Part shown: positions 1 through 64,000 of the stretch, one piece after another
Position numbering within the stretch: position 1 is the first letter of the stretch
How the letters are laid out: every line of letters begins with the position of its first letter
Source: Chitinophaga lutea
GTDB taxonomy: Bacteria > Bacteroidota > Bacteroidia > Chitinophagales > Chitinophagaceae
Length of the DNA: 64,000 bases
Assembly: GCF_003813775.1 (NCBI RefSeq)
Contig: NZ_RPDH01000003.1
Location: 62,001-126,000, forward strand
Direction of reading: 5' to 3'
Program-made: the position numbers and the translations under genes
The notes under the pieces: generated by a model
What the model was told of the DNA's origin: nothing
What the model saw: the letters and a program-made list of their open reading frames with translations, nothing else
The model's database searches: none

Positions 1-1
1 A

Positions 2-709
2 ACGCCCGACCTGCATGATGTAACGATCCGCGACCTGGTGATCGAAGTGGCGCAAAGCGCCGTTCCCGGCCGGGATCCAAATGGTAACCGTTCCCACAGC
101 CGGAAAGCCGGCAACAGGGCCGGCATCGTTTTCCGTACCGAAAAAGAAGGCGGAATGAAGAACCTGCAATTCAACCGGGTGACCATCCGCAACGGCACCT
201 TCAATGGCCTGCTTATCAGCGGCGCTACGGGCATCGTTATCAACCGCTGCGACTTTAACGAGAACGGCAGCTATATCGTGCCCGGCCCGAAATTGCAGCA
301 CAATGTGCGGCTCACCCATTGCAGCGATATCCGGATGGACGATAGCCGCATGGCCGGTTCGCCTCACGGCAGCGGCATTGCGCTGGATGCCTGTACGGAC
401 GTGGCGGTGAGCAAATGCGAAATCACCCGCAACGCCTATTATGGTGTGCAGGTGAATGCCTGCCAAAAGGTAAGCGTGACCGGCTGCCTCATCGAAGGCA
501 ACGACCGCAGCGGGGTGATGCTGGAGTTTTTACACAGCGGTTCTGAAAGCGTGACGGTTAAAAATAATCTCATTCACTACAACGGTGGATTTGGTGTGGA
601 AGCCTACGCCGCCAAACAACTGACGGTTGGCGGCAACACTTATGCCGGTAACGGCAAAACCGCAGCGCAGGAGAAACTGAGCAGCGATAAGTATGTGGTG
701 ATGGAATAA
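2..709 (+). CDS. Parallel beta-helix protein, 5' end outside window
   Basis: The reading frame is open from base 2 to the TAA at 707-709, so the start lies upstream of the window. About 235 residues are visible, built of short repeats of the kind N-x-F/I-x-x-N-G-x-x-G-V/I (for example around NRVTIRNGTFNGLLISG and CEITRNAYYGVQVNAC). This spacing is typical of right-handed parallel beta-helix proteins such as pectate lyase-fold polysaccharide lyases and hydrolases. The catalytic family cannot be assigned from this C-terminal part. It is probably an extracytoplasmic polysaccharide-active or polysaccharide-binding protein, but the signal peptide is not in view. An internal ATG at 157 is not needed because the frame continues upstream. 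Confidence 0.8.
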   Translation, partial: TPDLHDVTIRDLVIEVAQSAVPGRDPNGNRSHSRKAGNRAGIVFRTEKEGGMKNLQFNRVTIRNGTFNGLLISGATGIVINRCDFNENGSYIVPGPKLQHNVRLTHCSDIRMDDSRMAGSPHGSGIALDACTDVAVSKCEITRNAYYGVQVNACQKVSVTGCLIEGNDRSGVMLEFLHSGSESVTVKNNLIHYNGGFGVEAYAAKQLTVGGNTYAGNGKTAAQEKLSSDKYVVME

Positions 710-771
710 TGTGTCGCCCGGCCGGGTTACCTGCACCAGCCGGACATTTTTTTATTCTGTATTTTTAATCC

Positions 772-1437
772 ATGCAGGCAAACCTCGAAAAAGAAAATGC
801 CGCCCTCGAAGCGGTGAAACTCGTCCGGCAGGATATGACCGTGGGACTGGGTACCGGTTCCACCGCCGAATATGCGATTCATGCAATCGGCCGCATGGTA
901 CGGGAAGGACTGCGCATCAAAGCGGTGGCCACCTCGGCCCGGACCGCCGCACTGGCGGCACAATACGCCATCCCGCTCATGGCCATCAACGAGGTGGAGA
1001 TGATCGACCTCACCATCGACGGGGCCGATGAATTCACCGCCAACCTGACTTTGCTCAAAGGTGGCGGCGGCGCATTGCTGAAAGAAAAGATCGTGGCCGT
1101 GAAGTCCCGGCAGGTGGTAATTATAGCGGATGCTTCCAAATATGTGGAACGCCTGGGGAAATTCAGGCTGCCGGTGGAAGTGATCCCCGACGCGGCGAAT
1201 TATGTGCTGAGAGAACTGACGGGCAAAGGCGCCGTGCGGATGCAGGAAGGCAAACCCTTCGTGACCGATGAAGGCCATCATATCATCGACGTGGATTTCG
1301 GGCTGATCGCCGATCCCCATCGCATCGACACGCAGCTCAATAACATCGTGGGCGTGGTGGAGCACGGCCTGTTCATCGGCATCGCTTCCCGCGTGATTAT
1401 GGGGGTAGGAGAGGAAGTGAAGATTTTTAACGGCTGA
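772..1437 (+). CDS. rpiA: Ribose-5-phosphate isomerase A
   Basis: It interconverts ribose 5-phosphate and ribulose 5-phosphate in the non-oxidative pentose phosphate pathway, in the cytoplasm. The 221-residue length fits RpiA. Visible motifs are the phosphate-binding GLGTGST (25-31), the DGADE loop with D83 and D86, and KGGGGALLKEK with K96 and the expected catalytic base E105, matching D81, D84, K94 and E103 of the E. coli enzyme. It is followed 17 bp later by the SelW-like gene on the same strand, so the two may be co-transcribed. The ATG at 772 is the first in frame after the preceding gene's stop. Confidence 0.96.
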   Translation: MQANLEKENAALEAVKLVRQDMTVGLGTGSTAEYAIHAIGRMVREGLRIKAVATSARTAALAAQYAIPLMAINEVEMIDLTIDGADEFTANLTLLKGGGGALLKEKIVAVKSRQVVIIADASKYVERLGKFRLPVEVIPDAANYVLRELTGKGAVRMQEGKPFVTDEGHHIIDVDFGLIADPHRIDTQLNNIVGVVEHGLFIGIASRVIMGVGEEVKIFNG

Positions 1438-1454
1438 ATAGTACATTTACAATC

Positions 1455-1760
1455 ATGAAACCAGATATCACCATCTCATATTGCCCGAAATGCGGATGGC
1501 TGCTGCGCGCGGCCTACATGGCGCAGGAACTGCTCACCACATTTGAAGAAGACCTCGGCGGCATAACCCTCCGCCCCGCGGCCATCAACGGCAGCTACCA
1601 GATCCTGCTCGATGGGGAAGTGATCTTCGACCGCAAAAGGGAAGGACGTTTCCCTGAAATCAAGGAACTGAAACAGATCGTGCGCGACCGCGTCAACCCC
1701 GGTAAAAGCCTGGGCCATGCAGACCGGAAGCCCGATGATTCAGCGCCCGCCCAACCATAA
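1455..1760 (+). CDS. SelT/SelW/SelH (Rdx) family selenoprotein-like protein
   Basis: This 101-residue protein starts with a beta strand followed by C10-P-K-C13, the CxxC redox motif of the Rdx family, where eukaryotic SelW carries CxxU. The following helix (LLRAAYMAQELL), the central strand around RPAAINGSYQILLDGEVIFDRK and the F-P-E-I-K-x-L-K-Q helix fit the thioredoxin-like fold. Bacterial members are small cytoplasmic proteins of unproven redox function. The second catalytic position is Cys, so no selenocysteine is needed. Its last 21 bases overlap the convergent ThuA gene tail to tail. Confidence 0.85.
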   Translation: MKPDITISYCPKCGWLLRAAYMAQELLTTFEEDLGGITLRPAAINGSYQILLDGEVIFDRKREGRFPEIKELKQIVRDRVNPGKSLGHADRKPDDSAPAQP

Positions 1761-2549
1761 CAGCGCATCGGCAATCAGCTTTGATTGTATGGCATTCCCA
1801 AAGGTATAAGAAAGCGTCGCTTTCGTTTGATGTTCGTAATCGATATCGTTGTGCCCCATATTCATGTACAGCATGCGGTACTTCGTGTTCGTCCAGGCCA
1901 CGGGGTAATCGCCGCTGCGCCATATTTCGTGCGGTTTGGGGCCGGTGCCTAAAGGAAAGCTCGCCGGGTGAACGGAGAGCAGTATGTTGATATCGGGGTT
2001 TCTGCGCAGGTTGTTGCTCCAGCGGTACCATTCATTGGGTGCGGAACGGAAAGTGTCGGGCAGGTGCCGCGTGGCGGGATGGGTGTTGTTTTCCACCTGC
2101 AGCACGGCGGCGGTAGGCCGCCAGGTATTGCTGGCGTAGGAGCCGGATCCGAGGAATGTTTCGTGGTACCAGTCCCAGTTCTGTGGGTATTGCGAAGGCG
2201 TAAGCGCAAACGCGGCAAAATGAAACCCGAGCCAGCCGCCGCCATTCCGCATATATTTCTCAAATGCCGCCCGCTGCGCCGCGCCGTCCGGCCGCGAATC
2301 GAGGAATATCACCACCTGGTACCTCAACAGGAACGTATCGTTCATATTATCCCAGTTGCTGGTCGTATCATACACAAACCCCTCCCGGGCCGCCAGCGCG
2401 GAAAACCAGGGATGCGCCTCGCGGATGAAACTGATGTGCGCCTGGTCGTGTTTGCCGGTGAAAAACGCCACTGCCCTGAATCTGGGCTGGGCATAGGAGG
2501 CCATTGTGCAGAGCAGGAGAAGAATGAACGTGGAAACCGGCTTTTTCAT
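1740..2549 (-). CDS. ThuA domain-containing secreted protein
   Basis: The protein has 269 residues with a clear signal peptide (MKKPVSTFILLLLCTMASYAQ), so it is periplasmic or surface exposed. The rest is one ThuA (trehalose utilisation A) domain with the class I glutamine amidotransferase-like fold: a first strand FRAVAFFTGKHDQAH, the YQVVIFLDSRPDG strand, GGGWLGFHFAAF, and the late VAWTNTKYRMLYMNMGHNDIDYE segment. In this phylum ThuA proteins often accompany sugar dehydrogenases or glycan loci, but their reaction is unsettled. Here it stands alone, convergent with the SelW-like gene and overlapping it by 21 bp. Confidence 0.9.
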   Translation of the reverse strand: MKKPVSTFILLLLCTMASYAQPRFRAVAFFTGKHDQAHISFIREAHPWFSALAAREGFVYDTTSNWDNMNDTFLLRYQVVIFLDSRPDGAAQRAAFEKYMRNGGGWLGFHFAAFALTPSQYPQNWDWYHETFLGSGSYASNTWRPTAAVLQVENNTHPATRHLPDTFRSAPNEWYRWSNNLRRNPDINILLSVHPASFPLGTGPKPHEIWRSGDYPVAWTNTKYRMLYMNMGHNDIDYEHQTKATLSYTFGNAIQSKLIADALLWLGGR

Positions 2550-2757
2550 ACCTGTAATTTACAAAGCGGGCGCGAGAAATGCCAGTAGTAAGAATGTGCC
2601 GCACCCGGTTGGCATGGAGAATCAATTGATGCACGTGACGGTTTCCCGGGCAGTTACTGAATCCCGGTAATTTTTGACCACACCATGTTTGGTGGCTCAG
2701 GCATGCCTGTGCCCTGGTGAAACGCCAGCTTTTGTGAAATCCTTTCCTTTTTAGCAA

Positions 2758-2869
2758 TTGGTTGCAGTGTACTATACATGGCTGTTCTCCAGCCAGCTCT
2801 TGAAGTCCGTCACTTGGTTGCAGTATACTATACATGGCTGTTCTCCAGCCAGCTCTTGAAGTCCGTCAC
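2758..2869. repeat. Tandem duplication of a 56-bp unit at the end of the LytTR gene
   Basis: Bases 2758-2813 and 2814-2869 are two adjacent copies of one 56-bp unit that differ at a single position (g at 2769, a at 2825). The second copy contains the last 13 codons and the TAG stop of the minus-strand LytTR gene. The first copy lies just downstream of the stop and repeats those codons and stop without being translated. It looks like a recent replication-slippage or unequal-crossover duplication that left the protein intact. Confidence 0.95.
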
Positions 2870-3586
2870 CCTTTCCCGTGAAATAATTACATCCTCTTCT
2901 ATAGCGGGTTGCAGTTGGAGGATCAGCCGGCTGTTGTAATAGGCGGTGATCTTTTTGATGGCGTCGATGTGGATGATGAATTGCCGGTTGATGCGGAAAA
3001 ACACGTGTTTGTCGAGCAGCTTCTCCACCTGGTCGAGCGAATAGTCCAGCGGCATGCGCTGCCCCTGGAAAGTGGTGGCCCAGGTGGCCCCCTTGGCGAA
3101 CTGGAGGTAGGCGATCTCTTTCGCTTTTACGTAAATCAGCTGGTTGTTGAGGCGGCCGATGAACCGGGTATGATCGCGGCGCATAAAGGCCTCGGCGATC
3201 TGCGAGAGGTCGAGGTTGTATTGCGGCGCAGGTTTGAACTGCTCGTATTTTTTCAGCGCCTTGCTGAGGTCTTTGAAGTCGATCGGCTTCATCAGATAGT
3301 CGATACTGTTGACTTTGAACGCCTGCAGCGCAAAGCCGTCGTATGCGGTGGTGAAGATGATGGGCGTGTGCACCTCTTTCTGGCTGAACAGTTCAAAGCA
3401 GTTGCCGTCAGATAACTGGATGTCCATCAGCATGAGGTCCACCGGCTGCTGCTGTTCCATCCAGGCCAGCCCCTGCGCCACCGATTCGATGATGGCGGCA
3501 ACGGTGATGCCGGCATCGTATTTCTGGAGCAGCTGGATAAGCCGCTCCGCATTGTGCATCTCGTCTTCAAAAATGACCACTCTCAT
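2828..3586 (-). CDS. LytTR-family response regulator
   Basis: This 252-residue regulator has an N-terminal receiver domain (about 1-120) with the acidic pocket E7/D8, phospho-acceptor D55 in LMLMD, the TTAYD switch region and the YLMKP lysine. A LytTR DNA-binding domain follows (about 150-248, with the AKEIAYLQFAKG and FFRINRQFIIHIDAI signatures). It is the cytoplasmic output partner of the kinase immediately upstream, whose frame it overlaps by 4 bp (3583-3586), implying coupled translation. Targets cannot be told from the window. Its 3' end lies inside the 56-bp tandem duplication, which leaves its C-terminus unchanged. Confidence 0.95.
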   Translation of the reverse strand: MRVVIFEDEMHNAERLIQLLQKYDAGITVAAIIESVAQGLAWMEQQQPVDLMLMDIQLSDGNCFELFSQKEVHTPIIFTTAYDGFALQAFKVNSIDYLMKPIDFKDLSKALKKYEQFKPAPQYNLDLSQIAEAFMRRDHTRFIGRLNNQLIYVKAKEIAYLQFAKGATWATTFQGQRMPLDYSLDQVEKLLDKHVFFRINRQFIIHIDAIKKITAYYNSRLILQLQPAIEEDVIISRERVTDFKSWLENSHV

Positions 3587-4662
3587 AATGTGTAAATAAC
3601 AGGTACTTTAACAATAAAGAAATCTCCTTCGTGCGCCACGTCGATCCCCTTTCCCATCGTCAGCTCGTAACGTTTGCGGATATTCTCCAGCCCGATGCCG
3701 CTGGAAGGGCTTTCGGGCAGGGCGCGCATGTTCACCTTATTGCTCACCACCAGGAAGTTGTCTTCGCTCTTCAGCGTGATCAGTAACGGGTCGTTGCCGG
3801 AGAAGCGGTTGTGTTTGATGGCGTTCTCCACCAGCAGCTGCAATGTGGCGGGCGGTATCATGCCTTTCTGCACCACCTTGTCGTCGAGCTCCGCCGTAAA
3901 CCGGATACTGTCGCGGTGGCGGATGCGGATCAGGAAAAGATATGATTCGAGGAAGTCGAGCTCCGTCTGGATGGGCACGAGGTTTTCGAATTTTTTATCG
4001 AGTATGTAACGGTAGGTTTTGGCGAGTTGGGTGATGTAATCAGCCGCCACGTCCGGGTTTTTATACACCAGGTTGGTGAGCACGCTGAGGGAATTAAAAA
4101 AGAAATGCGGATCGATCTGGTTGCGGAGCGCGTCGTACTTGGCCTGTATGTTCTCGCGCATCAGCCGTTCCGTCTGCAGCTGGTACTCCTTCCAGCCTTT
4201 GTAATAATAGATGATGCCGTTGAACGTGAGCAGCAGCAGGTAAAACATGAATGTGCCGAAGTTCAGGTCGTAGGCAAAGGAAGACGCGCTTTCCCAGGCT
4301 TCGTAGCGGTGGAAGAGCAGCACATCGGTGCCGGCGTACAGAAAGCTGAACAGTACCGATACGAGCAGGCCGTACAGGAGCAGCGCGACGCCCAGCGCCA
4401 CGATGCGGGCGGGCGACTGCCGGTCGGCCACTTTCTTTTCCATCAGCCGGGCGATGAAAGTGGCGCCTTCCCAGGCCAGCAGGCCGTAGAGCACGTAAAA
4501 AACGCTGAACACCTGGCCTCGCAGGTTGAGGATGCCGATGTCGTGCGTAAAAGTGAGATCGAACGATTTGAAAATGGTGCTGAAAATGTACAGGATGAGC
4601 GCCCGGGTCAGGTATTTGAACACGCCGCTAGAAAATAATCTTTCATTCTTTTGGAAATCCAT
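3583..4662 (-). CDS. LytS-type sensor histidine kinase (His_kinase family)
   Basis: This is a 359-residue inner-membrane kinase with four or more hydrophobic segments in residues 18-155. They are followed by a short coiled region (GWKEYQLQTERLMRENIQAKYDAL, positions 156-179) and the phospho-acceptor box NQIDPHFFFNSL with H186. A C-terminal HATPase region carries the N-box VENAIKHN and a G-box ending in GIGLENIRKRYEL. There is no large extracytoplasmic sensor domain, so sensing probably takes place in the membrane part. It is paired with the LytTR regulator through a 4-bp overlap and sits 21 bp after the SDR gene in the same minus-strand operon. Confidence 0.94.
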   Translation of the reverse strand: MDFQKNERLFSSGVFKYLTRALILYIFSTIFKSFDLTFTHDIGILNLRGQVFSVFYVLYGLLAWEGATFIARLMEKKVADRQSPARIVALGVALLLYGLLVSVLFSFLYAGTDVLLFHRYEAWESASSFAYDLNFGTFMFYLLLLTFNGIIYYYKGWKEYQLQTERLMRENIQAKYDALRNQIDPHFFFNSLSVLTNLVYKNPDVAADYITQLAKTYRYILDKKFENLVPIQTELDFLESYLFLIRIRHRDSIRFTAELDDKVVQKGMIPPATLQLLVENAIKHNRFSGNDPLLITLKSEDNFLVVSNKVNMRALPESPSSGIGLENIRKRYELTMGKGIDVAHEGDFFIVKVPVIYTL

Positions 4663-4683
4663 TTCGCTCGTTTGGTTACCGGA

Positions 4684-5670
4684 TTAAATGTAGGCATTTT
4701 CCTCGAACCAGCTGAGCGCGTCGGCGATGGCGGTTTCGATGGGAGCGTAGCGGATTTGCAGCTCGCGTTCCGACTTTTTGCCCGTGTAATAGTTTTGCAG
4801 GCACAGTAAAAACGCCGCCGAATAATTGAGCTTCTGCGTGGTGCCGGTGATTTTGCCGGCAATGGTGCCGATCACGCCGCCCACTTTGAGGAGCAACGGG
4901 GGAATCCTGATCATCAGCGCCGGTTTGCGCGTACGGGCGTACAGCATATTAAAAAACTCCCGGTAGCTCAGGTTGGCGCCGGCCAACAGGTAACATTCCC
5001 CCGGTTTGCCCATCTCTATGGCATTCAAAATGCCCTGGCAGACATCGTGAATATGCACGAAGTTTTTACCCCCCGGCGGGTAAAACAATACTTTTTTCCC
5101 AAGGCCGTACAGCAGCAGCTTCCCGGAGCTGGGTTTGCTGTCGTTCGGCCCGATCATGAACGTGGGGTTCACCACCACCGCATTCAGCCGCCGCCGCTCC
5201 ACCTGCTCGAGCACATACTGCTGCGCGAGGTATTTGCTGTTGATATAGCCGGAGTTGGCGTTGAACAGCGTAAAGCCGTTCAGTTCGCTGCCGGGCTGCT
5301 CTTTGCTGCCGGGCCCGATGGTGTTGGCGGTGCTCACATAGATCAGTTTCTCCACCTTCTGCCGCAGGCAGGCTTCCACCACATACTGGGTGCCGATATA
5401 ATTGATCTGTTCGTATTCTTCGAATGAAATGGCCCACTGCTCCGTGATGCAGGCCGCATGGATCACGATGTTGCAGCCTTCCATGGCATGCAGCACATCT
5501 TCCACCCGGTCTATGCGGCCGAAAAATATCTCGCAGGGAATGTCTGCAATGCTCTTTAAGTCGGCAGAGGGGCGCACCATGGCTTTTACGTCGTATCCCA
5601 GCCGGTAGAGCTCCCGGGTAAGATTGGCGCCCAGAAACCCGTTGGCGCCGGTCACTAAAACTTTATGCAT
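4684..5670 (-). CDS. NAD(P)-dependent epimerase/dehydratase, extended SDR
   Basis: This is a 328-residue cytoplasmic extended short-chain dehydrogenase. The N-terminal TGANGFLG gives the GxxGxxG nucleotide-binding motif (G8, G11, G14). The catalytic set is S113 in YVSTAN, and Y142 and K146 in GYINSK. The overall look (HAACITEQWA, NFVHIHDVCQGI) resembles dihydroflavonol-4-reductase-like and NAD-dependent epimerase/dehydratase proteins, so the substrate is open. Its first 8 bp overlap the end of the other SDR gene (5663-5670), and the kinase gene follows 21 bp downstream, so all four genes are probably one transcript. Confidence 0.9.
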   Translation of the reverse strand: MHKVLVTGANGFLGANLTRELYRLGYDVKAMVRPSADLKSIADIPCEIFFGRIDRVEDVLHAMEGCNIVIHAACITEQWAISFEEYEQINYIGTQYVVEACLRQKVEKLIYVSTANTIGPGSKEQPGSELNGFTLFNANSGYINSKYLAQQYVLEQVERRRLNAVVVNPTFMIGPNDSKPSSGKLLLYGLGKKVLFYPPGGKNFVHIHDVCQGILNAIEMGKPGECYLLAGANLSYREFFNMLYARTRKPALMIRIPPLLLKVGGVIGTIAGKITGTTQKLNYSAAFLLCLQNYYTGKKSERELQIRYAPIETAIADALSWFEENAYI

Positions 5671-6457
5671 ATTGAATCTCCTTTTTTACTTCCCGCGATA
5701 CGATGCGCGATTTCCATTCCACCGGCAGCACGCTCATCAGCAGGTGATTGACGCGGTTCATGAAACCGGGTATGATGGTGGGCTGGCCGGCCAGCGTTTT
5801 GCGCATGGCCAGCCGGGCGATGGCGGTGGCGGACAGCAGGCCCATCTTTCCTTTGAAACCCTGCCCGATAATGCGGCGGGAGGTATGGGAATTGGTCATC
5901 ATGGGGCCGGGATACACCACGCTCACAGACAGCCCGGTACCGGAAAATTCCTCCTTCAGGCCCAGCGAAAACGAAGAGATGAACGCCTTCGAGGCGGGGT
6001 ACACCGTTTTGAATGCGATGGGCGTGAAGGCCGCCATGCTCGAAATGTTCATGATATAACTCTTTTCGTTCTTCAGCAGGTGCGGTATCAGCAGGCGCGT
6101 CACCAGCACGGTGCCGCGCACGTTGAGCTGGATGATCTGGTCTATTTTCTCCACCGTCGTTTCCGCCATATGCGAAGTGCCGCCCATGCCGGCGTTGTTG
6201 ATGAGGAAACTGACGTTGTAATGTCCGGTGATGTGGGCGAGATGCCGGTGCAGGGCATCCCGGTCGGTGAGGTCGAACTCAAACACCTGCACGTCCACCC
6301 CGTATTGCAGGGCGATGCTTTGGCCGAGCGATACGGTGTTGGAGCCGGGCAGGGCGATCAGGATGATATGCATGCCCCTCGACGCGCATTCGATGGCGAA
6401 CGCTTTGCCCAGTCCTGAACTGGCCCCGGTGATCATTGTATATTGTTTGCTGTTCAT
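5663..6457 (-). CDS. Classical SDR-family NAD(P)-dependent oxidoreductase
   Basis: I chose the ATG at 6457 because it opens directly into the Rossmann strand (MNSKQYTMITGASSGLG). A longer frame up to 6541 only adds an unrelated N-terminus. The 264-residue product has TGASSGLG (10-17), NNAG (87-90), the catalytic serine pair at 139-140, and Y153/K157 in YPASK, the full classical SDR signature. The tail PTIIPGFMNRVNHLLMSVLPV resembles the DltE/short-chain reductases often described as acting on fatty or hydrophobic substrates. It is probably the first gene of the operon running down to the LytTR regulator. The substrate is unknown. Confidence 0.9.
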   Translation of the reverse strand: MNSKQYTMITGASSGLGKAFAIECASRGMHIILIALPGSNTVSLGQSIALQYGVDVQVFEFDLTDRDALHRHLAHITGHYNVSFLINNAGMGGTSHMAETTVEKIDQIIQLNVRGTVLVTRLLIPHLLKNEKSYIMNISSMAAFTPIAFKTVYPASKAFISSFSLGLKEEFSGTGLSVSVVYPGPMMTNSHTSRRIIGQGFKGKMGLLSATAIARLAMRKTLAGQPTIIPGFMNRVNHLLMSVLPVEWKSRIVSREVKKEIQYA

Positions 6458-6679
6458 GGCGTTGTTCGATATGGATACAAAAATGAAGGCATTTATCCGC
6501 CCCGCCGCCAATTTTCCAATGAGCTGTTGAGTTGGGCCCATGAATTGTAAAAAGGGGCGTCCGGCGGAAACGAACAGGCGGTGTACTGAAACCGAACAGT
6601 TGTATTATTTTATTAATGTGTAATTTATTATTTTGGAGCCGCCCCTTACTCTGGCATTTTGTTGGCAGCGGGAAAACAC

Positions 6680-9064
6680 ATGATCAGGAACTATCTTAAA
6701 ATCGCCTGGAGGAATCTCCTCAAAAATAAAACGTTCTCGCTGATTAACATCACGGGATTATCGGTAGGGATGGCTGTGGCCCTGTTGATCGGTTTGTGGA
6801 TCAGGGATGAAGTGACGTTCAACAGGAATCATGAAAGCTATGACCGTGTCGCGATTGTGATGCAGCATCAGACTTTCAACGGGGTCAAGACCACCCAGGC
6901 CGCGTTGCCGTATCTGACGGCCACGGCCATGCGCGAAGACTTCGGCGCGGATTTCAAATATATCGCCGAGGGGTCGTGGGACGAAGATCATGTGCTCAGC
7001 GTGAACAATAATGCGGTCATCAAACACGGCAGTTTCAACGGCCCGCAATTCCCGGAAATATTGACGCTCAAAATGCTGAAAGGCACGCGCGACGGGTTGA
7101 AGGAGCCTTATTCCATCATGCTGTCGGCCTCCGCTGCCGGGGCGTTGTTCGGAGAGGTGGATCCGCTTGATAAAATCGTGCGGATGGATGAGGAACTGGA
7201 TGTGAAAGTGACGGGTGTGTATGAAGACCTGCCGTATAACTCCGAATTCCGCAACCGGGATTTTATTGCGCCATGGAAATTGTTCCTGATCACGCAGCCC
7301 TGGATCGAAACGCTGGAAAACCCCTGGCGTTCCAATTTCAGTATGGTGTATGCGCGCCTCGCTGATCATGCCGACCTGGGCATGGTGTCTGCCAAGATGA
7401 AAGACCTGAAGTTGAAACGGGTGCGCCCGGAACAGAAGGTTTTCCAGCCGGAAGTATTCCTGCATCCGATGTCTTCCTGGCATTTGCACGCGGAGTGGAA
7501 AGACGGGAATAACGTGGGCGGCAGGATACAGTTCGTATGGCTGTTCGGTATCATCGGCGTATTCGTCCTCCTGCTGGCCTGCATCAACTTTATGAACCTG
7601 AGCACCGCGCGTTCCGAAAAGCGGGCGAAAGAAGTAGGCATCCGCAAGGCGGTGGGCTCCATACGCGGGCAGCTGGTAGCGCAGTTTTTCAGCGAATCCC
7701 TGCTGCTTGCCGCCATCGGTCTGATAGTGGCGGCCGTATTGGTGCAGCTCGTTTTGCCGGTGTTCAATGATGTGGCGGACAAACGGGTGGGCATTCCCTA
7801 TGACAGCGTGGCCTTCTGGCTGGCCGTGACCGGTTTTACGGTCTTTACCGGCCTGATAGCCGGCAGTTATCCTGCCTTGTACCTGTCTTCCTTCCAACCG
7901 GTGAAAGTGCTGAAAGGCACCTTCCGCGCCGGCCGCTTTGCCGCCATGCCGCGCAAGGTACTGGTGGTGGTGCAGTTCGCCGTATCTGTCGTATTGATTA
8001 TCGGCACGGTGGTGGTATTCCTGCAGATCAGGCACGCCAAAAGCCGGCCCGTTGCGTATAGCCGTGAAGGATTGGTGACCCTGAAGCTCAATACGGCCGA
8101 AGCCAGGAAAAACGTGAAAGCCATGCGGAGCGAAATGGAAGCCTCCGGCGCTGTAGCCGCCACCGGTTGCGCCAGCTCCTTTGTTACCGATCTGAACATC
8201 ATCAACAACGGTTATACCTGGAAGAACATGGAGCCGGGCAAAACGGGCAACTTCGGGGCCGTGACCATCACCCATGATTACGGTAAGACCATTGGCTGGC
8301 AGATCGTGGCCGGCCGCGATTTTTCGGCAGCGTTCAACGACTCCGCTTCCATGGTAGTGAACGAGTCGGCCGCCAAATTCATGAACATCGGCAATCCCGT
8401 AGGTGAAACCATGCGGATCAATGGCGAGCCGTTTACGATCATCGGGGTGGTCAGGGACATGGTGATGGAATCGCCCTACGAGCCGGCGTTCCGTACCGCT
8501 TTTACCCTGAAGGGAAATGAGACCAGCCTGCTCAGCGTGCGCATCAACCCGGCCCGCAGCACGGCCGATGCGCTCTCGCAAATCGAAAGCATTTATAAAA
8601 AATTCGTTCCCTCCGGCGCTCCTTTCTCCTATGAGTTCGCCGACGAGGCGTACGCCAAAAAATTCGAAGCCGAACAGCGCATCGGCCGGCTTTCCAGCTT
8701 CTTCGCCATTCTGGCCGTTTTCATCAGCAGCCTGGGGCTCTTCGGCATGGCTTCCTTCATGGCGGAACAACGGGTGAAGGAAATCGGTGTGCGCAAGGTA
8801 CTGGGGGCTTCGGTGTTCAATCTCTGGAGACTCATGTCGAAAGACTTCGTGATACTGGTGGCCATCGCACTGGTGATTGCCGTGCCGCTGGCATGGTATT
8901 TCATGAGCGGCTGGCTGGAGCGGTATCAATACCGCACCAACATCTCCTGGTGGCTGATCGCGATCATCTGTTTCGGCACATTGGCCATTACCCTGCTCAC
9001 CGTCAGCTACCAGAGTATCAAGGCCGCTACCGCCAACCCTGTGAAGAGTTTGCGGTCTGAGTAA
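6680..9064 (+). CDS. MacB/FtsX-like ABC transporter permease
   Basis: This is a 794-residue inner-membrane protein. The ATG at 6680 starts the canonical Bacteroidota N-terminus MIRNYLKIAWRNLLKNKTFS. The track start at 6659 would be a TTG and is not needed. Features in order: TM1 (about 20-42), a periplasmic MacB_PCD domain, an FtsX domain with three TMs (about 280-435) including CINFMNLSTARSEKRAKEVG, a second periplasmic domain, and a second FtsX domain (about 665-790) with the matching ISSLGLFGMASFMAEQRVKEIG. These duplicated permeases usually work with separate ATPases; none is adjacent here. A degraded piece of a paralogue lies just downstream. Confidence 0.95.
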   Translation: MIRNYLKIAWRNLLKNKTFSLINITGLSVGMAVALLIGLWIRDEVTFNRNHESYDRVAIVMQHQTFNGVKTTQAALPYLTATAMREDFGADFKYIAEGSWDEDHVLSVNNNAVIKHGSFNGPQFPEILTLKMLKGTRDGLKEPYSIMLSASAAGALFGEVDPLDKIVRMDEELDVKVTGVYEDLPYNSEFRNRDFIAPWKLFLITQPWIETLENPWRSNFSMVYARLADHADLGMVSAKMKDLKLKRVRPEQKVFQPEVFLHPMSSWHLHAEWKDGNNVGGRIQFVWLFGIIGVFVLLLACINFMNLSTARSEKRAKEVGIRKAVGSIRGQLVAQFFSESLLLAAIGLIVAAVLVQLVLPVFNDVADKRVGIPYDSVAFWLAVTGFTVFTGLIAGSYPALYLSSFQPVKVLKGTFRAGRFAAMPRKVLVVVQFAVSVVLIIGTVVVFLQIRHAKSRPVAYSREGLVTLKLNTAEARKNVKAMRSEMEASGAVAATGCASSFVTDLNIINNGYTWKNMEPGKTGNFGAVTITHDYGKTIGWQIVAGRDFSAAFNDSASMVVNESAAKFMNIGNPVGETMRINGEPFTIIGVVRDMVMESPYEPAFRTAFTLKGNETSLLSVRINPARSTADALSQIESIYKKFVPSGAPFSYEFADEAYAKKFEAEQRIGRLSSFFAILAVFISSLGLFGMASFMAEQRVKEIGVRKVLGASVFNLWRLMSKDFVILVAIALVIAVPLAWYFMSGWLERYQYRTNISWWLIAIICFGTLAITLLTVSYQSIKAATANPVKSLRSE

Positions 9065-9068
9065 GTCG

Positions 9069-9170
9069 CTACCCGGATTTGGCATATTGGCTATCGTCCT
9101 GTTCACCGTCGGATACCAGCGTATCAAGGCAGCTGTGATCAATCCCGTCGAAAGTCTGCGGTCGGAGTAA
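9069..9170 (+). pseudogene. Remnant of a second MacB-like permease (C-terminal end only)
   Basis: Reading from 9069 to the TAA at 9168-9170 gives about 33 codons (LPGFGILAIVLFTVGYQRI and onward to NPVESLRSE) that match the last 33 residues of the permease just upstream (CFGTLAITLLTVSYQSI through NPVKSLRSE) but in a different frame and with clear divergence. There is no start codon and no upstream portion. The simplest reading is a former tandem paralogue reduced to its tail by deletion or recombination between the two copies. Confidence 0.85.
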
Positions 9171-9213
9171 AGCGTTCGCGGTTCTGGCTGATTTTTTGCT
9201 GCTAGGCTGATGA

Positions 9214-10728
9214 ATGAGCGGCTCCGGATTCAGCACACAACTGTCACACGCAAAGGGCATCGGCAACGCCATATGGGCCGCGGTGATCATCATCACCGCG
9301 CTGCGCCTCGCGTTCATCTGGCAAATGGGCCTGATGCCGCAGGATGCGTATTACCACCTCTACGGGGAATATCCCGCGCTATCCTACTTCGATCATCCTT
9401 CCGCCATCGCCTGGGTGCTGCAGGCAGCCACCTCCATATTCGGCAAAAAAGTATTCGCCATCAAACTGGCGGACACCGTCGTGACCCTGGGCACGTTGCT
9501 GGTGTTTTACCGCCTTTCGCTGCATGTCCTCAGTCGCGCCGGGAGCCGGAACGCCTTGCTGCTCCTGTACTCCACGCTGATGGTGACCATCCTCTCCCTC
9601 GTATCTACGCCCGATACGCCGCTGCTCCTGTTCTGGGCGCTGTCGTTATTGTGTCTCTATCGCGCCATATTCCTGGAGCGGAAATGGTATTGGCTGTGGA
9701 CGGGCATCGCCATGGGGCTGGCGTTTAACAGCAAATACACGGCCCTGTTCCTGCCGTTCGGGATGATGTTGTACCTCGTGCTCAGCCGCCCGCACCGCCC
9801 GCTGCTGCTCTCACCGTGGCCCTGGTTGAGCCTGTGCGGCTTCGGGGTGGTGAGTTTGCCTGTGGTGATCTGGAATGTGCAGCATGGTTTCGCGTCGTTC
9901 CGTTTCCAGTCGTCGGCCCGCGTGAGCAGCGGCCTGCAGCTGAACCCGCTCGACGTGCTGGGCGTTATCGGTCACCAGGCGGCCATCCTGATGCCGGTGC
10001 TGTTGTTCGCCCTGGTCTATTTTATTTACCGGATGGTCCGCAAATACCGCTGGCATATCGGGCGCCTCCCTTCACCGCAGCTGTTCCTCCTGTGTTTTTT
10101 CCTGCCCGTGTTTCTCGGCTTTTTTATCATCTCCCCGGTATACTGGGTGAAGTTGAACTGGATGATGCCGGCCTACGTCAGCGGTATTATCTGGGTGGCG
10201 GTATGGTTCCGTGAAAAATATCTCCGCTGGCAATGGATCTGCTCGCTGGTGGTGCACCTTGCGCTGGCGGTGGAGATCATCTGGTACCCGGTGCCGGTCA
10301 ATTCCGATGACGTATGGGTAGGGTGGGACGGCCTCGCTGTGCAGGCCGGAACACTGGAACGGCAATATCCCGGCGACTTCATCTTTTCCGCGGACGATTA
10401 TAAAACGAGCGCGGTACTGACTTTTTACCTCGACAGCCTTGTGTATTCCCGCAATGTGCTGGGCATGCCCGCCTTGCAGTTCGATTATATCCGGGAAGAT
10501 GTGCAGGCCCTTGCCGGGCGCAACGCGATTTTTATCAATTCCGTGCCGGACAATACCGGTTTTAAAGACGAGCAGGCGTTTACGGAGGTGCTGCGGCGGT
10601 ATTTTTCCACCGTGTCATCGCTGCCGCCTATCGTCATCAGGAAAGGCGACCGGGTGCTGCGCACTTTCCTCGTGTACCGGTGCACGGATTACCGGCCGCC
10701 CGTGAAACAAAAAATCCCTTTTCAATAA
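9214..10728 (+). CDS. Glycosyltransferase family 39-type (ArnT/PMT-like) membrane protein
   Basis: This 504-residue polytopic inner-membrane protein has around ten hydrophobic segments. The first periplasmic loop carries PQDAYYHLYGEYPALSYFDHP with D44 at the position of the catalytic acidic residue of PMT_2 family enzymes, and a YFDHP motif typical of the bacterial branch. These enzymes transfer a sugar from a polyprenyl phosphate donor to lipid or protein acceptors on the outer face of the inner membrane. The donor and acceptor here are unknown. The start is the ATG at 9214; an overlapping ATG at 9210 is in another frame. Confidence 0.9.
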   Translation: MSGSGFSTQLSHAKGIGNAIWAAVIIITALRLAFIWQMGLMPQDAYYHLYGEYPALSYFDHPSAIAWVLQAATSIFGKKVFAIKLADTVVTLGTLLVFYRLSLHVLSRAGSRNALLLLYSTLMVTILSLVSTPDTPLLLFWALSLLCLYRAIFLERKWYWLWTGIAMGLAFNSKYTALFLPFGMMLYLVLSRPHRPLLLSPWPWLSLCGFGVVSLPVVIWNVQHGFASFRFQSSARVSSGLQLNPLDVLGVIGHQAAILMPVLLFALVYFIYRMVRKYRWHIGRLPSPQLFLLCFFLPVFLGFFIISPVYWVKLNWMMPAYVSGIIWVAVWFREKYLRWQWICSLVVHLALAVEIIWYPVPVNSDDVWVGWDGLAVQAGTLERQYPGDFIFSADDYKTSAVLTFYLDSLVYSRNVLGMPALQFDYIREDVQALAGRNAIFINSVPDNTGFKDEQAFTEVLRRYFSTVSSLPPIVIRKGDRVLRTFLVYRCTDYRPPVKQKIPFQ

Positions 10729-10781
10729 TTTTATTACATTGGGCGGTAATTCAACCAGCATACAGCATCCGCGTTCCAGGC

Positions 10782-11390
10782 ATGTACGACCGTTCACACA
10801 CCGACATAGCGTTATTTCAGTTGATTGCTGAAGGCGACGAAACCGCTTTCCGCGAGCTGTTCCACGCGTACGTGCCGCAGTTGCAGCCGCTGGTGATGCA
10901 CCTCACCAAAACCGCTTCCGTTACCGAAGACATCATCCAGGAAACGTTCCTGCGCGTGTGGCTGAGCCGCGACAAACTGGCCGCCATCGAAAATCCCCGC
11001 TCCTGGCTGCTGCGCATCGTTTTTTACCAGTCGTTCACCTGGCTGCGCCGCCAGGCCGTGCATCAAAAGGCGATGGGCGCCATGGCGCAGGGGCACGACG
11101 ATGCCGCCATGCGAAGCAGCACTGAAGAGGCCGTAGCCTACGCCGCCGTAGTGCGGCTGGTGGGAGAGGCGGTACAGCAGTTGCCCGCGCAGGCCAAACG
11201 GATTTATCTCCTCAGCCGCGAAAGCGGCCTCCGCATCCCGGAAATCGCGGAACAGCTGGGCCTTTCCCCCAACACCGTCAAAAACTCCCTGGTGCGTTCC
11301 CTGCAGGCCATCCGCCGGCATATCGAAGCGGGCGGGCACTGGCTGCCGGTAGCACTGTTATGGCTGATACCGGGTGTTTTGGGAGGGTAG
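10782..11390 (+). CDS. ECF RNA polymerase sigma factor of locus A
   Basis: I chose the ATG at 10782 (MYDRSHTDIALFQLI) because sigma region 2 begins about 10 residues later. The upstream extension to 10680 runs back into the glycosyltransferase gene. The 202-residue product has region 2 (ETAFRELFHAYVPQL to TEDIIQETFLRVW) and region 4 with the helix-turn-helix RIPEIAEQLGLSPNTVKNSL. The last 18 residues are hydrophobic (GHWLPVALLWLIPGVLGG) and could touch the membrane. It should direct polymerase to the fecR/susC genes of locus A when released by the FecR encoded next. Confidence 0.93.
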   Translation: MYDRSHTDIALFQLIAEGDETAFRELFHAYVPQLQPLVMHLTKTASVTEDIIQETFLRVWLSRDKLAAIENPRSWLLRIVFYQSFTWLRRQAVHQKAMGAMAQGHDDAAMRSSTEEAVAYAAVVRLVGEAVQQLPAQAKRIYLLSRESGLRIPEIAEQLGLSPNTVKNSLVRSLQAIRRHIEAGGHWLPVALLWLIPGVLGG

Positions 11391-11607
11391 GAGGTAGTTG
11401 TGTATTTCGTTCAGGCGGTAAAGCGACCCGCATCTGTTGTATTCAGCCGTAGTAATCATCGCTTTGGACGGGCGAAGGGCTGCAATTGGCTGGCTGTTTT
11501 CTCCCGGGGCGAATGCCATTGCGGCTACCAGGCACGGCCATGGTTTCTTTTTTGTGGGACTCGCTAAATTAAAACGCCTCCTCCGGGCCGCCATTTCCTT
11601 CCCCCGT
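11391..11607. other. Intergenic stretch upstream of the locus A fecR promoter
   Basis: Together with the promoter element that follows, this makes up the 306-bp gap between sigma and fecR. I see no credible gene in it. The short frames on both strands lack family-like sequence and depend on weak starts. Confidence 0.6.
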
Positions 11608-11660
11608 AATTTTTTTTTCAGACCAATGGGTCCTAAATATCCGGTAACGCGTCTGTTTAT
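11608..11660 (+). promoter_or_regulatory. Putative ECF-dependent promoter of the locus A fecR
   Basis: An A-T tract of two A and ten T ending in CA (11608-11620) is followed 31 bp later by GTCTGTTTAT (11651-11660). The same arrangement, tract then GTC box 30-32 bp on, stands before the fecR genes of loci B, C and D. Sequence comparison within the window is the only evidence. Confidence 0.5.
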
Positions 11661-11696
11661 CTGAAAGCGCCACGTAAAACTGAAAAACGATACGAA

Positions 11697-12866
11697 TTGA
11701 CTACCCAAGAACGTTTAGCCATCCTTCTGAAGAAGGCTGCAGACGCCACGGCCACGGTGGAAGAACTGCAGGAACTCGCCGGTCTGGCGGAGCACGACCC
11801 GTCCGGGCAACACGCCCTCGACATGGAAGCGCTCCTGCGGAAAGAGGCGAAATCCGCACCGGCATACGATCATGCGCACTGGAACAGGCTGGCTGACAAC
11901 ATCCTGCAGGCAGACCGCCCGCAGCCGGCCAAAGTAATACCCTGGCGCCGCCGCGCATGGGCCGCCGCGGTTATATTGCTGGTCGCCTCTTCGGCCGCTT
12001 TCTGGCTGCTGCGCCGCCCCGCTCCCGTAAAAGAAACCACCCTGGCGGCACAACCCGTAAAAGATATCGCCCCCGGCGGTAACCGCGCCGTGCTCACGCT
12101 CGGAGACGGCACCGAAATTTCGCTCGACAGCGCGGGTAACGGCATGCTCGCCCAACAGGGCCATACCAGAGTGATCAAATCCGGCAACGGCCAGATACAA
12201 TATGAAGCGCCTCAAAACGGCGGCCAGCCCGTATTCAATAAAATCGCCACGCCCCGGGGCGGGCAATACACCATCACCCTCCCGGACGGCAGCCGCGTTT
12301 GGCTCAACGCCTCCAGCAGCCTGCGTTATCCCGCCGCATTCAACGGCAGCGCCAGAACGGTGGAGCTTACCGGCGAAGCATATTTTGAAGTGGCGAAGCA
12401 GGCGGGGCAACCGTTTGTGGTGAAAGTAGACGAGATGGAAGTAAAAGTGCTCGGCACGCATTTTAACATCATGGCGTACACCGACGAAGCCGTCGTGAAA
12501 ACCACCCTGCTCGAAGGGGCGGTGGAAGTGAAAAAAAGCGGCGTGGCGAAGAAGCTGAAACCCGGCCAGGGCACCAGCCTGCACCGCAGCAGCGGTCTGC
12601 TGGAAGTATTGCCTGAAGTCAATACCGAAGAAGCGGTGGCCTGGAAAAACGGGTACATCCAGTTCGAAGGCAACGACATCCGCTCCGCCATGCGCCAGGT
12701 TGCGCGCTGGTACGATGTGGAAGTGATCTATAAAGGCAATGTGCCCGCGCACTTCAGAGGTATCATCCCACGGAATGTGCCCGTATCGCAGGTATTAAAA
12801 ATGCTGGAACTGACAGGAGAAGTGCATTTCGAGATAGGCAACAAACAGATTATTGTATCACCATAA
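11697..12866 (+). CDS. FecR-family anti-sigma factor of locus A
   Basis: This is a 389-residue inner-membrane regulator starting at a TTG (11697). It has a cytoplasmic N-terminal sigma-binding part (1-80), one transmembrane segment (about 83-101, WAAAVILLVASSAAFWLL), a periplasmic FecR domain (about 165-300, with LPDGSRVWLNASSSLRYPAAF and GEAYFEVAKQAGQPFVVK) and a C-terminal DUF4974 domain (about 318-388). It probably holds the sigma factor encoded upstream until the STN domain of the SusC-like receptor contacts the periplasmic part. The sigma gene ends 306 bp upstream, so fecR likely has its own promoter. Confidence 0.94.
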   Translation: MTTQERLAILLKKAADATATVEELQELAGLAEHDPSGQHALDMEALLRKEAKSAPAYDHAHWNRLADNILQADRPQPAKVIPWRRRAWAAAVILLVASSAAFWLLRRPAPVKETTLAAQPVKDIAPGGNRAVLTLGDGTEISLDSAGNGMLAQQGHTRVIKSGNGQIQYEAPQNGGQPVFNKIATPRGGQYTITLPDGSRVWLNASSSLRYPAAFNGSARTVELTGEAYFEVAKQAGQPFVVKVDEMEVKVLGTHFNIMAYTDEAVVKTTLLEGAVEVKKSGVAKKLKPGQGTSLHRSSGLLEVLPEVNTEEAVAWKNGYIQFEGNDIRSAMRQVARWYDVEVIYKGNVPAHFRGIIPRNVPVSQVLKMLELTGEVHFEIGNKQIIVSP

Positions 12867-12934
12867 AACAACGATCAACCAATTACCGACGTTATGAGTC
12901 CCTGATCTATGATACCGTGATGGCCCAAATAAAA

Positions 12935-12968
12935 GCCGGAAGCGTTCGCACCGCTCCCGGCGGGTTTT
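12935..12968 (+). terminator. Hairpin with T-tract between fecR and susC of locus A
   Basis: Ten-base arms GCCGGAAGCG (12935-12944) and CGCTCCCGGC (12952-12961) pair with one mismatch around a 7-base loop and are followed by GGGTTTT. It probably ends or attenuates the fecR transcript before susC. Confidence 0.55.
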
Positions 12969-13030
12969 GGGTGCATCAAGCAACAATCGTTTCGCAATTA
13001 TTATTTAATTACCCATAACCGTACAAATGT

Positions 13031-16000
13031 ATGCTTTTTTCCCAAAGCAGGCCCCGGTATGCCCGGCGGCGAACAAGGATTCCGCGATTATCAGCAAAAA
13101 CGTTACTGATCATGAAATTGATAGTGCTTTTGATGACCACCGCCTTACTGGAGGTACATGCGGCAGGATTCGCACAGACGGTGTCGATTTCCGCCCGCAG
13201 CACTTCTCTGGAAAAGGTATTTAAAGAGATCAGAAAACAGACCGGCTATACCTTCCTGTATACGGACGAGCAACTGTTCCACGCCCGCGCGTTCAGCCTC
13301 GAACTGAAAAACGTGCCGCTGCGCCAGGCGCTCGACCAGTGTTTCGAAAACCAGCCGCTGCACTATACCATCGAAGATAAAACCATCGTGGTGAAGCGCA
13401 AGCCCGCCACCTCCAATACCGCCGCCGCAACAGCGGATGTGGTGGTGAAGGGAAAGATCACCGACGATAAAGGACAACCGGTGCCCGGCGTCACCATCCA
13501 GGTGAAAGGCACGGCGCGCGGGGTAACGAGCAATGGAAACGGCGAGTACAGCATTGAAGTACCGGGGCCGGATGCGGTGCTGATCGTCTCTTCCATCGGC
13601 TTCAACCGCAAGGAAGTACCGGTGAGCGGCAATGCCACCCTCAACATCACCCTCGAAACCTCGGCCTCGAAAATGGCGGAACTGGTGGTGATCGGTTACG
13701 GTGAACAAAAGAAAGCCTCCCTCACCAGTTCCATTTCCTCACTCTCCGCCAAAGACTTTGAAGCGCAGCCGGTGAACCGCCTCGACCAGGTGTTGCAGGG
13801 CCGCGTGACCGGCGTACAGGTGACCAACTCGGCAGGCTCGCCGGGCGGCGCCGTGCGCATCCGCATCCGCGGGGCCAACTCCATCAACGGCGACAACGGA
13901 CCGCTCTACGTAGTGGACGGATTCATCGGCGCGGAGTTTTTCTCCATCAACCCGGACGATATCGAATCGATACAGGTGCTCAAAGACGCCGCCGCCACCG
14001 CTATCTATGGTAGCAGAGGCTCCAACGGCGTCATCCTCGTGACCACCAAAAAAGGCAACAAAGGCGGCCTCAAAGTGAACTTCACCAGCCGCCTCTCCTC
14101 CTCGCAGGTCATCAAAAAAATGGACCTGCTCAACGCAGCGGAATTCGCCACCACCGTGAACGAACGCGCCACGGCCATCGGCACCACCAAACCGTTTACG
14201 GACGCACAGATCGACGGCTTCCGCAAAAACGGGGGCACCGACTGGCAGGATGAGATTTTCCGCAACGCACTCGGCCAGGAATACATGCTGAGCCTCGCAG
14301 GCGGCAACGACAAAAGCGGGTATTTCATTTCCGGCAACTATCTGAACCAGGACGGTGTGATCAATAATTCTTCCTACAAACGTTACACCATCCGCTCCAA
14401 CATCAACTCCAGGCTGACGGATAAAATTTCTACGTTCCTCAATATCACCGGCTCCTACAGCACGGCGCAGAATGTGGACATCCCGGCAGACGGGCCCCAC
14501 AGCCCGCTCGCACAGGCCACCACCTGGTCGCCCACCGTGCCGGTGCGCAAGGCGGATGGTACTTATACGGCCGCAGACCCTGTGGGCTCCGTGTTCTTTA
14601 ACCCGGTGGCATTGACGACGGAACAGCTGGCGGTAAGGGAACGCATGCTGGCCAACCTCATCGGCGGTTTCAAATTCGATGACATCGCGGTGCCGGGCCT
14701 TTCGCTGAATATCCAGTACGGCGCGAATTATCTCGAGTACCAGGACAAATCATTCGCCGGCAAAGTGATCAACTCCGGCACCACTACCGCCTCCCTGCGC
14801 ACCAACAAGGAGATCAGGCTGCAGAACACGAACACCATCAACTATAAAAAAATATTCAACGGCCACAGCCTCGATGTAACGGGTGTGATGGAATACCAGC
14901 AGTCGACTTACAACTACATGTCCGCCGGCGCTTCCAACCTCACTTATGAATCGTTCCACTGGAACAACCTCGGGCTGGGCACACCCGGCAGTCCCGGTTC
15001 CGGCTATTCGAAATGGGCGCTCTTTTCGCTCGTGGGCCGTGTGAACTATGGCTACAAAGACCGTTACCTGGTGTCGGCCGCCCTGCGCCGCGACGGTTCT
15101 TCCAAATTCGAAGAGAACAACAAATTCAGCTATTTTCCCTCGTTCTCCGCGGGCTGGGTGATCAGCCAGGAGCCTTTCATGCAGGACCAGCAGCTGTTCA
15201 GCAACCTGAAACTGCGCGGCAGCTGGGGCTTTACCGGCAGCGAGGCAGTGGGGCCGTATGCTACGTTCTCCGCTTATTCCAACCGCATTGCATCGTTTAC
15301 CAATTCCACTTTCCAGAACGGCATCATTCTCGGTGTGATCGGCAACCCCGACCTGAAATGGGAAACCACCGAACAGCAGAACGTAGGTGTTGATGCGTCG
15401 CTGCTCCGCGGCCGCATCAACATCAGCGCGGACTATTTCGTGAAAAATACCCGCGATCTGTTGCTCAACGAAAACCTGCCGATCTATCTCGGCGGCAACG
15501 TGATCACCCGCAACATCGGCGCCGTGCAGAACAAGGGCTGGGAGTTTGCGGTGGACGGTGATGTGCTCGCCGGCAGCGATGTTACCTGGAACACCGGCGT
15601 GAACGTATCGTTCGTGAAAAACAACGTGCAGAACACCGGCTCCAAATCCATCATCTTCGACCCCAACAACCGCCGCATCGGTGGCGGTATGTCGCCGCAA
15701 TCCGAATTTGTGGTGATGGCCGGCCAGCCTTTGGGCGCCATCTGGGGCCTGCAATACCAGGGCACCTGGAAGCCGGGTGAAGAATCACTGGCGGCCAAGT
15801 TCGGCGCCAAACCGGGCGATGCGCGCTACCGCGACGTGAAGGAAGACGGCGTGATCGACGCGGGCGATTATGCCGTGATCGGCACGGGCATCCCGAGGAC
15901 CACCCTCGGCTGGAACAACACCATCAACTACAAGGCATTTTCGCTGAACATTTTCTTCCAGGGCATGTTCGGGTTCGACAAGCTGAACTACAACAACGCC

Positions 16001-16384
16001 GCGGCGATGTACCTCGGCGGCGACGCCCGTGAAGCCACGCTGCGCGACATTCTCGACCGTTACATCCCGGGCAGGAACGAAACGTCCAACATTCCTGCAT
16101 TCAGCACCACCAATAAAAACTTCACGCAGTCGACCCGCTTCCTCGAAAAAGGCGATTTCGTGCGGCTGAAGAACATCAGCCTCAGTTATACGCTGCCCAA
16201 ATCCGTGTTGAAATATGCGGGGTTGAAGGTGTTCGTGAGCGCCACCAACATCCTCACTTTCACCGATTATTCCGGCATCGATCCCGAGGCCAGTTCTTCT
16301 TCCGGCGATTTCAGGCAGGGGATAGACTATGGCTCGTACCCGAATGCGAAAACCATTACCGGAGGGCTGACGCTTAATTTCTAA
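13031..16384 (+). CDS. SusC/RagA-like TonB-dependent receptor of locus A
   Basis: This 1117-residue outer-membrane receptor has an N-terminal signal region (the hydrophobic core starts at the internal Met 28, LLIMKLIVLLMTTALLEV), an STN signalling domain (about 48-120), a carboxypeptidase-regulatory-like domain (about 135-215), a TonB plug (about 225-335, with GYGEQKKASLTSSISSL, NRLDQVLQGRVTG and YVVDGFIG) and a 22-strand barrel ending in TGGLTLNF. The STN domain marks it as a transducer to FecR. It should import an oligosaccharide delivered by the SusD-like protein. Because GH16 is the only enzyme of the locus, a beta-glucan substrate is plausible. Translation could also begin at 13112. Confidence 0.95.
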   Translation: MLFSQSRPRYARRRTRIPRLSAKTLLIMKLIVLLMTTALLEVHAAGFAQTVSISARSTSLEKVFKEIRKQTGYTFLYTDEQLFHARAFSLELKNVPLRQALDQCFENQPLHYTIEDKTIVVKRKPATSNTAAATADVVVKGKITDDKGQPVPGVTIQVKGTARGVTSNGNGEYSIEVPGPDAVLIVSSIGFNRKEVPVSGNATLNITLETSASKMAELVVIGYGEQKKASLTSSISSLSAKDFEAQPVNRLDQVLQGRVTGVQVTNSAGSPGGAVRIRIRGANSINGDNGPLYVVDGFIGAEFFSINPDDIESIQVLKDAAATAIYGSRGSNGVILVTTKKGNKGGLKVNFTSRLSSSQVIKKMDLLNAAEFATTVNERATAIGTTKPFTDAQIDGFRKNGGTDWQDEIFRNALGQEYMLSLAGGNDKSGYFISGNYLNQDGVINNSSYKRYTIRSNINSRLTDKISTFLNITGSYSTAQNVDIPADGPHSPLAQATTWSPTVPVRKADGTYTAADPVGSVFFNPVALTTEQLAVRERMLANLIGGFKFDDIAVPGLSLNIQYGANYLEYQDKSFAGKVINSGTTTASLRTNKEIRLQNTNTINYKKIFNGHSLDVTGVMEYQQSTYNYMSAGASNLTYESFHWNNLGLGTPGSPGSGYSKWALFSLVGRVNYGYKDRYLVSAALRRDGSSKFEENNKFSYFPSFSAGWVISQEPFMQDQQLFSNLKLRGSWGFTGSEAVGPYATFSAYSNRIASFTNSTFQNGIILGVIGNPDLKWETTEQQNVGVDASLLRGRINISADYFVKNTRDLLLNENLPIYLGGNVITRNIGAVQNKGWEFAVDGDVLAGSDVTWNTGVNVSFVKNNVQNTGSKSIIFDPNNRRIGGGMSPQSEFVVMAGQPLGAIWGLQYQGTWKPGEESLAAKFGAKPGDARYRDVKEDGVIDAGDYAVIGTGIPRTTLGWNNTINYKAFSLNIFFQGMFGFDKLNYNNAAAMYLGGDAREATLRDILDRYIPGRNETSNIPAFSTTNKNFTQSTRFLEKGDFVRLKNISLSYTLPKSVLKYAGLKVFVSATNILTFTDYSGIDPEASSSSGDFRQGIDYGSYPNAKTITGGLTLNF

Positions 16385-16446
16385 TCATTGATCCATCACG
16401 GCAGGAGGGCGTACGGCTAGAGCCCTCCTCCGCAAAACATACACAG

Positions 16447-17889
16447 ATGAAAAAGATATATTTCTTCGCACTCATCGCAGCATTGGCAGGTTGCAGCAAA
16501 GCATTGGAAGAACAGCCCCGCGGGCTGGTGGTAGGCAGCGAGGGCCTGAGCAGCCAGGCCGGCCTCGAAGCGGCCCTCACCGGCGCATACGGCAGTCTCC
16601 TGGTTCCCTGGGAAAGCGGTTTCACCACCGTGTCGCAGATCGCCATGAGCATGGGAGCAGACGACCTCACCACGCATCCGGGCTCCAACAAGGAAGAGTT
16701 CCGGGAGTTCGACCGTTTTAACGTATCGTCGCTCAACAGCCGCATGACGCCCATCTGGCGCGGCTGTTACAAAGTGATCCAGTCCACCAACAACATCATC
16801 AACAACTACGGTTCCGTAAAAGACGGCACGGAAGCCACCGTGCGCGCCATCGTAGGAGAGGCGTATTTCCTGCGCGCACTGAGCTACTACTGGCTCACAC
16901 GCTACTGGGGCGCGGTGCCGCTGGTGTTGTCTGAAAAATTCACGTCAGACCAGCTGAGCATGCAGAAAAGCCAGCCGGCGGATATCTACAAACAGATCGA
17001 AGCGGACCTGCTGAAAGCGGAAGAGTGGGTGCCCAATGCCAAACGTGATCCGGGAAGGCCGAACAAAGGCTCCGTGAAAGCGCTGCTGGCGGATGTGTAC
17101 CTCACCGAAGCCGGATGGCCGCTGAAAGACCAGAGCAAATACGCGCTGGCGGCGGCGAAGGCGAAAGAAGTGATCGACGGTAAAGCCGCTTACGGGTTCG
17201 ATCTCTACCAGGCCGGTTTCCTGAAAATATTCGCGGGCGGTACGGTGGAAGATGTGTTCACGCTGTTCACCCGCGGCCAGTGGTCTACTTACAACTCCTT
17301 CTACGGCCTGTCCACCATGCCGGAAGATGAAGGCGGCTGGTCCGACTTTTTTCCCGAGCTTAACTTCTTCAATAATTTCCCCGCAGGCAGCCGGAAAGAC
17401 GCTACTTTCTCTACTTCCTTCGTGGTGAACAACGTCACTATCCCCTGGCAGAATGTTACAACAAAACACCCTTACTACAAAAAGTTCACCATCCAGAGCG
17501 GCAAGAAAGACACCTATATGTCGAACAACCCGGTGGTGATGATCCGCTACGCGCATGTGCTGCTGATCTATGCCGAAGCGCAGGCCAGATCGGCCGCCGC
17601 GCCTTCTCCTGAAGCCTATGCCGCCGTGAACGCCGTGCGCCAGCGCGCGGGCCTGGGCAACCTGGCCGGCGGCCTCGGCAGTGCAGCCTTTGCGGATGCC
17701 GTGGTGCAGGAAAGGGCCTGGGAATTCGCGGGCGAATGGAGCCGCTGGTTCGACCTGGTGCGCCTCGAACAGGTGGAAGCGGCCAATGCCTCCAAAGACC
17801 CCGGCGACCTCGTGCCCGGCCCGATCACCAAAGCCAAATACTGGCTGCCCATCCCCGGTGCGGATGCGCAGATGAATCCGAATCTCTGA
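16447..17889 (+). CDS. SusD/RagB-family substrate-binding lipoprotein of locus A
   Basis: This is a 480-residue lipoprotein. The signal peptide MKKIYFFALIAALAGC places the acylated cysteine at 16. The SusD-like N-terminal helices (GLEAALTGAYGSLL) and the TPR-like segment AEAYFLRALSYYWLTRYWGAVPLV are followed by a RagB/SusD C-terminal region with the usual late motif AVVQERAWEFAGEWSRWFDLVRL and the ending KAKYWLPIPGADAQMNPNL. It forms the lid of the SusC channel encoded 62 bp upstream and captures glycan at the surface. Confidence 0.96.
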   Translation: MKKIYFFALIAALAGCSKALEEQPRGLVVGSEGLSSQAGLEAALTGAYGSLLVPWESGFTTVSQIAMSMGADDLTTHPGSNKEEFREFDRFNVSSLNSRMTPIWRGCYKVIQSTNNIINNYGSVKDGTEATVRAIVGEAYFLRALSYYWLTRYWGAVPLVLSEKFTSDQLSMQKSQPADIYKQIEADLLKAEEWVPNAKRDPGRPNKGSVKALLADVYLTEAGWPLKDQSKYALAAAKAKEVIDGKAAYGFDLYQAGFLKIFAGGTVEDVFTLFTRGQWSTYNSFYGLSTMPEDEGGWSDFFPELNFFNNFPAGSRKDATFSTSFVVNNVTIPWQNVTTKHPYYKKFTIQSGKKDTYMSNNPVVMIRYAHVLLIYAEAQARSAAAPSPEAYAAVNAVRQRAGLGNLAGGLGSAAFADAVVQERAWEFAGEWSRWFDLVRLEQVEAANASKDPGDLVPGPITKAKYWLPIPGADAQMNPNL

Positions 17890-17917
17890 TAGTTTCCACG
17901 ATACAATTCCACATGAA

Positions 17918-17965
17918 ACCGGGCATGAGCAATGTCCCTGACAGGGGAAGTCCGTCATGCCCGGT
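17918..17965. other. Long hairpin between susD and the GH16 gene
   Basis: Arms ACCGGGCATGA (17918-17928) and TCATGCCCGGT (17955-17965) are perfect 11-bp inverted repeats enclosing 26 bases with a further small stem (TCCCT / AGGGGA). No T-tract follows. It could be an mRNA-stability or processing element that sets different levels for susCD and the secreted enzyme. Confidence 0.6.
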
Positions 17966-18017
17966 CGCATCAGACCATTGAATATTGAATAATTACCTCT
18001 CATGAAAAACACCCGTT

Positions 18018-21000
18018 ATGAAAAAACTTTTACTGCTCCTGCTGGGCGCACTGTTGTGCTGCAACATGCTCCACGCCCAGTTCCTGCTGCTGGATGACAT
18101 GGAAGGCCACGGCCTCTGTTCAGGCAGGTGGACGTACTACGCCGGCGGGGCCAACGCTACCGGCAGCGTACTGTTCAACGTACCCAATCCGGCCCCTTCA
18201 TCCGTTAACCCCAGCTCGCATGTGGCGAAGTTCACGAAAGACACTTCCTGCTTCGAGTACATGAGCACCAGCGTGGGTATGTCCACCCCGTTCGACCTCA
18301 CCGGCGGCGGGCTGTTCAAAATGCTGGTGTACAGCAACGTCCGGGAAGAAGTGATGTTCAAGCTCCAGCCCGGCAACGACTACACCAAAGCGGTATTTTT
18401 TACCTACCAGATCAAAAACATCAACACCTGGGAAGAAGCCACGTTTAACTTTCAAAGTGTGGCCAGCCGCACCGATCTGAACCGCATTTCGGTGCAGTTC
18501 ATCGACGGCCGTAAAGCCAACGGCATCCTGTACTTCGACCTGGTGCAGGCGCCCAACCCCATCAACATCACCTTCCTGAATGCCAGCATCCCCATGGGGC
18601 AGGAGCACGGGGCGGTGATCACGGCGGAATTGAACGGCGCAGTGTTTAACGACACCCTGCAGAAACACAACTGGTACGCGGAAAACCTGCCGCCGGGCGT
18701 GAGCATCGACAGTGTGCAGCGCGTGAACGACACACTGGCCAACATCGTGCTGGCCGGCAACTCCCCGGCTAACTATTCCCGTACCGCCCTGAAACTGACG
18801 GTGGCGGGCGTGGAAGTGGAAGGGGCCAACGTAGCCGCCTATACGGCAAAAGGGAACGCCATTTTTGACGGCAATCCCAACTGGACGATGATTTACAACG
18901 ACGAGTTTAATGTTCCGGGAATACCCGACCGCACCAAATGGACGGTGGATCCCAAACCGAAAGGATGGATCAACGGCGAACAGCAGGTGTACACCGATAC
19001 CACGCACGACAATGCGCGCGTGCGCAACGGCGACCTGGTGATCACCGGCAAGAAGGATTTCCCGAACGGCACCACTACCGAGCCCTGGTCGTCTGCCCGC
19101 GTGATATCGCAGAACAAGATGGATTTTGTGTACGGCAAGGTGGAAGTACGGGCGAAATTGCCGAAGGCGAAAGGTTCCTGGCCCGCCATCTGGCTGATGC
19201 CGACCACCAGCGCTTACGGCGGATGGCCGAAGAGCGGCGAGATCGATATCATGGAGCACGTCGGGAACAACCTCGGCAAGGTGATGTCGACCGTGCACAC
19301 CCAGAACAACAACTGGACGAACGGCGGCCATCTTTCCGCTACCCGCTCCCTCACCGATGCGCATACCGCTTACCACGTGTACGGCCTCGAATGGTCGCCG
19401 GACTCGCTGATGTTCACGGTAGACGGCGTGCACCTGTACACGTACCGCAACCCGCACACCGACTGGAAAGACTGGCCTTTCGACCAGAAGTTCCATATCA
19501 TCCTCAACGTGGCCATCGGCGGCGGCATGGGTGGTACCATCGTGGAAGGCGACTGGCCGGACAGCATGAACGTGGATTATGTGCGCGTGTACCAGAAGGG
19601 GCTCGGCACACCCTACCCGGACACGGTGATCGTAACGCCAGCCAACCAGCTGGTGCTCGCCGGGCAGTCGATTCAATACACCGCCAAAGTAATGGACCAG
19701 AACGGGCACGTTATGAGCCTCACGCCGCAGTGGAGCGTTTCCGGCAACGGCAACACCATCAGCGGCACCGGTCTGGCGGTTCTCGATACCTCCGGCGTTG
19801 TCACAGCTACGGTTGTGCAGGATTCCATCTCCGTCAACGGAACGGCATATGCGAATGTGCGCGTACCGAACTATAAACCCGTGCCCGGGAGGATCGAGGC
19901 GGAAGCGTTCGATAACTCCAACGGCGGGCGCACCGAGCCCACGCAGGACACCAGTGGCGTGGAGAATATCGGTTACATCGGCAAGGGGACCTGGTGGGAA
20001 TACGATATAGACGTGCCCGATACCAACAAGTACCGCGTGCAGCTGAGGGCGGCGGTAAGCACGGCCTCCAGCGCCAGCATCTATCTCGATACCACGTTGC
20101 TGGCTACGGTGAACCTGCCGGCCAGCGGGGGATGGCAGAAATGGATCACCGTTTCCTCCACCAAGATCCGCCTGAGGGTGGGCCAACAGACCATCAGGGT
20201 AGTGTCTAACGCATCCGGCTGGAACTTCAACTGGCTGCGGATCGTGGATGCAGACAGCGTGGTGGTCACCAGTGTGGCGGTCACACCCGATTCGCTGACG
20301 CTCCAGAACGGCCAGTCGAAACAATACGCCGCAAAAGCATTCGATCAGCGCGGAGACATCGTATCGTTCACGCCCGAATGGAAACTGACGGCGGGTGATA
20401 CGGTGAATACCCTCAGCGCCACCGGGCTCTTCACCGCCGGCGATTCCACCGGCTGGTTCAAAGTGAAGGCAAGGGACGAAGGCGTGACGGGCATGGCCAT
20501 GGTGAGAGTAGTGCCGGTGCCGGTATTGACGCGTGTGGCCATTTCTCCGGATACGGCCATCGTACCCGTAGCCGCGTCGCAACAGTTCACCGTGATCGGC
20601 TACGACCAGTTCGACAGCGTGATGGCCCTGCCGGCGCAGAAAACCTGGGCAGTGAGCGGCAGCCGCAACAGCATCAGCACCAACGGCGTGTTCACAGCCG
20701 GCGATTCGATCGGCACCTTCATGGTGACGTTCGCCAGCGGTACCGTGAAAGATACCGTGTACGCCACTACGGCTTACACCTGCACGGTGAACGATAAATA
20801 CGAGGCGGAAAGCGCTTCTTCCGTGTCCGGCACCGCTACGCTGCAGGCCTGTACCGATGTGGGCGGCGGACAGAATTACACCAACCTGGCCAGCGGTCAC
20901 CGTTTCACGTACTCCAATCTTAACGTGCCTACTTACAGCCGCTACATCTTCCGCATCCGCGTATCATCCACCTATCCTTCGTCGGTGAAGGTGGGGCACA

Positions 21001-22094
21001 GCGGCATGGTGTTCGGCACCGTCAAGATCCCGAATACCAACGGGCAGTGGCGCACGATTTCAGATACCATGACGATGCCGGCGCTCACCTCCACGAGCAT
21101 CACCATCGCATCCGGTTTCTTCAAGTTCAACTGGTTCAGCATCGAGAACTGTGCGCCGGAAATTGCGCGCATCACCCTCTCGCCCGATACGCTGAACATC
21201 AGCAGCGGCAACTTCCGGCAGTTTACCGTTACCGGTTATGATTCCGCGAACAACGTAGTGATACTGCCGCAGGGGCAATGGACGGCCACCGGAACAGGCA
21301 ACACCATCAGCCAGTCCGGTTTCTATACCGCAGGCCCCACCGCGGGCAACTACACCGTAACGGTGGCGGTACGCAACCTGACGGCCACGGCGCAGGTGAA
21401 CCTTGCTGCCGGAGACTGCTCCGTGAGCAACCGCTACGAAGCGGAAAGTTTCTCCATCCGTCACTCCGGTCCGTACCTGCAACCCTGTACGGACGTGGGC
21501 GGCGGGCAGAACTTCGCCGGCCTGGCAACGGGTCACTGGTTCACGTACGACAACCTGGTGGTACCTTCCGCGGGCCTGTACACGGTGAGCCTGCGTATTA
21601 ACAGCACGGTGGCGTCGCAGGCCAGCATCACCGCGGGCGGCGTTACGTACGGGCTGATCGATATGCCGAGCACGGGCGGTACCTGGCAAACGTTCAGGGA
21701 TACCGTAACACTGCCTGCCCTCACCACGGCGACCATCGGTGTGAAAGCCGGCAGCTTCAAGTTCAACTGGTTCAGCATCGACAACTGCATACCCGACAGT
21801 CTGCAGGGCGGCGGCGCCCCCTTGATGGCAATATCTCCCAAACCGGTTACCGCAACGGTAACGGCCGCCAAAGCTTTCCCGAACCCCGTTTCGGGCCAGG
21901 TCACCATCGACCTGCCGGAAGGCTTCCGCACGGCCACCCTGTTCGACATGCAGGGCCGCGCCATCCGGATATGGATGATACAGCCGGGTGAAGTGAGGCT
22001 CCAGAAAGACCTCAGCTTCCTCAAAGGTGGCCTCTACCTGATCAAACTCGAAGGCACGAAGAAGACGGAAATACTCCGGATCGTAAAACAATAG
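18018..22094 (+). CDS. Secreted GH16 beta-glucanase-type enzyme with CBM6-like modules and type IX sorting domain
   Basis: This 1358-residue protein has a signal peptide (MKKLLLLLLGALLCCNMLHAQ). Its modules in order are an N-terminal jelly-roll-like region (about 22-185), a beta-rich region, a GH16 domain (about 290-530) with the active site GEIDIMEH (nucleophile E408, D410, acid/base E413), a bacterial Ig-like domain, a CBM6-like module (about 620-742), two more Ig-like domains separating two further CBM6-like modules (about 922-1045 and 1134-1257), and a C-terminal Por secretion (type IX) domain from about 1284 (AFPNPVSGQVTIDL onward). GH16 enzymes cleave beta-1,3/1,4-glucans or marine galactans. 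CBM6 modules commonly bind beta-glucan or xylan, so a laminarinase-like role fits best. A terminator follows. Confidence 0.93.
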   Translation: MKKLLLLLLGALLCCNMLHAQFLLLDDMEGHGLCSGRWTYYAGGANATGSVLFNVPNPAPSSVNPSSHVAKFTKDTSCFEYMSTSVGMSTPFDLTGGGLFKMLVYSNVREEVMFKLQPGNDYTKAVFFTYQIKNINTWEEATFNFQSVASRTDLNRISVQFIDGRKANGILYFDLVQAPNPINITFLNASIPMGQEHGAVITAELNGAVFNDTLQKHNWYAENLPPGVSIDSVQRVNDTLANIVLAGNSPANYSRTALKLTVAGVEVEGANVAAYTAKGNAIFDGNPNWTMIYNDEFNVPGIPDRTKWTVDPKPKGWINGEQQVYTDTTHDNARVRNGDLVITGKKDFPNGTTTEPWSSARVISQNKMDFVYGKVEVRAKLPKAKGSWPAIWLMPTTSAYGGWPKSGEIDIMEHVGNNLGKVMSTVHTQNNNWTNGGHLSATRSLTDAHTAYHVYGLEWSPDSLMFTVDGVHLYTYRNPHTDWKDWPFDQKFHIILNVAIGGGMGGTIVEGDWPDSMNVDYVRVYQKGLGTPYPDTVIVTPANQLVLAGQSIQYTAKVMDQNGHVMSLTPQWSVSGNGNTISGTGLAVLDTSGVVTATVVQDSISVNGTAYANVRVPNYKPVPGRIEAEAFDNSNGGRTEPTQDTSGVENIGYIGKGTWWEYDIDVPDTNKYRVQLRAAVSTASSASIYLDTTLLATVNLPASGGWQKWITVSSTKIRLRVGQQTIRVVSNASGWNFNWLRIVDADSVVVTSVAVTPDSLTLQNGQSKQYAAKAFDQRGDIVSFTPEWKLTAGDTVNTLSATGLFTAGDSTGWFKVKARDEGVTGMAMVRVVPVPVLTRVAISPDTAIVPVAASQQFTVIGYDQFDSVMALPAQKTWAVSGSRNSISTNGVFTAGDSIGTFMVTFASGTVKDTVYATTAYTCTVNDKYEAESASSVSGTATLQACTDVGGGQNYTNLASGHRFTYSNLNVPTYSRYIFRIRVSSTYPSSVKVGHSGMVFGTVKIPNTNGQWRTISDTMTMPALTSTSITIASGFFKFNWFSIENCAPEIARITLSPDTLNISSGNFRQFTVTGYDSANNVVILPQGQWTATGTGNTISQSGFYTAGPTAGNYTVTVAVRNLTATAQVNLAAGDCSVSNRYEAESFSIRHSGPYLQPCTDVGGGQNFAGLATGHWFTYDNLVVPSAGLYTVSLRINSTVASQASITAGGVTYGLIDMPSTGGTWQTFRDTVTLPALTTATIGVKAGSFKFNWFSIDNCIPDSLQGGGAPLMAISPKPVTATVTAAKAFPNPVSGQVTIDLPEGFRTATLFDMQGRAIRIWMIQPGEVRLQKDLSFLKGGLYLIKLEGTKKTEILRIVKQ

Positions 22095-22111
22095 ACAGTC
22101 ACTTTGTATAC

Positions 22112-22144
22112 AGCGGATGGGCAGCGATGCTCATCCGCTTTTTT
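22112..22144 (+). terminator. Rho-independent terminator after the GH16 gene
   Basis: The arms AGCGGATG (22112-22119) and CATCCGCT (22132-22139), with further partial pairing inside, are followed by a run of T. It ends locus A. Confidence 0.8.
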
Positions 22145-22241
22145 ATGCCCGGAAACATTAAATTAACAGGGGCGGTTGACCGCGCGTATCGTTCTTTCCC
22201 TTAATTTGCCGTTGATAATTTCCACAGGCGCCTGCCGGGTT

Positions 22242-22835
22242 ATGACATTACACGCCAACGATATCAGTGCATTGCAGCAGCGGATAGCAGCCGAAAGCGA
22301 TCAGCAGGCTTATAAGGCCCTTTACCTGCATTTCCAGCCCTGGTTATACCAGTTCGCCTATTCGTTCATTAAATCGCACGAACTGGCCGAAGAAATCGTT
22401 TCCGATGTATTCATCCGCGTGTGGCAGAAACGGACGCAATTGCTCGGCGTCGAAAACCTGCGGCTGTACCTGTACGTATCCACCAAGAACCACGCGCTCA
22501 ACTATCTCCAGAAAATGCGCCGCAACCGCTCCTTCAGTCTCGACGAACTGAGCGTGGAGATCACCAGCATCCAGGCCGGCCCCGACCAGCTCCTGATCAC
22601 CAAAGAAATGCACGACCGGGTGACGCTGGCCGTGAACCAGCTGCCGCTCCGCTGCAAAATGATTTTCAAGCTGGTGAAGGAAGATGGGTTGAAATACCGC
22701 GAAGTAGCGGAACTGCTGGGCATTTCCGTAAAAACCGTGGAAGCCCAGATCACCCTGGCCGTGAAAAAGCTGGGAAACACCATCCGGTTTGAGGCCGGCC
22801 GCTCCACACCGCTGAACAGCAACCCGGGGGATTGA
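22242..22835 (+). CDS. ECF RNA polymerase sigma factor of locus B
   Basis: The ATG at 22242 (MTLHANDISALQQRI) gives a 197-residue protein of normal ECF length. The frame extends to 22176 but the extra residues look like leader sequence. Region 2 is visible (AYKALYLHFQPWLYQFA, HELAEEIVSDVFIRVW) as is the region 4 helix-turn-helix (KYREVAELLGISVKTVEAQI). Unlike the sigma factors of loci A, C and D it has no hydrophobic tail. It begins a new transcription unit after the locus A terminator, and its likely regulator FecR is encoded 638 bp downstream. Confidence 0.93.
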   Translation: MTLHANDISALQQRIAAESDQQAYKALYLHFQPWLYQFAYSFIKSHELAEEIVSDVFIRVWQKRTQLLGVENLRLYLYVSTKNHALNYLQKMRRNRSFSLDELSVEITSIQAGPDQLLITKEMHDRVTLAVNQLPLRCKMIFKLVKEDGLKYREVAELLGISVKTVEAQITLAVKKLGNTIRFEAGRSTPLNSNPGD

Positions 22836-22903
22836 TGCGCTTTCCCTTTTATCTCACCAGGGTGTACACCTATTTTCAGGGCGTGCCAAAGTGTACGCTC
22901 CGT

Positions 22904-23009
22904 AAAAGACGAACCTACAACGAAGCTACAACGAACCTACAACGAATCTTCCCTTTTGGGCGTAGGTTCGTTAATCCCCCAGTGTAGGTTCGTTGTAGCT
23001 TCGTCTTTT
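22904..23009. repeat. Compound inverted repeat with three 11-bp direct repeats
   Basis: Three consecutive copies of CTACAACGAA plus one variable base occupy about 22914-22946. Within them ACGAAGCTACAACGAACCTAC (written here in two parts: ACGAAGCTACAA and CGAACCTAC, 22920-22940) has a perfect 21-base inverted copy at 22984-23004. The flanks AAAAGACGAA (22904-22913) and TTCGTCTTTT (23000-23009) also pair, leaving one 11-bp unit looped out. An inner 11-base copy, GTAGGTTCGTT (22962-22972), can pair with the same left arm, so two hairpins compete. It lies downstream of the locus B sigma gene and could be a terminator-like or regulatory RNA element. Origin unknown. Confidence 0.85.
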
Positions 23010-23404
23010 GCCCTCAGAATCTCCACTCAGATCAAATTTTTGTCCATTCGCGTACAATTTCCGGCCGGGGGGAGAGGTCATGACGGCCATGGCCGGTTTT
23101 ACCCGGAATCTGCACTCATGCACATTTTCCGGCAGAACGCCCGGCGCCCGGCCGCCCCATGTGACTGCCGCGGCCATTTCAGAGAACTCAACACCGCAGC
23201 GGGTGGTTTCATCAGCGCAAACAGGGACTTTACATAATATTCCGTTTCCGTGTTCCCGGTTCCGCTAAGTTTACACCATGAAGCTGCCGATACGAGCCGC
23301 GGGTGCATTGCCAGGTGGTGCCGAGAGACGCCGGTGTGGCCGGCAGCAAAGCACATTGCTCCTGGCGGATTTACCCGGCGAACTGCTTTAACTGGCTTTA
23401 TCGG
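23010..23404. other. Intergenic stretch without a recognisable gene
   Basis: This is part of the 638-bp gap between sigma and fecR of locus B. Short overlapping frames of 80-90 codons exist on both strands but look like GC-rich noise, with no family motif and no plausible start context. I see no repeat or strong hairpin in it. Confidence 0.55.
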
Positions 23405-23456
23405 AAATTTTTTTCACAAGGCTTAGGGGTATTTCACCTTTTGCATTGTCCCTAGT
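23405..23456 (+). promoter_or_regulatory. Putative ECF-dependent promoter of the locus B fecR
   Basis: The tract AAATTTTTTTCA (23405-23416) is followed 32 bp later by GTCCCTAG (23448-23455), with TAGGGGTAT between. This matches the layout before the other three fecR genes. The start codon lies at 23474. Confidence 0.5.
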
Positions 23457-23473
23457 ACCAACAAACCGAACAC

Positions 23474-24523
23474 ATGCCCGACCGCAACGACGTCATATGG
23501 GAATTACTGTCCAAAAAACTCTCCGGCGAAGCCACCCCGGCCGAGCTGGAAGAGCTGGAATCGCTGTTGCGGCAGGAGCCCGACATCCATTACGCGGCGG
23601 AGCACCTGACGGATTTGTGGGCGCAGGAAGCGCCCGTTCCGGAGCATCAGCGCGAACAGTCTTTTGCCGACCACCTCGACCGTATGCGGCAGGCGGGCAT
23701 CGACTGGGGCCAGCCGGAGAAAAAGGGACGCCGGGTATCCATGAAATGGATGACGGCCGCCGCAGCCGCCGTGCTGCTGCTGGCGGCATTGGCGGGTTGG
23801 TGGTGGATGCCGCGCAAAACAACGGCGCCGGCAGTAGCCGAAGCGCTGCATGCCGCCAAAGGCACCCGCACCAGGGTGACCCTGCCGGATGGTTCGGTGG
23901 TATGGCTCAATGCGGACAGCCGCCTCACATACAACGACGATTTCAACCAGGCCCGCCGCGAGGTGCAGCTCGAAGGGGAAGCGTATTTCGACGTGGTGAA
24001 GAACAGCAACAAACCGTTCGTTATCCGCACGGCGCGCATGCAGGTAAGAGTACTGGGCACCACGTTCAATATCCGGGCCTACCCGGGTGAAAGCACGGCA
24101 GAAACCGCGCTGATCAAAGGAAGCGTGGAAGTGAGCCGCGAAGGGGCCGCCCCCGTTATTCTGAAACCGCATGAAAAGCTGGTGCTTTTTTTATATGAAC
24201 AGGAACAACAAATAACAACCAAAGAACAGCGGGACTTTGTCATCCGCCCGCTGCACGTAACCGAACAGGACGGGCAACCCCTCGAAACCGCCTGGGTAGA
24301 GAACAGGCTGGTGTTTCGCGACGAAGCGTTCAGTACCCTGGCCGACCGGCTCGAACGCTGGTACGGCGTGGAGATCACCCTCGGCGACACGGCCGTGCGC
24401 GATCTGCGGTTCACGGGGAGGTTTGAAAAAGAGACCATAGAACAGGTATTAAAGGCGTTACAGATCACGGCGGAATTCAAATATTCGGTCAACGGCAGGA
24501 ACATTATTATTTCTCAACACTAA
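23474..24523 (+). CDS. FecR-family anti-sigma factor of locus B
   Basis: This is a 349-residue inner-membrane protein with a cytoplasmic N-terminal part (1-90), one TM segment (about 93-112, MTAAAAAVLLLAALAGWWW), a periplasmic FecR domain (about 130-235, with LPDGSVVWLNADSRLTYN and GEAYFDVVKNSNKPFVIR) and a C-terminal DUF4974 domain (about 270-348) ending in NGRNIIISQH. It should hold the locus B sigma factor and relay the state of the SusC-like receptor encoded next. The short gap to the receptor (103 bp to its preferred start) suggests co-transcription, unlike in loci A, C and D where a hairpin separates the two genes. Confidence 0.94.
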   Translation: MPDRNDVIWELLSKKLSGEATPAELEELESLLRQEPDIHYAAEHLTDLWAQEAPVPEHQREQSFADHLDRMRQAGIDWGQPEKKGRRVSMKWMTAAAAAVLLLAALAGWWWMPRKTTAPAVAEALHAAKGTRTRVTLPDGSVVWLNADSRLTYNDDFNQARREVQLEGEAYFDVVKNSNKPFVIRTARMQVRVLGTTFNIRAYPGESTAETALIKGSVEVSREGAAPVILKPHEKLVLFLYEQEQQITTKEQRDFVIRPLHVTEQDGQPLETAWVENRLVFRDEAFSTLADRLERWYGVEITLGDTAVRDLRFTGRFEKETIEQVLKALQITAEFKYSVNGRNIIISQH

Positions 24524-24626
24524 TCAGGTTACAATCGGTACGCCGCGCCGCATGGCAGGCGGGCAATTTGCGAAGACCTTTTTCGCGGAAAGGGATTCCT
24601 ATTTATTCATCATTCTACGCACGATT

Positions 24627-27600
24627 ATGAAAAAACAAAAACATGGGTGGAAGCACCTGCTCACAACCGTCTGGCTGCTCACGGCATTCCTCTACGTGTC
24701 GGCAAAAGGGTTCTCGCAGGCGAAAATCACGTTGCAGGTAAAAGATGTGGAAATCCAGACCGCATTTGAGCGCATCGAAAAACAATCCGGTTACCGTATT
24801 CTCTACAACCAGGCGCTGCTCAAAGGCGTAGGCCGCGTATCGGTGGATGCGCGCGACGAACCGGTGCGGCAGGTGCTGGACCGGCTGCTGGCCGCCACCC
24901 CGCTGGGATATGAGCTGCTCGACAACCAGCTGGTAGTGATCAAAAGAAAAAACGCGGGCGCCCGCGACGTGCGGGTAACCGGTAAAGTCACCGATGCCGC
25001 GGGTGCGCCCGTGCCGGGCGCCACGGTGCAGGTGAAAGGCACTTCCACGGGCACGCTCACCGACGGGGAAGGGAACTACAGCATCAACGTGCCGGACAAC
25101 GGCGTGCTGATATTTTCCTACATCGGGTTCATACCGCAGGAAGTGGTGGTGGGCAACCAGACCTCGGTCAACATCAGACTCGAAGCGAAGTCGCAGGACC
25201 TGGAGCAGGTAGTGGTGGTCGGTTACGGCACACAACGGAAACGCGACCTCACCGGCGCGATCACCTCGGTAAAAGGAGAAGAGATCGCCCGCATGCCGAA
25301 CACGAATCCCATTTCATCGTTGCAGGGCAAGGTAGCGGGCCTCACGGTGGTGAACAGCGGCGTACCCGGCGCGGCGCCCACCGTGCGCATCCGCGGTGTG
25401 AACAGCACCAATAACTCGAACCCGTTGTACGTGGTGGACGGTGTGTTCCAATCCAACATCGACTACCTCAATCCGGCCGAAATAGAAAGCATCGAAATCC
25501 TCCGCGACCCGTCGTCCATGGCCATCTTCGGTTTGAGCGGCGGCAACGGCGTGATTGTGGTGACCACCAAAAAAGCCGCCAAAGGCGAAACGCGGGTAAC
25601 GCTGCAAAGCTCCGTGGGTTTGCAGAAAGTGAACAACCTCATCGACGTGACCGATGCAAACGGTTTTCGTAAACTGTACGACGAACAATTGAAAAATCTC
25701 GGTGCACAGCCGTTCGATTATACGAATTATACCGCCAATACCAACTGGCAGGACCTTGTGCTGCGCACGGCTTTTATGAGCAACAACAGCCTGAATATTT
25801 CCAACAGCAGCGAAAAAACCACCACGCTGATCAACCTCGGATACAACACGCATGAAGGCGTGCTGCGCAACGGTAAATACCAGCGGCTGGTAGCCCGGCT
25901 GAACGAGGAGATCAGGGTGAACAAACATTTCAAAATGGGCGGCGACGTGACCGGCACGCACTGGATCCTCGACGCCACCGCGGCGGACCTCAACAACGCC
26001 AAATGGGCCGCGCCCATCGTGCCGGTGCAGGCCAATGCGAATACTTACTACAGCATGCCGTCGTTCCAGCGTACGCAGGTGAGCAACCCCATCGCGCGGC
26101 TGAACGGGGCGGACGGGAATACCATCAACAAAGGTTTTCGCGTGGTGGGCAGCGTGTTCGCGGAACTGAAGTTCCTGCAGCGCTTCACCTGGCGTTCCAC
26201 CTTCTACACAGACCTTGGTTTTAACAACAGCCGGGGCTATACACCTTTGCCTTATGCCTTCATCAACCTGGGCGAAGGCGCTATCAGAACGGATACCACC
26301 ATCAACACCAATATCAAAACAGGGGTGAACCAGAAGCAGGAGGAGTTCCGCAAATTCCAGCAGGACCATACGCTGGCTTTCGAGGAAACTTTCAACAGGG
26401 TGCACAAAGTAAGCGCCGTGGCCGGTTTTACGACCTACTATGAAGGCAGTACGTCGCTCAACGCCAACAGGACGGATACGACCCTGAAAATACCGCGCCA
26501 TCCCGATTTCTGGTACGTGGGCATTGTGAGCCCCGATATGCCGGGCGGCTTCGGCGGCAGCGGCAAGGAGTTCACGTCTATCGGTTTCCTGGGGCGTGTG
26601 AACTATGCTTACGACGATAAGTACCTGCTGAATGTTTCTTACCGCCGCGACGGATTGTCGAAAATCAGTCCCGCCAACCGCTGGGGCAACTTCGGCGGCG
26701 TGGGCGCAGGCTGGGTGATCAGTTCGGAAGAATTTTTCAAATCCGTGAACGTCATCAACTTCCTGAAACTGCGCGGTTCCTGGGGCACCATCGGCAGCGC
26801 GCAGGGCATCGACTATAACATTTTCCGCCCGCTGCTGACCACGGCCGGCACCGGTATATTCGGCAACAACATCTACACCTCCGTAGCGCCCGCCTACATT
26901 CCCGATCCCAACCTGAAATGGGAAGTGGTGCATGGGACCGACATCGGGCTGGATGTGCGGGCACTCGCCAACCGCCTCAGCGCCGAGATCAACCTGTACC
27001 ACCGCAAAACCACCGACATCATCACGCAGGTGACCTTGCCCGGCGCGGCCGGCTCCTATGGCTACAAAACCAACCTGGGCACCATTTCCAACAAGGGTAT
27101 CGAGATCACCCTGGGCTGGAACGACAAAGTGGGCGAAGATTTCTCTTACAGCATCAGCCCCAACTTCAGTTACAACAGAAACAGGGTGGAGTCGATCGGC
27201 GATAACTTCAACTTCATGCTGCTGGGCAACGCAGGAGCGAACAGAACGATCACGGGCCAGAGCATCGGGCATTTCTTCGGCTACCGGCAGACGGGCATTT
27301 ACCAGTCGTCCGCCGACATGGACAAGATGCCCCGCATGTCCAACTCCCTGCCAGGCGATATTTCCTTTGCAGACATCGACGGCGACGGTGTGATCACGCC
27401 GAAAGACCGTACCAATCTCGGTTCGCCGTTCCCCGACTACAGCTTCGGGGTGAACGTGTCGCTGCGGTACAGGCAGTTTGATGCCGTGCTGGAAGGGCAG
27501 GGCGTAGCCGGCAACTATGTGTATACCCAGCGCCGGATGGCCAACTTCGCTACGGTGAATTATGAAAGCAACCGCCTCAGGGCATGGTCGGCGCCCGGCA

Positions 27601-27914
27601 CCAGCAACGTGGAGCCCATCCTCGACAATACCCGCAGCAACAATTACCTGTTCAGCACTTATTTCCTGGAGCCCGGCGATTATTTCCGCATCCGTACGGT
27701 GCAGCTGGGTTACAGTTTCGGGCCGCGGCTGCTGAATAAAACCGGTTTGAAAGGCTGCCGTTTTTACCTGAGCGGGCAGAACCTGTACACCTTCAGCCGG
27801 ACCACCGGTTATTCGCCCGAAGCGCCGATCGGGGAAATCCTGGGCGCGGGCGCGGACAATGGCGTGTACCCGCTGCCGGCCACGTATACTTTTGGCCTGA
27901 ACGTAACTTTTTAA
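24627..27914 (+). CDS. SusC/RagA-like TonB-dependent receptor of locus B
   Basis: I chose the ATG at 24627, which opens a signal peptide (MKKQKHGWKHLL followed by TTVWLLTAFLYVSAKGFSQ). The frame is open to 24552. The 1095-residue receptor carries an STN domain (about 33-105), a carboxypeptidase-regulatory-like domain (about 118-195), a plug with GYGTQRKRDLTGAITSV, SSLQGKVAGL and YVVDGVFQ, and a barrel ending in TFGLNVTF. It should import the glycan bound by the SusD-like partner encoded 24 bp downstream and signal inducer presence through FecR. Confidence 0.95.
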   Translation: MKKQKHGWKHLLTTVWLLTAFLYVSAKGFSQAKITLQVKDVEIQTAFERIEKQSGYRILYNQALLKGVGRVSVDARDEPVRQVLDRLLAATPLGYELLDNQLVVIKRKNAGARDVRVTGKVTDAAGAPVPGATVQVKGTSTGTLTDGEGNYSINVPDNGVLIFSYIGFIPQEVVVGNQTSVNIRLEAKSQDLEQVVVVGYGTQRKRDLTGAITSVKGEEIARMPNTNPISSLQGKVAGLTVVNSGVPGAAPTVRIRGVNSTNNSNPLYVVDGVFQSNIDYLNPAEIESIEILRDPSSMAIFGLSGGNGVIVVTTKKAAKGETRVTLQSSVGLQKVNNLIDVTDANGFRKLYDEQLKNLGAQPFDYTNYTANTNWQDLVLRTAFMSNNSLNISNSSEKTTTLINLGYNTHEGVLRNGKYQRLVARLNEEIRVNKHFKMGGDVTGTHWILDATAADLNNAKWAAPIVPVQANANTYYSMPSFQRTQVSNPIARLNGADGNTINKGFRVVGSVFAELKFLQRFTWRSTFYTDLGFNNSRGYTPLPYAFINLGEGAIRTDTTINTNIKTGVNQKQEEFRKFQQDHTLAFEETFNRVHKVSAVAGFTTYYEGSTSLNANRTDTTLKIPRHPDFWYVGIVSPDMPGGFGGSGKEFTSIGFLGRVNYAYDDKYLLNVSYRRDGLSKISPANRWGNFGGVGAGWVISSEEFFKSVNVINFLKLRGSWGTIGSAQGIDYNIFRPLLTTAGTGIFGNNIYTSVAPAYIPDPNLKWEVVHGTDIGLDVRALANRLSAEINLYHRKTTDIITQVTLPGAAGSYGYKTNLGTISNKGIEITLGWNDKVGEDFSYSISPNFSYNRNRVESIGDNFNFMLLGNAGANRTITGQSIGHFFGYRQTGIYQSSADMDKMPRMSNSLPGDISFADIDGDGVITPKDRTNLGSPFPDYSFGVNVSLRYRQFDAVLEGQGVAGNYVYTQRRMANFATVNYESNRLRAWSAPGTSNVEPILDNTRSNNYLFSTYFLEPGDYFRIRTVQLGYSFGPRLLNKTGLKGCRFYLSGQNLYTFSRTTGYSPEAPIGEILGAGADNGVYPLPATYTFGLNVTF

Positions 27915-27938
27915 CAGAACCGATTAAATGCTGATACG

Positions 27939-29450
27939 ATGAAAGCATACAGAAAATATACCGCCTTCCTGATCTGCGCAGCCGCAGCCTCCCTGCTGTC
28001 TGCCGGCTGTGGAAGGAATTTCCTCGACCGTTACCCGCAGGGTGAGTACACCGAAGATACCTATCCGCACCCCGCGGGTTCCGGCCCGTACGACCAGTAC
28101 CTGTTCGCCTGTTACGACGTGATGCGCAGCTTCGATGTAAGCGTGATGCCTTTTGTGGGCGCCGTGAGCATCCGCAGCGATGATGCCGACAAGGGCAGTA
28201 CCCCTGCCGACGATGCGAACAGCATACAGATGGACAACTTCACCATCACCGCGTCTAACAGCATGTGCAATTCATTGTGGCTGGGGCATTTCAACCTGGT
28301 CAACAAAAGCAACATCGTGCTGGCGCAGATCAAATCCGATCCGAGCCCGTCCACCTCGCAGGAAGCCAAAGTGCAGGCTGAAGCGGAAGCGAAGTTTTTC
28401 CGTGCGTATGGTTATTTCATGCTGGTGCGTTTGTTTGGCCGGGTGCCGCTGATCGATTCCGTGCTGACCGATCCCGCCGCGCAGGCGAACGTGCCGCAAA
28501 GCCAGCCCGCGGCGATTTATGCGCTGATCGAAAAAGATCTCCAGTTTGCCGCCGCCAACCTGCCGCTGACCTGGGACGCCCGTTTTGTCGGCCGTGCCGG
28601 CCAGGGCGCCGCCAACGGACTGCTGGCGAAAGTGTACATCACCCAGCAGAAGTGGGCGCTGGCCATGGCCGCGGCCAACCAGGTGATCGGTTCCAACGTG
28701 TATGATTTGTCTACCCCGTACGCGAAAATATTCGGGGAAGACGGCGAGAACAGCCGCGAATCCATATTTGAAGTACAGGCCGTGGCCACCCTCAACGAAA
28801 AACGCAAGAACGGCTCGCAGTACGCAAGCGTGCAGGGTGTAAGAGGCACCGGCATCTGGAACCTCGGCTGGGGTTTCAACGTGCCCAGCACCGCGCTGGA
28901 AGCGGCCTACGAAGCAGGCGATCCGCGGAAAGACCGTACCATCCTGTACGCCGGCGGCGTGTCGGTATACGGTGAAGCGGTACCCGCAGGATTGCCCAAT
29001 CCGCGGTACAATCATAAAGCGCACAGCAGTCCTACCATGCGTAACAACATCCTCGACAATTTCAGCTACTGGATGAACGTGCGCCTGCTGCGGTATGCGG
29101 ACGTGGTGCTCATGTACGCCGAAGCCGCCAACGAAACCGGCAACACCGCCGAAGCGCTCGCGAAACTGGAGCTCGTGCGCAAAAGGGCACGAGGCGCCAG
29201 CACTACCATTCTCCCGCAGATCACGGTGACCGATAAAGACCAGCTGCGCGAGATCATCCGCCGCGAACGCCGGGTAGAGCTGGCTATGGAGCATGAACGT
29301 TTCTTCGACCTGGTGCGCTGGGGCATTGCAGGGCCCGTGTTGCAGGCCGCCGGTAAAAACTTCGTGACCGGCAAACACGAACTGCTGCCCATTCCGCAAA
29401 CGCAGCTGGACCTGAGTAAAGGCGTGCTCACCCAGAACTTCGGTTATTGA
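27939..29450 (+). CDS. SusD/RagB-family lipoprotein of locus B
   Basis: This 503-residue lipoprotein has a signal peptide ending at C24 (ASLLSAGC). SusD-like signatures include AKFFRAYGYFMLVRLFGRVPL (split TPR region), MYAEAANETGNTAEALAKLE, RRERRVELAMEHERFFDLVRW and the C-terminal LLPIPQTQLDL. It is the surface substrate-binding partner of the receptor encoded directly upstream. The LamG lipoprotein follows 18 bp later, so the three are probably one operon. Confidence 0.96.
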   Translation: MKAYRKYTAFLICAAAASLLSAGCGRNFLDRYPQGEYTEDTYPHPAGSGPYDQYLFACYDVMRSFDVSVMPFVGAVSIRSDDADKGSTPADDANSIQMDNFTITASNSMCNSLWLGHFNLVNKSNIVLAQIKSDPSPSTSQEAKVQAEAEAKFFRAYGYFMLVRLFGRVPLIDSVLTDPAAQANVPQSQPAAIYALIEKDLQFAAANLPLTWDARFVGRAGQGAANGLLAKVYITQQKWALAMAAANQVIGSNVYDLSTPYAKIFGEDGENSRESIFEVQAVATLNEKRKNGSQYASVQGVRGTGIWNLGWGFNVPSTALEAAYEAGDPRKDRTILYAGGVSVYGEAVPAGLPNPRYNHKAHSSPTMRNNILDNFSYWMNVRLLRYADVVLMYAEAANETGNTAEALAKLELVRKRARGASTTILPQITVTDKDQLREIIRRERRVELAMEHERFFDLVRWGIAGPVLQAAGKNFVTGKHELLPIPQTQLDLSKGVLTQNFGY

Positions 29451-29468
29451 TCCCTTAAAACAAACAGC

Positions 29469-30353
29469 ATGAAACGACTTTTGATATACATCAGCCTGGC
29501 CGCCGCCATCACCGCCTGCAAAAAAGACGGTAACCCGCATAACCTGCCGGACGTGTCGCCCGGGAACTATGCCGGTAAAATAGACGGTTATTCCAGCTCC
29601 GACGAGGTGTACGCCGCCGCCCTCGTGGCGTACTGGCCCTTCGACGGATCGAAGAATGAAAAGATCTCCGGTACGGCGCCCACTGCGTCTGCAGGCGACG
29701 CGTATGTAGACGGCGGGGTATTGGGCAAGGCGCTCAGCCTCAACGCCGGTTATGTGTATTACGCCACGCAGTTCCCGGCATTCAAAACCGATGCGCTGAA
29801 AAGTTTTACCGTGAGCCAGTGGGTGCAGATCCTGAACAATGGCTCCAAGAAAACAATGCTCGTGCAGCTTGCGCGGCCCGGCATCTTTAACGGCAACATC
29901 AACGTGGTATTGGAAACCAACAGGTATCCCGCCACCGAACTGGAAAAGCTCACCATTCACCCCACCTTTACCGCAGCCAACAACGGGATGCAGGACAACC
30001 TGAACACCGCCAACGGGAGTTTTCCTTTCCTGTCGCCGAAGATCGGGATGACGAAATGGACGCACATCGTGGTGACGTACGACGGGGTGAACAACAACAT
30101 CCAGATCTGGGCCGACGGGGTGCGGGTAGGGGTGCCTGCTTTCCAGAACCGCGGCGCCAACTTCTTCAAATCGCATGAGCCCAACGAGGTGATCATCGGC
30201 GGGAATTACAATACCATCCCCGGCAAAACGGTGAATGCGGACGTGAGTTTCGCACCCATGACGGGCAATATAGACGAGGTGCGCATCTACAACGCCTGCC
30301 TCACCGACGCACACATCAAGGCCCTCTATAAGCTCGGGCTGGAGAAGAAGTAA
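29469..30353 (+). CDS. LamG-like (concanavalin A-fold) surface lipoprotein
   Basis: This is a 294-residue lipoprotein with signal peptide and lipobox ending at C17 (AAAITAC). After a low-complexity linker, a LamG/laminin-G-like jelly-roll domain fills about residues 55-292, with the markers ALVAYWPFDGSKNE, KWTHIVVTYDGVNNNIQIWADG, and GNIDEVRIYNACLTDAHIKAL. These proteins bind carbohydrate or protein ligands and sit in the place where SusE/SusF-type glycan-binding lipoproteins are found. No catalytic residues are evident. The ligand is unknown. Confidence 0.88.
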   Translation: MKRLLIYISLAAAITACKKDGNPHNLPDVSPGNYAGKIDGYSSSDEVYAAALVAYWPFDGSKNEKISGTAPTASAGDAYVDGGVLGKALSLNAGYVYYATQFPAFKTDALKSFTVSQWVQILNNGSKKTMLVQLARPGIFNGNINVVLETNRYPATELEKLTIHPTFTAANNGMQDNLNTANGSFPFLSPKIGMTKWTHIVVTYDGVNNNIQIWADGVRVGVPAFQNRGANFFKSHEPNEVIIGGNYNTIPGKTVNADVSFAPMTGNIDEVRIYNACLTDAHIKALYKLGLEKK

Positions 30354-30423
30354 ACCGTTTGCATAAAGAAGTTGCGGTTTTCAGCATCTTTTACTATCAT
30401 TAGTGTAAATAATGAAGTAATAC

Positions 30424-31263
30424 ATGTCGTCGAGAAGAAACTTTATACTGCAAACCGCCATGGGAATAGCAGCCGTAACGGCCGCTCCGCTGGCGGCAGC
30501 CGCCGGTACCGCCGTAGCGCGCCCGGACGGGAAAGACCTGCCCATCGGGATGGCCGGCTACACCTTTGCCAAGTTCGACCTGGAAAAGGCCATCGCCATG
30601 ATGAAGCGGGTGGATATCAGGAACATTTCCATCAAGGATATCCATCTTCCCCTGAACAGCACACCGGAAAAGATCCAGGGCGTACTGGCGCAGTTTGCCG
30701 CCGCCGGCATCCACGTATACGGCGTGGGGGTGATTTACATGAAGTCCGAAAAGGCGGTGGATGAAGCCTTCGAATACGCCAAAAGGGTAGGCGTGCCGCT
30801 GATCGTGGGCGTGCCCAACCCGGAGCTGCTGGACTACACCGAAGCGAAGATCAAACAATACAATATCAAACTGGCCATTCACAATCACGGCCCGGAAGAC
30901 AAACTCTATCCCGGCCCGAAAAATGTGTACGACCTCATCAAAAACCGCGATGCACGCATGGGTATCTGCCTCGACATCGGGCACGCCCAGCGGGCGGGGG
31001 AAGACCCCGCCAAGGCGATACTGGCCTATAAAGAGCGCATTTTCGACCTCCATATCAAAGATGTGACGGCTGGCTCCAACGCCGGTAAGGCCACGGAAAT
31101 AGGCCGCGGGGTGATCGATTTCGCGGCGCTCGTCAAGGCGCTGCGCAAAGCGAAATACAGCGGTATTTCCAGTATAGAATATGAAAAAGACATGGCTGAT
31201 CCTTTACCGGGCATCGCAGAATCTGCGGGTTTCTTCCGGGGTGTGATCAAGACCGTCAGCTGA
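30424..31263 (+). CDS. Sugar phosphate isomerase/epimerase-like TIM-barrel protein with twin-arginine signal
   Basis: This 279-residue protein begins with a Tat-type signal (SSRRNFILQTAMG, then an alanine-rich stretch). The mature part is an AP-endonuclease-2/xylose-isomerase-like TIM barrel. Probable metal ligands lie in LAIHNHGPED, MGICLDIGHAQRAG, IFDLHIKDV and ISSIEYEKD. Family members epimerise or isomerise sugars, or act as oxo-sugar hydratases. It is probably periplasmic and processes a monosaccharide released in locus B. The substrate cannot be read from sequence. It ends the locus, and a strong terminator follows. Confidence 0.88.
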   Translation: MSSRRNFILQTAMGIAAVTAAPLAAAAGTAVARPDGKDLPIGMAGYTFAKFDLEKAIAMMKRVDIRNISIKDIHLPLNSTPEKIQGVLAQFAAAGIHVYGVGVIYMKSEKAVDEAFEYAKRVGVPLIVGVPNPELLDYTEAKIKQYNIKLAIHNHGPEDKLYPGPKNVYDLIKNRDARMGICLDIGHAQRAGEDPAKAILAYKERIFDLHIKDVTAGSNAGKATEIGRGVIDFAALVKALRKAKYSGISSIEYEKDMADPLPGIAESAGFFRGVIKTVS

Positions 31264-31340
31264 TAAAAAAGGGATGTGTCAGAAAAGAAGGTGCCGGGAG
31301 TCGCCTGAATGATTACATGTCTCCATCAGGTGTCTGAATA

Positions 31341-31378
31341 AAAAGAGGCTGTATCAAACTTTTGATACAGCCTCTTTT
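31341..31378. terminator. Bidirectional rho-independent terminator
   Basis: The arms AAAAGAGGCTGTATCAAA (31341-31358) and TTTGATACAGCCTCTTTT (31361-31378) are a perfect 18-bp inverted repeat with a 2-base loop. It serves locus B on the plus strand and the unknown gene on the minus strand, whose stop codon overlaps its end. Confidence 0.92.
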
Positions 31379-32135
31379 ATTCCGGGATAGTGACCTGGTA
31401 CAGGTCGCACCATTCCCGCAGCGGTAAAGGTCTGTCGTGTTTGCCGGGGAATTTGCTGTGGATGTATTGGAGCTGTTGTTCCGTCAGCAGCGCCACCAGT
31501 CCGTCGTTGGCGGCCCGCCAGGGATACAGCCGCTCGTCGGAGCCCTGTATCTCCAGTTCGGTATTGACGATCTGTGTGAACTTTGCCATCGCCTCCCCCC
31601 AACCATATCCTTTAAAGTTTTTGAAAATCGTGTAGGGCCTGCCGTTCAGGGAAATGCTGTGGTTGAGCCAGTGGTTTTTATCGTCCCATACTTCCCGGTG
31701 CGCGGTCACTTTCATGGCAACGCCCATTTTATCGAACACAGGTTGCATATCGCGCAGCAGACCGGTAAAACCGCCTTCCTCGAACAAATCTTCATTGTCC
31801 GCACCGAAGCAACGGAAACTGACGGAATAAGAAGTACTGTCGCCGTCAGTAAAACAGCCTGGGAACCCGGTGGCGGGATCGGAGTTTTTTGCCATGTAGT
31901 TTTGCAGGGCGCTGAGATGTTGTGAGTCCGTGTATTTGAAATAACCCAGCTCATCCAGCTTCAGCACGAATGCTTCCCCTTCCTTGATGCGCCGGACTAC
32001 GTCCGTCCGGCTTTTTCCTTCCGTGGGCGCATTGGCGGTAAGTGCGGCCGTTCTGCGGTCGATCCGTTTTTTAGCCATGTACAGGGAAATGACTAAACAA
32101 ACGGCAACGACGAGATACATGAGCGGTTTTTGCAT
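31377..32135 (-). CDS. Uncharacterised membrane-anchored protein
   Basis: I do not recognise this 252-residue product. I chose the ATG at 32135 because it opens an N-terminal hydrophobic segment (MQKPLMYLVVAVCLVISLYM, then AKKR) that looks like a signal anchor. The longer frame to 32207 adds only an odd leader. The mature region is soluble-looking, with aromatic clusters (YTDSQHLSALQNYMAK, KNHWLNHSISLNGRPYTIFK) and a C-terminal LREWCDLYQVTIPE. No catalytic motif is obvious. Its stop codon overlaps the bidirectional terminator. A separate terminator (32161-32196) lies upstream, so it is not part of locus C. Confidence 0.7.
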   Translation of the reverse strand: MQKPLMYLVVAVCLVISLYMAKKRIDRRTAALTANAPTEGKSRTDVVRRIKEGEAFVLKLDELGYFKYTDSQHLSALQNYMAKNSDPATGFPGCFTDGDSTSYSVSFRCFGADNEDLFEEGGFTGLLRDMQPVFDKMGVAMKVTAHREVWDDKNHWLNHSISLNGRPYTIFKNFKGYGWGEAMAKFTQIVNTELEIQGSDERLYPWRAANDGLVALLTEQQLQYIHSKFPGKHDRPLPLREWCDLYQVTIPE

Positions 32136-32160
32136 GGCATTGTTGTATAGGCCGGCCAAA

Positions 32161-32196
32161 TATAAACAAAAAGCCGGGCGGAAAAATCCACCCGGC
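32161..32196 (-). terminator. Rho-independent terminator of locus C
   Basis: On the minus strand GCCGGGTGGA and TCCGCCCGGC pair with one mismatch around a TTTT loop (32173-32196) and run into TTTTTGTTTATA. It ends the thioredoxin-like gene. Confidence 0.8.
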
Positions 32197-32217
32197 CTGG
32201 CAAGCATATGTCTCCGT

Positions 32218-33276
32218 TTATTGAAGCAGTTTGGACAGCTTTTCTTCGAGCTGCTGCCCGTTCAGGTCTTTGGCAATGATCACACCGTCGGGCCCTATCA
32301 GGAAGTTCGACGGAATGCTTTTGATGTTGTAGCGTTTCGCCGCGTTATTGTCCCACAGCCCGAGATCGGACACATGTTCCCAGGGCAGCCCGTCGGTGGC
32401 GATGGCTTTCACCCAGGCTGTCGAATCACGGTCGAGCGACACGCCCAGTATCCGGAAGTTGCGGTCTTTAAAACGGTCGTAGGCCTTTTTGAGCGCCGGG
32501 TTTTCCTCGCGGCAGGGTTTGCACCAGCTTGCCCAGAAATCCAGCAGTACATAACTGCCTTTGAAGGATGCGAGGCGCAGCGGTTTGCCCGCCGGGGTGT
32601 TCATGGTAAAATCCATCGCCGGTTGGCCGGGCTCGGTTTTGTGCATGATATCGAATTCCTCCTGCAGCAGTTTCCCCGCGGCGGACGCCCTCACCTGTGG
32701 GGCAAGGCGTGCAAAAGCCTGCTCCATGTCGGCGAGGGGCTTACTGCGGAGCAGGTCTTTCAGCTTATAGAGGCTCACATAACTGGCGGGGTGTTGCTGT
32801 ATGAATTGTTCGCACAGCGGGTTGTATTCTTCTTCGATCATGCGGCCGGTGATCTCCAGCACGCTGTCTTTTTTCGAACGGTCTTTTTGCAGCAGCGCAT
32901 ACAGCGGGTCCATCCTGTCCGTCACGGGTTTGACCGTTTGCAGGAATTGCGCGTATTCGCGCTGTGCCGCGCCACCTGCGATGGCCACCTTCTCCGGCGC
33001 ATCGGCCCGACCCTTCACCGTCATCGCCGTATTTTCAAGGTATAACATGATGCTGAAGCCATGGTCCTTCGTAAAAAGAAATGCTTCCTGCGGATGCGGC
33101 ACACTGCCCTTGAAAGTAAAGGCGCCGTTCCGGAGGGCGGTGGAATCATGTGTTTTATCATGGTACAGGTAGATGACCGCATCCTGCAGCCCGTCTATCT
33201 TTCCCTGCACGGTGAAACTTTGCGCCTGTGCCGCCATGCTCCAGCACAGCAGCGTAACGATGCTAATACCCTTCAT
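32218..33276 (-). CDS. TlpA-like thioredoxin with N-terminal DUF4369 domain
   Basis: This 352-residue periplasmic protein has a signal peptide (MKGISIVTLLCWSMAAQAQ). An N-terminal DUF4369 beta domain (about 20-120) and a helical middle lead to a TlpA/ResA-like thioredoxin domain (about 220-350) with the active site WASWCKPC (C252, C255) and later VIAKDLNGQQLEEKL. Such proteins reduce disulfides in the periplasm. This arrangement is common in Bacteroidota next to SusCD pairs that lack CAZymes. It overlaps the susD gene by 14 bp and is the last gene of locus C. Confidence 0.93.
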   Translation of the reverse strand: MKGISIVTLLCWSMAAQAQSFTVQGKIDGLQDAVIYLYHDKTHDSTALRNGAFTFKGSVPHPQEAFLFTKDHGFSIMLYLENTAMTVKGRADAPEKVAIAGGAAQREYAQFLQTVKPVTDRMDPLYALLQKDRSKKDSVLEITGRMIEEEYNPLCEQFIQQHPASYVSLYKLKDLLRSKPLADMEQAFARLAPQVRASAAGKLLQEEFDIMHKTEPGQPAMDFTMNTPAGKPLRLASFKGSYVLLDFWASWCKPCREENPALKKAYDRFKDRNFRILGVSLDRDSTAWVKAIATDGLPWEHVSDLGLWDNNAAKRYNIKSIPSNFLIGPDGVIIAKDLNGQQLEEKLSKLLQ

Positions 33277-34645
33277 TCTGCACGAGTTTGTTGTTACGCA
33301 AAAGCTCCGTCGTCGTGAACGGGAAATACAGCCGCGTTTTATTCTGTCCTTTCGAGACGAGGAACGGCAGCGCCTTACCGAAGCGTTTCATATCCTGCCA
33401 GCGGCGGCCTTCGCCCACGAATTCACGGCGGCGCTCGTTTTCTATTTCGACAAGAAAGGCGGCGGCGCCTGCGAAATCGCCGGCGGTTTTGGTGCTCGCG
33501 TTCCTGGCGGCGCGCAGCGTGTTGTAATGGGTGACGTCAACGGAGCCTTGCCTGGCGGCGGCTTCCGCGGCAATGAGGTACGCCTCGCTGACGCGCAGCA
33601 AAGGATACACGGCATATGCCGCGGAACTGGGCTGCAGCGTATCGCCCGAATACTTGAGCAGGTAGTTCACTTCCTGCCCGGTGGCGTTGTTCCGCTGTTT
33701 GCGGATGATCTTGCGGCGCACATCGGCCGCTTCATATGAATTCACGAGGGTTTCATCGAGCCAGGTGAGGCCGGTGCCGGTGCCCCTGAACGGTGCGCCC
33801 GGACTATAGAAGGTATACAGCCCATACCGGTCGTACGCGTTTTGCAGCGGGCCTTCTGCCATGGTCCAGATCATTTCCTTTTCGGCGCTGTTGTACCGGA
33901 AAATGCCGGAGAAACCGGCCGTGGAAAGGCTGCGGGTGCCGGAACCGATCACCGCTTCCGCCAGTTCTTTCGCCTGCGGGTATTTGCCGCGCTGCAGGTA
34001 CAACCTCGCCAGCAGCAGCTGCGCCGCCTGTTTGGATACCGTCTTTGCGTTGCTGAAATTCTGCAGCAGGGGAATGGCGGTCTGCAGATCTTTTTCCGCC
34101 GCGTCCATCACTTCCTGTTCGGTGCTTTTGGGTTTGCGTATCTGGTTGATGTCGGTTTCCAGGGTAGTGGTCAGCACCACGCCGCCATGAACGTCTGCAA
34201 GGGTGAGATATGCGTTGGCCCTGATGGTCAATGCCTCGCCCAGTGGTTGTTGCAGCGGGGGCGTGGTGCGGTTGCCGATCAGCGCAATGATAAAATTCGA
34301 ATTGCCGATGGCGGCGTACGCGGCGGAATAACCGCGCCCGATACCGAAACCGTCGGTGGGCGAAGGATTGCAGGATTCGTAAGCCTGCGGGTTGAACTGG
34401 GTGGGATTGCCCCCCTGGATGGAAATCACGTCATCGCTGTAAATATCCGTCATCGGGTACGACTGCGGCGGCCACGTGCCCGGCATGCTGTAATAAGCGC
34501 CTTTCAGCAACAGGGGAATGTCCGCGTCCGTCAGTTGACCTTTGCCGACAGCCTGGTCGGGCGCCGGCCGGTCGAGGTACTTCCCGCAGGCGGACAAACC
34601 TGCGAAACCTGCGATCAGTAAAATGTTTTTATAGTTACGTAACAT
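33263..34645 (-). CDS. SusD/RagB-family lipoprotein of locus C
   Basis: This 460-residue lipoprotein has its lipobox cysteine at 20 (IAGFAGLSAC). SusD features are the segment LTDADIPLLLKGAYYSM, a TPR-like AAQLLLARLYLQRGKYPQAKELAEAV, SEAYLIAAEAAARQGSVDV and the ENERRREFVGEGRRWQDMKRFG helix. It partners the SusC-like receptor encoded 21 bp upstream and overlaps the thioredoxin gene by 14 bp, so translation is coupled. Confidence 0.95.
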   Translation of the reverse strand: MLRNYKNILLIAGFAGLSACGKYLDRPAPDQAVGKGQLTDADIPLLLKGAYYSMPGTWPPQSYPMTDIYSDDVISIQGGNPTQFNPQAYESCNPSPTDGFGIGRGYSAAYAAIGNSNFIIALIGNRTTPPLQQPLGEALTIRANAYLTLADVHGGVVLTTTLETDINQIRKPKSTEQEVMDAAEKDLQTAIPLLQNFSNAKTVSKQAAQLLLARLYLQRGKYPQAKELAEAVIGSGTRSLSTAGFSGIFRYNSAEKEMIWTMAEGPLQNAYDRYGLYTFYSPGAPFRGTGTGLTWLDETLVNSYEAADVRRKIIRKQRNNATGQEVNYLLKYSGDTLQPSSAAYAVYPLLRVSEAYLIAAEAAARQGSVDVTHYNTLRAARNASTKTAGDFAGAAAFLVEIENERRREFVGEGRRWQDMKRFGKALPFLVSKGQNKTRLYFPFTTTELLRNNKLVQNEGY

Positions 34646-34666
34646 GTGTCGTTGTTTTTAAGTGAA

Positions 34667-37600
34667 TCAGAAACGCAGGTCGATGCCGGCGGAAAATGTG
34701 CGGGGCAACGGCGCCACATCCTGCTGCATGCCCGTTTCGATCATCTGCTCCGGGTCGTTGGCCAGCAGGCGTTTGTCTTTTACCGTAAATACGTTCTGCG
34801 CGGCGGCGTAGAGGCGCACCTGTTGCATGCCGGCTTTGCCGATGAGCGCCGATGGCAGGTTGTATGCAAAGGTGATGTTGCGGCAGCGCAGATAGGAGCC
34901 GCTGAACAGGTAGTGGGTGGAAGGCTGAACGTTCCAGTCGGTGGTCTGACCGGCGCCGTGCGGCCCTACCACAGCCCGCGGATAATAACTGCGGTCGCCG
35001 GGTTTCTGCCAGCGGTCGAGCACCCAGGTGGGTTTGTTGTTTACCACCCCGGTGTAGATGTCGTAATCGTAGTTGCGGTACACCTGTTCACTGAAGTTGT
35101 AGATCTTGTTGCCGAGCGTAAAGGCCAGCTGGGTGTTGAGGCTGAAGTTTTTCCAGCCGAGGTCGATGGTGAAGCCGCCGCTGGCTTTGGGCTGCGCTAC
35201 GGGCACATACACCATGTCTTTCTGGTTGATGATGCCGTTTTTGTCGCGGTCTTCATACACCAGGTCGCCGGTTTGCGGGTCCACGCCGAGGGAATTATAC
35301 AATTGCAGCAAACCCAGTGGCTGCCCGATCTGCACATATCCCTGCGGGCCGCCGGCGAAATAAATGCCGTAGCCCATGATGCTGTCGCGCAGCTCTGTCA
35401 CTTTATTGCGGTTGATGTTGGCCACCGCGCTGACTTCCCAGTGGAAATTACCCGGCCGGCTGGCGAGCGATACCGCGAGGTCCACGCCGCGGTTGGTCAT
35501 GGCGCCCACGTTCACGCGCTGCGACACGAACCCGCCGCTGGAAAAAGGTATCTGGCGGCTGGTGAGCAGGCCGTCTGTTTTTTTCACGTAGTACTCGGCG
35601 GTGATACTGAGGCGGTTGTTGAAGAAACGGGTTTCGAGGCCGATGTCGTGCTGCCGCGTGCGCTCCCATTTCAGATCGGGATTGCCGAGCATGGTATGCA
35701 GGCGCAGCGCCGGTTCGTTGAGATACAGCACGCTGTTCGCCAGGTCGCGGGTGTCGTACAGGCCGATGGGGCGGATGTTGCCGGTGATGCCGTAGCTGGT
35801 CCTTACTTTCAGGTAGCTCAGCAGCGGGTTGCCTTTCAGGAACGCTTCGTCTGAAATGATCCAGCCGCCGGAAACGGCGGGGAACCAGGCGTAGCGGTTG
35901 TTGGAGAGTTTGCTGGTGCCGTCGCGGCGGAGGCTGAAGCTCAACAGGTATTTGCCCTCCCAGTTCATGTTCGAACGCAGGAAGTAGGATTCCGAATATT
36001 CTTCGTAAAAGCGGTTACCGGACGCATAGAAGTTCGTCGCAACGGCAGCATTGCCCGGCTGCCATAACGCTTCGATCAGCGGGAAGCCCTGGTAATTGTA
36101 GGCCGCGGTGCGGTACTGGTTACCGGTGAACTCCTGGCCCAGCAGCACGTCCGCATGCAGCTTCGCATAATTGAAGCGGTAGCTGAGCACGTTGTTGAGC
36201 GTGTAACGCAGGCCCTTGTTGCCTTCGCTGGTGTAGTTGCCGCTGGTGGCCTGACCCTGGTAGCTGAAAGGCGACATAAAATACTCCTGCTCGTCTTCAC
36301 TCCGCGAGCCAGCGATCATAGAGCGCAGGGAGAAGTTTTTGCTGAAGGTGGCTTCCGCGAAAAAGTTGCCGGTATAGTTCCAGGTTTCCCTGAGGTTTTT
36401 ATGGTATGTATGCAGCGCGCCCAGGGGATGTTCCTGGTAACCGTATGAATAGTCCCATGCACCGGCGCCTGTTTTTTTGAGGGAGTCCGGCGTGTCCGGC
36501 CGCGCTTTGATGGCGGCGCCCATGGCTTCGAAAATACCGTCGCGCTTCACCTTCGATACGCTGATATCCGCGCCCGCTTTCAGCCAGCGGTTCACTTTCT
36601 GGGTGAGGGCGAGCTTGCCGGTGTACCGGTCGAGGCGTCCGAGGCCTACGGCGGATTCTTCGCTGAATTTCCCGAAAGAAAGATAATAGCTCGTCTGGTT
36701 GCTGCCGCCGCTCACGCTCGCCTGGATGTTGTGGGTGGCCGCGTTGCGGGGCACCACGCGTTTCAACCAGTTAATGTCGGAGGCGCCTAAATCGAGCTGA
36801 TCGATCTGCAGCGCCAGCAGTTCTTTTTCGTCGTTGAGCTGTGCTTCTTCGGCGGGAGGAAGGCCGCCTGCGCTGATGAGGCGGTCGATGTCGCCCATCC
36901 GGTTCCGCCGTGCTTCGGTGAAGAGCGCGCCGTATTCCGCGGTGTTGAGGGGGCGGTAGTCGAAGTGGGAGCGGGTGGTGCCGGCGTAACTGTTGATGGT
37001 GACTACCGGTTTGGCGCCGAAGGTGCCTTTTTTGGTGGTGATCATGATCACGCCCTGTGCGCCGCGCGCGCCGTAGATGGCGGCGGAGGCGGCGTCTTTC
37101 AGTACTTCGATGGAGGCAATGTCCTGCGGGTTGAGGTTGAACATGCTGAAGTTGGCGTTTTCCCCTTCCGGCCCCGCGTCGATCACCAGCCCGTCTACCA
37201 CGATCAGCGGGTTGTTGCCGCTGCCGGTGTAATTGCTTTGGGTGGTTTGTACGCCGCGGATGGAAAAGTGGGGCATGCGGCCCGGCTCTGCGCTGGTATT
37301 GGTGATCTGCAGGCCCGCCACGCGGCCCTGCAGGGCGGAGATGGAATTGCTCACGATGTTTTCTTCCGGTTTGAGTGCGCCCACTTTACCGATGGAACCG
37401 GAAATCTCGCGTTTCTGCTGTGTGCCGTACCCTACCACCACCACTTCATTCAACCGCGCGCCGCCACTTTGCAGGGGCAGTTGCAGGGAGAGGTAGGCGC
37501 GGTCGTTCACGGGAAATTCCATTTGCCGGTACCCCAGGGAAGTGACCACGAGCACCGCTTTTTCCCGAACTTCACGGATGGTGAACTGCCCGTCTTCATT

Positions 37601-38050
37601 GGTGATGGCGCCTTTGCGGGTGCCTTTTACGATCACGGTGGCCCCGATCACGGGGTTGCCGTCGTCGCCGGTTACGCGGCCGGTAACGGAAGTTGTGCTG
37701 TCGGCCGCAGCGGCCGCCGGTTTGATCGTGGCGGCGGGCTCTATGAGAATGCGGTTATCGACCTGCCGGAAGGTGAGGGCATTGGGCGCGAGCAGGTGCT
37801 CCAGCACGTCGGCCAGGTATTGTTGGCCGGCCGGCATGTTGAGGTGCAGGATGTGGCGCACGTCCGATTTACGGTACATGAAGCGGAATCCCGTCTGGCT
37901 TTCGATTTTTTTGAAAGCGCCCAGCAGCGACTCATCTTTCAGCGGTAGCTGCACCACCTGGTCGCGCAGCCGCTGTGCGCTCGCAGAGGCGGCGGGCAGC
38001 AGCTGTACGGATAATACGACCAGGAAAAATGCAAGGAACGAAATACGCAT
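34667..38050 (-). CDS. SusC/RagA-like TonB-dependent receptor of locus C
   Basis: The ATG at 38050 opens a clean signal peptide (MRISFLAFFLVVLSVQLLP, then AASASAQ). The frame runs open to 38128. The 1127-residue receptor has an STN domain (about 30-110), a carboxypeptidase-regulatory-like domain (about 122-205), a plug (GYGTQQKREISGSIGKV, ALQGRVAGLQI, IVVDGLVI) and a barrel ending in FSAGIDLRF. The STN domain again implies FecR signalling. Substrate unknown: the locus has no glycoside hydrolase and carries a thioredoxin instead, so peptides, siderophores or another non-glycan ligand are possible. Confidence 0.95.
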   Translation of the reverse strand: MRISFLAFFLVVLSVQLLPAASASAQRLRDQVVQLPLKDESLLGAFKKIESQTGFRFMYRKSDVRHILHLNMPAGQQYLADVLEHLLAPNALTFRQVDNRILIEPAATIKPAAAAADSTTSVTGRVTGDDGNPVIGATVIVKGTRKGAITNEDGQFTIREVREKAVLVVTSLGYRQMEFPVNDRAYLSLQLPLQSGGARLNEVVVVGYGTQQKREISGSIGKVGALKPEENIVSNSISALQGRVAGLQITNTSAEPGRMPHFSIRGVQTTQSNYTGSGNNPLIVVDGLVIDAGPEGENANFSMFNLNPQDIASIEVLKDAASAAIYGARGAQGVIMITTKKGTFGAKPVVTINSYAGTTRSHFDYRPLNTAEYGALFTEARRNRMGDIDRLISAGGLPPAEEAQLNDEKELLALQIDQLDLGASDINWLKRVVPRNAATHNIQASVSGGSNQTSYYLSFGKFSEESAVGLGRLDRYTGKLALTQKVNRWLKAGADISVSKVKRDGIFEAMGAAIKARPDTPDSLKKTGAGAWDYSYGYQEHPLGALHTYHKNLRETWNYTGNFFAEATFSKNFSLRSMIAGSRSEDEQEYFMSPFSYQGQATSGNYTSEGNKGLRYTLNNVLSYRFNYAKLHADVLLGQEFTGNQYRTAAYNYQGFPLIEALWQPGNAAVATNFYASGNRFYEEYSESYFLRSNMNWEGKYLLSFSLRRDGTSKLSNNRYAWFPAVSGGWIISDEAFLKGNPLLSYLKVRTSYGITGNIRPIGLYDTRDLANSVLYLNEPALRLHTMLGNPDLKWERTRQHDIGLETRFFNNRLSITAEYYVKKTDGLLTSRQIPFSSGGFVSQRVNVGAMTNRGVDLAVSLASRPGNFHWEVSAVANINRNKVTELRDSIMGYGIYFAGGPQGYVQIGQPLGLLQLYNSLGVDPQTGDLVYEDRDKNGIINQKDMVYVPVAQPKASGGFTIDLGWKNFSLNTQLAFTLGNKIYNFSEQVYRNYDYDIYTGVVNNKPTWVLDRWQKPGDRSYYPRAVVGPHGAGQTTDWNVQPSTHYLFSGSYLRCRNITFAYNLPSALIGKAGMQQVRLYAAAQNVFTVKDKRLLANDPEQMIETGMQQDVAPLPRTFSAGIDLRF

Positions 38051-38210
38051 ACATCGATAAACGAAAAGTGTGAGGCCATGCGAAGGGAAAGCGCGCCCGC
38101 TCCCCGCCACGTGTGCGGAAAAAATCATAATTTAGTGATTGCAAGTGAAGAAAGTACCCGTTCGCGCGGGCTTTTGAAACTGAAGCCGGCCTTTCTCAAT
38201 TCCCGTTGAA

Positions 38211-38246
38211 AAAGGCGGCAGCCTCTGCTTCCGCAGAGGTTTTTTG
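38211..38246 (-). terminator. Hairpin between fecR and susC of locus C
   Basis: The perfect 7-bp arms CCTCTGC (38222-38228) and GCAGAGG (38233-38239) have a T-tract on the plus-strand side (38240-38245) and, on the minus strand, TTTTT five bases after the stem. It probably terminates or attenuates the fecR transcript before susC. Confidence 0.55.
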
Positions 38247-38301
38247 TTTTACGGCGGTTGGCTGGTTCGTTGCATGTTGTGATTCTGGCTGTGCCGCGGT
38301 A

Positions 38302-39273
38302 CTACGGCCTGTAAATGATAATCGTGTTGTTCTCCTTGTCTTTTTTGTATGCTGCGTGATTAAAATCGCAGATGCTTTTGAGCACCTGTTCCAGGCTTTC
38401 CTCCCTGGCGAAGGTGGTGGTAAACCGTTGCTGTTGCAGTGTTTCGTCTGGTATGGAAATGTGTACGTCAAATCGTTCCTCGAGGAGGCCGGCGGCCTGG
38501 CGCAGCGTCACGTCGTCGAACAGCAGGTCCTGCTGCTGCCAGGCGGGCTGCGGCGGGGTGGCCAGTTGCAGCTGCTGGTGGGCGCGGCTGGCCGTGTTGT
38601 AGATCATCTGTTCGTTGGCAGACAGTACGCCGAGCGTTGTTGTTTCGCTGGCCACCTGTACGCGGCCGTTCAGTACGGTCACCGTGATATCGCCCGTGGC
38701 CGGTGCGTTGATTTCAAAGGTGGTGCCCAGTACCGTGGTTTGCAGCGCGCCGGTATGCACGATGAATGGCCGGGAAGACTGCTGCTGCACGGTGAAGAGG
38801 GCTTTCCCTTCGAGGTATACCTCGCGTTTGCCGCCCTCGAAACTGGCCGGGTATTGTAAACGGCTGCCCGCGCTCACCAGCACGCTGCTGCCGTCGGGCA
38901 GGGCGATGAAATTATTCTCATGTTCCGGCTGGATGTTTTGCTGGTTGGCGGTAATTGCCGGCGCCGCAGGTTCCTTGCCGGGCCAGAGCAATATGGTAGC
39001 CACGCCGCCTGCCAGCACGGCCGCCGCTGCCGCTGCTTTCAGCCAGGCGCGTCGCGGTCTGGCCGGTACGCCTTCGTGGCGCGCGATCTGTTCCATGATG
39101 CCGGCATGCATGGTGCTTTTGAGGCGTTCCCTTTCCGCATCCGTCAGCAGCGCCACGATGTCGGGCTGCGATTCGAATGCTTCGTAGCTGGCAAGCAGGA
39201 ATTGTTCTTCTTCCGGGGAGGCGGTGCCCTCCCGGTATTTTTGGAGAATTTCCAGAAAATAGGCGGTGTCCAT
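38302..39273 (-). CDS. FecR-family anti-sigma factor of locus C
   Basis: This is a 323-residue inner-membrane protein with a cytoplasmic N-terminal part (1-73), a TM segment (about 76-95, LKAAAAAAVLAGGVATILLW), a FecR domain (about 115-215, with LPDGSSVLVSAGSRLQYPAS and GKALFTVQQQSSRPFIVH) and a DUF4974 C-terminus (about 245-322). It should pair with the ECF sigma encoded 143 bp upstream and with the STN domain of the downstream receptor. A fecR-type promoter element lies immediately before its start. Confidence 0.94.
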   Translation of the reverse strand: MDTAYFLEILQKYREGTASPEEEQFLLASYEAFESQPDIVALLTDAERERLKSTMHAGIMEQIARHEGVPARPRRAWLKAAAAAAVLAGGVATILLWPGKEPAAPAITANQQNIQPEHENNFIALPDGSSVLVSAGSRLQYPASFEGGKREVYLEGKALFTVQQQSSRPFIVHTGALQTTVLGTTFEINAPATGDITVTVLNGRVQVASETTTLGVLSANEQMIYNTASRAHQQLQLATPPQPAWQQQDLLFDDVTLRQAAGLLEERFDVHISIPDETLQQQRFTTTFAREESLEQVLKSICDFNHAAYKKDKENNTIIIYRP

Positions 39274-39277
39274 ACTG

Positions 39278-39325
39278 ATAAGACAGCCGGGAAAGAAAAA
39301 GCCCCATCGTGTGGGAAAAAATATT
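39278..39325 (-). promoter_or_regulatory. Putative ECF-dependent promoter of the locus C fecR
   Basis: Read on the minus strand, AATATTTTTTCC (ending at 39314) is followed 30 bp later by GTCTTATC (GTC at 39284-39282), with GGGGC between. The layout matches the elements before the fecR genes of loci A, B and D. The GTC box ends only a few bases before the ATG at 39273, implying a very short leader. Confidence 0.5.
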
Positions 39326-39416
39326 TTCAGGAGCGTGGGCCGGCCTTCCTGTTGACCGGTCGGGGTGGGGTATCATTGTCATGTCCGGTTATCGGAGCGA
39401 TCGCTGATCATTCTTT

Positions 39417-40010
39417 TCAGACAAACATCCAGCAGAACACCTGCGCCAGTGAAGCCCGCAACCTGGCTAATGCCTTCCCCAGCTGGTTCTGCACCGTTTT
39501 GCGGGAAATGTTCAGCTGCCGCGCGATCTCGTCGGAGCTGGCGCCCTCGTCGAACTTCATCCGGAAAATCGCCTGGCGTGCAGGCGGCAGGGCATCCACC
39601 AGCCGGTGATACGCCTGCAGCAGTTCGTTGCGCCTCGCCAACGCGTCGCTGCCCTCCGTGCCGGGCAATTCCTCCAGCAGCAGACCGGCGAAAGGCAGAA
39701 ACTTCTTTTCCGCCTCCAGTACATTTAAAACACGGTTGCGCACCGCGGTGTGGATATAGGCCGGCAGGTGGAGAATGTGCAGGTCCTGCCGCTTCAGCCA
39801 TAACTGTAAAAAGAAATCCTGGGTAATGTCTTTAGCCTGGTCGGTGCTGCCCAGACGTTTGAAGGCGGCCGCATACACGGTTTGCCAGTAACGGTCATAG
39901 AGGGCGTTGAAGGCATCCCTGCTGCCTTCTCTCAGTCTATGCAGCAATACTGCATCCGTGTCTGTATTTGCGCCTGTTGCCCCCATGTTGCCTAACCGAT
40001 AAAAATACAT
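39417..40010 (-). CDS. ECF RNA polymerase sigma factor of locus C
   Basis: This is a 197-residue sigma factor. Translation may begin at the ATG at 40010 or at 39986 (MGATGANTDTDAVLL). Region 2 is seen in AFNALYDRYWQTVYAAAFK and QAKDITQDFFLQLW, and region 4 in SSDEIARQLNISRKTVQNQL. The tail ends hydrophobic (SLAQVFCWMFV), as in the sigma factors of loci A and D. It is divergently transcribed from the NTF2-like gene, with 67 bp between them, and should control the minus-strand locus C. Confidence 0.93.
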   Translation of the reverse strand: MYFYRLGNMGATGANTDTDAVLLHRLREGSRDAFNALYDRYWQTVYAAAFKRLGSTDQAKDITQDFFLQLWLKRQDLHILHLPAYIHTAVRNRVLNVLEAEKKFLPFAGLLLEELPGTEGSDALARRNELLQAYHRLVDALPPARQAIFRMKFDEGASSDEIARQLNISRKTVQNQLGKALARLRASLAQVFCWMFV

Positions 40011-40077
40011 TTTTTAAAGAAATAACTTGGCAGCAAAGAGAGTTGTTATTACCTTGTAGTAAGTATTACACACTACT

Positions 40078-40989
40078 ATGTTAAACATGACAACTATGCG
40101 TATCAAGACTTTTATCCTGGCTTTGCTGCTGGCGAACGGTGCAATGGCCCAAACAACACCTCTTCATAACGAACTGGCCCGGAAAGACAGCCTGCTTTTC
40201 GCCATCGCCATGGGCAGCTGCAATCTGCAGGCGCTGGACAACATTTTCACGAAAGATTTTGTGATGTACCACGACAACGGGTACGGGAATCCCTCTACCG
40301 CCCAACCGTACGCCGACCTGTTGGCGTTCATCAAAAAAACGTGTGAAAGTAAACCGGTGAAGATGCGGCGGGAGGTGGTTCAGCAAAGTTTGCAGACATT
40401 CCCCGTCAGTGAGCGGGAAGCCACCCAAACCGGCGTGCAGCGTTTTTTCGTGACGCCTCCCGGTCAGCCGGAACGGCAGGTGGAGGAGTCCAAATTCTTC
40501 CGTACCTGGCGCAAGGAAGGGCCGGAGTGGAAACTCGCCCGCGAAACGGATTACATGGTCAAGAACAGCTTCCCCGCGGAAGTACGCTACCAGCCTGAGC
40601 CGTATACCCCTCCATCCGCTGAGTTGCATGCCACCATCGTCCGCCTCGACAGCATCTATTTCGATACCTACAACAACTGCAACATCGAAAAAATGGCGTC
40701 GATGATGTCCGATACACTCGAGTTTTACCACGACCGGGGCGGCCTGTCCACTTCCAAAACGGAAAACCTCGCCTCCATCCGCAAAAACATATGCGGTAAA
40801 GTAACGCGGGAACTGGTGAAAGGCAGCATCGAAGTATACCCCATCGCAGGGTACGGCGCGGTGGAAATCGGTTACCACTCGTTCCGCAACATTGCCGAGC
40901 CCGGCGTATCCCGGCCGTCCAAGTTCATCGTTCTCTGGCGGCACGCTGACAACGAATGGAAAATCACCCGTGTGGTCAGCCTCCATTAA
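40078..40989 (+). CDS. Secreted protein with two NTF2-like (SnoaL/DUF4440) domains
   Basis: This protein of up to 303 residues has a signal peptide whose core is MRIKTFILALLLANGAMAQ. The true start may be 40078, 40087 or 40096. Two similar domains follow: residues about 30-165 (LFAIAMGSCNLQALDNIFTK, then FFRTWRKEGPEWKLARETDYM) and about 180-302 (YFDTYNNCNIEKMASMMSDT, then LWRHADNEWKITRVVSLH). Both have the cone-shaped NTF2-like pattern seen in DUF4440 proteins, here probably periplasmic. Function is unknown; the duplicated domain suggests an intramolecular dimer. It stands alone between locus C and the GH28 gene. Confidence 0.8.
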   Translation: MLNMTTMRIKTFILALLLANGAMAQTTPLHNELARKDSLLFAIAMGSCNLQALDNIFTKDFVMYHDNGYGNPSTAQPYADLLAFIKKTCESKPVKMRREVVQQSLQTFPVSEREATQTGVQRFFVTPPGQPERQVEESKFFRTWRKEGPEWKLARETDYMVKNSFPAEVRYQPEPYTPPSAELHATIVRLDSIYFDTYNNCNIEKMASMMSDTLEFYHDRGGLSTSKTENLASIRKNICGKVTRELVKGSIEVYPIAGYGAVEIGYHSFRNIAEPGVSRPSKFIVLWRHADNEWKITRVVSLH

Positions 40990-41038
40990 CGGCATCGTAT
41001 CAAAGAGTGCATGTATTTTATCCATTTGCCGTTCTGCT

Positions 41039-41070
41039 TTTGATTATTCAATCGTGAAAACCTAATTTTC
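41039..41070 (+). promoter_or_regulatory. Candidate housekeeping promoter upstream of the GH28 gene
   Basis: TTTG (41039-41042), 20 bases, then TAATTTTC (41063-41070) fits the Bacteroidota -33/-7 pattern. The predicted leader of about 145 bases is long, so the assignment is tentative. Confidence 0.35.
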
Positions 41071-41220
41071 TGCAACCGATTGTAATTGACAGGTTGCGCG
41101 GATGATTTTACACGTTATGAAAGCAGCGTATTGCTTCGCGGAAGGGCGCCCGCGGCGTCTTTTAGCGGCATCTTCCACCTTTGGCGATACAAGCAGGCAT
41201 TCAACCAAACAGACTACACG

Positions 41221-42774
41221 ATGAAACGATTTTTCCTTTGCATGCTCACGGCTTTGTCGCTGCGCGTTGCGGCGGCCGATGTGAACATTACGGCGCACGG
41301 CGCGGTAGGCGACGGCCAAACGCTCAACACCGCATCCATTCAAAAAGCGATAGACGCCTGCCACGGCAGCGGCGGCGGGAAGGTGATTTTTCCGAAAGGC
41401 ACTTTCCTCTCCGGCACCGTTGCGATGAAAGATAATGTGACGCTTCACTTCGAGAAAGGCTCCGTACTGCTGGGCAGTACCGACGTGAATGATTATAAAA
41501 ACCTGGATCCGTTTACAGACGGCCTCGGCATCGACGTGGGCTGGGCCCTGCTGGTAGCGGTAGACGCCAAAAACATCGGCATCGAAGGCAGGGGGGAGAT
41601 CGACGGACAGGGCTCCAAACTGAAGGCCGCCCACATTCTGACGGACACGCGCTCCGAATCGCTGCGCTGGGGCCGCCGCCCCTTCCTCGTGCGCATCGTG
41701 CGCTGCGAGGGCGTTAAGGTGAACGGCATCACCTTGAAGTTTGCATCCGCCTGGACGTCGCATTACTTCCAGTGTAAAAACGTCGACATCGAAAATGTAA
41801 AAATCATCAGCCACGGTGTAGCCCATAACGACGGCATCGACATCGACGGTTGCCAGGAAGTGCGCATCAAAAACTGCGACATCGAAAGCGGTGACGACGC
41901 GCTCTGTTTTAAAACCACTTCCAGCAAGATGGCCTGCAAAAATATCGTGGTGACCGGTATGCGCCTGAAAAGCGGGCACGGCGCGATCAAAATGGGCACC
42001 GAATCGATGGCGCCGTTTGAAAACATCAAAATCTCCGACTGTTACATCTACGATACGAACAACGGCGGCATCAAACTGCTGACGGTGGACGGGGCGCATC
42101 TCCGCAACGTGGACATCTCCAACATCACGATGGTGAATGTAAAAACGCCCATGCTGTTCCGCCTCGGCTCCCGCCTGAGCGTATTCCGGAAAGGGAAAGA
42201 CACACAGCAACCAACCGGTACGATGGAAAACGTGACGGTGCGCAATGTGAAGGCGCAGGCTTCCGCCAATGCGCAGCTGAAACCTCCCAGCGGAATATTG
42301 ATCACCGGCGTACCGGGGCATTACATCACCGGCCTCACCCTCGAAAACATAGAGATCGACCTGGCCGGCGGCGGCGATGCCACGCATGCGCGGCAGGTGG
42401 TGCCGGAGGCGATCGACAAATACCCTGAGGTAAAAACCTTCGGCCCGCTGGTGCCGGCATACGGCATCTGGGCGCGGCATGTGAAAAACCTGCAACTGCG
42501 CAACATTACGTTCAAACTCGCGGCCAACGACCTACGCCCTGCGTTTGTGTGCGAAGACGGGCGGAACGTTTCCCTCAGCAACTGGAACATTCCCGCCACC
42601 GACGGCGCGGAAGCGGTGATCAGGCTGGAGAATGTGAGCAAAGCGGTGATCAGCGGCGTGAAGGCGGACGGTAAATTCCAATCGTTCGTGCAGGCGGAAG
42701 GCGCGGAGAGCAAAGATGTGAAGCTGCAAAAGAACAAGGCGCCCGGCGCCGTACAGGCATACGTGAAAAAATAG
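41221..42774 (+). CDS. Glycoside hydrolase family 28 (polygalacturonase-type) protein
   Basis: The ATG at 41221 opens a signal peptide (MKRFFLCMLTALSLRVAAA), giving 517 residues; the frame is open upstream to 41086. It starts with the pectate-lyase-like segment NITAHGAVGDGQTLNTASIQ, then forms a parallel beta-helix. The GH28 active-site set is visible as HNDGID (D204), GDDALC (D225, D226) and GHG (H253). The usual R-I-K subsite motif reads G-I-K with K285 kept. It should cleave galacturonan or rhamnogalacturonan in the periplasm or outside. It is a single-gene unit closed by a terminator, directly before the sigma gene of locus D. Confidence 0.92.
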   Translation: MKRFFLCMLTALSLRVAAADVNITAHGAVGDGQTLNTASIQKAIDACHGSGGGKVIFPKGTFLSGTVAMKDNVTLHFEKGSVLLGSTDVNDYKNLDPFTDGLGIDVGWALLVAVDAKNIGIEGRGEIDGQGSKLKAAHILTDTRSESLRWGRRPFLVRIVRCEGVKVNGITLKFASAWTSHYFQCKNVDIENVKIISHGVAHNDGIDIDGCQEVRIKNCDIESGDDALCFKTTSSKMACKNIVVTGMRLKSGHGAIKMGTESMAPFENIKISDCYIYDTNNGGIKLLTVDGAHLRNVDISNITMVNVKTPMLFRLGSRLSVFRKGKDTQQPTGTMENVTVRNVKAQASANAQLKPPSGILITGVPGHYITGLTLENIEIDLAGGGDATHARQVVPEAIDKYPEVKTFGPLVPAYGIWARHVKNLQLRNITFKLAANDLRPAFVCEDGRNVSLSNWNIPATDGAEAVIRLENVSKAVISGVKADGKFQSFVQAEGAESKDVKLQKNKAPGAVQAYVKK

Positions 42775-42793
42775 GCCTGCAAGTCTGATAAGG

Positions 42794-42825
42794 AAAAAGG
42801 AACGCTGCGAACGGCGTTCCTTTTT
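42794..42825 (+). terminator. Rho-independent terminator after the GH28 gene
   Basis: The arms AAAAAGGAACGC (42794-42805) and GCGTTCCTTTTT (42814-42825) pair perfectly around an 8-base loop, with a T-run following. Confidence 0.88.
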
Positions 42826-42882
42826 TCTGTTTGGGGCCAAGGCTCGCGTTTTTCCATTATCTTTCCGACATAACTATACCGT

Positions 42883-43338
42883 ATGAATGAAAATCCCATC
42901 GACGTTCTGGATGGATTCGAACCGGAAACCGATTATCAATACGCCTCCATGGGGGCAAGGTTTGCCAATTACCTGATCGACTTCGCCGGTTTCTGCGTGC
43001 TGCACGCCCTGTTTGTACTGGCTTATTTTTGGTATAGCGGGCAACCCTTTGTGATGCCATATCCTTATTTGTGGCTTGTAGTGCTGCTGCCTACCGGCTG
43101 GACCGCCTGGTTCTATTTCTGCGGTTATTGCGCCATGCTGGAGGGCCTCACCAGCGGACGGTCATTGGGAAAGCTGGTGACGGGAACGGTTGCGTTAAAA
43201 GAAGACGGTACCGGCATCACCTTTAAAGAAGCCTTGCTGCGCGGCCTTTGCCGGGCAATTCCCTTTGAGCCCCTGAGTGCGCTGGGCGGGTCGCTTTGGC
43301 ATGATAAATTCACCAGAACGGTGGTGGCAAAAAAATAA
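42883..43338 (+). CDS. RDD-family membrane protein
   Basis: This is a 151-residue integral membrane protein. The RDD domain begins at ASMGARFANYLIDFAGFCVLH (about 22-43), where the conserved R-x2-N-x3-D pattern sits at the first helix. A second hydrophobic segment (LWLVVLLPTGWTAWFYFCGY) and the typical GRSLGKLVTGTVALKEDG cytoplasmic loop follow. RDD proteins are small bacterial membrane proteins of poorly known function; some have been linked to ion transport. It follows the GH28 terminator and precedes locus D without evident linkage to either. Confidence 0.88.
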   Translation: MNENPIDVLDGFEPETDYQYASMGARFANYLIDFAGFCVLHALFVLAYFWYSGQPFVMPYPYLWLVVLLPTGWTAWFYFCGYCAMLEGLTSGRSLGKLVTGTVALKEDGTGITFKEALLRGLCRAIPFEPLSALGGSLWHDKFTRTVVAKK

Positions 43339-43421
43339 GACAGCGGCCCCGGCATGCGCAATGGCCGGAATGGAGCAGCAACGAAAATGAGATAAGCCGG
43401 CTTACATTTAACACACCCCTG

Positions 43422-43452
43422 CTTGCATAATTAATTTTTAAACATTACTTTG
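43422..43452 (+). promoter_or_regulatory. Probable promoter of the locus D sigma gene
   Basis: CTTG (43422-43425), about 20 A/T-rich bases, then TTACTTTG (43445-43452) fits the Bacteroidota -33/-7 promoter. The sigma gene starts at 43575. Confidence 0.5.
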
Positions 43453-43574
43453 GTTCTCTGGCCGGCTGCCGGGGTGCGAACCGGTGTGCCGCAATTCCAC
43501 GATTCGATTTATCAACCAATTTCCCTCTGGTGCTATGTCTACAGAGAACGCGTTCATGAAAAAACATTCCTCGT

Positions 43575-44210
43575 ATGAGATCCGGTAAAACCAGCGTGAA
43601 CACTTTATGGCAAAAAGTATGGCAGGAGAACGATCAGCGGGCGTTTGAAGAGTTGTTTCATGGCTGCTACCAGCGGCTGGTGCGGTTTGCGGAGGAATAT
43701 GTCAACAGCCACGAATCGGCCGAAGAAATCGTATCGGACATTTTTATGAAGCTGTGGGCCGGCCGGGATACTTACCAGGATGTACTGCATATCGAAAAAT
43801 ACCTGTTCACGGCCGTTCGCAACCAGTCGCTGAACTATCTCCGCAAGTTTTCCGGGTACAGGGTAGTGGCCACGGAAGAAGCGGGCCAGCTGAATATCGT
43901 ATCCAGCCACGATCCGTACAAAGCTTCGGAGTGGAAGGAGCTTCTCGCCCGCCTCGACGCCGCCGTGGAAATGCTGCCGCCGCGCCGCCGCAAAATATTC
44001 CGACTCATTCGCGAAGAAGGGTTCAAACCCAAAGAGGTGGCCGAAATCATGAATCTTTCCCACCGCACCGTAGAAACCCAGTTGTTCAATGCGGTCAAAA
44101 CACTGCACGCAGAATTACAACCTTACCTGACGGCCCGCCGCAAATCGGCACCGGCCGGGGGAGTGGACGCGGCGCTGGTATTGACGTTGCTGCTCTCCGC
44201 GCAGGGCTAA
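43575..44210 (+). CDS. ECF RNA polymerase sigma factor of locus D
   Basis: This is a 211-residue ECF sigma factor with region 2 (AFEELFHGCYQRLVRFAEEYV, ESAEEIVSDIFMKLW) and a region 4 helix-turn-helix (KPKEVAEIMNLSHRTVETQL). The C-terminal 20 residues end in a short hydrophobic stretch (GGVDAALVLTLLLSAQG). A -33/-7 promoter lies 120-150 bp upstream. It should drive the FecR/SusC/SusD genes of locus D. Confidence 0.93.
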   Translation: MRSGKTSVNTLWQKVWQENDQRAFEELFHGCYQRLVRFAEEYVNSHESAEEIVSDIFMKLWAGRDTYQDVLHIEKYLFTAVRNQSLNYLRKFSGYRVVATEEAGQLNIVSSHDPYKASEWKELLARLDAAVEMLPPRRRKIFRLIREEGFKPKEVAEIMNLSHRTVETQLFNAVKTLHAELQPYLTARRKSAPAGGVDAALVLTLLLSAQG

Positions 44211-44467
44211 AGTTATTCATCGTATCAAGGGTCTGTCCGTTTATCCCGCTTTTCCCGGTTGTTGTTATCCGCTTGCAGACCGTTCCGCGAATCTTCTTTC
44301 CGGGATAGCTATTCCTGTGGCTTACACGCGGTCTTGTGCTGACGGACGGTCAGGATGATGACTTAGACCGGTGTTCCTGCATTGGGTCATGCTTCCCGAT
44401 CGCGGCCCGCTGGTTAAGTAAATTCCCTTCGAAGCGTCTGTTTTCCCAGGAAACGCTACCCCCCAAA
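44211..44467. other. Intergenic stretch upstream of the locus D fecR promoter
   Basis: This is most of the 332-bp gap between sigma and fecR. The plus-strand frame that covers part of it reads into fecR from 44336, but its product before the fecR ATG shows no protein-like pattern. I see no gene here. Confidence 0.55.
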
Positions 44468-44518
44468 AACTTTTTTTTCAACCCGATACGTAACCCCGCT
44501 TTTTTATGTGTCTTATAT
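44468..44518 (+). promoter_or_regulatory. Putative ECF-dependent promoter of the locus D fecR
   Basis: AACTTTTTTTTCA (44468-44480) is followed 30 bp later by GTCTTATAT (44510-44518), the same layout as in loci A, B and C. The fecR ATG at 44543 lies 25 bp downstream. Confidence 0.55.
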
Positions 44519-44542
44519 AGCAGCAGGCAAATTGCTGCGCTT

Positions 44543-45598
44543 ATGGAAACGGACAAAGAAAGGTATTTATGGCTGGCGTCGAGGATGCTCTCCGGTGAAA
44601 TAAACCCGGAAGAACAGCGGGAGCTGGATGCGCTCATCCGTGCCCACCCGGAACTGCGCAAGGAAAACGAGCTGTTGCAGGCCTACTGGGACCATAACAG
44701 GGAGCAGAACGACCGCAACGGCACGCAGGCAGCATTCGAACGGCTCACGGCGCAGATGCAGGCAACGGATCCGCAACTCTGGCCGGAGCGGCCATCGCCT
44801 CCCGCCACCCGTTGGTACATGCTGCTGGCGCGCATGGCCGCGGCGATATTTTTTTTGGTGGGCACCTATTACCTGCTCGACAGGGCCGGTGTGCTCCCGG
44901 GTAAGGAAGACGGCATCCGCGCGGAATACAATATCCGCGGCACCCGCTCCCATATCAAACTGGCAGACGGCACCTCGGTGTGGCTGAACGCGGACAGCGA
45001 ACTGAAATACCCCCTGCGCTTCAAAGGCGGCACCCGTGAAGTTCACCTGAAAGGAGAAGCCTTTTTCGACGTAGCGCCCGACGCTTCGAAACCATTTATC
45101 GTACATACGGAAACCATGCATATTAACGTGCTGGGCACCAGCTTTAACGTCAAAGCTTATCCCGGCGACCATGTGAGCGAAGCCACCCTCATCAGCGGGG
45201 TGGTGGAAGTACAGCTGAAAAATCAGGCGGATAAACGGATCCGCCTGAAACCGGCGGAAAAACTGGTAGTGCCTAACGGCAAAGATTCCCTGCCCGAGCC
45301 CGCCGCCGGCCAGCCCATCATCAGCAAAGCCACGTATTTTTCAAAAGAAGACAGCGCGATCATCGAAACAGCCTGGATAGATAACAAACTCATATTCCAC
45401 GACGAATCATTCACCAGCCTGGCCACCCGTATGGAACGCTGGTACAATGTCACTATCCGCTTCGAGAATGCGGCCATCGGACATTTGCGCTTTTCCGGGA
45501 TGTTCAGGAACGAATCGGTGATGCAGGCGCTGGAAGCGCTGCAGCTCACGGAAAAATTTCATTACAGGCAGGCAGACGATGCTATCGTGATTTATTAA
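44543..45598 (+). CDS. FecR-family anti-sigma factor of locus D
   Basis: I chose the ATG at 44543 (METDKERYLWLASRMLSG), which gives the usual N-terminal sigma-binding start and falls just after the promoter element. The frame is open to 44336. The 351-residue product has a cytoplasmic part (1-90), a TM segment (about 93-112, MLLARMAAAIFFLVGTYYLL), a FecR domain (about 130-235, LADGTSVWLNADSELKYPL and GEAFFDVAPDASKPFIVH) and a DUF4974 C-terminus (about 272-350). It pairs with the upstream sigma factor and the downstream STN-bearing receptor. Confidence 0.94.
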   Translation: METDKERYLWLASRMLSGEINPEEQRELDALIRAHPELRKENELLQAYWDHNREQNDRNGTQAAFERLTAQMQATDPQLWPERPSPPATRWYMLLARMAAAIFFLVGTYYLLDRAGVLPGKEDGIRAEYNIRGTRSHIKLADGTSVWLNADSELKYPLRFKGGTREVHLKGEAFFDVAPDASKPFIVHTETMHINVLGTSFNVKAYPGDHVSEATLISGVVEVQLKNQADKRIRLKPAEKLVVPNGKDSLPEPAAGQPIISKATYFSKEDSAIIETAWIDNKLIFHDESFTSLATRMERWYNVTIRFENAAIGHLRFSGMFRNESVMQALEALQLTEKFHYRQADDAIVIY

Positions 45599-45644
45599 GC
45601 AGTCACCAAAATCAGATAACGCTTGAAGTAAACAGCAACAAAAA

Positions 45645-45670
45645 ACGGGAAATGTTGCAGCATTCCCCGT
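45645..45670 (+). other. Hairpin between fecR and susC of locus D
   Basis: ACGGGAAATG (45645-45654) and CATTCCCCGT (45661-45670) pair with one mismatch around a 6-base loop. No T-tract follows, so termination is doubtful. Its place matches the fecR-susC hairpins of loci A and C. Confidence 0.4.
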
Positions 45671-45746
45671 CATTAGTTTCCAATGGGTACAGTCTCTGTA
45701 GTGGGATGGCTGTGCCCGATTCTTAACAACTAATTCTACGTAAGTT

Positions 45747-48700
45747 ATGAAAAAAAAGCATTTAGCGCATGCTTACAGTCCGCCGCGTGCGCTAATAAAG
45801 GCCATCGTGATTATGAAACTAACCTTTTTCTTACTGCTCCTGTCTTTTCTGCATGTATCAGCGGCGGTCCGGTCGCAGGATAAGGTGTCGCTCGACCTGC
45901 AGTCCGCCGACCTGCGGAAGGTGCTGCTGATGATCGAAGCGCAAACGAAATACCACTTTATCTTCAGCGAACGGAAAGTGCGCATCGATAAAAAAATAGA
46001 CCTCTCCGTAAAAGACGAGTCGGTGTTCAAAGTGCTGGAAACCGTGCTGCCGATGGCCAACCTGGAATACCGGCTGCTGGAAGGCAACCTCATCGCCATC
46101 ACCGCCAAAGAAGAAAAGGAGGTGACGGTCAGGAAAGACGTGCGCGGTACGGTTACCGATACCACGGGCTCACCGCTGCCGGGCGTCACCATCGCCGTGA
46201 AGGAAGCGCCGAGCATAGGCACCACTACCGATCTCAGCGGCAAGTACGTGCTCGACCTACCGGCCAACGCCACCACCCTCATCTACAGCATGATCGGGTA
46301 CGATAAACAGGAAATACCGGTGAACGGCCGCGACGTGATCAACGTGCAGCTGGCCGTGGCCTCCAACCAGCTGGAAGAAACGGTGATCGTGGGCTTCGGC
46401 AAACAGAAGAAAAAAGAAGTGGTGGGCGCGGTGACCACCATCAACCCCAAAGAACTGAAAGTTCCTTCCAGCAACCTGACCACGGCACTGGCGGGCAGGC
46501 TGGCGGGCGTAATCGCCTATCAGCGGAGCGGTGAGCCGGGCGCGGATAATGCGGACTTCTTCATCCGCGGCGTCACCACTTTCGGATACAAAAAAGATCC
46601 CCTCATCCTCATCGACGGCATCGAAGTGAGCACCACGGAACTGTCGCGCATGCAGGTAGACGATATCGCAAGTTTCTCCATCCTCAAGGACGCAACCTCC
46701 ACCGCGCTGTACGGCGCGCGCGGCGCCAACGGCGTGATCCTCATCACCACCAAGGAAGGGGTGGAAGGCAAAGCCCGCGTGTCGGTCCGCCTGGAAAATT
46801 CCATGTCGGCCCCCACCAAAAACGTGGAACTCGCCGACCCGGTGACGTATATGCGGCTGGGCAACGAAGCGGTGCTCACGCGCGACCCGCTGGGCGTGCT
46901 GCCTTACCCCGAATCGAAAATCGACAACACCGTCGCCGGCACCAATCCGTACGCCTATCCGGCTACCGACTGGCGCAGAGAGCTGTTCAAGGACTATACG
47001 ATGAACCAGCGCGTGAACTTCAACGTGAGCGGCGGCGGCAAGGTGGCGCGGTATTACCTGGCGGCCACCATGAACCAGGATAACGGGATGCTGAAAGTGG
47101 ACAAGCGCAACAACTTCAACAACAACATCAAGCTCAAGACCTACTCCATGCGCTCCAACGTCAACATCAACCTGACGAAAACCACGGAAGTAGGCATCCG
47201 CCTGTCGGGCACCTTCGATGATTACAACGGCCCGGTGAGCAGCGGCACGGAGATGTATAAAAAAGTGATACAGTCCAACCCCGTGCTGTTTCCCGCCTAT
47301 TACCCGGTGGATGACGAACACGCTTATGTCAAACACATCATGTTCGGCAACTACGGCGACGGCAACTACATCAACCCTTACGCCGAAATGGTGAAAGGAT
47401 ACAAGGAATACAACCGTTCCGTGGTGCTGGCGCAGTTCGAACTGAAGCAGAACCTTTCCTTCATCACCGAAGGCCTCAACCTGCATGCACTGTTCAACAC
47501 CACCCGGAAATCCTATTACGACATCAACCGTTTTTACAATCCTTTCTGGTACCAGCTGGGGAGCTACGACAAGTATACCGATCAGTATACCCTCAGCATG
47601 CTGAACCCCAATTCAGGCACGGAATACCTGAACTATGGGGAAGGGCCGAAGGAGGTGAATTCCACCACGTATATCCAGGCCACGGCCAACTACAGCCGCA
47701 CGTTCAACGACCGGCACAATGTGAGCGCCATGGTGGTGTTCCTGATGAACAACCAGGTGAACGCCAACGCCGGCTCTTTGCAGCTCTCGCTGCCGCATCG
47801 CAACATCGGTGTATCGGGCAGGTTGACCTACGCATACGACAACCGGTATTTCCTCGAATATGACTTCGGGTACAACGGTACGGAAAGGTTCTACGCGGAC
47901 AAACGATTCGGTTTCTTCCCGTCGGTAGGCGGCGCCTGGCTCGTATCCAACGAGCCCTGGTTCAAACCGCTCCAGGATGTGGTGACCACCCTGAAGCTCC
48001 GCGGTACATACGGCCTGGTGGGCAACGATGCGATCGGCGACCCGAAAACGCGTTTCCTTTACCTGGCTGATGTGAACATGAAAGACCCTGTTCGTGGAAT
48101 TGCCTTCGGCACCGATTATGCGTACTATCGCGACGGCATCTTCATCCATCGCTACGGCAATAACGACATCACCTGGGAAACCGCCGCGAAAACCAACTGG
48201 GGCGTGGAGCTCAGCCTGTTCAATAAGATCAATATCCTGCTCGATATCTACAAGGAAAGGCGAAAGAACATCCTGATGAAACGCGCTTACATCCCCGTTA
48301 CCATGGGGCTGCTGAGCAATGCTGACATCCAGGCCAACCTCGGTGAGGCGACGGGGAAGGGTTTCGACCTGTCGGTCGACTACAACCACAGCTTCAACCG
48401 CAACTGGTGGATACAGGCGCGCGGCAACTTCACCTATGCCACGAGCTCGTTTGACGTGTACGAGGAGCCGGACTACACCGAAAAATACCTCTCGCGCGTA
48501 GGTTACCCGCTGAGCAAGCAGTGGGGCTTCATCGCCGAGCGTTTGTTCGCGGATGATGCGGAAGTGGCCAATTCGCCGCTGCAATCGTTCGGGGAATACC
48601 GTGCCGGCGACATCAAATACCGCGATGTGAACGGCGACGGGCAGATCACCAACCGCGACAAAGTGCCCATCGGTTACCCCACTACGCCGGAAATCGTTTA

Positions 48701-49163
48701 CGGCTTCGGGTTCTCCATCGGGTATAAGAATTTCGACCTCTCCGCTTTCTTCCAGGGCCTGGCCCGGGAATCGTTCTGGATCGATGCAGACTCCACCGCG
48801 CCGTTCGTGAACAACAGGGCGTTGATGGGAGCGTATGCAGACAGCCACTGGTCTGAAGACAACCGGAACCTCTACGCCACCTGGCCGCGTCTCAGCACCC
48901 GGCCCATCAGCAACAACTCGCAGACCAGCACCTGGTTCATGCGCAACGGCGCCTTTATCCGCCTGAAAACGCTGGAGCTGGGTTACACGCTGCCAGCAGC
49001 GCTCACCCGCCGGATCAAAGTGGAAAAAACGCGCTTTTACCTCAGCGGCGTCAACCTGCTGCTGCTGAGCCGGTTCAAGTTGTGGGACGTGGAAATGGGA
49101 GGCAACGGATTGGGATATCCCGTACAGCGGGTGATTAACATGGGCGCACAATTGTCGTTCTGA
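45747..49163 (+). CDS. SusC/RagA-like TonB-dependent receptor of locus D
   Basis: This 1138-residue receptor has a positively charged N-terminus followed by the hydrophobic core MKLTFFLLLLSFLHVSAAV, so translation may begin at 45747 or at the internal Met 23. It carries an STN domain (about 48-122), a carboxypeptidase-regulatory-like domain (about 130-210), a plug (GFGKQKKKEVVGAVTTI, ALAGRLAGVIA, ILIDGIEV) and a barrel ending in VINMGAQLSF. The last family position of the TonB-box-like motif reads GFG instead of the common GYG. SusD follows after 23 bp. Confidence 0.95.
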   Translation: MKKKHLAHAYSPPRALIKAIVIMKLTFFLLLLSFLHVSAAVRSQDKVSLDLQSADLRKVLLMIEAQTKYHFIFSERKVRIDKKIDLSVKDESVFKVLETVLPMANLEYRLLEGNLIAITAKEEKEVTVRKDVRGTVTDTTGSPLPGVTIAVKEAPSIGTTTDLSGKYVLDLPANATTLIYSMIGYDKQEIPVNGRDVINVQLAVASNQLEETVIVGFGKQKKKEVVGAVTTINPKELKVPSSNLTTALAGRLAGVIAYQRSGEPGADNADFFIRGVTTFGYKKDPLILIDGIEVSTTELSRMQVDDIASFSILKDATSTALYGARGANGVILITTKEGVEGKARVSVRLENSMSAPTKNVELADPVTYMRLGNEAVLTRDPLGVLPYPESKIDNTVAGTNPYAYPATDWRRELFKDYTMNQRVNFNVSGGGKVARYYLAATMNQDNGMLKVDKRNNFNNNIKLKTYSMRSNVNINLTKTTEVGIRLSGTFDDYNGPVSSGTEMYKKVIQSNPVLFPAYYPVDDEHAYVKHIMFGNYGDGNYINPYAEMVKGYKEYNRSVVLAQFELKQNLSFITEGLNLHALFNTTRKSYYDINRFYNPFWYQLGSYDKYTDQYTLSMLNPNSGTEYLNYGEGPKEVNSTTYIQATANYSRTFNDRHNVSAMVVFLMNNQVNANAGSLQLSLPHRNIGVSGRLTYAYDNRYFLEYDFGYNGTERFYADKRFGFFPSVGGAWLVSNEPWFKPLQDVVTTLKLRGTYGLVGNDAIGDPKTRFLYLADVNMKDPVRGIAFGTDYAYYRDGIFIHRYGNNDITWETAAKTNWGVELSLFNKINILLDIYKERRKNILMKRAYIPVTMGLLSNADIQANLGEATGKGFDLSVDYNHSFNRNWWIQARGNFTYATSSFDVYEEPDYTEKYLSRVGYPLSKQWGFIAERLFADDAEVANSPLQSFGEYRAGDIKYRDVNGDGQITNRDKVPIGYPTTPEIVYGFGFSIGYKNFDLSAFFQGLARESFWIDADSTAPFVNNRALMGAYADSHWSEDNRNLYATWPRLSTRPISNNSQTSTWFMRNGAFIRLKTLELGYTLPAALTRRIKVEKTRFYLSGVNLLLLSRFKLWDVEMGGNGLGYPVQRVINMGAQLSF

Positions 49164-49186
49164 TCATGCATTTAAAAGAGACTGTT

Positions 49187-51076
49187 ATGAAACATATCAA
49201 AATATGGCTGGCAGCGTTACTGGGACCGTTCCTGTTTTCCTGCCATTACCTCGATATCGTGCCGGACAACATCGCCACCATCGATAATGTTTTCCGCATG
49301 CGCAATACCGCCGAACAATACCTGTTCACGATTTACAGCTATCAGCCGAAATATACCGATGCCTACAACTATCCCACTTTTCTGGGCGGGGATGAATTGT
49401 GGGCGAATGAATTTACCGTGAACCTGGTGAAGCCCGCCTGGCAGATCGCCAAAGGTTTCCAGAATGTGGTGGAGCCGTACTCCAATTACTGGGGCGGCGC
49501 CAACGGCGGCCGCGGCATGTTCGTCGCCATCCGCGACTGCAATACTTTCCTCGACAACATCGGGAAGGTGCCGGATATGGACGATTATGAAAAAGTGCGC
49601 TGGGCGGCTGAAGCCAAATTCCTGAAGGCGTTTTATCATTTTTACCTGTTCAGGATGTACGGCCCCATTCCCCTTATCCGCAAAAACCTCCCCATTACCA
49701 GCACCACTGCGGAAGTGAAAGTGAAACAGGAGCCCGTGGATACCTGCGTGGCGTATATCGCCCAGCTGCTGGACGAAGCGGCGGCCGACCTGCCGGACCG
49801 TATCACGGCCGAAGCGACGGAGATGGGCCGCGTGACGAAGTCCGTTGCCCTGGCCGTGAAGGCGCAGCTGCTGGTAACCGCCGCCAGCCCGCTGTTCAAC
49901 GGCAACGGCGATTATGCTACCTATACCGGCAAAGGCGGCGTCAAACTGTTCAACAGCACGTACGAGCCCGCCAAATGGACGGTGGCGGCGGAAGCCTGCA
50001 AGGCCGCTATTGAAGAAGCGGAGAGAGGCGGGCACCGGCTGTACTATTTTAATCCTGCTTTTTTACCTTTCCCCGCTTCGCCCGAAACCATCACGGAAAT
50101 GAGCATACGCAATGCCGTGTGCGAGAAGTGGAATCCCGAAGTGATCTGGACCAGTACCGGCAACCGCGCCACCACGCTGCAGCTGGAGAGTTTGCCCCGC
50201 CTGTATTCCAGCGACAAACAAAGCACCACGCTGGCCTCTTTCGGGGTGCCGCTGAAAGTGGTGGAACAATATTATACCCGTAACGGCGTACCGATTTCGG
50301 AAGACAAAACCTGGAACTACAACGCCCGTTACGCCACGCGCACCGCCACCACGGCAGATGCGCTCCGGCTGAAACCGAACTATGTAACGGCCAACCTCAA
50401 CTTCAACCGCGAGACCCGTTATTACGCCGGTTTGGGTTTCGACGGCAGCCGCTGGTTCGGGCAGGGCCGTTTTAACGATGCCGATAACGTGTACGTGGAA
50501 GCGAAGCTCGGGCAGATCGCCAACAACCACGCCTGGGCCTTTTCCATCACCGGTTACTGGCCGAAGAAACTCGTGAACCCGCAGACGGTGTCGTCCGCTA
50601 CGGAGATCACCGTGCAGAATTATCCCTGGCCGCTGATGCGCCTGGCCGACCTGTACCTGCTGTACGCCGAAGCGCTCAACGAATCGCAGGGGCCCGGCGT
50701 GGAAACGTTCAAATGGATCGACCTGGTGAGGGCGCGTGCGGGGCTGAAAGGCGTAGCCGAATCCTGGGCGCAGTTTTCCATCAACGCCGGCGCGCCGAAT
50801 ACGAAAGAAGGCCTGCGCAAGATCATTCACCAGGAACGCCTGATAGAGCTGGCTTTCGAAGGCTCCCGCTTCTGGGACCTCCGCCGCTGGAAAGAAGCGG
50901 AACGTGTGATGAACGAGCCGATCACCGGCTGGAACTACTTCGGTAAAACCGCGGATGCTTATTACCAGGTGAAATACCTCTACACGCAGACTTTCCGGAA
51001 ACGCGATTACCTGTGGCCGGTGAAGGAAGAAGACCTGATTGAAAACAACCAGCTGGTACAGAGCCCGGGCTGGTGA
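49187..51076 (+). CDS. SusD/RagB-family lipoprotein of locus D
   Basis: The ATG at 49187 opens a lipoprotein signal (MKHIKIWLAALLGPFLFSC), giving 629 residues; the frame is open to 49166. SusD motifs include AEQYLFTIYSYQPK, EAKFLKAFYHFYLFRMYGPIPL, LLYAEALNESQGPGVETFKWID and EERLIELAFEGSRFWDLRRWKEA-like text near the end (QERLIELAFEGSRFWDLRRW), finishing in LIENNQLVQSPGW. It is longer than the other SusD proteins in the window, as is usual for the class whose partners import complex oligosaccharides. It binds substrate at the cell surface with the SusC encoded just upstream. Confidence 0.95.
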   Translation: MKHIKIWLAALLGPFLFSCHYLDIVPDNIATIDNVFRMRNTAEQYLFTIYSYQPKYTDAYNYPTFLGGDELWANEFTVNLVKPAWQIAKGFQNVVEPYSNYWGGANGGRGMFVAIRDCNTFLDNIGKVPDMDDYEKVRWAAEAKFLKAFYHFYLFRMYGPIPLIRKNLPITSTTAEVKVKQEPVDTCVAYIAQLLDEAAADLPDRITAEATEMGRVTKSVALAVKAQLLVTAASPLFNGNGDYATYTGKGGVKLFNSTYEPAKWTVAAEACKAAIEEAERGGHRLYYFNPAFLPFPASPETITEMSIRNAVCEKWNPEVIWTSTGNRATTLQLESLPRLYSSDKQSTTLASFGVPLKVVEQYYTRNGVPISEDKTWNYNARYATRTATTADALRLKPNYVTANLNFNRETRYYAGLGFDGSRWFGQGRFNDADNVYVEAKLGQIANNHAWAFSITGYWPKKLVNPQTVSSATEITVQNYPWPLMRLADLYLLYAEALNESQGPGVETFKWIDLVRARAGLKGVAESWAQFSINAGAPNTKEGLRKIIHQERLIELAFEGSRFWDLRRWKEAERVMNEPITGWNYFGKTADAYYQVKYLYTQTFRKRDYLWPVKEEDLIENNQLVQSPGW

Positions 51077-51109
51077 TCATCTTTTACCTGACCAATTAAC
51101 GAAACAACA

Positions 51110-52303
51110 ATGCGCAAATATTCATTCATCATACTTGGTATTTTCTTACTGGCCATGGGCTGTAAGGAAGAAAAACTGGAGCCGCTCACCAAAGGCGGGA
51201 AAGCACCCGGCACGGTTTCCAATGTGACCGTGGAAAACCTGCGGGGCAGGGTGGTGCTGCGGTACGATATCCCCAATGATCCGGAACTGCTCTACGTGAA
51301 AGCGGTATATGAAACAAGGCCGGGCAACAAAATGGAAGTGATCTCCACCTTTTACAACAACACCATGACGCTCGAAGGCTTCGGCAACACCGACGAGCGC
51401 GAAGTGAAACTGTATTCCGTGAGCAAATCGGAAGCGGCCTCGGCCGCGGTACCCGTGAAGGTGAAACCCCTCACGCCCCCCGTGGAAGCGGCGTTCAACT
51501 CGCTCGATTTTAATGCGGACTTCGGCGGCATTTCGGTGACCTTCAAAAATGAAGACTCCGCCAACATCGTGATCGGGGTACTGACGCGCGACCAGCAGGA
51601 CGCGCCGGTTCCGGCCGACATGTATTACACCGCGCAGAAACAGGGCGAGTTTTCGGTGAGGGGCTTCGATGCCAAGGAACGCTGGTTCGGACTATATGTG
51701 CGCGACCGCTGGCTGAATTATTCGGACACGCTCTGGAAAAAAGTAACGCCGCTCTTCGAACAGCAACTCGATAAAAAACTCTTCAAAACCATGAAGCTGC
51801 CAACTGACGCCACCACCGTGGCCGCCGGCGCGCTGCATAACCTCTGGAACAATAAGATCACCGGCGGGCAGGGCTCCAGCGATACCTGGTTCCGCACCGT
51901 GAACGGCTCGGGTATGCCACACCAGGTCACCTTCGACCTCGGCGTAACGGCCCGGCTCAGCCGCTTCATCGAAATTCCCCGCGGCGCGGTGGACGAACAA
52001 TCGCTCCTCTACAGCGCCGGCGACCCGCAGCTGTATGAAATCTGGGGCGCCACCAGTCCCGCGCCGGACGGTAGCTACACCGGCTGGACCAAACTGGCCG
52101 ACTGCGAGGTGGTGAAAGTATCCGGCCTTTCCATTGGCGTTAACTCCAACGAAGACGTGGCCCGCGCCCAGGCCGGCCACCAGTTCAAGATCCCCGCCGG
52201 TGCGCCGCCCGTGCGTTACCTGCGCATCCGCATGCTGCAGACCTTCGGCAACGCGGACTATTGCTGGATGGCGGAAATGAGCTTCTTCGGTGAAATACAG
52301 TAG
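51110..52303 (+). CDS. Surface lipoprotein of the DUF4959/DUF5126/DUF5000 type
   Basis: This is a 397-residue lipoprotein with lipobox cysteine at 18 (LLAMGC). It has the typical three-part order of these PUL proteins: an N-terminal Ig-like DUF4959 domain (about 20-122, PGTVSNVTVENLRGRVVLRY), a middle DUF5126 domain (about 125-235) and a C-terminal discoidin-like DUF5000 domain (about 245-396, with TWFRTVNGSGMPHQVTFDLG and RYLRIRMLQTFGNADYCWMAE). The last domain resembles F5/8 type C carbohydrate-binding folds, so it is probably a SusE/F-like glycan-binding protein. It sits 33 bp after susD in the operon. Confidence 0.88.
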   Translation: MRKYSFIILGIFLLAMGCKEEKLEPLTKGGKAPGTVSNVTVENLRGRVVLRYDIPNDPELLYVKAVYETRPGNKMEVISTFYNNTMTLEGFGNTDEREVKLYSVSKSEAASAAVPVKVKPLTPPVEAAFNSLDFNADFGGISVTFKNEDSANIVIGVLTRDQQDAPVPADMYYTAQKQGEFSVRGFDAKERWFGLYVRDRWLNYSDTLWKKVTPLFEQQLDKKLFKTMKLPTDATTVAAGALHNLWNNKITGGQGSSDTWFRTVNGSGMPHQVTFDLGVTARLSRFIEIPRGAVDEQSLLYSAGDPQLYEIWGATSPAPDGSYTGWTKLADCEVVKVSGLSIGVNSNEDVARAQAGHQFKIPAGAPPVRYLRIRMLQTFGNADYCWMAEMSFFGEIQ

Positions 52304-52324
52304 CAGATTTTAAAACGAACAAAC

Positions 52325-53002
52325 ATGAAATGCATCCGATATATCTGTTTCGTACTGGCCGCCGGCTTCGCCCTCGCAGCCTGCGATAAAACAGACAAAG
52401 CTTACAAAGACTTTGCGCCCGGCGGTGAGATCACCTATCCCGGCAAGGCGGATTCCCTCAAGGTGAATCCCGGCAAACAGCGCGCCCAGCTCACCTGGCT
52501 GCTTAAAACGGATTCGCGCATCGTCAAATGCCGGATATACTGGAACAGAAGGGCGGACTCCGCCGACGTCAACGTTACCCGCACCACGGGCGTAGACACC
52601 ATTCGCCACACGCTCGGCGATATGGGCGAAGGGCCGTATGTGTTTGAAGTGTACACATTCAACGCACAGGGCGACCGCTCCATCAAAGCCGAAGCGAACG
52701 GCGATGTATATGGCAGCTTTTACGAAAGCAACCTCGTGAACCGCACCCTGAAAAGCGCGGTGATAACGGGCGGCAACACGAAGCTCGACTGGGACGAATC
52801 CGATCCCCGTTCGCCCGGCGTGGACCTGCGGTATAAAGACGCGGCCGGTCAGCCACAAACGCGCCGCGTGCCGGCAACGGAAAAAACAACGCTGATCACC
52901 GGCGCCGTGCAGGCCGGCAGCGTGGAATTCCAGACTTTGTACTTGCCCGTGCCGAATGCAATTGATACCTTCAGGGCAGCAACCGCCAAAGTGAATTTGT
53001 AG
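52325..53002 (+). CDS. DUF4998-type lipoprotein
   Basis: This is a 225-residue lipoprotein with signal peptide and lipobox cysteine at 20 (GFALAAC). The rest is DUF4998-like: a first segment YPGKADSLKVNPGKQRAQLTW, then KCRIYWNRRADSADVNV and a fibronectin-like YVFEVYTFNAQGDRSIKAEA. It is found together with DUF4959/DUF5000 proteins in Bacteroidota glycan loci and is probably another surface binding or scaffold protein. It lies 21 bp after the preceding lipoprotein gene and 17 bp before the SGNH gene, so one operon. Confidence 0.85.
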   Translation: MKCIRYICFVLAAGFALAACDKTDKAYKDFAPGGEITYPGKADSLKVNPGKQRAQLTWLLKTDSRIVKCRIYWNRRADSADVNVTRTTGVDTIRHTLGDMGEGPYVFEVYTFNAQGDRSIKAEANGDVYGSFYESNLVNRTLKSAVITGGNTKLDWDESDPRSPGVDLRYKDAAGQPQTRRVPATEKTTLITGAVQAGSVEFQTLYLPVPNAIDTFRAATAKVNL

Positions 53003-53019
53003 CATCAAACAACAGTACC

Positions 53020-53736
53020 GTGCAAAGAAGAACATTCCTCTCCACGTCGATATTAGGCGCACTGGCCACAGCAGTGAAACTGCCGGCCATGGCCGCGGAC
53101 AATTATACGGTCATCAATGCAGGGGTAGGCGGCAATACCACCGCCGATCTGCTGAAGCGCATCGACAGGGATTGCCTGGCCCACAAACCCGCCCTGACCG
53201 TGCTGATGATCGGCACCAACGACATGAACAGCCGCAAGTACATCCCGCTGCCGCAGTACCGCGAAAACCTGTCGACGCTCATCAAAAAAATAAAGGGCGT
53301 CAACAGCCAGGTGTTGCTGATGACGATCTGCCCCTTTATCGACGAATACCTGTTTACCCGGCACGATAAAGCGCACTATGGCACAGAGGGACCGGCGGGC
53401 AGGAGGGCGGAAGTGAACCGCACCATCAAGGCGCTGGCGGAGGAGCACAAAACGTCGTTCCTCGACCTCGGGGCGTTGTTCGATAAAGCCGGGAAAGTGG
53501 GGCTGGATAAAAACTCCCTCATACAGAACGAAGCCAACACGAATAAAACCGACGGCGTGCATCCCACGCCCGACGGTTACCGTTTTATCGGGCTGGCGGT
53601 GTACCAGCACATCGTGTACAATCACCTGCCGCAAAGCCGCATCGTATGTTTCGGGGACAGTATCACGGCGGCCGACGGCGGCGTGCAGAAAGAAAGTTAT
53701 CCGGCCTGGTTGCTGCGTTTGCTGCAGCCGGCCTAA
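53020..53736 (+). CDS. SGNH/GDSL hydrolase with circularly permuted block order
   Basis: This 238-residue protein starts at a GTG (53020) with a Tat-like signal (MQRRTFLSTSILGALATA). The SGNH blocks appear in the order II (NAGVGGNTT, 33-41), III (GTNDMN, 65-70), V (DGVHP, 178-182 with D178 and H181) and last, block I (FGDSIT with S214, 211-216). In ordinary family members block I stands at the N-terminus. All four catalytic elements (S214, G36/37, N67, D178/H181) are present, so the enzyme may be active as a carbohydrate esterase in the periplasm. The C-terminal helix SYPAWLLRLLQ corresponds to the one that normally follows the GDS motif. Confidence 0.85.
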   Translation: MQRRTFLSTSILGALATAVKLPAMAADNYTVINAGVGGNTTADLLKRIDRDCLAHKPALTVLMIGTNDMNSRKYIPLPQYRENLSTLIKKIKGVNSQVLLMTICPFIDEYLFTRHDKAHYGTEGPAGRRAEVNRTIKALAEEHKTSFLDLGALFDKAGKVGLDKNSLIQNEANTNKTDGVHPTPDGYRFIGLAVYQHIVYNHLPQSRIVCFGDSITAADGGVQKESYPAWLLRLLQPA

Positions 53737-53764
53737 TTGTTTATAGGAAAAAAAGAATGTCATC

Positions 53765-55747
53765 ATGCAATGTAAATTTCTGATCTGCGCCCTGGTGGTG
53801 CTTGGTTTGGCTGTCGGGGCACGGGCGGATTACAAGGTGGATATCTGTATCTACGGCGGTACCTCGGCAGGGGTGATCGCGGCCTACACCGCAAAAAAAG
53901 CGGGCCATTCCGTGCTGCTGCTCGAACCGGGCAGGCACCTGGGCGGCCTTACTTCCGGCGGGCTGGGATATACCGACATCGGGAATAAATACGCTATCCG
54001 CGGGCTGTCGCTGGAATTTTACCGGCAGATCGGCCGGCACTACGGCAAGTTCGAACAATGGATATTCGAGCCGCACGTAGCCGAAAGCCTCTTCACCGAT
54101 TACCTGCAGCGCGCCAAACTGCAGGTGCTCTATCACCACCGGATCACATCGGCCCAAAAAGAGAACGGCTACATCAAAAGCATCCAGCTGGATGCCAACG
54201 GCGTGGCCGTAAAGGTGACGGCGAAGATGTTCATCGACTGCACCTACGAAGGCGACCTGATGGCGAAAGCCGGTGTGAGCTATACCGTAGGCAGGGAAGC
54301 GAACAGCCTGTACAACGAAACGTACAACGGCGTGCAGCTGCTGGACGGCCACCAGTTCCCCGACGGTGTGGACCCTTACAAAACGCCCGGCGACCCGAAT
54401 AGCGGGCTGTTATGGGGTATCAGTCCTGCCGCACTGCAACCGCAGGGCAGCGGCGACAAACAGGTGCAGGCCTACAACTACCGCATCTGCCTCACCAACA
54501 ACCCCGCCAACAGGGTGCCCATCACCCGGCCCGCCAATTACGACCCGGCCCGCTATGAGCTGCTGGCGCGGCTTTTCAAGGCGCAGCCGGCCAAAACGAA
54601 ACTGAACGATTATTTTATCTGGAGCCGCATGCCCAACAATAAAACCGATATCAACAACCGGAACGGTTTTTCTACGGACATGATCGGGATGAATTATGAA
54701 TACCCGGAGGCGGATTATCAGAAACGCGCCGAGATCATCAAGGCGCATGAAGACTATACGAAAGGCCTGCTTTATTTCTTCAGCAGCGACCCGCGCGTGC
54801 CGCAGGAGGCGCAGCAGGAAATACGGCAGTGGGGATATCCGAAAGACGAATATAAAAACAACGGCAACTGGTCGCCCCAGCTGTACATCCGCGAGGCACG
54901 GCGGATGGTGGGCGCCTATGTGATGACGCAGGCCAACTGCACCGGTAAGGAAGTAGTGCCCGATGGCGTGGGCATGGCCGCTTACACGATGGACTCCCAC
55001 AACACCGAGCGCATCGTGATCGAAAAAGACGGCAGAAAGATGGTGAAGAACGAAGGCAACGTGGAAGTGGGCGGATTTCCGCCGTATCCCGTTTCGTACC
55101 GTGCGCTGATACCGAAAGCGGAAGATTGTAAAAACCTGCTGGTGCCGGTGTGTTTATCCGCCAGCCACATCGCGTACGGTTCCATCCGCATGGAGCCCGT
55201 ATTCATGGCGCTGGCGCAGGCCACGGCCGTAGCCGCCCACGAAGCGATCGCTGCCGGAGTGCCCGTGCAGGAGGTGGATGCCGCGCGCATCATCAATACG
55301 CTGCGCGACAATCCCCTGGCCGACGGCCGCACCGGTGACATCCTGATGGACAACACCGCGGGCCCGGTGCTGGAAGGCTCCTGGAAAACGCAAAAAGGCA
55401 AAGGCGGTTACGGCCCCGATATGCTCACGGCGGAGAAAAACGCCAAAGCCACTTTCCGCCCCGAAATCCGTAAATCGGGCAATTACAGCATCTACCTGTA
55501 TTACCCGCACGTGAAAGACAATGCTACCGTAACACCGGTAACTGTACGGATGGGCGCGAAAGCGCATAATGTACCGGTTAAAAAGGACGATGTGAAAGTG
55601 GTGGGGCAAACCTCCGGCGAATGGGTGAAACTGGGCACTTTCCCGCTTAAAAAGGGCAGCGGTGCGGCAGTGGAAGTATCGGCCGGAGCAGATTCGGACG
55701 GGATTGTGATTGCCGATGCGGTGTTGCTCGTGCCGGAAAAAAGATAA
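53765..55747 (+). CDS. FAD-dependent oxidoreductase with golvesin-like C-terminal domain
   Basis: This is a 660-residue secreted flavoprotein. A signal peptide (MQCKFLICALVVLGLAVGA, then RA) precedes a FAD_oxidored domain with the dinucleotide-binding IYGGTSAGVIAAYTAKKAG (about 28-46), E52, and GRHLGGLTSGGLGYTD. The C-terminal 120 residues (KATFRPEIRKSGNYSIYLYY onward) form a beta-sandwich like the golvesin/xanthan lyase C-terminal domain, likely binding glycan or cell surface. Homologues occur in glycan loci of Bacteroidota, where the reaction is unproven; oxidation of a sugar is possible. It is the last gene of locus D. Confidence 0.9.
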   Translation: MQCKFLICALVVLGLAVGARADYKVDICIYGGTSAGVIAAYTAKKAGHSVLLLEPGRHLGGLTSGGLGYTDIGNKYAIRGLSLEFYRQIGRHYGKFEQWIFEPHVAESLFTDYLQRAKLQVLYHHRITSAQKENGYIKSIQLDANGVAVKVTAKMFIDCTYEGDLMAKAGVSYTVGREANSLYNETYNGVQLLDGHQFPDGVDPYKTPGDPNSGLLWGISPAALQPQGSGDKQVQAYNYRICLTNNPANRVPITRPANYDPARYELLARLFKAQPAKTKLNDYFIWSRMPNNKTDINNRNGFSTDMIGMNYEYPEADYQKRAEIIKAHEDYTKGLLYFFSSDPRVPQEAQQEIRQWGYPKDEYKNNGNWSPQLYIREARRMVGAYVMTQANCTGKEVVPDGVGMAAYTMDSHNTERIVIEKDGRKMVKNEGNVEVGGFPPYPVSYRALIPKAEDCKNLLVPVCLSASHIAYGSIRMEPVFMALAQATAVAAHEAIAAGVPVQEVDAARIINTLRDNPLADGRTGDILMDNTAGPVLEGSWKTQKGKGGYGPDMLTAEKNAKATFRPEIRKSGNYSIYLYYPHVKDNATVTPVTVRMGAKAHNVPVKKDDVKVVGQTSGEWVKLGTFPLKKGSGAAVEVSAGADSDGIVIADAVLLVPEKR

Positions 55748-55773
55748 ATGAAACGAGACCGATTCAATAAGAG

Positions 55774-55797
55774 GGCGCCGGTAACGGCGCCTTTTTT
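55774..55797 (+). terminator. Rho-independent terminator of locus D
   Basis: The arms GGCGCCG (55774-55780) and CGGCGCC (55785-55791) around GTAA are followed by TTTTTT. Confidence 0.88.
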
Positions 55798-55804
55798 ATT
55801 GCGG

Positions 55805-56815
55805 TTACAGTACCTGGCCTGCTTCGCGCGCCGGCTGGCCGAGCCTGATCTGCTGCGGTGAGCACCCGAAGTGTTTCCGGAATGCTTTGCTGAAATGGCT
55901 GATATGGCTGTACCCGGAGAGCAGCGCCACTTCGCTGACCTTTTTCCTTTCGTGCAGCAGCAGGTGTTTGGCCTTTTCCATGCGGGTTTGCTGGATGTAA
56001 CCGTACACCGTGGTGCCGAATATTTTTTTGAAGTGGCGCTTCAGGTAACATTCGTTGGTGTCCGCCATCTGGGCCAGCACGGGCAGCGAATGGGGATTGT
56101 GCAGGTGTTGCAGGATGATGTCGCGCACGAGGTGCATCTTCTGTACATCCGCCGGCCTGACGCCTTCGCTGTTCGGGATAAGCTGCGCCTGCATTTCAGA
56201 CAGCTGCAGCAATTGCAGGGAAATCAGTTCCAGTGTTTTGGCTTTGAGGAACACCCTTTTATGCGCCGGTTCCATTTTGCAGTGCAGCATATCGTAAATG
56301 ATGCGGAGCATGGCGGGTGTGATGGGCAGGTTCTGCGGGCTGAGGGTTACCGGCTCCGTATGGTGCTGCATGGCGGCCAGGAAAGGATGCCTCTCCGGGA
56401 GTTGCTGCTGGAAAAAGTCCGGCGTGATATTGATCTCGAAGGTTTCCACCGCCTCACCAGGCAGCCATTCCACCACGGTTTGCCGGGGCGGCAGCCAAAC
56501 GATGTTGTATTCCCGCGGGTGAAAGACGGCAAAGGGAGGCGCCGCTTCATGGCTCGTATACCGGCTGCTGCATCGCAGGGAAAAGTTGATGTGTATGAAT
56601 GGGGACGGGTATTCCACCAGCATCCGCTTTTTTTCCGCGAGCTGTACCTTCCCATACCAGATGAAAATGCCGTCTGACGAATGCAGTTCATGGATGGTTT
56701 CCTCTTTTCCCGAATGTATGGCGCTTTGCCTGGTTTCCGTTACTGTCCGCTGTTCGTTAGGTTTTGGGAAATAATAAAAATAATCAGGTATCGGAACAGC
56801 GTTTGATCCGTTCAT
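55805..56815 (-). CDS. AraC-family transcriptional regulator
   Basis: I chose the ATG at 56815 (MNGSNAVPIPDYFYYF), 336 residues. The frame reaches 56947 but the extra part would overlap the divergent regulatory region. The N-terminal two thirds are a sensing region without a recognised fold, with LEYPSPFIHINFSLRC-like strands. The C-terminal AraC DNA-binding domain (about 230-325) has two helix-turn-helices (SLPVLAQMADTNECYLKRHF and KVSEVALLSGYSHISHFSKA). It is convergent with locus D and divergent from the HMA-AraC regulator. What it senses and controls is unknown. Confidence 0.92.
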   Translation of the reverse strand: MNGSNAVPIPDYFYYFPKPNEQRTVTETRQSAIHSGKEETIHELHSSDGIFIWYGKVQLAEKKRMLVEYPSPFIHINFSLRCSSRYTSHEAAPPFAVFHPREYNIVWLPPRQTVVEWLPGEAVETFEINITPDFFQQQLPERHPFLAAMQHHTEPVTLSPQNLPITPAMLRIIYDMLHCKMEPAHKRVFLKAKTLELISLQLLQLSEMQAQLIPNSEGVRPADVQKMHLVRDIILQHLHNPHSLPVLAQMADTNECYLKRHFKKIFGTTVYGYIQQTRMEKAKHLLLHERKKVSEVALLSGYSHISHFSKAFRKHFGCSPQQIRLGQPAREAGQVL

Positions 56816-56892
56816 ACGGCAAATTACGCGGTACGGGGCGGCCGCCCGTATCGGATCGGGAAAAGAATTGTCGGGATCCGGAAAAACGGCAT

Positions 56893-56952
56893 AATTATGT
56901 ACAACTTCCCCCCAATTATGTAACAAATACCGCCCTGTTTGCCCCATCTTTG
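56893..56952 (+). promoter_or_regulatory. Operator/promoter of the HMA-AraC regulator gene (copy 1 of 4)
   Basis: Half-sites AATTATGTACAA (56893-56904) and AATTATGTAACA (starting 56914) lie in direct orientation 21 bp apart. A -7 like box CATCTTTG (56945-56952) follows 31 bp after the second half-site. The second half-site covers the usual -33 position, which suggests activator-dependent transcription. Found also before copA, copZ and the HYC gene. Confidence 0.75.
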
Positions 56953-56974
56953 TACATTCAAACAGCCAGGCCTT

Positions 56975-57550
56975 ATGGTGAGCGAATATAAAATACAGAT
57001 AAAAGGAATGGTCTGCGACCGCTGCGTTGCCGCCATCCGGGAGGCATTACAGGAACTGCACATACCGGTGACCGACATCCGGCTGGGAGAGGTGACGACC
57101 GTATCGGCGCTGACCCCACCGGATATGGAAGCCATCGCCCGCAAACTGGAGCCCCTGGGCTTCACTCTCGTGGAAGACAAACGCACCCGGTTGGTGCGCG
57201 ACGTGAAGATGCTCGTGGAACAGGTCTATTCCGGAGAATACGATTTTCCCGACGACTTCCGGTTCTCGGATGTGGTGGTGGACCATTTCAACCGGGACTA
57301 CAGTACCGTCAGCCAGACCTTCTCCGCCGTGGAAGGCATCACCCTCGAAAAATACCTCATGGAATACCGGATTGAAAAGGTGAAGGAGCTGCTGGTGTAT
57401 ACGGACGAACCATTGTCGTCCATCGCCTTCAAGCTGGGCTTCAGCAGCACGGCCCATCTCAGCCGCCAGTTCAAGTCCATCACCGGCCTGAACGCCTCTT
57501 ACTTCAAGGAGATCCGCCGGGAGAAGCTGGCCGGCCGCGGGAAACCGTAA
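56975..57550 (+). CDS. One-component regulator: HMA metal-binding domain fused to AraC-type HTH
   Basis: The ATG at 56975 yields 191 residues. The N-terminal 65 residues are an HMA-like ferredoxin-fold domain with the metal-binding loop GMVCDRC (C14, C17), where the strand-loop-helix order and ITDIRLGEV-like second strand fit. The C-terminal 105 residues are an AraC/XylS DNA-binding domain with two helix-turn-helices (TVSQTFSAVEGITLEKYLM and LSSIAFKLGFSSTAHLSRQF). I infer that Cu(I) or a similar soft metal bound by the CxxC pair changes DNA binding. Its own promoter carries the same 21-bp-spaced half-sites as copA, so it is probably autoregulated. The copA gene follows 77 bp downstream under its own operator. 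Confidence 0.88.
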   Translation: MVSEYKIQIKGMVCDRCVAAIREALQELHIPVTDIRLGEVTTVSALTPPDMEAIARKLEPLGFTLVEDKRTRLVRDVKMLVEQVYSGEYDFPDDFRFSDVVVDHFNRDYSTVSQTFSAVEGITLEKYLMEYRIEKVKELLVYTDEPLSSIAFKLGFSSTAHLSRQFKSITGLNASYFKEIRREKLAGRGKP

Positions 57551-57611
57551 AATTATATACAATTCCCCTTTAAAAGTGTAACACCCGCCCCCCGCACCTG
57601 CCGTAGCTTTG
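57551..57611 (+). promoter_or_regulatory. Operator/promoter of copA (copy 2 of 4)
   Basis: Half-sites AATTATATACAA (57551-57562) and AAAAGTGTAACA (57572-57583) are 21 bp apart. The perfect -7 box TAGCTTTG (57604-57611) lies 32 bp after the second half-site start. The copA ATG is at 57628, so the leader is about 10 bases. Confidence 0.75.
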
Positions 57612-57627
57612 TTGAAAATTACATCAT

Positions 57628-59883
57628 ATGTCATCAGCTATAGCAGTGCAGCCACCGGCTGCCGGGAATAAAAAAACGGGCCTCGCGAAGGATACTTTTC
57701 CGGTTCTGGAAATGACCTGCGCCGCCTGCGCCGTCAGCGTGGAATCGATGCTGAAAAACACGCCGGGCGTGCAGGATGCGGGTGTCAACTTCGCCAACCA
57801 GACGGCATGGGTGCAATACGACCCCGCCGCCGTAACGCCCGCCGCATTGCAGAACACCGTGCGCTCCATCGGGTACGACCTGGTGATCGATAAAGAGAAC
57901 CAGGACGAAGTCAAAGAGGAAGCGCAGCGCAAACACTTCCAGGCGGTTAAACAACGGACCATCTGGTCGTCCCTGCTCTCATTGCCCATCGTGATCATCG
58001 GGATGTTTTTTATGGACATGCCCTACGGTAACTGGATCATGATGGCGCTGGCCACCCCTGTGATATTCATCTTCGGCCGCAACTTTTTCCTGAACGCCTG
58101 GAAGCAGGCCCGCCACGGTAAAGCCAATATGGACACCCTGGTGGCGCTCAGCACCGGCATCGCATATCTGTTCAGTGCTTTCAACACTTTTTACCCTGAA
58201 TTCTGGCACCAGCGCGGCCTGCACGCTCACGTATACTTCGAAGCCGCCGCCGTGGTGATCGCTTTTATTTCGCTGGGTAAACTGCTGGAAGAGAAAGCCA
58301 AATCCAATACCTCTTCCGCCATCAAAAAACTCATCGGCCTGCAGCCTAAAACAGTGCTGCGGGTGGAAGCAGACGGACAGCTGCAGGAAGTGCCCATTTC
58401 GGCCGTGCAGGTGAACGACCGCCTGCTGGTGAAACCGGGTGAAAAAATCCCGGTAGACGGGGTGGTGGCTGCCGGCGACTCTTATGTAGACGAAAGCATG
58501 ATCACCGGGGAACCGGTGCCCGTAGCCAAAAAGAACGGGGACGCCGTATTTGCCGGCACCATCAACCAGAAAGGCAGCTTCCAGTTTACCGCCGAAAAAG
58601 TAGGAACAGACACCCTGCTGGCGCAGATCATCAAAATGGTGCAGGAAGCGCAGGGAAGTAAAGCGCCCGTGCAGAAACTGGTGGACAAGATCGCCGGGAT
58701 ATTCGTGCCCGTGGTGATCGGTATTGCGATACTCACTTTCATTACCTGGATGGTATTGGGGGGAGAACATGCCTTCACCCACGCCCTGCTCACTTCGGTG
58801 ACGGTGCTGGTGATCGCCTGCCCCTGCGCCCTGGGGCTCGCCACACCCACCGCCATCATGGTAGGGGTAGGCAAAGGCGCCGAAAACAATATCCTCATCA
58901 AAGACGCGGAAAGCCTCGAACAGGCGCATAAAGTAAATGCGGTGATCCTCGATAAAACCGGCACCATCACGGAAGGCAAACCGGTAGTGACCGATATCGT
59001 GTGGAACAATGATACCGTATATGCCGGGGTATTGCTCGCGCTGGAGCAGCAGTCTGAACACCCGCTGGCGGAAGCCGTGGTGACGCACCTGAAGGAAGGC
59101 GGCGTACAACCCGCCGCATTGCAGGGTTTTGAAAGCATCACCGGTCAGGGTATCAAAGGCCGCTATGATAAAACCGAATTTTATGTTGGCAACAAACGGC
59201 TGATGGATGCCAACAGGATCGCCATTCCGCCGCAGCTGGCTTACCAGGCGGGTTCCCTGCAGGAAGAGGCTAAAACCGTGATCTATTTTGCGGCAGGCAA
59301 TACGCTGCTGGCCATCATCGCCATTGCCGACAAAATAAAAGCCACGTCGGCCGCTGCCATCGCGGCGCTGCGTAAGAGCGGCATCGAGGTGTACATGCTT
59401 ACCGGCGATAACCAGCATACGGCGGCCGCTGTCGCCAAACAGGTGGGCATCACCACCTACAAGGCGGAAGTAATGCCGGCCTATAAATCCGAGTTCGTCA
59501 AAGAACTGCAAAAGGCCGGGAAAGTGGTGGCGATGGTGGGAGACGGCATCAACGACTCCCAGGCGCTGGCGCAGGCCGATGTAAGCATCGCGATGGGCAA
59601 AGGTTCCGATATCGCGATGGATGTGGCGAAAATGACGCTCATCACGTCCGATCTCACCAGCATACCCAAAGCCCTGAAACTCTCGCGCAAAACCGTGAGC
59701 GCCATCAAACAGAACCTGTTCTGGGCATTCATTTACAATATCATCGGCATACCGCTGGCGGCGGGCGTGCTCTTCCCCGTTAACGGCTTCCTGCTCGACC
59801 CGATGATCGCAGGCGCGGCCATGGCCCTCAGTTCCGTTAGCGTGGTAGGCAACAGCCTCCGTTTAAAAGCAGCATCCCTTTAA
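57628..59883 (+). CDS. copA: Copper-translocating P1B-type ATPase
   Basis: This is a 751-residue inner-membrane pump that exports Cu(I) from the cytoplasm. It has an N-terminal HMA domain with EMTCAAC (C31, C34), eight TM helices, the actuator loop [29 protein letters not shown], the metal-site CPC (C398-P399-C400), the phosphorylation motif DKTGT (D442), the nucleotide-domain HP motif ([10 protein letters not shown]) and GDGIND (D639). Only one HMA domain is present. The ferredoxin-type reductase gene starts 4 bp after its stop. A full 21-bp operator pair lies upstream, so it should be induced by the HMA-AraC regulator. Confidence 0.97.
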
Positions 59884-59887
59884 TCAT

Positions 59888-60904
59888 ATGACGAATACAT
59901 ATACCTGGCGTACCGCCGCCCTTATCAGAGAAACCCACGATACCGTGACCGTTCGCTTTGATACCGGCGGCACGCCCTTTTCATACAGGCCCGGCCAGTT
60001 CATCAATCTCACCCTCACCATCAACGGCGCGCGCGTAACGCGTTCGTATTCGCTGAGCTCCTGTCCGGGTGAGGACGCCCATCCCGCCATTACCGTCAAA
60101 CAGGTAACAGGCGGCCTGATGAGCACCTTCATCGTGCAGCAGGCAGCGGACATCAAGGAATGGCAGGTAGCTGGTCCCCACGGCGCGTTTACGCCTTCGG
60201 ATAACGCCTATGCCGCAACGAACGTGGTATTGCTGGCGGGAGGGAGCGGCATCACGCCCCTGTGGTCCATCGCACGCGCCATCCGCCGCTTTACACCGCA
60301 GCCGCAGCTGTCACTGGTGTATTCCAGCCGGACGGCAAACGATATCATTTTCCGCGAGGCCATCGAAACCTCCGGCGTGCAGGCCTATCATGCCTTGTCG
60401 CAGCCGGCGGAAGGATTCGGCGGCCGCCTCAACAAACTGGTGGTCAAAAAACTGATCAAAAACGCCGTGCCGCAACCGCAGGAGAATACGCATTATTTCA
60501 TCTGCGGCCCCGCCGCGCTGATGAAAATGCACCTGGAGGTATTGTCGGGGTTGGGTGTGCCGGAAGCGCATATTCACAAGGAGTATTTTCAACCGGAGGC
60601 CGATGCGCCCGCGCCGGAACTGCCGCAGCAGATGCAGGAGGTGCTGATGCATTTTTATGACCAGTATAACCTGCTTGAAGTGCAGCCCGGCCAGACCATC
60701 CTTTCCGCCGCCCTTGCCGATCACGTTCCCGTGCCTTATTCGTGCAACAACGGCACCTGCGGCACCTGTACGGCCCGTGTAACGGCCGGCAGGGTGAGCA
60801 TGGCCAATAATTACGCCCTGCGGAACAGCGAGGTGGAACAGGGCATGGTGCTGCTCTGCCAGAGTTACCCCCTGACGCCCGACGTAACGGTGCAGATCGG
60901 GTAA
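59888..60904 (+). CDS. FAD/NAD(P)H oxidoreductase with C-terminal 2Fe-2S ferredoxin domain
   Basis: This 338-residue cytoplasmic protein has the order of PaaE/VanB-type reductases: an FAD-binding domain with RPGQFINLTLTINGARVTRSYSLSS (RxYS motif, about 35-60), an NAD(P)-binding domain with LLAGGSGITPLWSI (about 114-127) and FICGPAALMK, and a plant-type ferredoxin domain with C286-x4-C291-x2-C294 and C324. It starts 4 bp after copA and is surely co-transcribed. Its partner is unknown. It could keep copper or iron in reduced form, or supply electrons to an enzyme elsewhere. Confidence 0.92.
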   Translation: MTNTYTWRTAALIRETHDTVTVRFDTGGTPFSYRPGQFINLTLTINGARVTRSYSLSSCPGEDAHPAITVKQVTGGLMSTFIVQQAADIKEWQVAGPHGAFTPSDNAYAATNVVLLAGGSGITPLWSIARAIRRFTPQPQLSLVYSSRTANDIIFREAIETSGVQAYHALSQPAEGFGGRLNKLVVKKLIKNAVPQPQENTHYFICGPAALMKMHLEVLSGLGVPEAHIHKEYFQPEADAPAPELPQQMQEVLMHFYDQYNLLEVQPGQTILSAALADHVPVPYSCNNGTCGTCTARVTAGRVSMANNYALRNSEVEQGMVLLCQSYPLTPDVTVQIG

Positions 60905-60907
60905 TTA

Positions 60908-60968
60908 AATTATATAAAACGTATGGCCAATTGTATAACAGCGGCCGGGCACAATCGAAGTAATTTTA
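60908..60968 (+). promoter_or_regulatory. Operator/promoter of the CopZ-like gene (copy 3 of 4)
   Basis: Half-sites AATTATATAAAA (60908-60919) and AATTGTATAACA (60929-60940) are 21 bp apart, with -7 like TAATTTTA (60961-60968) 32 bp after the second half-site. The start codon is at 60996. Confidence 0.75.
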
Positions 60969-60995
60969 CATCATCAACGAAAAAATTCAAACATC

Positions 60996-61208
60996 ATGGA
61001 TACGATTCAATTCAGGACGAACATCAAATGTTCCGGCTGTATCGCCAAAGTAACCCCTTCGCTGAACGAACTGGCGGGGGAAGATAACTGGGAAGTGGAC
61101 CTGCAGAGCGCGGACAAGATACTCACCGTATCAACGGAACAAACAGACGGGAAAAAGATCAAAGAGGCCATCGAAAAGGCCGGGTACAAGGCGGAGCAGG
61201 TTGCTTAA
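60996..61208 (+). CDS. CopZ-like HMA metallochaperone
   Basis: This is a 70-residue cytoplasmic protein with a single HMA fold: TNIKCSGC (metal loop C12, C15), AKVTPSLNELAGEDNWEVDL and the C-terminal KIKEAIEKAGYKAEQV. Bacterial homologues carry Cu(I) to CopA-type ATPases and metal-responsive regulators. Cx2C lacks the Met usually before the first Cys of CopZ (here K), which is a minor departure. It has its own operator pair and terminator, so it is a one-gene unit within the copper cluster. Confidence 0.9.
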   Translation: MDTIQFRTNIKCSGCIAKVTPSLNELAGEDNWEVDLQSADKILTVSTEQTDGKKIKEAIEKAGYKAEQVA

Positions 61209-61213
61209 CGAAT

Positions 61214-61240
61214 AAAGGGCGGTGCATTCCGCCCTTTTTT
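61214..61240 (+). terminator. Rho-independent terminator of the CopZ-like gene
   Basis: AAAGGGCGG (61214-61222) and CCGCCCTTT (61229-61237) pair perfectly around a 6-base loop, followed by T. Confidence 0.92.
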
Positions 61241-61255
61241 GATGCCCCTGTTCCG

Positions 61256-61316
61256 ATAAATGTAAAAGAATACCCGAATTATGTAACAATCCCGCCACGG
61301 CGGGCCGCTATCTTTA
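61256..61316 (+). promoter_or_regulatory. Operator/promoter of the HYC/CusA transcription unit (copy 4 of 4)
   Basis: Half-sites ATAAATGTAAAA (61256-61267) and AATTATGTAACA (61277-61288) are 21 bp apart, and the second is identical to that of copy 1. TATCTTTA (61309-61316) follows at 32 bp. The ATG at 61324 leaves a leader of only a few bases, nearly leaderless. Confidence 0.75.
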
Positions 61317-61323
61317 CTTCGCA

Positions 61324-61701
61324 ATGAAAAAGTTCCTGGTACTCGTTTTACTCACGCTTTACATGGGCTCCTCCACGGGCGCCACCCTCCGCATGCATTA
61401 TTGCAAGGGCCGCCTCGTTGAAGTGCAGCTCACTGCCGGCGCCGACGGGCATTGCACGATGTGCGGCGCCGCTACGGCAGGGAGCTGCTGCAAAAGCGAG
61501 CACAAAACCGTCAAGCTGGATAAAGACCAGCAAGCCGCCGGGAGCGCTGCCTGGACGTTGCCCGAGGCCGAAGTGGCTACGCCGCTGTTGCTGATGGCGC
61601 CGGCGGCTCCCGTGCAGATGGCCGCGCACCGGCCTGCCAGCCATGCGCCGCCACAGGGCAAGGTGCATCCCAATATCCTGCATTGCATTTTCCGTATCTG
61701 A
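61324..61701 (+). CDS. Small secreted Cys/His-rich protein of the HYC type
   Basis: This is a 125-residue protein with a signal peptide (MKKFLVLVLLTLYMGSSTGA). Its Cys/His residues fall in HYC (25-27), CTMC (44-47), SCC (53-55) with a nearby His, and a final HC near the C-terminus (ILHCIFRI). It resembles short Bacteroidota proteins named for HYC and CC motifs, whose function is unknown. The position under a copper operator and before a CusA-type pump suggests a periplasmic copper-binding or delivery role. This is inference. Confidence 0.75.
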   Translation: MKKFLVLVLLTLYMGSSTGATLRMHYCKGRLVEVQLTAGADGHCTMCGAATAGSCCKSEHKTVKLDKDQQAAGSAAWTLPEAEVATPLLLMAPAAPVQMAAHRPASHAPPQGKVHPNILHCIFRI

Positions 61702-61828
61702 CGTTCCCCGGTTCTACCGCGTACATTTTTCTCCCCGTACGCCCGATTCCTCTTTTTACAACACTGACTAATTGATATGCTGGCCACTGCAGTGCTATAC
61801 TGTATGCCTCCCGCTGAAAACAACTACT

Positions 61829-63118
61829 ATGGTACATCGTATGATTGAATGGTCGCTGCGCAACCGGTTCATAGTGCTGGTGATGGGCGCCGCTTTATTC
61901 GCCTGGGGCGTGTATTCGGTGAAAAAGAACCCCATCGACGCCATCCCCGACCTTTCCGAAAACCAGGTCATCGTATTTACGGAATGGATGGGCCGCGGTC
62001 CGCAGCTGATAGAAGACCAGGTGACCTACCCGCTGGTGACCAACCTCCAGGGCCTGCCCCGCATCAAATACGTGCGCGGCTCCTCCATGTTCGGCATGAG
62101 TTTCATCTACGTGATTTTTGAAGACGACGTGGATGTGTACTGGGCCCGTGAAAGAGTGCTCGAAAGGCTGAGCACCGTATCCAGCACCCTGCCGGATGGC
62201 GTTACGCCGCAACTGGGCCCCGACGGCACCGGCGTGGGCCACATCCTCTGGTATACGCTCGATGCGCCGCAGATGGACCTCGGCGAGCAGCGGGCCCTGC
62301 AGGACTGGTACATCAAATTCGCCCTCCAGAACGTGCCGGGCGTGAGCGAGATCGCTTCCTTCGGCGGGTTCCAGAAACAATACCAGATCACGGTCGACCC
62401 GAATAAACTGCTCTATTACCGCCTCACCGTACCGCAGGTCATCAATGCCATCCGCACGAACAACAACGAGTCGGGCGGCCGGAAATTCGAACTGAGCGAT
62501 ATCGGGTATATCATCAAAACATCCGGGTATTTAAAATCCACCGAAGAGATCGCCAACATCCCCGTGGCCAACCAGAACAGCATTCCCGTACGGGTGGCCG
62601 ACGTGGCCACCGTGCAGATGACGGGCGAAACGCGCCTCGGCATCTTCGACCAGGACGGTAAAGGCGAACGCGTGGGCGGTATCGTGGTGATGCGGTACGG
62701 CGAAAATGCCGACGCGGTGATCACCAAAGTGAAAGAACGTATGAAGGAAGTGTCCAAAGGCCTGCCGGAAGGCGTGAAGTTCGATATCGTGTACGATCGC
62801 GGCGAGCTGATCAGGGAATCGGTGGCTTCCATCAAAAACACGCTGATCGAAGAAATGATCGTGGTGTCGCTCGTGGTGATCGTATTCCTCTTTCACTGGC
62901 GCAGCGCACTGAGCATCATCATCCAGATCCCCATCACCATCGCCGCCAGCTTCATTTTACTGAACGCCTTCGGCATCTCTTCCAATATCATGTCGCTCAC
63001 CGGTATCGCGCTCGCCATCGGGGTGATCGTCGACAACGGGATTATCATGAGCGAAAACGCTTATAAACACCTGGCCGAACGCTACGCGCTGTGGCAGGAA
63101 CAACAAAAAACGCAATAA
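61829..63118 (+). CDS. CusA/CzcA-type RND metal efflux pump, N-terminal part
   Basis: This 429-residue product starts at the ATG at 61829 (MVHRMIEWSLRNRFIVLVMG). The frame is open to 61772 but the upstream residues are not pump-like. It covers TM1 (SLRNRFIVLVMGAALFAW), the first periplasmic loop with DAIPDLSENQVIVFTEW typical of the heavy-metal RND class, and TM2-TM4 up to GIALAIGVIVDNGIIMSENAYK, then stops at a TAA (63116-63118) in the cytoplasmic loop where full-length pumps continue. The rest of the pump is encoded in another frame 3 bp later. It should form the inner-membrane part of a CusCBA-type Cu/Ag efflux complex. Confidence 0.88.
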   Translation: MVHRMIEWSLRNRFIVLVMGAALFAWGVYSVKKNPIDAIPDLSENQVIVFTEWMGRGPQLIEDQVTYPLVTNLQGLPRIKYVRGSSMFGMSFIYVIFEDDVDVYWARERVLERLSTVSSTLPDGVTPQLGPDGTGVGHILWYTLDAPQMDLGEQRALQDWYIKFALQNVPGVSEIASFGGFQKQYQITVDPNKLLYYRLTVPQVINAIRTNNNESGGRKFELSDIGYIIKTSGYLKSTEEIANIPVANQNSIPVRVADVATVQMTGETRLGIFDQDGKGERVGGIVVMRYGENADAVITKVKERMKEVSKGLPEGVKFDIVYDRGELIRESVASIKNTLIEEMIVVSLVVIVFLFHWRSALSIIIQIPITIAASFILLNAFGISSNIMSLTGIALAIGVIVDNGIIMSENAYKHLAERYALWQEQQKTQ

Positions 63119-63120
63119 CA

Positions 63121-64000
63121 TGAAATGGTTCAGGAACATATTTAAAAAACCGCCGCAGTGGATCAGCGAAGAAGAGCGCCTGAAAGTGATTGAAGGGGCC
63201 AGCAAGCAGGTGTCGCGCGGCGTGTTTTTCGCCACCATCATCATCATCACGTCTTTCCTGCCGGTATTCATGCTTACCGGGCAGGAGGGCAAACTGTTTC
63301 ACCCGCTGGCTTTCACCAAAACGTTCATCATGATCGTGGACGCCTTGCTGGTGCTCACGCTGGCGCCGGTGCTCATTTCATTTTTCATGAAAGGGAAGTT
63401 CCGGCCAGACAATGCCAACCCGGTGAACCGCTTCCTCGAAAAAATATACGAGCCCATTATCCGCACGGTGCTGAAGTGGCGGAAAACCACCATCGCCATC
63501 AACATCCTGGCGCTGGTGATCACCATCCCCCTGCTGAAAAGTCTCGGCAGCGAATTCATGCCGCCGCTCGACGAACAGAGCATCCTGTTCATGCCCGTGA
63601 CCCTGCCCGACGTATCGAACGCGGAAGCGAAACGTATTCTGCAGGTGCAGGACAAGATCATCCGCAGCGTGCCCGAAGTGGAAAAGGTGCTGGGCAAAGC
63701 AGGGCGGGCCAGTACGGCTACGGACAATTCGCCCATCAGCATGATCGAAACCATCATCATGCTCAAACCGGCATCCGAATGGCGCGAAGGCATCACCAAA
63801 AAAGACATCATCAACGAGCTGGATGCGAAACTCCAGATCCCCGGCGTGGTGAACGGGTGGACGCAGCCCATCATCAACCGCATCAACATGCTGGCCACCG
63901 GCATCCGTACGGATGTGGGCGTGAAAGTGTACGGGCAGAACCTCGATACCATCGCCGCAGTGTCTGAGCGCGTGAAGCAGGCGCTGGAAGGCACGGCGGG
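63121..64000 (+). CDS. CusA/CzcA-type RND metal efflux pump, C-terminal part (3' end outside window)
   Basis: This plus-strand frame starts at the ATG at 63121 (MKWFRNIFKKPPQW) and is open to the window end. It takes up the pump where the first part stops: SEEERLKVIEGASKQVSRGVFF and the TM ATIIIITSFLPVFML, then TM segments and the second periplasmic region (SEFMPPLDEQSILFM, ATGIRTDVGVKVYG). A one-base shift at the A-run just before the first part's stop would join the two frames, giving the expected full-length pump, so this may be a frameshifted gene, recoding, or a genuine two-part pump. Confidence 0.85.

Follow-up and report, generated by a model that had tools for sequence, protein, structure and literature searches.

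What reads the paired sites that precede the copper genes of Chitinophaga lutea? In our window, the whole 64,000-nucleotide stretch of DNA that was analysed, each of four units of a copper cluster (Table 1) has two direct half-sites upstream. The original prediction placed these units in one regulon driven by an activator, most likely the cluster's own fusion of an HMA domain to an AraC-type DNA-binding domain (HMA-AraC).

Table 1. Copper cluster features in the window and HMA-AraC paralogues elsewhere in the genome
Feature	Coordinates	Strand	Context or basis
Predicted operator 1 (half-sites 56893-56904 + 56914-56925)	56893..56925	+	upstream of HMA-AraC gene
-7-like box CATCTTTG of HMA-AraC promoter	56945..56952	+	sequence
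HMA-AraC regulator, 191 aa	56975..57550	+	Pfam, model
Predicted operator 2 (half-sites 57551-57562 + 57572-57583)	57551..57583	+	upstream of copA
-7 box TAGCTTTG of copA	57604..57611	+	sequence
CopA, copper-translocating P-type ATPase	57628..59883	+	TIGR01511, 624.7 bits vs cut-off 397
Flavin/2Fe-2S oxidoreductase	59888..60904	+	Pfam
Predicted operator 3 (half-sites 60908-60919 + 60929-60940)	60908..60940	+	upstream of CopZ-like gene
-7 box TAATTTTA of CopZ-like gene promoter	60961..60968	+	sequence
CopZ-like HMA protein, 70 aa	60996..61208	+	Pfam HMA, 36.0 bits vs 24.8
Terminator-like hairpin + T run, 3' of copZ	61214..61240	+	fold of 61209-61245
Predicted operator 4 (half-sites 61256-61267 + 61277-61288)	61256..61288	+	upstream of HYC gene
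-7 box TATCTTTA of HYC unit promoter	61309..61316	+	sequence
HYC_CC_PP family protein	61324..61701	+	NF047658, 33.4 bits vs cut-off 28
CusA-like RND pump, N-terminal part of split	61838..63118	+	named from the original prediction and by eye
CusA-like RND pump, C-terminal part, extends beyond window end	63120..64000	+	named from the original prediction and by eye
HMA-AraC paralogue	C1:591480-592019		near HYC and cbb3-oxidase genes
HMA-AraC paralogue	C2:651939-652481		adjoins Sulf_transp genes

Four half-site pairs share spacing and promoter register

We find four pairs of half-sites resembling AATTATGTAACA, whose starts lie 21 bp apart in 4/4 cases, as originally described. When we trained a matrix on three units and ranked the fourth among 127,936 window placements on both strands, the held-out units came 2nd, 4th, 3rd and 4th (pair scores 31.6-37.1), the placements above them being those of the three training units; the best placement outside the four units scored 16.5-19.1. 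The TAnnTTTG-like -7 boxes start 31, 32, 32 and 32 bp past the start of the second half-site, in agreement with the offsets first given. The absence of recognisable -33 boxes likewise stands: TTTG or TTG is missing 17-25 bp before the -7 box in 4/4 window promoters, and as a -33 element in 36/36 promoters of related loci having a -7 box.

The box of the HMA-AraC promoter is off consensus at its first letter, as in most HMA-AraC orthologues, and operator 2 begins immediately 3' of the HMA-AraC stop codon. The oxidoreductase gene, 4 nt past copA, looks by position to be part of the same unit. Owing to the terminator-like hairpin 3' of copZ (-17.6 kcal/mol, z -3.9), the HYC unit (unit 4) looks separate.

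The paired pattern recurs at related loci

We ran the window-trained matrix over 109 loci (113 minus four of the own genome). Both halves scored at least 10 at a spacing of 21 in 39 cases, and in at most five at any other spacing between 12 and 40. Among 20 near loci (404,659 bases), 38 of the 42 pairs scoring at least 20 lie within 150 bp upstream of cluster genes (HmaAraC 12, CopA 10, CopZ 8, HYC 5, oxidoreductase 3), and 36/38 show the TTT[GAC] of a -7 box at +23/+24; three of these loci (L018, L020 and L023) have no pair of at least 20 before any cluster gene.

Motif discovery recovers the same core without the window's clade: it covered 201 flanks from 101 HMA-AraC genes, with loci L004-L023 and L084 left out and two paralogues of the own genome kept. 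The score is 470 at 21 bp, 229.5 at 22 bp, 98-184 at 17 other spacings and about 71 with shuffled letters. A site is present in 70/201 flanks and 63/101 genes, the remaining 131 remote flanks and 38 genes having none at threshold. TTT[GA] follows at +25 (47 times) or +24 (10 times), the offset being one base further because this matrix starts one base earlier. An earlier run on 219 flanks had included those adjoining near-clade genes and was repeated without L004-L023 and L084; its matrix found sites in 79/219 flanks and 3/95 random stretches of the same loci, a weak control in that the matrix was built from those 219 flanks and the stretches were one-strand, coding included. We tried AT-rich noise as an explanation of the motif; it is ruled out by the spacing tests and by the reversed pattern with a -7 box, which gave one match in 1/244 family genomes and none in the phylum and genus scans.

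Distribution across genomes and co-occurrence with HMA-AraC

The 6.6-Mb genome contains five matches to the paired pattern at up to three mismatches, and none to the reversed pattern. The fifth lies in front of a gene pair, DUF3347 and haem-binding, and its -7 box keeps the offset seen in the window. Across Bacteroidota, pair and -7 box occur together in 32/296 genomes (own included; control 0), and each of these 32 belongs to the 142 that have an HMA-AraC match (hypergeometric 8e-12). Kinship confounds this co-occurrence, since most genomes lacking a match come from other families (no f17 genome has one). At family level 45/244 genomes carry pair and -7 box, 44 of them among the 174 with an HMA-AraC match. 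Dropping the -7 box at up to three mismatches gives matches in 151/244 family genomes, with reversed-pattern matches frequent too; of the 145 listed matches to this looser pattern outside the own genome, only 23 fall no more than 4 kb from an HMA-AraC gene on the list, which is even so about 100-fold the chance expectation. The motif does not depend on a close orthologue: within the genus, the pattern is present in 25/27 genomes with a close orthologue and in 34/52 without (one-sided p 0.006). Restriction to copper genes holds mostly within the genus, and fails outside Chitinophagaceae, where many sites precede non-copper genes (tallies rest on one locus per genome, where the first ORF 3' of the site was taken; 'none' or 'no match' means that blastp matched none of the window's proteins).

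These counts bear on which HMA-AraC protein is the reader. The operators might be read mainly in trans by one of the other two paralogues, or by all of the HMA-AraC proteins, the cluster's own being one of several. The own genome has three HMA-AraC matches, two of them beyond the cluster, and remote HMA-AraC subfamilies have the same core. In the 34 genus genomes that keep the pattern but lack a close orthologue, all HMA-AraC genes are more distant, and some of the sites precede copZ or copA, as before copZ in G531. In G462 the site belongs to copA-copZ, behind which stand genes for DUF3347 and a multicopper oxidase; no HMA-AraC match lies in the 14 kb analysed there, and the two relatives in that genome are on other contigs. 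Against this, the near-clade regulator's own promoter has the site (12 sites), and the pattern is commoner where a close orthologue exists. No direct repeat of at least 9/12 with a -7 box was found in 18 kb around either own-genome paralogue. We regard reading mainly in trans as possible, if doubtful; the original assignment to the cluster's own HMA-AraC is favoured by the near-clade promoters and weakened by the 34 genomes. Since the pattern is kept there alongside distant HMA-AraC genes, paralogues probably share the operator.

Domain composition of the regulator

The AraC-type DNA-binding domain occupies residues 97-187 or thereabouts (helices 97-187 in the model) and matches the C-terminal two-HTH domain of AraC/XylS proteins (PF12833, 60.9 bits vs 33.6; PF00165, 28.8 vs 26.6); the tandem direct half-sites near -35/-33, as judged from the DNA letters, also fit that family. 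The AlphaFold model (mean pLDDT 89) reveals a strand-helix-strand-strand-helix-strand order, then a linker helix and the two-HTH domain. In the model the N-terminal part thus has a ferredoxin-like fold with CXXC in its first loop, where MVCDRC (residues 12-17) holds the sole two cysteines. It scores below the Pfam gathering score for HMA (PF00403, 21.2 bits vs 24.8, E 3.7e-4); phmmer finds matches to two copper-ATPase chains of solved structure, 1p6t and 2rml. Histidine kinase or receiver domains, as in hybrid two-component proteins, gave no Pfam match in the 191-aa protein, and neither Pfam nor NCBIfam gave a match to the CueR, CsoR or CopY families at E <= 0.01.

MVCxRC is kept in 131/131 members of the HMA-AraC set examined. 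Five relatives, found through their operator, are without an intact CXXC, and the family tree does not split by gene context into clean copper and non-copper clades. The signal could be a soft metal other than copper, or a thiol or persulphide species, given that these degenerate-CXXC relatives adjoin the same kind of operator and that one own-genome paralogue adjoins Sulf_transp genes. We consider this unlikely: CopA passes the NCBIfam copper-ATPase model, and copA, copZ and HYC recur next to the HMA-AraC family or its sites.

Discussion

The paired sites are very probably operators of the HMA-AraC family, predicted to lie in the position of a class-II activator. Each ~12-bp half-site (core TRTAAC, AATT preceding) would take one AraC-type DNA-binding domain, with two protomers in tandem on one DNA face, 21 bp apart, and the downstream protomer at the -33 position. 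A single AraC DNA-binding domain has two HTHs, which together cover one half-site, so that the 21-bp repeat would mean two protomers as opposed to the two HTHs of one; this corrects the original wording. The -7 box follows after 19-20 bp and a -33 box is missing, so that sigma most likely depends on touching the DNA-bound regulator. The HMA domain most likely binds Cu(I), which would switch the protein to an activating form and induce the regulator itself, copA and the oxidoreductase, copZ, HYC/CusA and the distant DUF3347/haem-binding pair. Site position and co-occurrence support one regulon under an HMA-AraC activator well, and we judge the whole picture, a Cu(I)-switched class-II activator reading these pairs, to be likely.

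HMA-AraC might instead be a repressor that blocks sigma at -33 and is released by copper binding, as the overlap of the downstream half-site with the -33 position would allow. This seems distinctly improbable: the promoters offer no -33 element to block, and AraC-type proteins overlapping -33/-35 are typically activators. That a different regulator binds the sites, such as the product of the divergent AraC gene (55805-56815), which is AraC-type and shares its intergenic region with operator 1, we reject as very improbable, since in 20/20 near loci no one-piece match above 200 aa stands near the regulator (the only such match, in L008, is about 9 kb off) and the sites accompany HMA-AraC genes across the phylum.

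The class-II activator reading has close counterparts. Escherichia coli AraC at araI1-I2 and XylS at Pm use direct half-sites 21 bp apart, of which the proximal overlaps -35, and activate; they respond to a small organic ligand at a sigma-70 promoter, unlike HMA-AraC at promoters of the Bacteroidota -7/-33 type. Genes of the copA/copZ type are controlled in response to copper by CueR, CsoR, CopY and CusR, whose folds are MerR, CsoR, winged-helix or response-regulator in place of AraC-type; to our knowledge none has HMA plus AraC. YcnK-like regulators, repressors with a DeoR-type HTH and a NosL-like copper-binding domain, also fuse a metal-binding to a DNA-binding domain. The regulator's HMA domain shares the fold and CXXC of those in copper ATPases and CopZ, and differs in its MVCxRC motif and its junction to a DNA-binding domain. 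In a study of AraC-type hybrid two-component systems (HTCSs) of Bacteroides, the predicted operators of 16 HTCSs are direct repeats with a mean of 21 bp; in one case two 12-bp sites flank a 9-bp spacer, an arrangement interpreted as a dimer bound to a single face of the DNA (PMC3878776). The 21-bp geometry is thus already known for AraC-type domains in Bacteroides; HTCSs, as described there, sense sugars through a periplasmic domain, kinase and receiver, whereas HMA-AraC has an HMA domain, 191 aa and copper genes.

What is new here is the predicted HMA-AraC sensor-operator pairing and its spread; our search of the open-licence PubMed Central literature found no papers on such a regulator. Copper sensing in Bacteroidota seems little described: for the Bacteroidota that it examined, the accessible part of a survey of marine bacteria lists homologues of two-component and ECF sigma regulators only (PMC10141476). 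As a conjecture that we hold with considerable doubt, HMA-AraC may be a Bacteroidota-wide copper sensor of metallochaperone-like and AraC domains, in which Cu(I) from CopZ/CopA HMA domains would bridge the CXXC loops of two protomers, the dimer would fit the 21-bp half-sites, and cysteine-less sister subfamilies would have kept the operator and been rewired to other signals. Regulator family, predicted operator and regulon are defined here jointly across many genomes, and the fixed promoter register makes direct tests simple. The promoter also lets unknown copper genes be found, among them HYC, DUF3347, split CusA and small Cys/His-rich proteins.

Probable paired operators in the copper gene cluster

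Direct reading of the window confirmed the four pairs of direct half-sites (∼12 bp each, 21 bp apart from start to start) that the original prediction had located ahead of the copper units, together with a box starting 31 or 32 bp past the start of each second half-site. The claimed lack of -33 boxes also held: TTTG or TTG is found 17–25 bp before the -7 box in 0/4 window promoters and in 0/36 related promoters. When both strands were scanned with matrices derived from three units (127,936 placements), the held-out unit ranked 2, 4, 3, and 4, outranked only by training units, and scored 31.6–37.1 versus 16.5–19.1 for the best placement outside the four.

Positions of predicted sites and genes in the window and elsewhere in the C. 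lutea genome (C1 and C2 are contigs)
Feature	Position	Box or annotation
Pair ahead of HMA-AraC gene	56893/56914	CATCTTTG, 31 bp past second-half start
Pair ahead of copA	57551/57572	TAGCTTTG, 32 bp
Pair ahead of copZ-like gene	60908/60929	TAATTTTA, 32 bp
Pair ahead of HYC/CusA	61256/61277	TATCTTTA, 32 bp
HMA-AraC regulator, 191 aa	56975-57550	AraC-type HTH matches exceed Pfam cut-offs
CusA-like RND pump	61838-64000	two coupled or overlapping ORFs
Fifth site	C2:242159	TATTTTTG, 20 bp past its second half
HMA-AraC paralogue	C1:591480-592019	follows HYC and HMA genes; cbb3-oxidase genes (FixP, FixG) nearby
HMA-AraC paralogue	C2:651939-652481	adjoins Sulf_transp (YeeE-type) genes

The genome (6,609,774 bases) contains five matches to the pattern at up to three mismatches and none to the reversed control pattern. 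Four are the window pairs; the fifth, absent from the original prediction, precedes genes for a DUF3347 lipoprotein (PF11827, 87.2 bits) and a haem-binding protein (PF14376, 148.4 bits). In G462, another genome of the genus, sites lie in front of copA and copZ, and the genes downstream of copZ encode a protein with DUF3347 (74.7 bits) and one of the multicopper oxidases (PF07732, 144.2 bits), so a role of DUF3347 in copper handling is likely.

CopA scores above the cut-off of the copper-ATPase model TIGR01511, and the oxidoreductase gene starts 4 nt past copA. Downstream of copZ is a hairpin ending in a run of T, so HYC/CusA looks like a separate unit. The CusA-like pump is split at the identical place in all six loci examined (the window, L004, L006, L020, L038, and L052) with stop-start junctions such as TAACATG; the split is therefore natural, and a sequencing error is excluded. 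In more distant CusA relatives from other loci, both parts match within one frame.

The regulator combines a putative HMA domain with an AraC-type domain

The HMA match of the regulator remains under the Pfam cut-off (21.2 versus 24.8 bits), and no NCBIfam model attains its cut-off on this protein. We assign the N-terminal part as a putative HMA domain from this match, from matches to the copper-ATPase chains 1p6t and 2rml in a PDB sequence search, from an MVCxRC motif present in 131/131 family members gathered with whole-length profiles (117 with exactly two cysteines), and from an AlphaFold model (mean pLDDT 89, pTM 0.69) with the order strand-helix-strand-strand-helix-strand, linker helix, and two-HTH domain. 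Relatives found later via their operator (L177, L200–L203) have no intact CXXC; in L177 as read, serine replaces the first cysteine. A similar operator and -7 box precede their own genes, and a Pfam scan of L177 and L201 returned HTH matches alone.

Tandem pairs of HMA-AraC paralogues are frequent (L005, L011, L012, L019, L022; G504, G516, G388, G394). The two C. lutea paralogues in the table are the loci L114 and L115. HMA-AraC genes also turn up in MAGs assigned to Gammaproteobacteria/Woeseia and Williamsia (L077, L081, L083, L042), through either transfer or binning error.

Spacing and promoter register are conserved

The nearest among the best 80 of 536 named loci belong to Chitinophaga. 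Across 109 loci (113 minus the four of the C. lutea genome) the window-trained matrix found 39 pairs at spacing 21 in which both halves score at least 10; each other spacing from 12 to 40 yielded five or fewer. In 20 near loci (regulator at least 48.5% identical; 404,659 bases), 42 pairs score at least 20, and 38 of them are no more than 150 bp upstream of the gene for the regulator (12), CopA (10), CopZ (8), HYC (5), or the oxidoreductase (3); L018, L020, and L023 contain no such pair ahead of any cluster gene. Of these 38 sites, 36 have TTT[GAC] of the -7 box at +23 or +24, and 26 have the full TAnnTTT at +19 or +20. The -7 consensus published for Flavobacterium psychrophilum is TAnnTTTG (PMC9723704). 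The leading T is missing from the regulator's own promoters (as in the window) and is present as a rule in those of copA, copZ, and HYC.

With the window's own clade (L004–L023 and L084) set aside, we also searched 250-bp flanks on both sides of 101 other HMA-AraC genes, the two C. lutea paralogues included (201 regions), for two 12-mers modelled as one tied pair, trying the 19 spacings between 14 and 32 bp in turn. The score is 470 at 21 bp, followed by 22 bp (229.5) and the remaining spacings (98–184); shuffled letters at spacing 21 give about 71. The consensus is AAATTnTRTAAc, and sites at threshold are found in 70/201 regions and 63/101 genes, 12 upstream of the regulator and 58 downstream of it, ahead of the gene that follows. 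The TTT[GA] element is found 47 times at +25 and 10 times at +24; this matrix begins one base before the window matrix. An earlier count gave 79/219 regions versus 3/95 random stretches of the same loci, and 0–8 of the 219 at eight other spacings, both weak controls as the matrix was built from those flanks.

Predicted operator and regulator co-occur across genomes

HMA-AraC matches (E ≤ 1e-20) occur in 142/296 Bacteroidota genomes. The strict pattern (both half-sites and -7 box, at most one mismatch) occurs in 32, C. lutea included, all within the 142, and its reverse in none; the hypergeometric probability of 8e-12 is confounded by kinship, no genome of family f17 being among the HMA-AraC positives. 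Within the family, 45/244 genomes have the strict pattern, and 44 of these 45 belong to the group of 174 whose HMA-AraC match reaches E ≤ 1e-30; one reversed match was found in total. The remaining genome, G468, has a completeness of 63%, and its contig breaks off within a partial HMA-AraC-like match. Without the -7 box and at three mismatches, 151/244 family genomes match, reversed matches being frequent too. Among the matches listed outside the C. lutea genome, 23/145 have a listed HMA-AraC gene no more than 4 kb away, where about 0.16% would be expected. In 29 loose-pattern loci (L119–L147), TAnnTTT at +20 occurs in five, all preceding HYC (1) or CopZ (4); one further site precedes CopA, and the other 23 loci match none of CopA, CopZ, and HYC (one of them is a weak HMA match).

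Every one of the 79 genomes of the genus has some HMA-AraC match; a slightly different pattern that includes the -7 box occurs in 59, and the control patterns in none. The original prediction named the cluster's own fusion as the reader. By hand count from match lists, the pattern is present in 25/27 genomes that contain a close orthologue (E ≤ 1e-59), in keeping with that proposal, but also in 34/52 without one. The predicted operator is thus very probably that of the HMA-AraC family as a whole, probably shared among paralogues.

The proposed single copper regulon stood in part. Copper genes follow many genus and family sites: among 30 genus loci (C. lutea included) the first gene matches the window CopZ in 13, CopA in two, and HYC in two, and of 30 family loci (likewise) 18 match CopA, CopZ, or HYC (two weakly) and one an HMA-AraC relative. 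The 13 genus loci whose first gene has no blastp match to window proteins encode mostly small Cys/His-rich or His/Met-rich exported proteins, as judged by eye, and one DUF3347 protein. Family and phylum sites, however, also precede non-copper genes. Eleven family loci have no match to window proteins, and a desaturase and a cupin are among the family loci. In 29 phylum loci the first gene matches CopA once, matches via the HMA domain three times, and is a degenerate-CXXC HMA-AraC relative four times; 21 have no match to window proteins, and three of these carry an HMA domain at their start (recognised by Pfam in L206 and by eye in the other two). Among the remaining ones are, in f5, a family of the same class as C. 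lutea, an alpha/beta hydrolase, a zinc-type dehydrogenase, and proteins that weakly match an outer-membrane beta-barrel. Operator and -7 box precede beta-barrel-like outer-membrane protein genes in the f5 loci L193 (weak Pfam match), L194, L195, and L199 (by likeness). The motif by itself is therefore no proof of copper function.

Proposed mechanism

Two tandem protomers would occupy direct half-sites two helical turns apart, the proximal one at the position of the absent -33 box, a predicted layout consistent with class-II activation. A like geometry has been predicted for the AraC-type domains of Bacteroides HTCS regulators, with direct repeats averaging 21 bp and a dimer bound on one face (PMC3878776). 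Copper is the putative signal, as suggested by gene content and the CXXC motif. We found no description of an HMA-AraC regulator in the open-licence PubMed Central literature; what is new is the predicted pairing of sensor and operator, and its spread.
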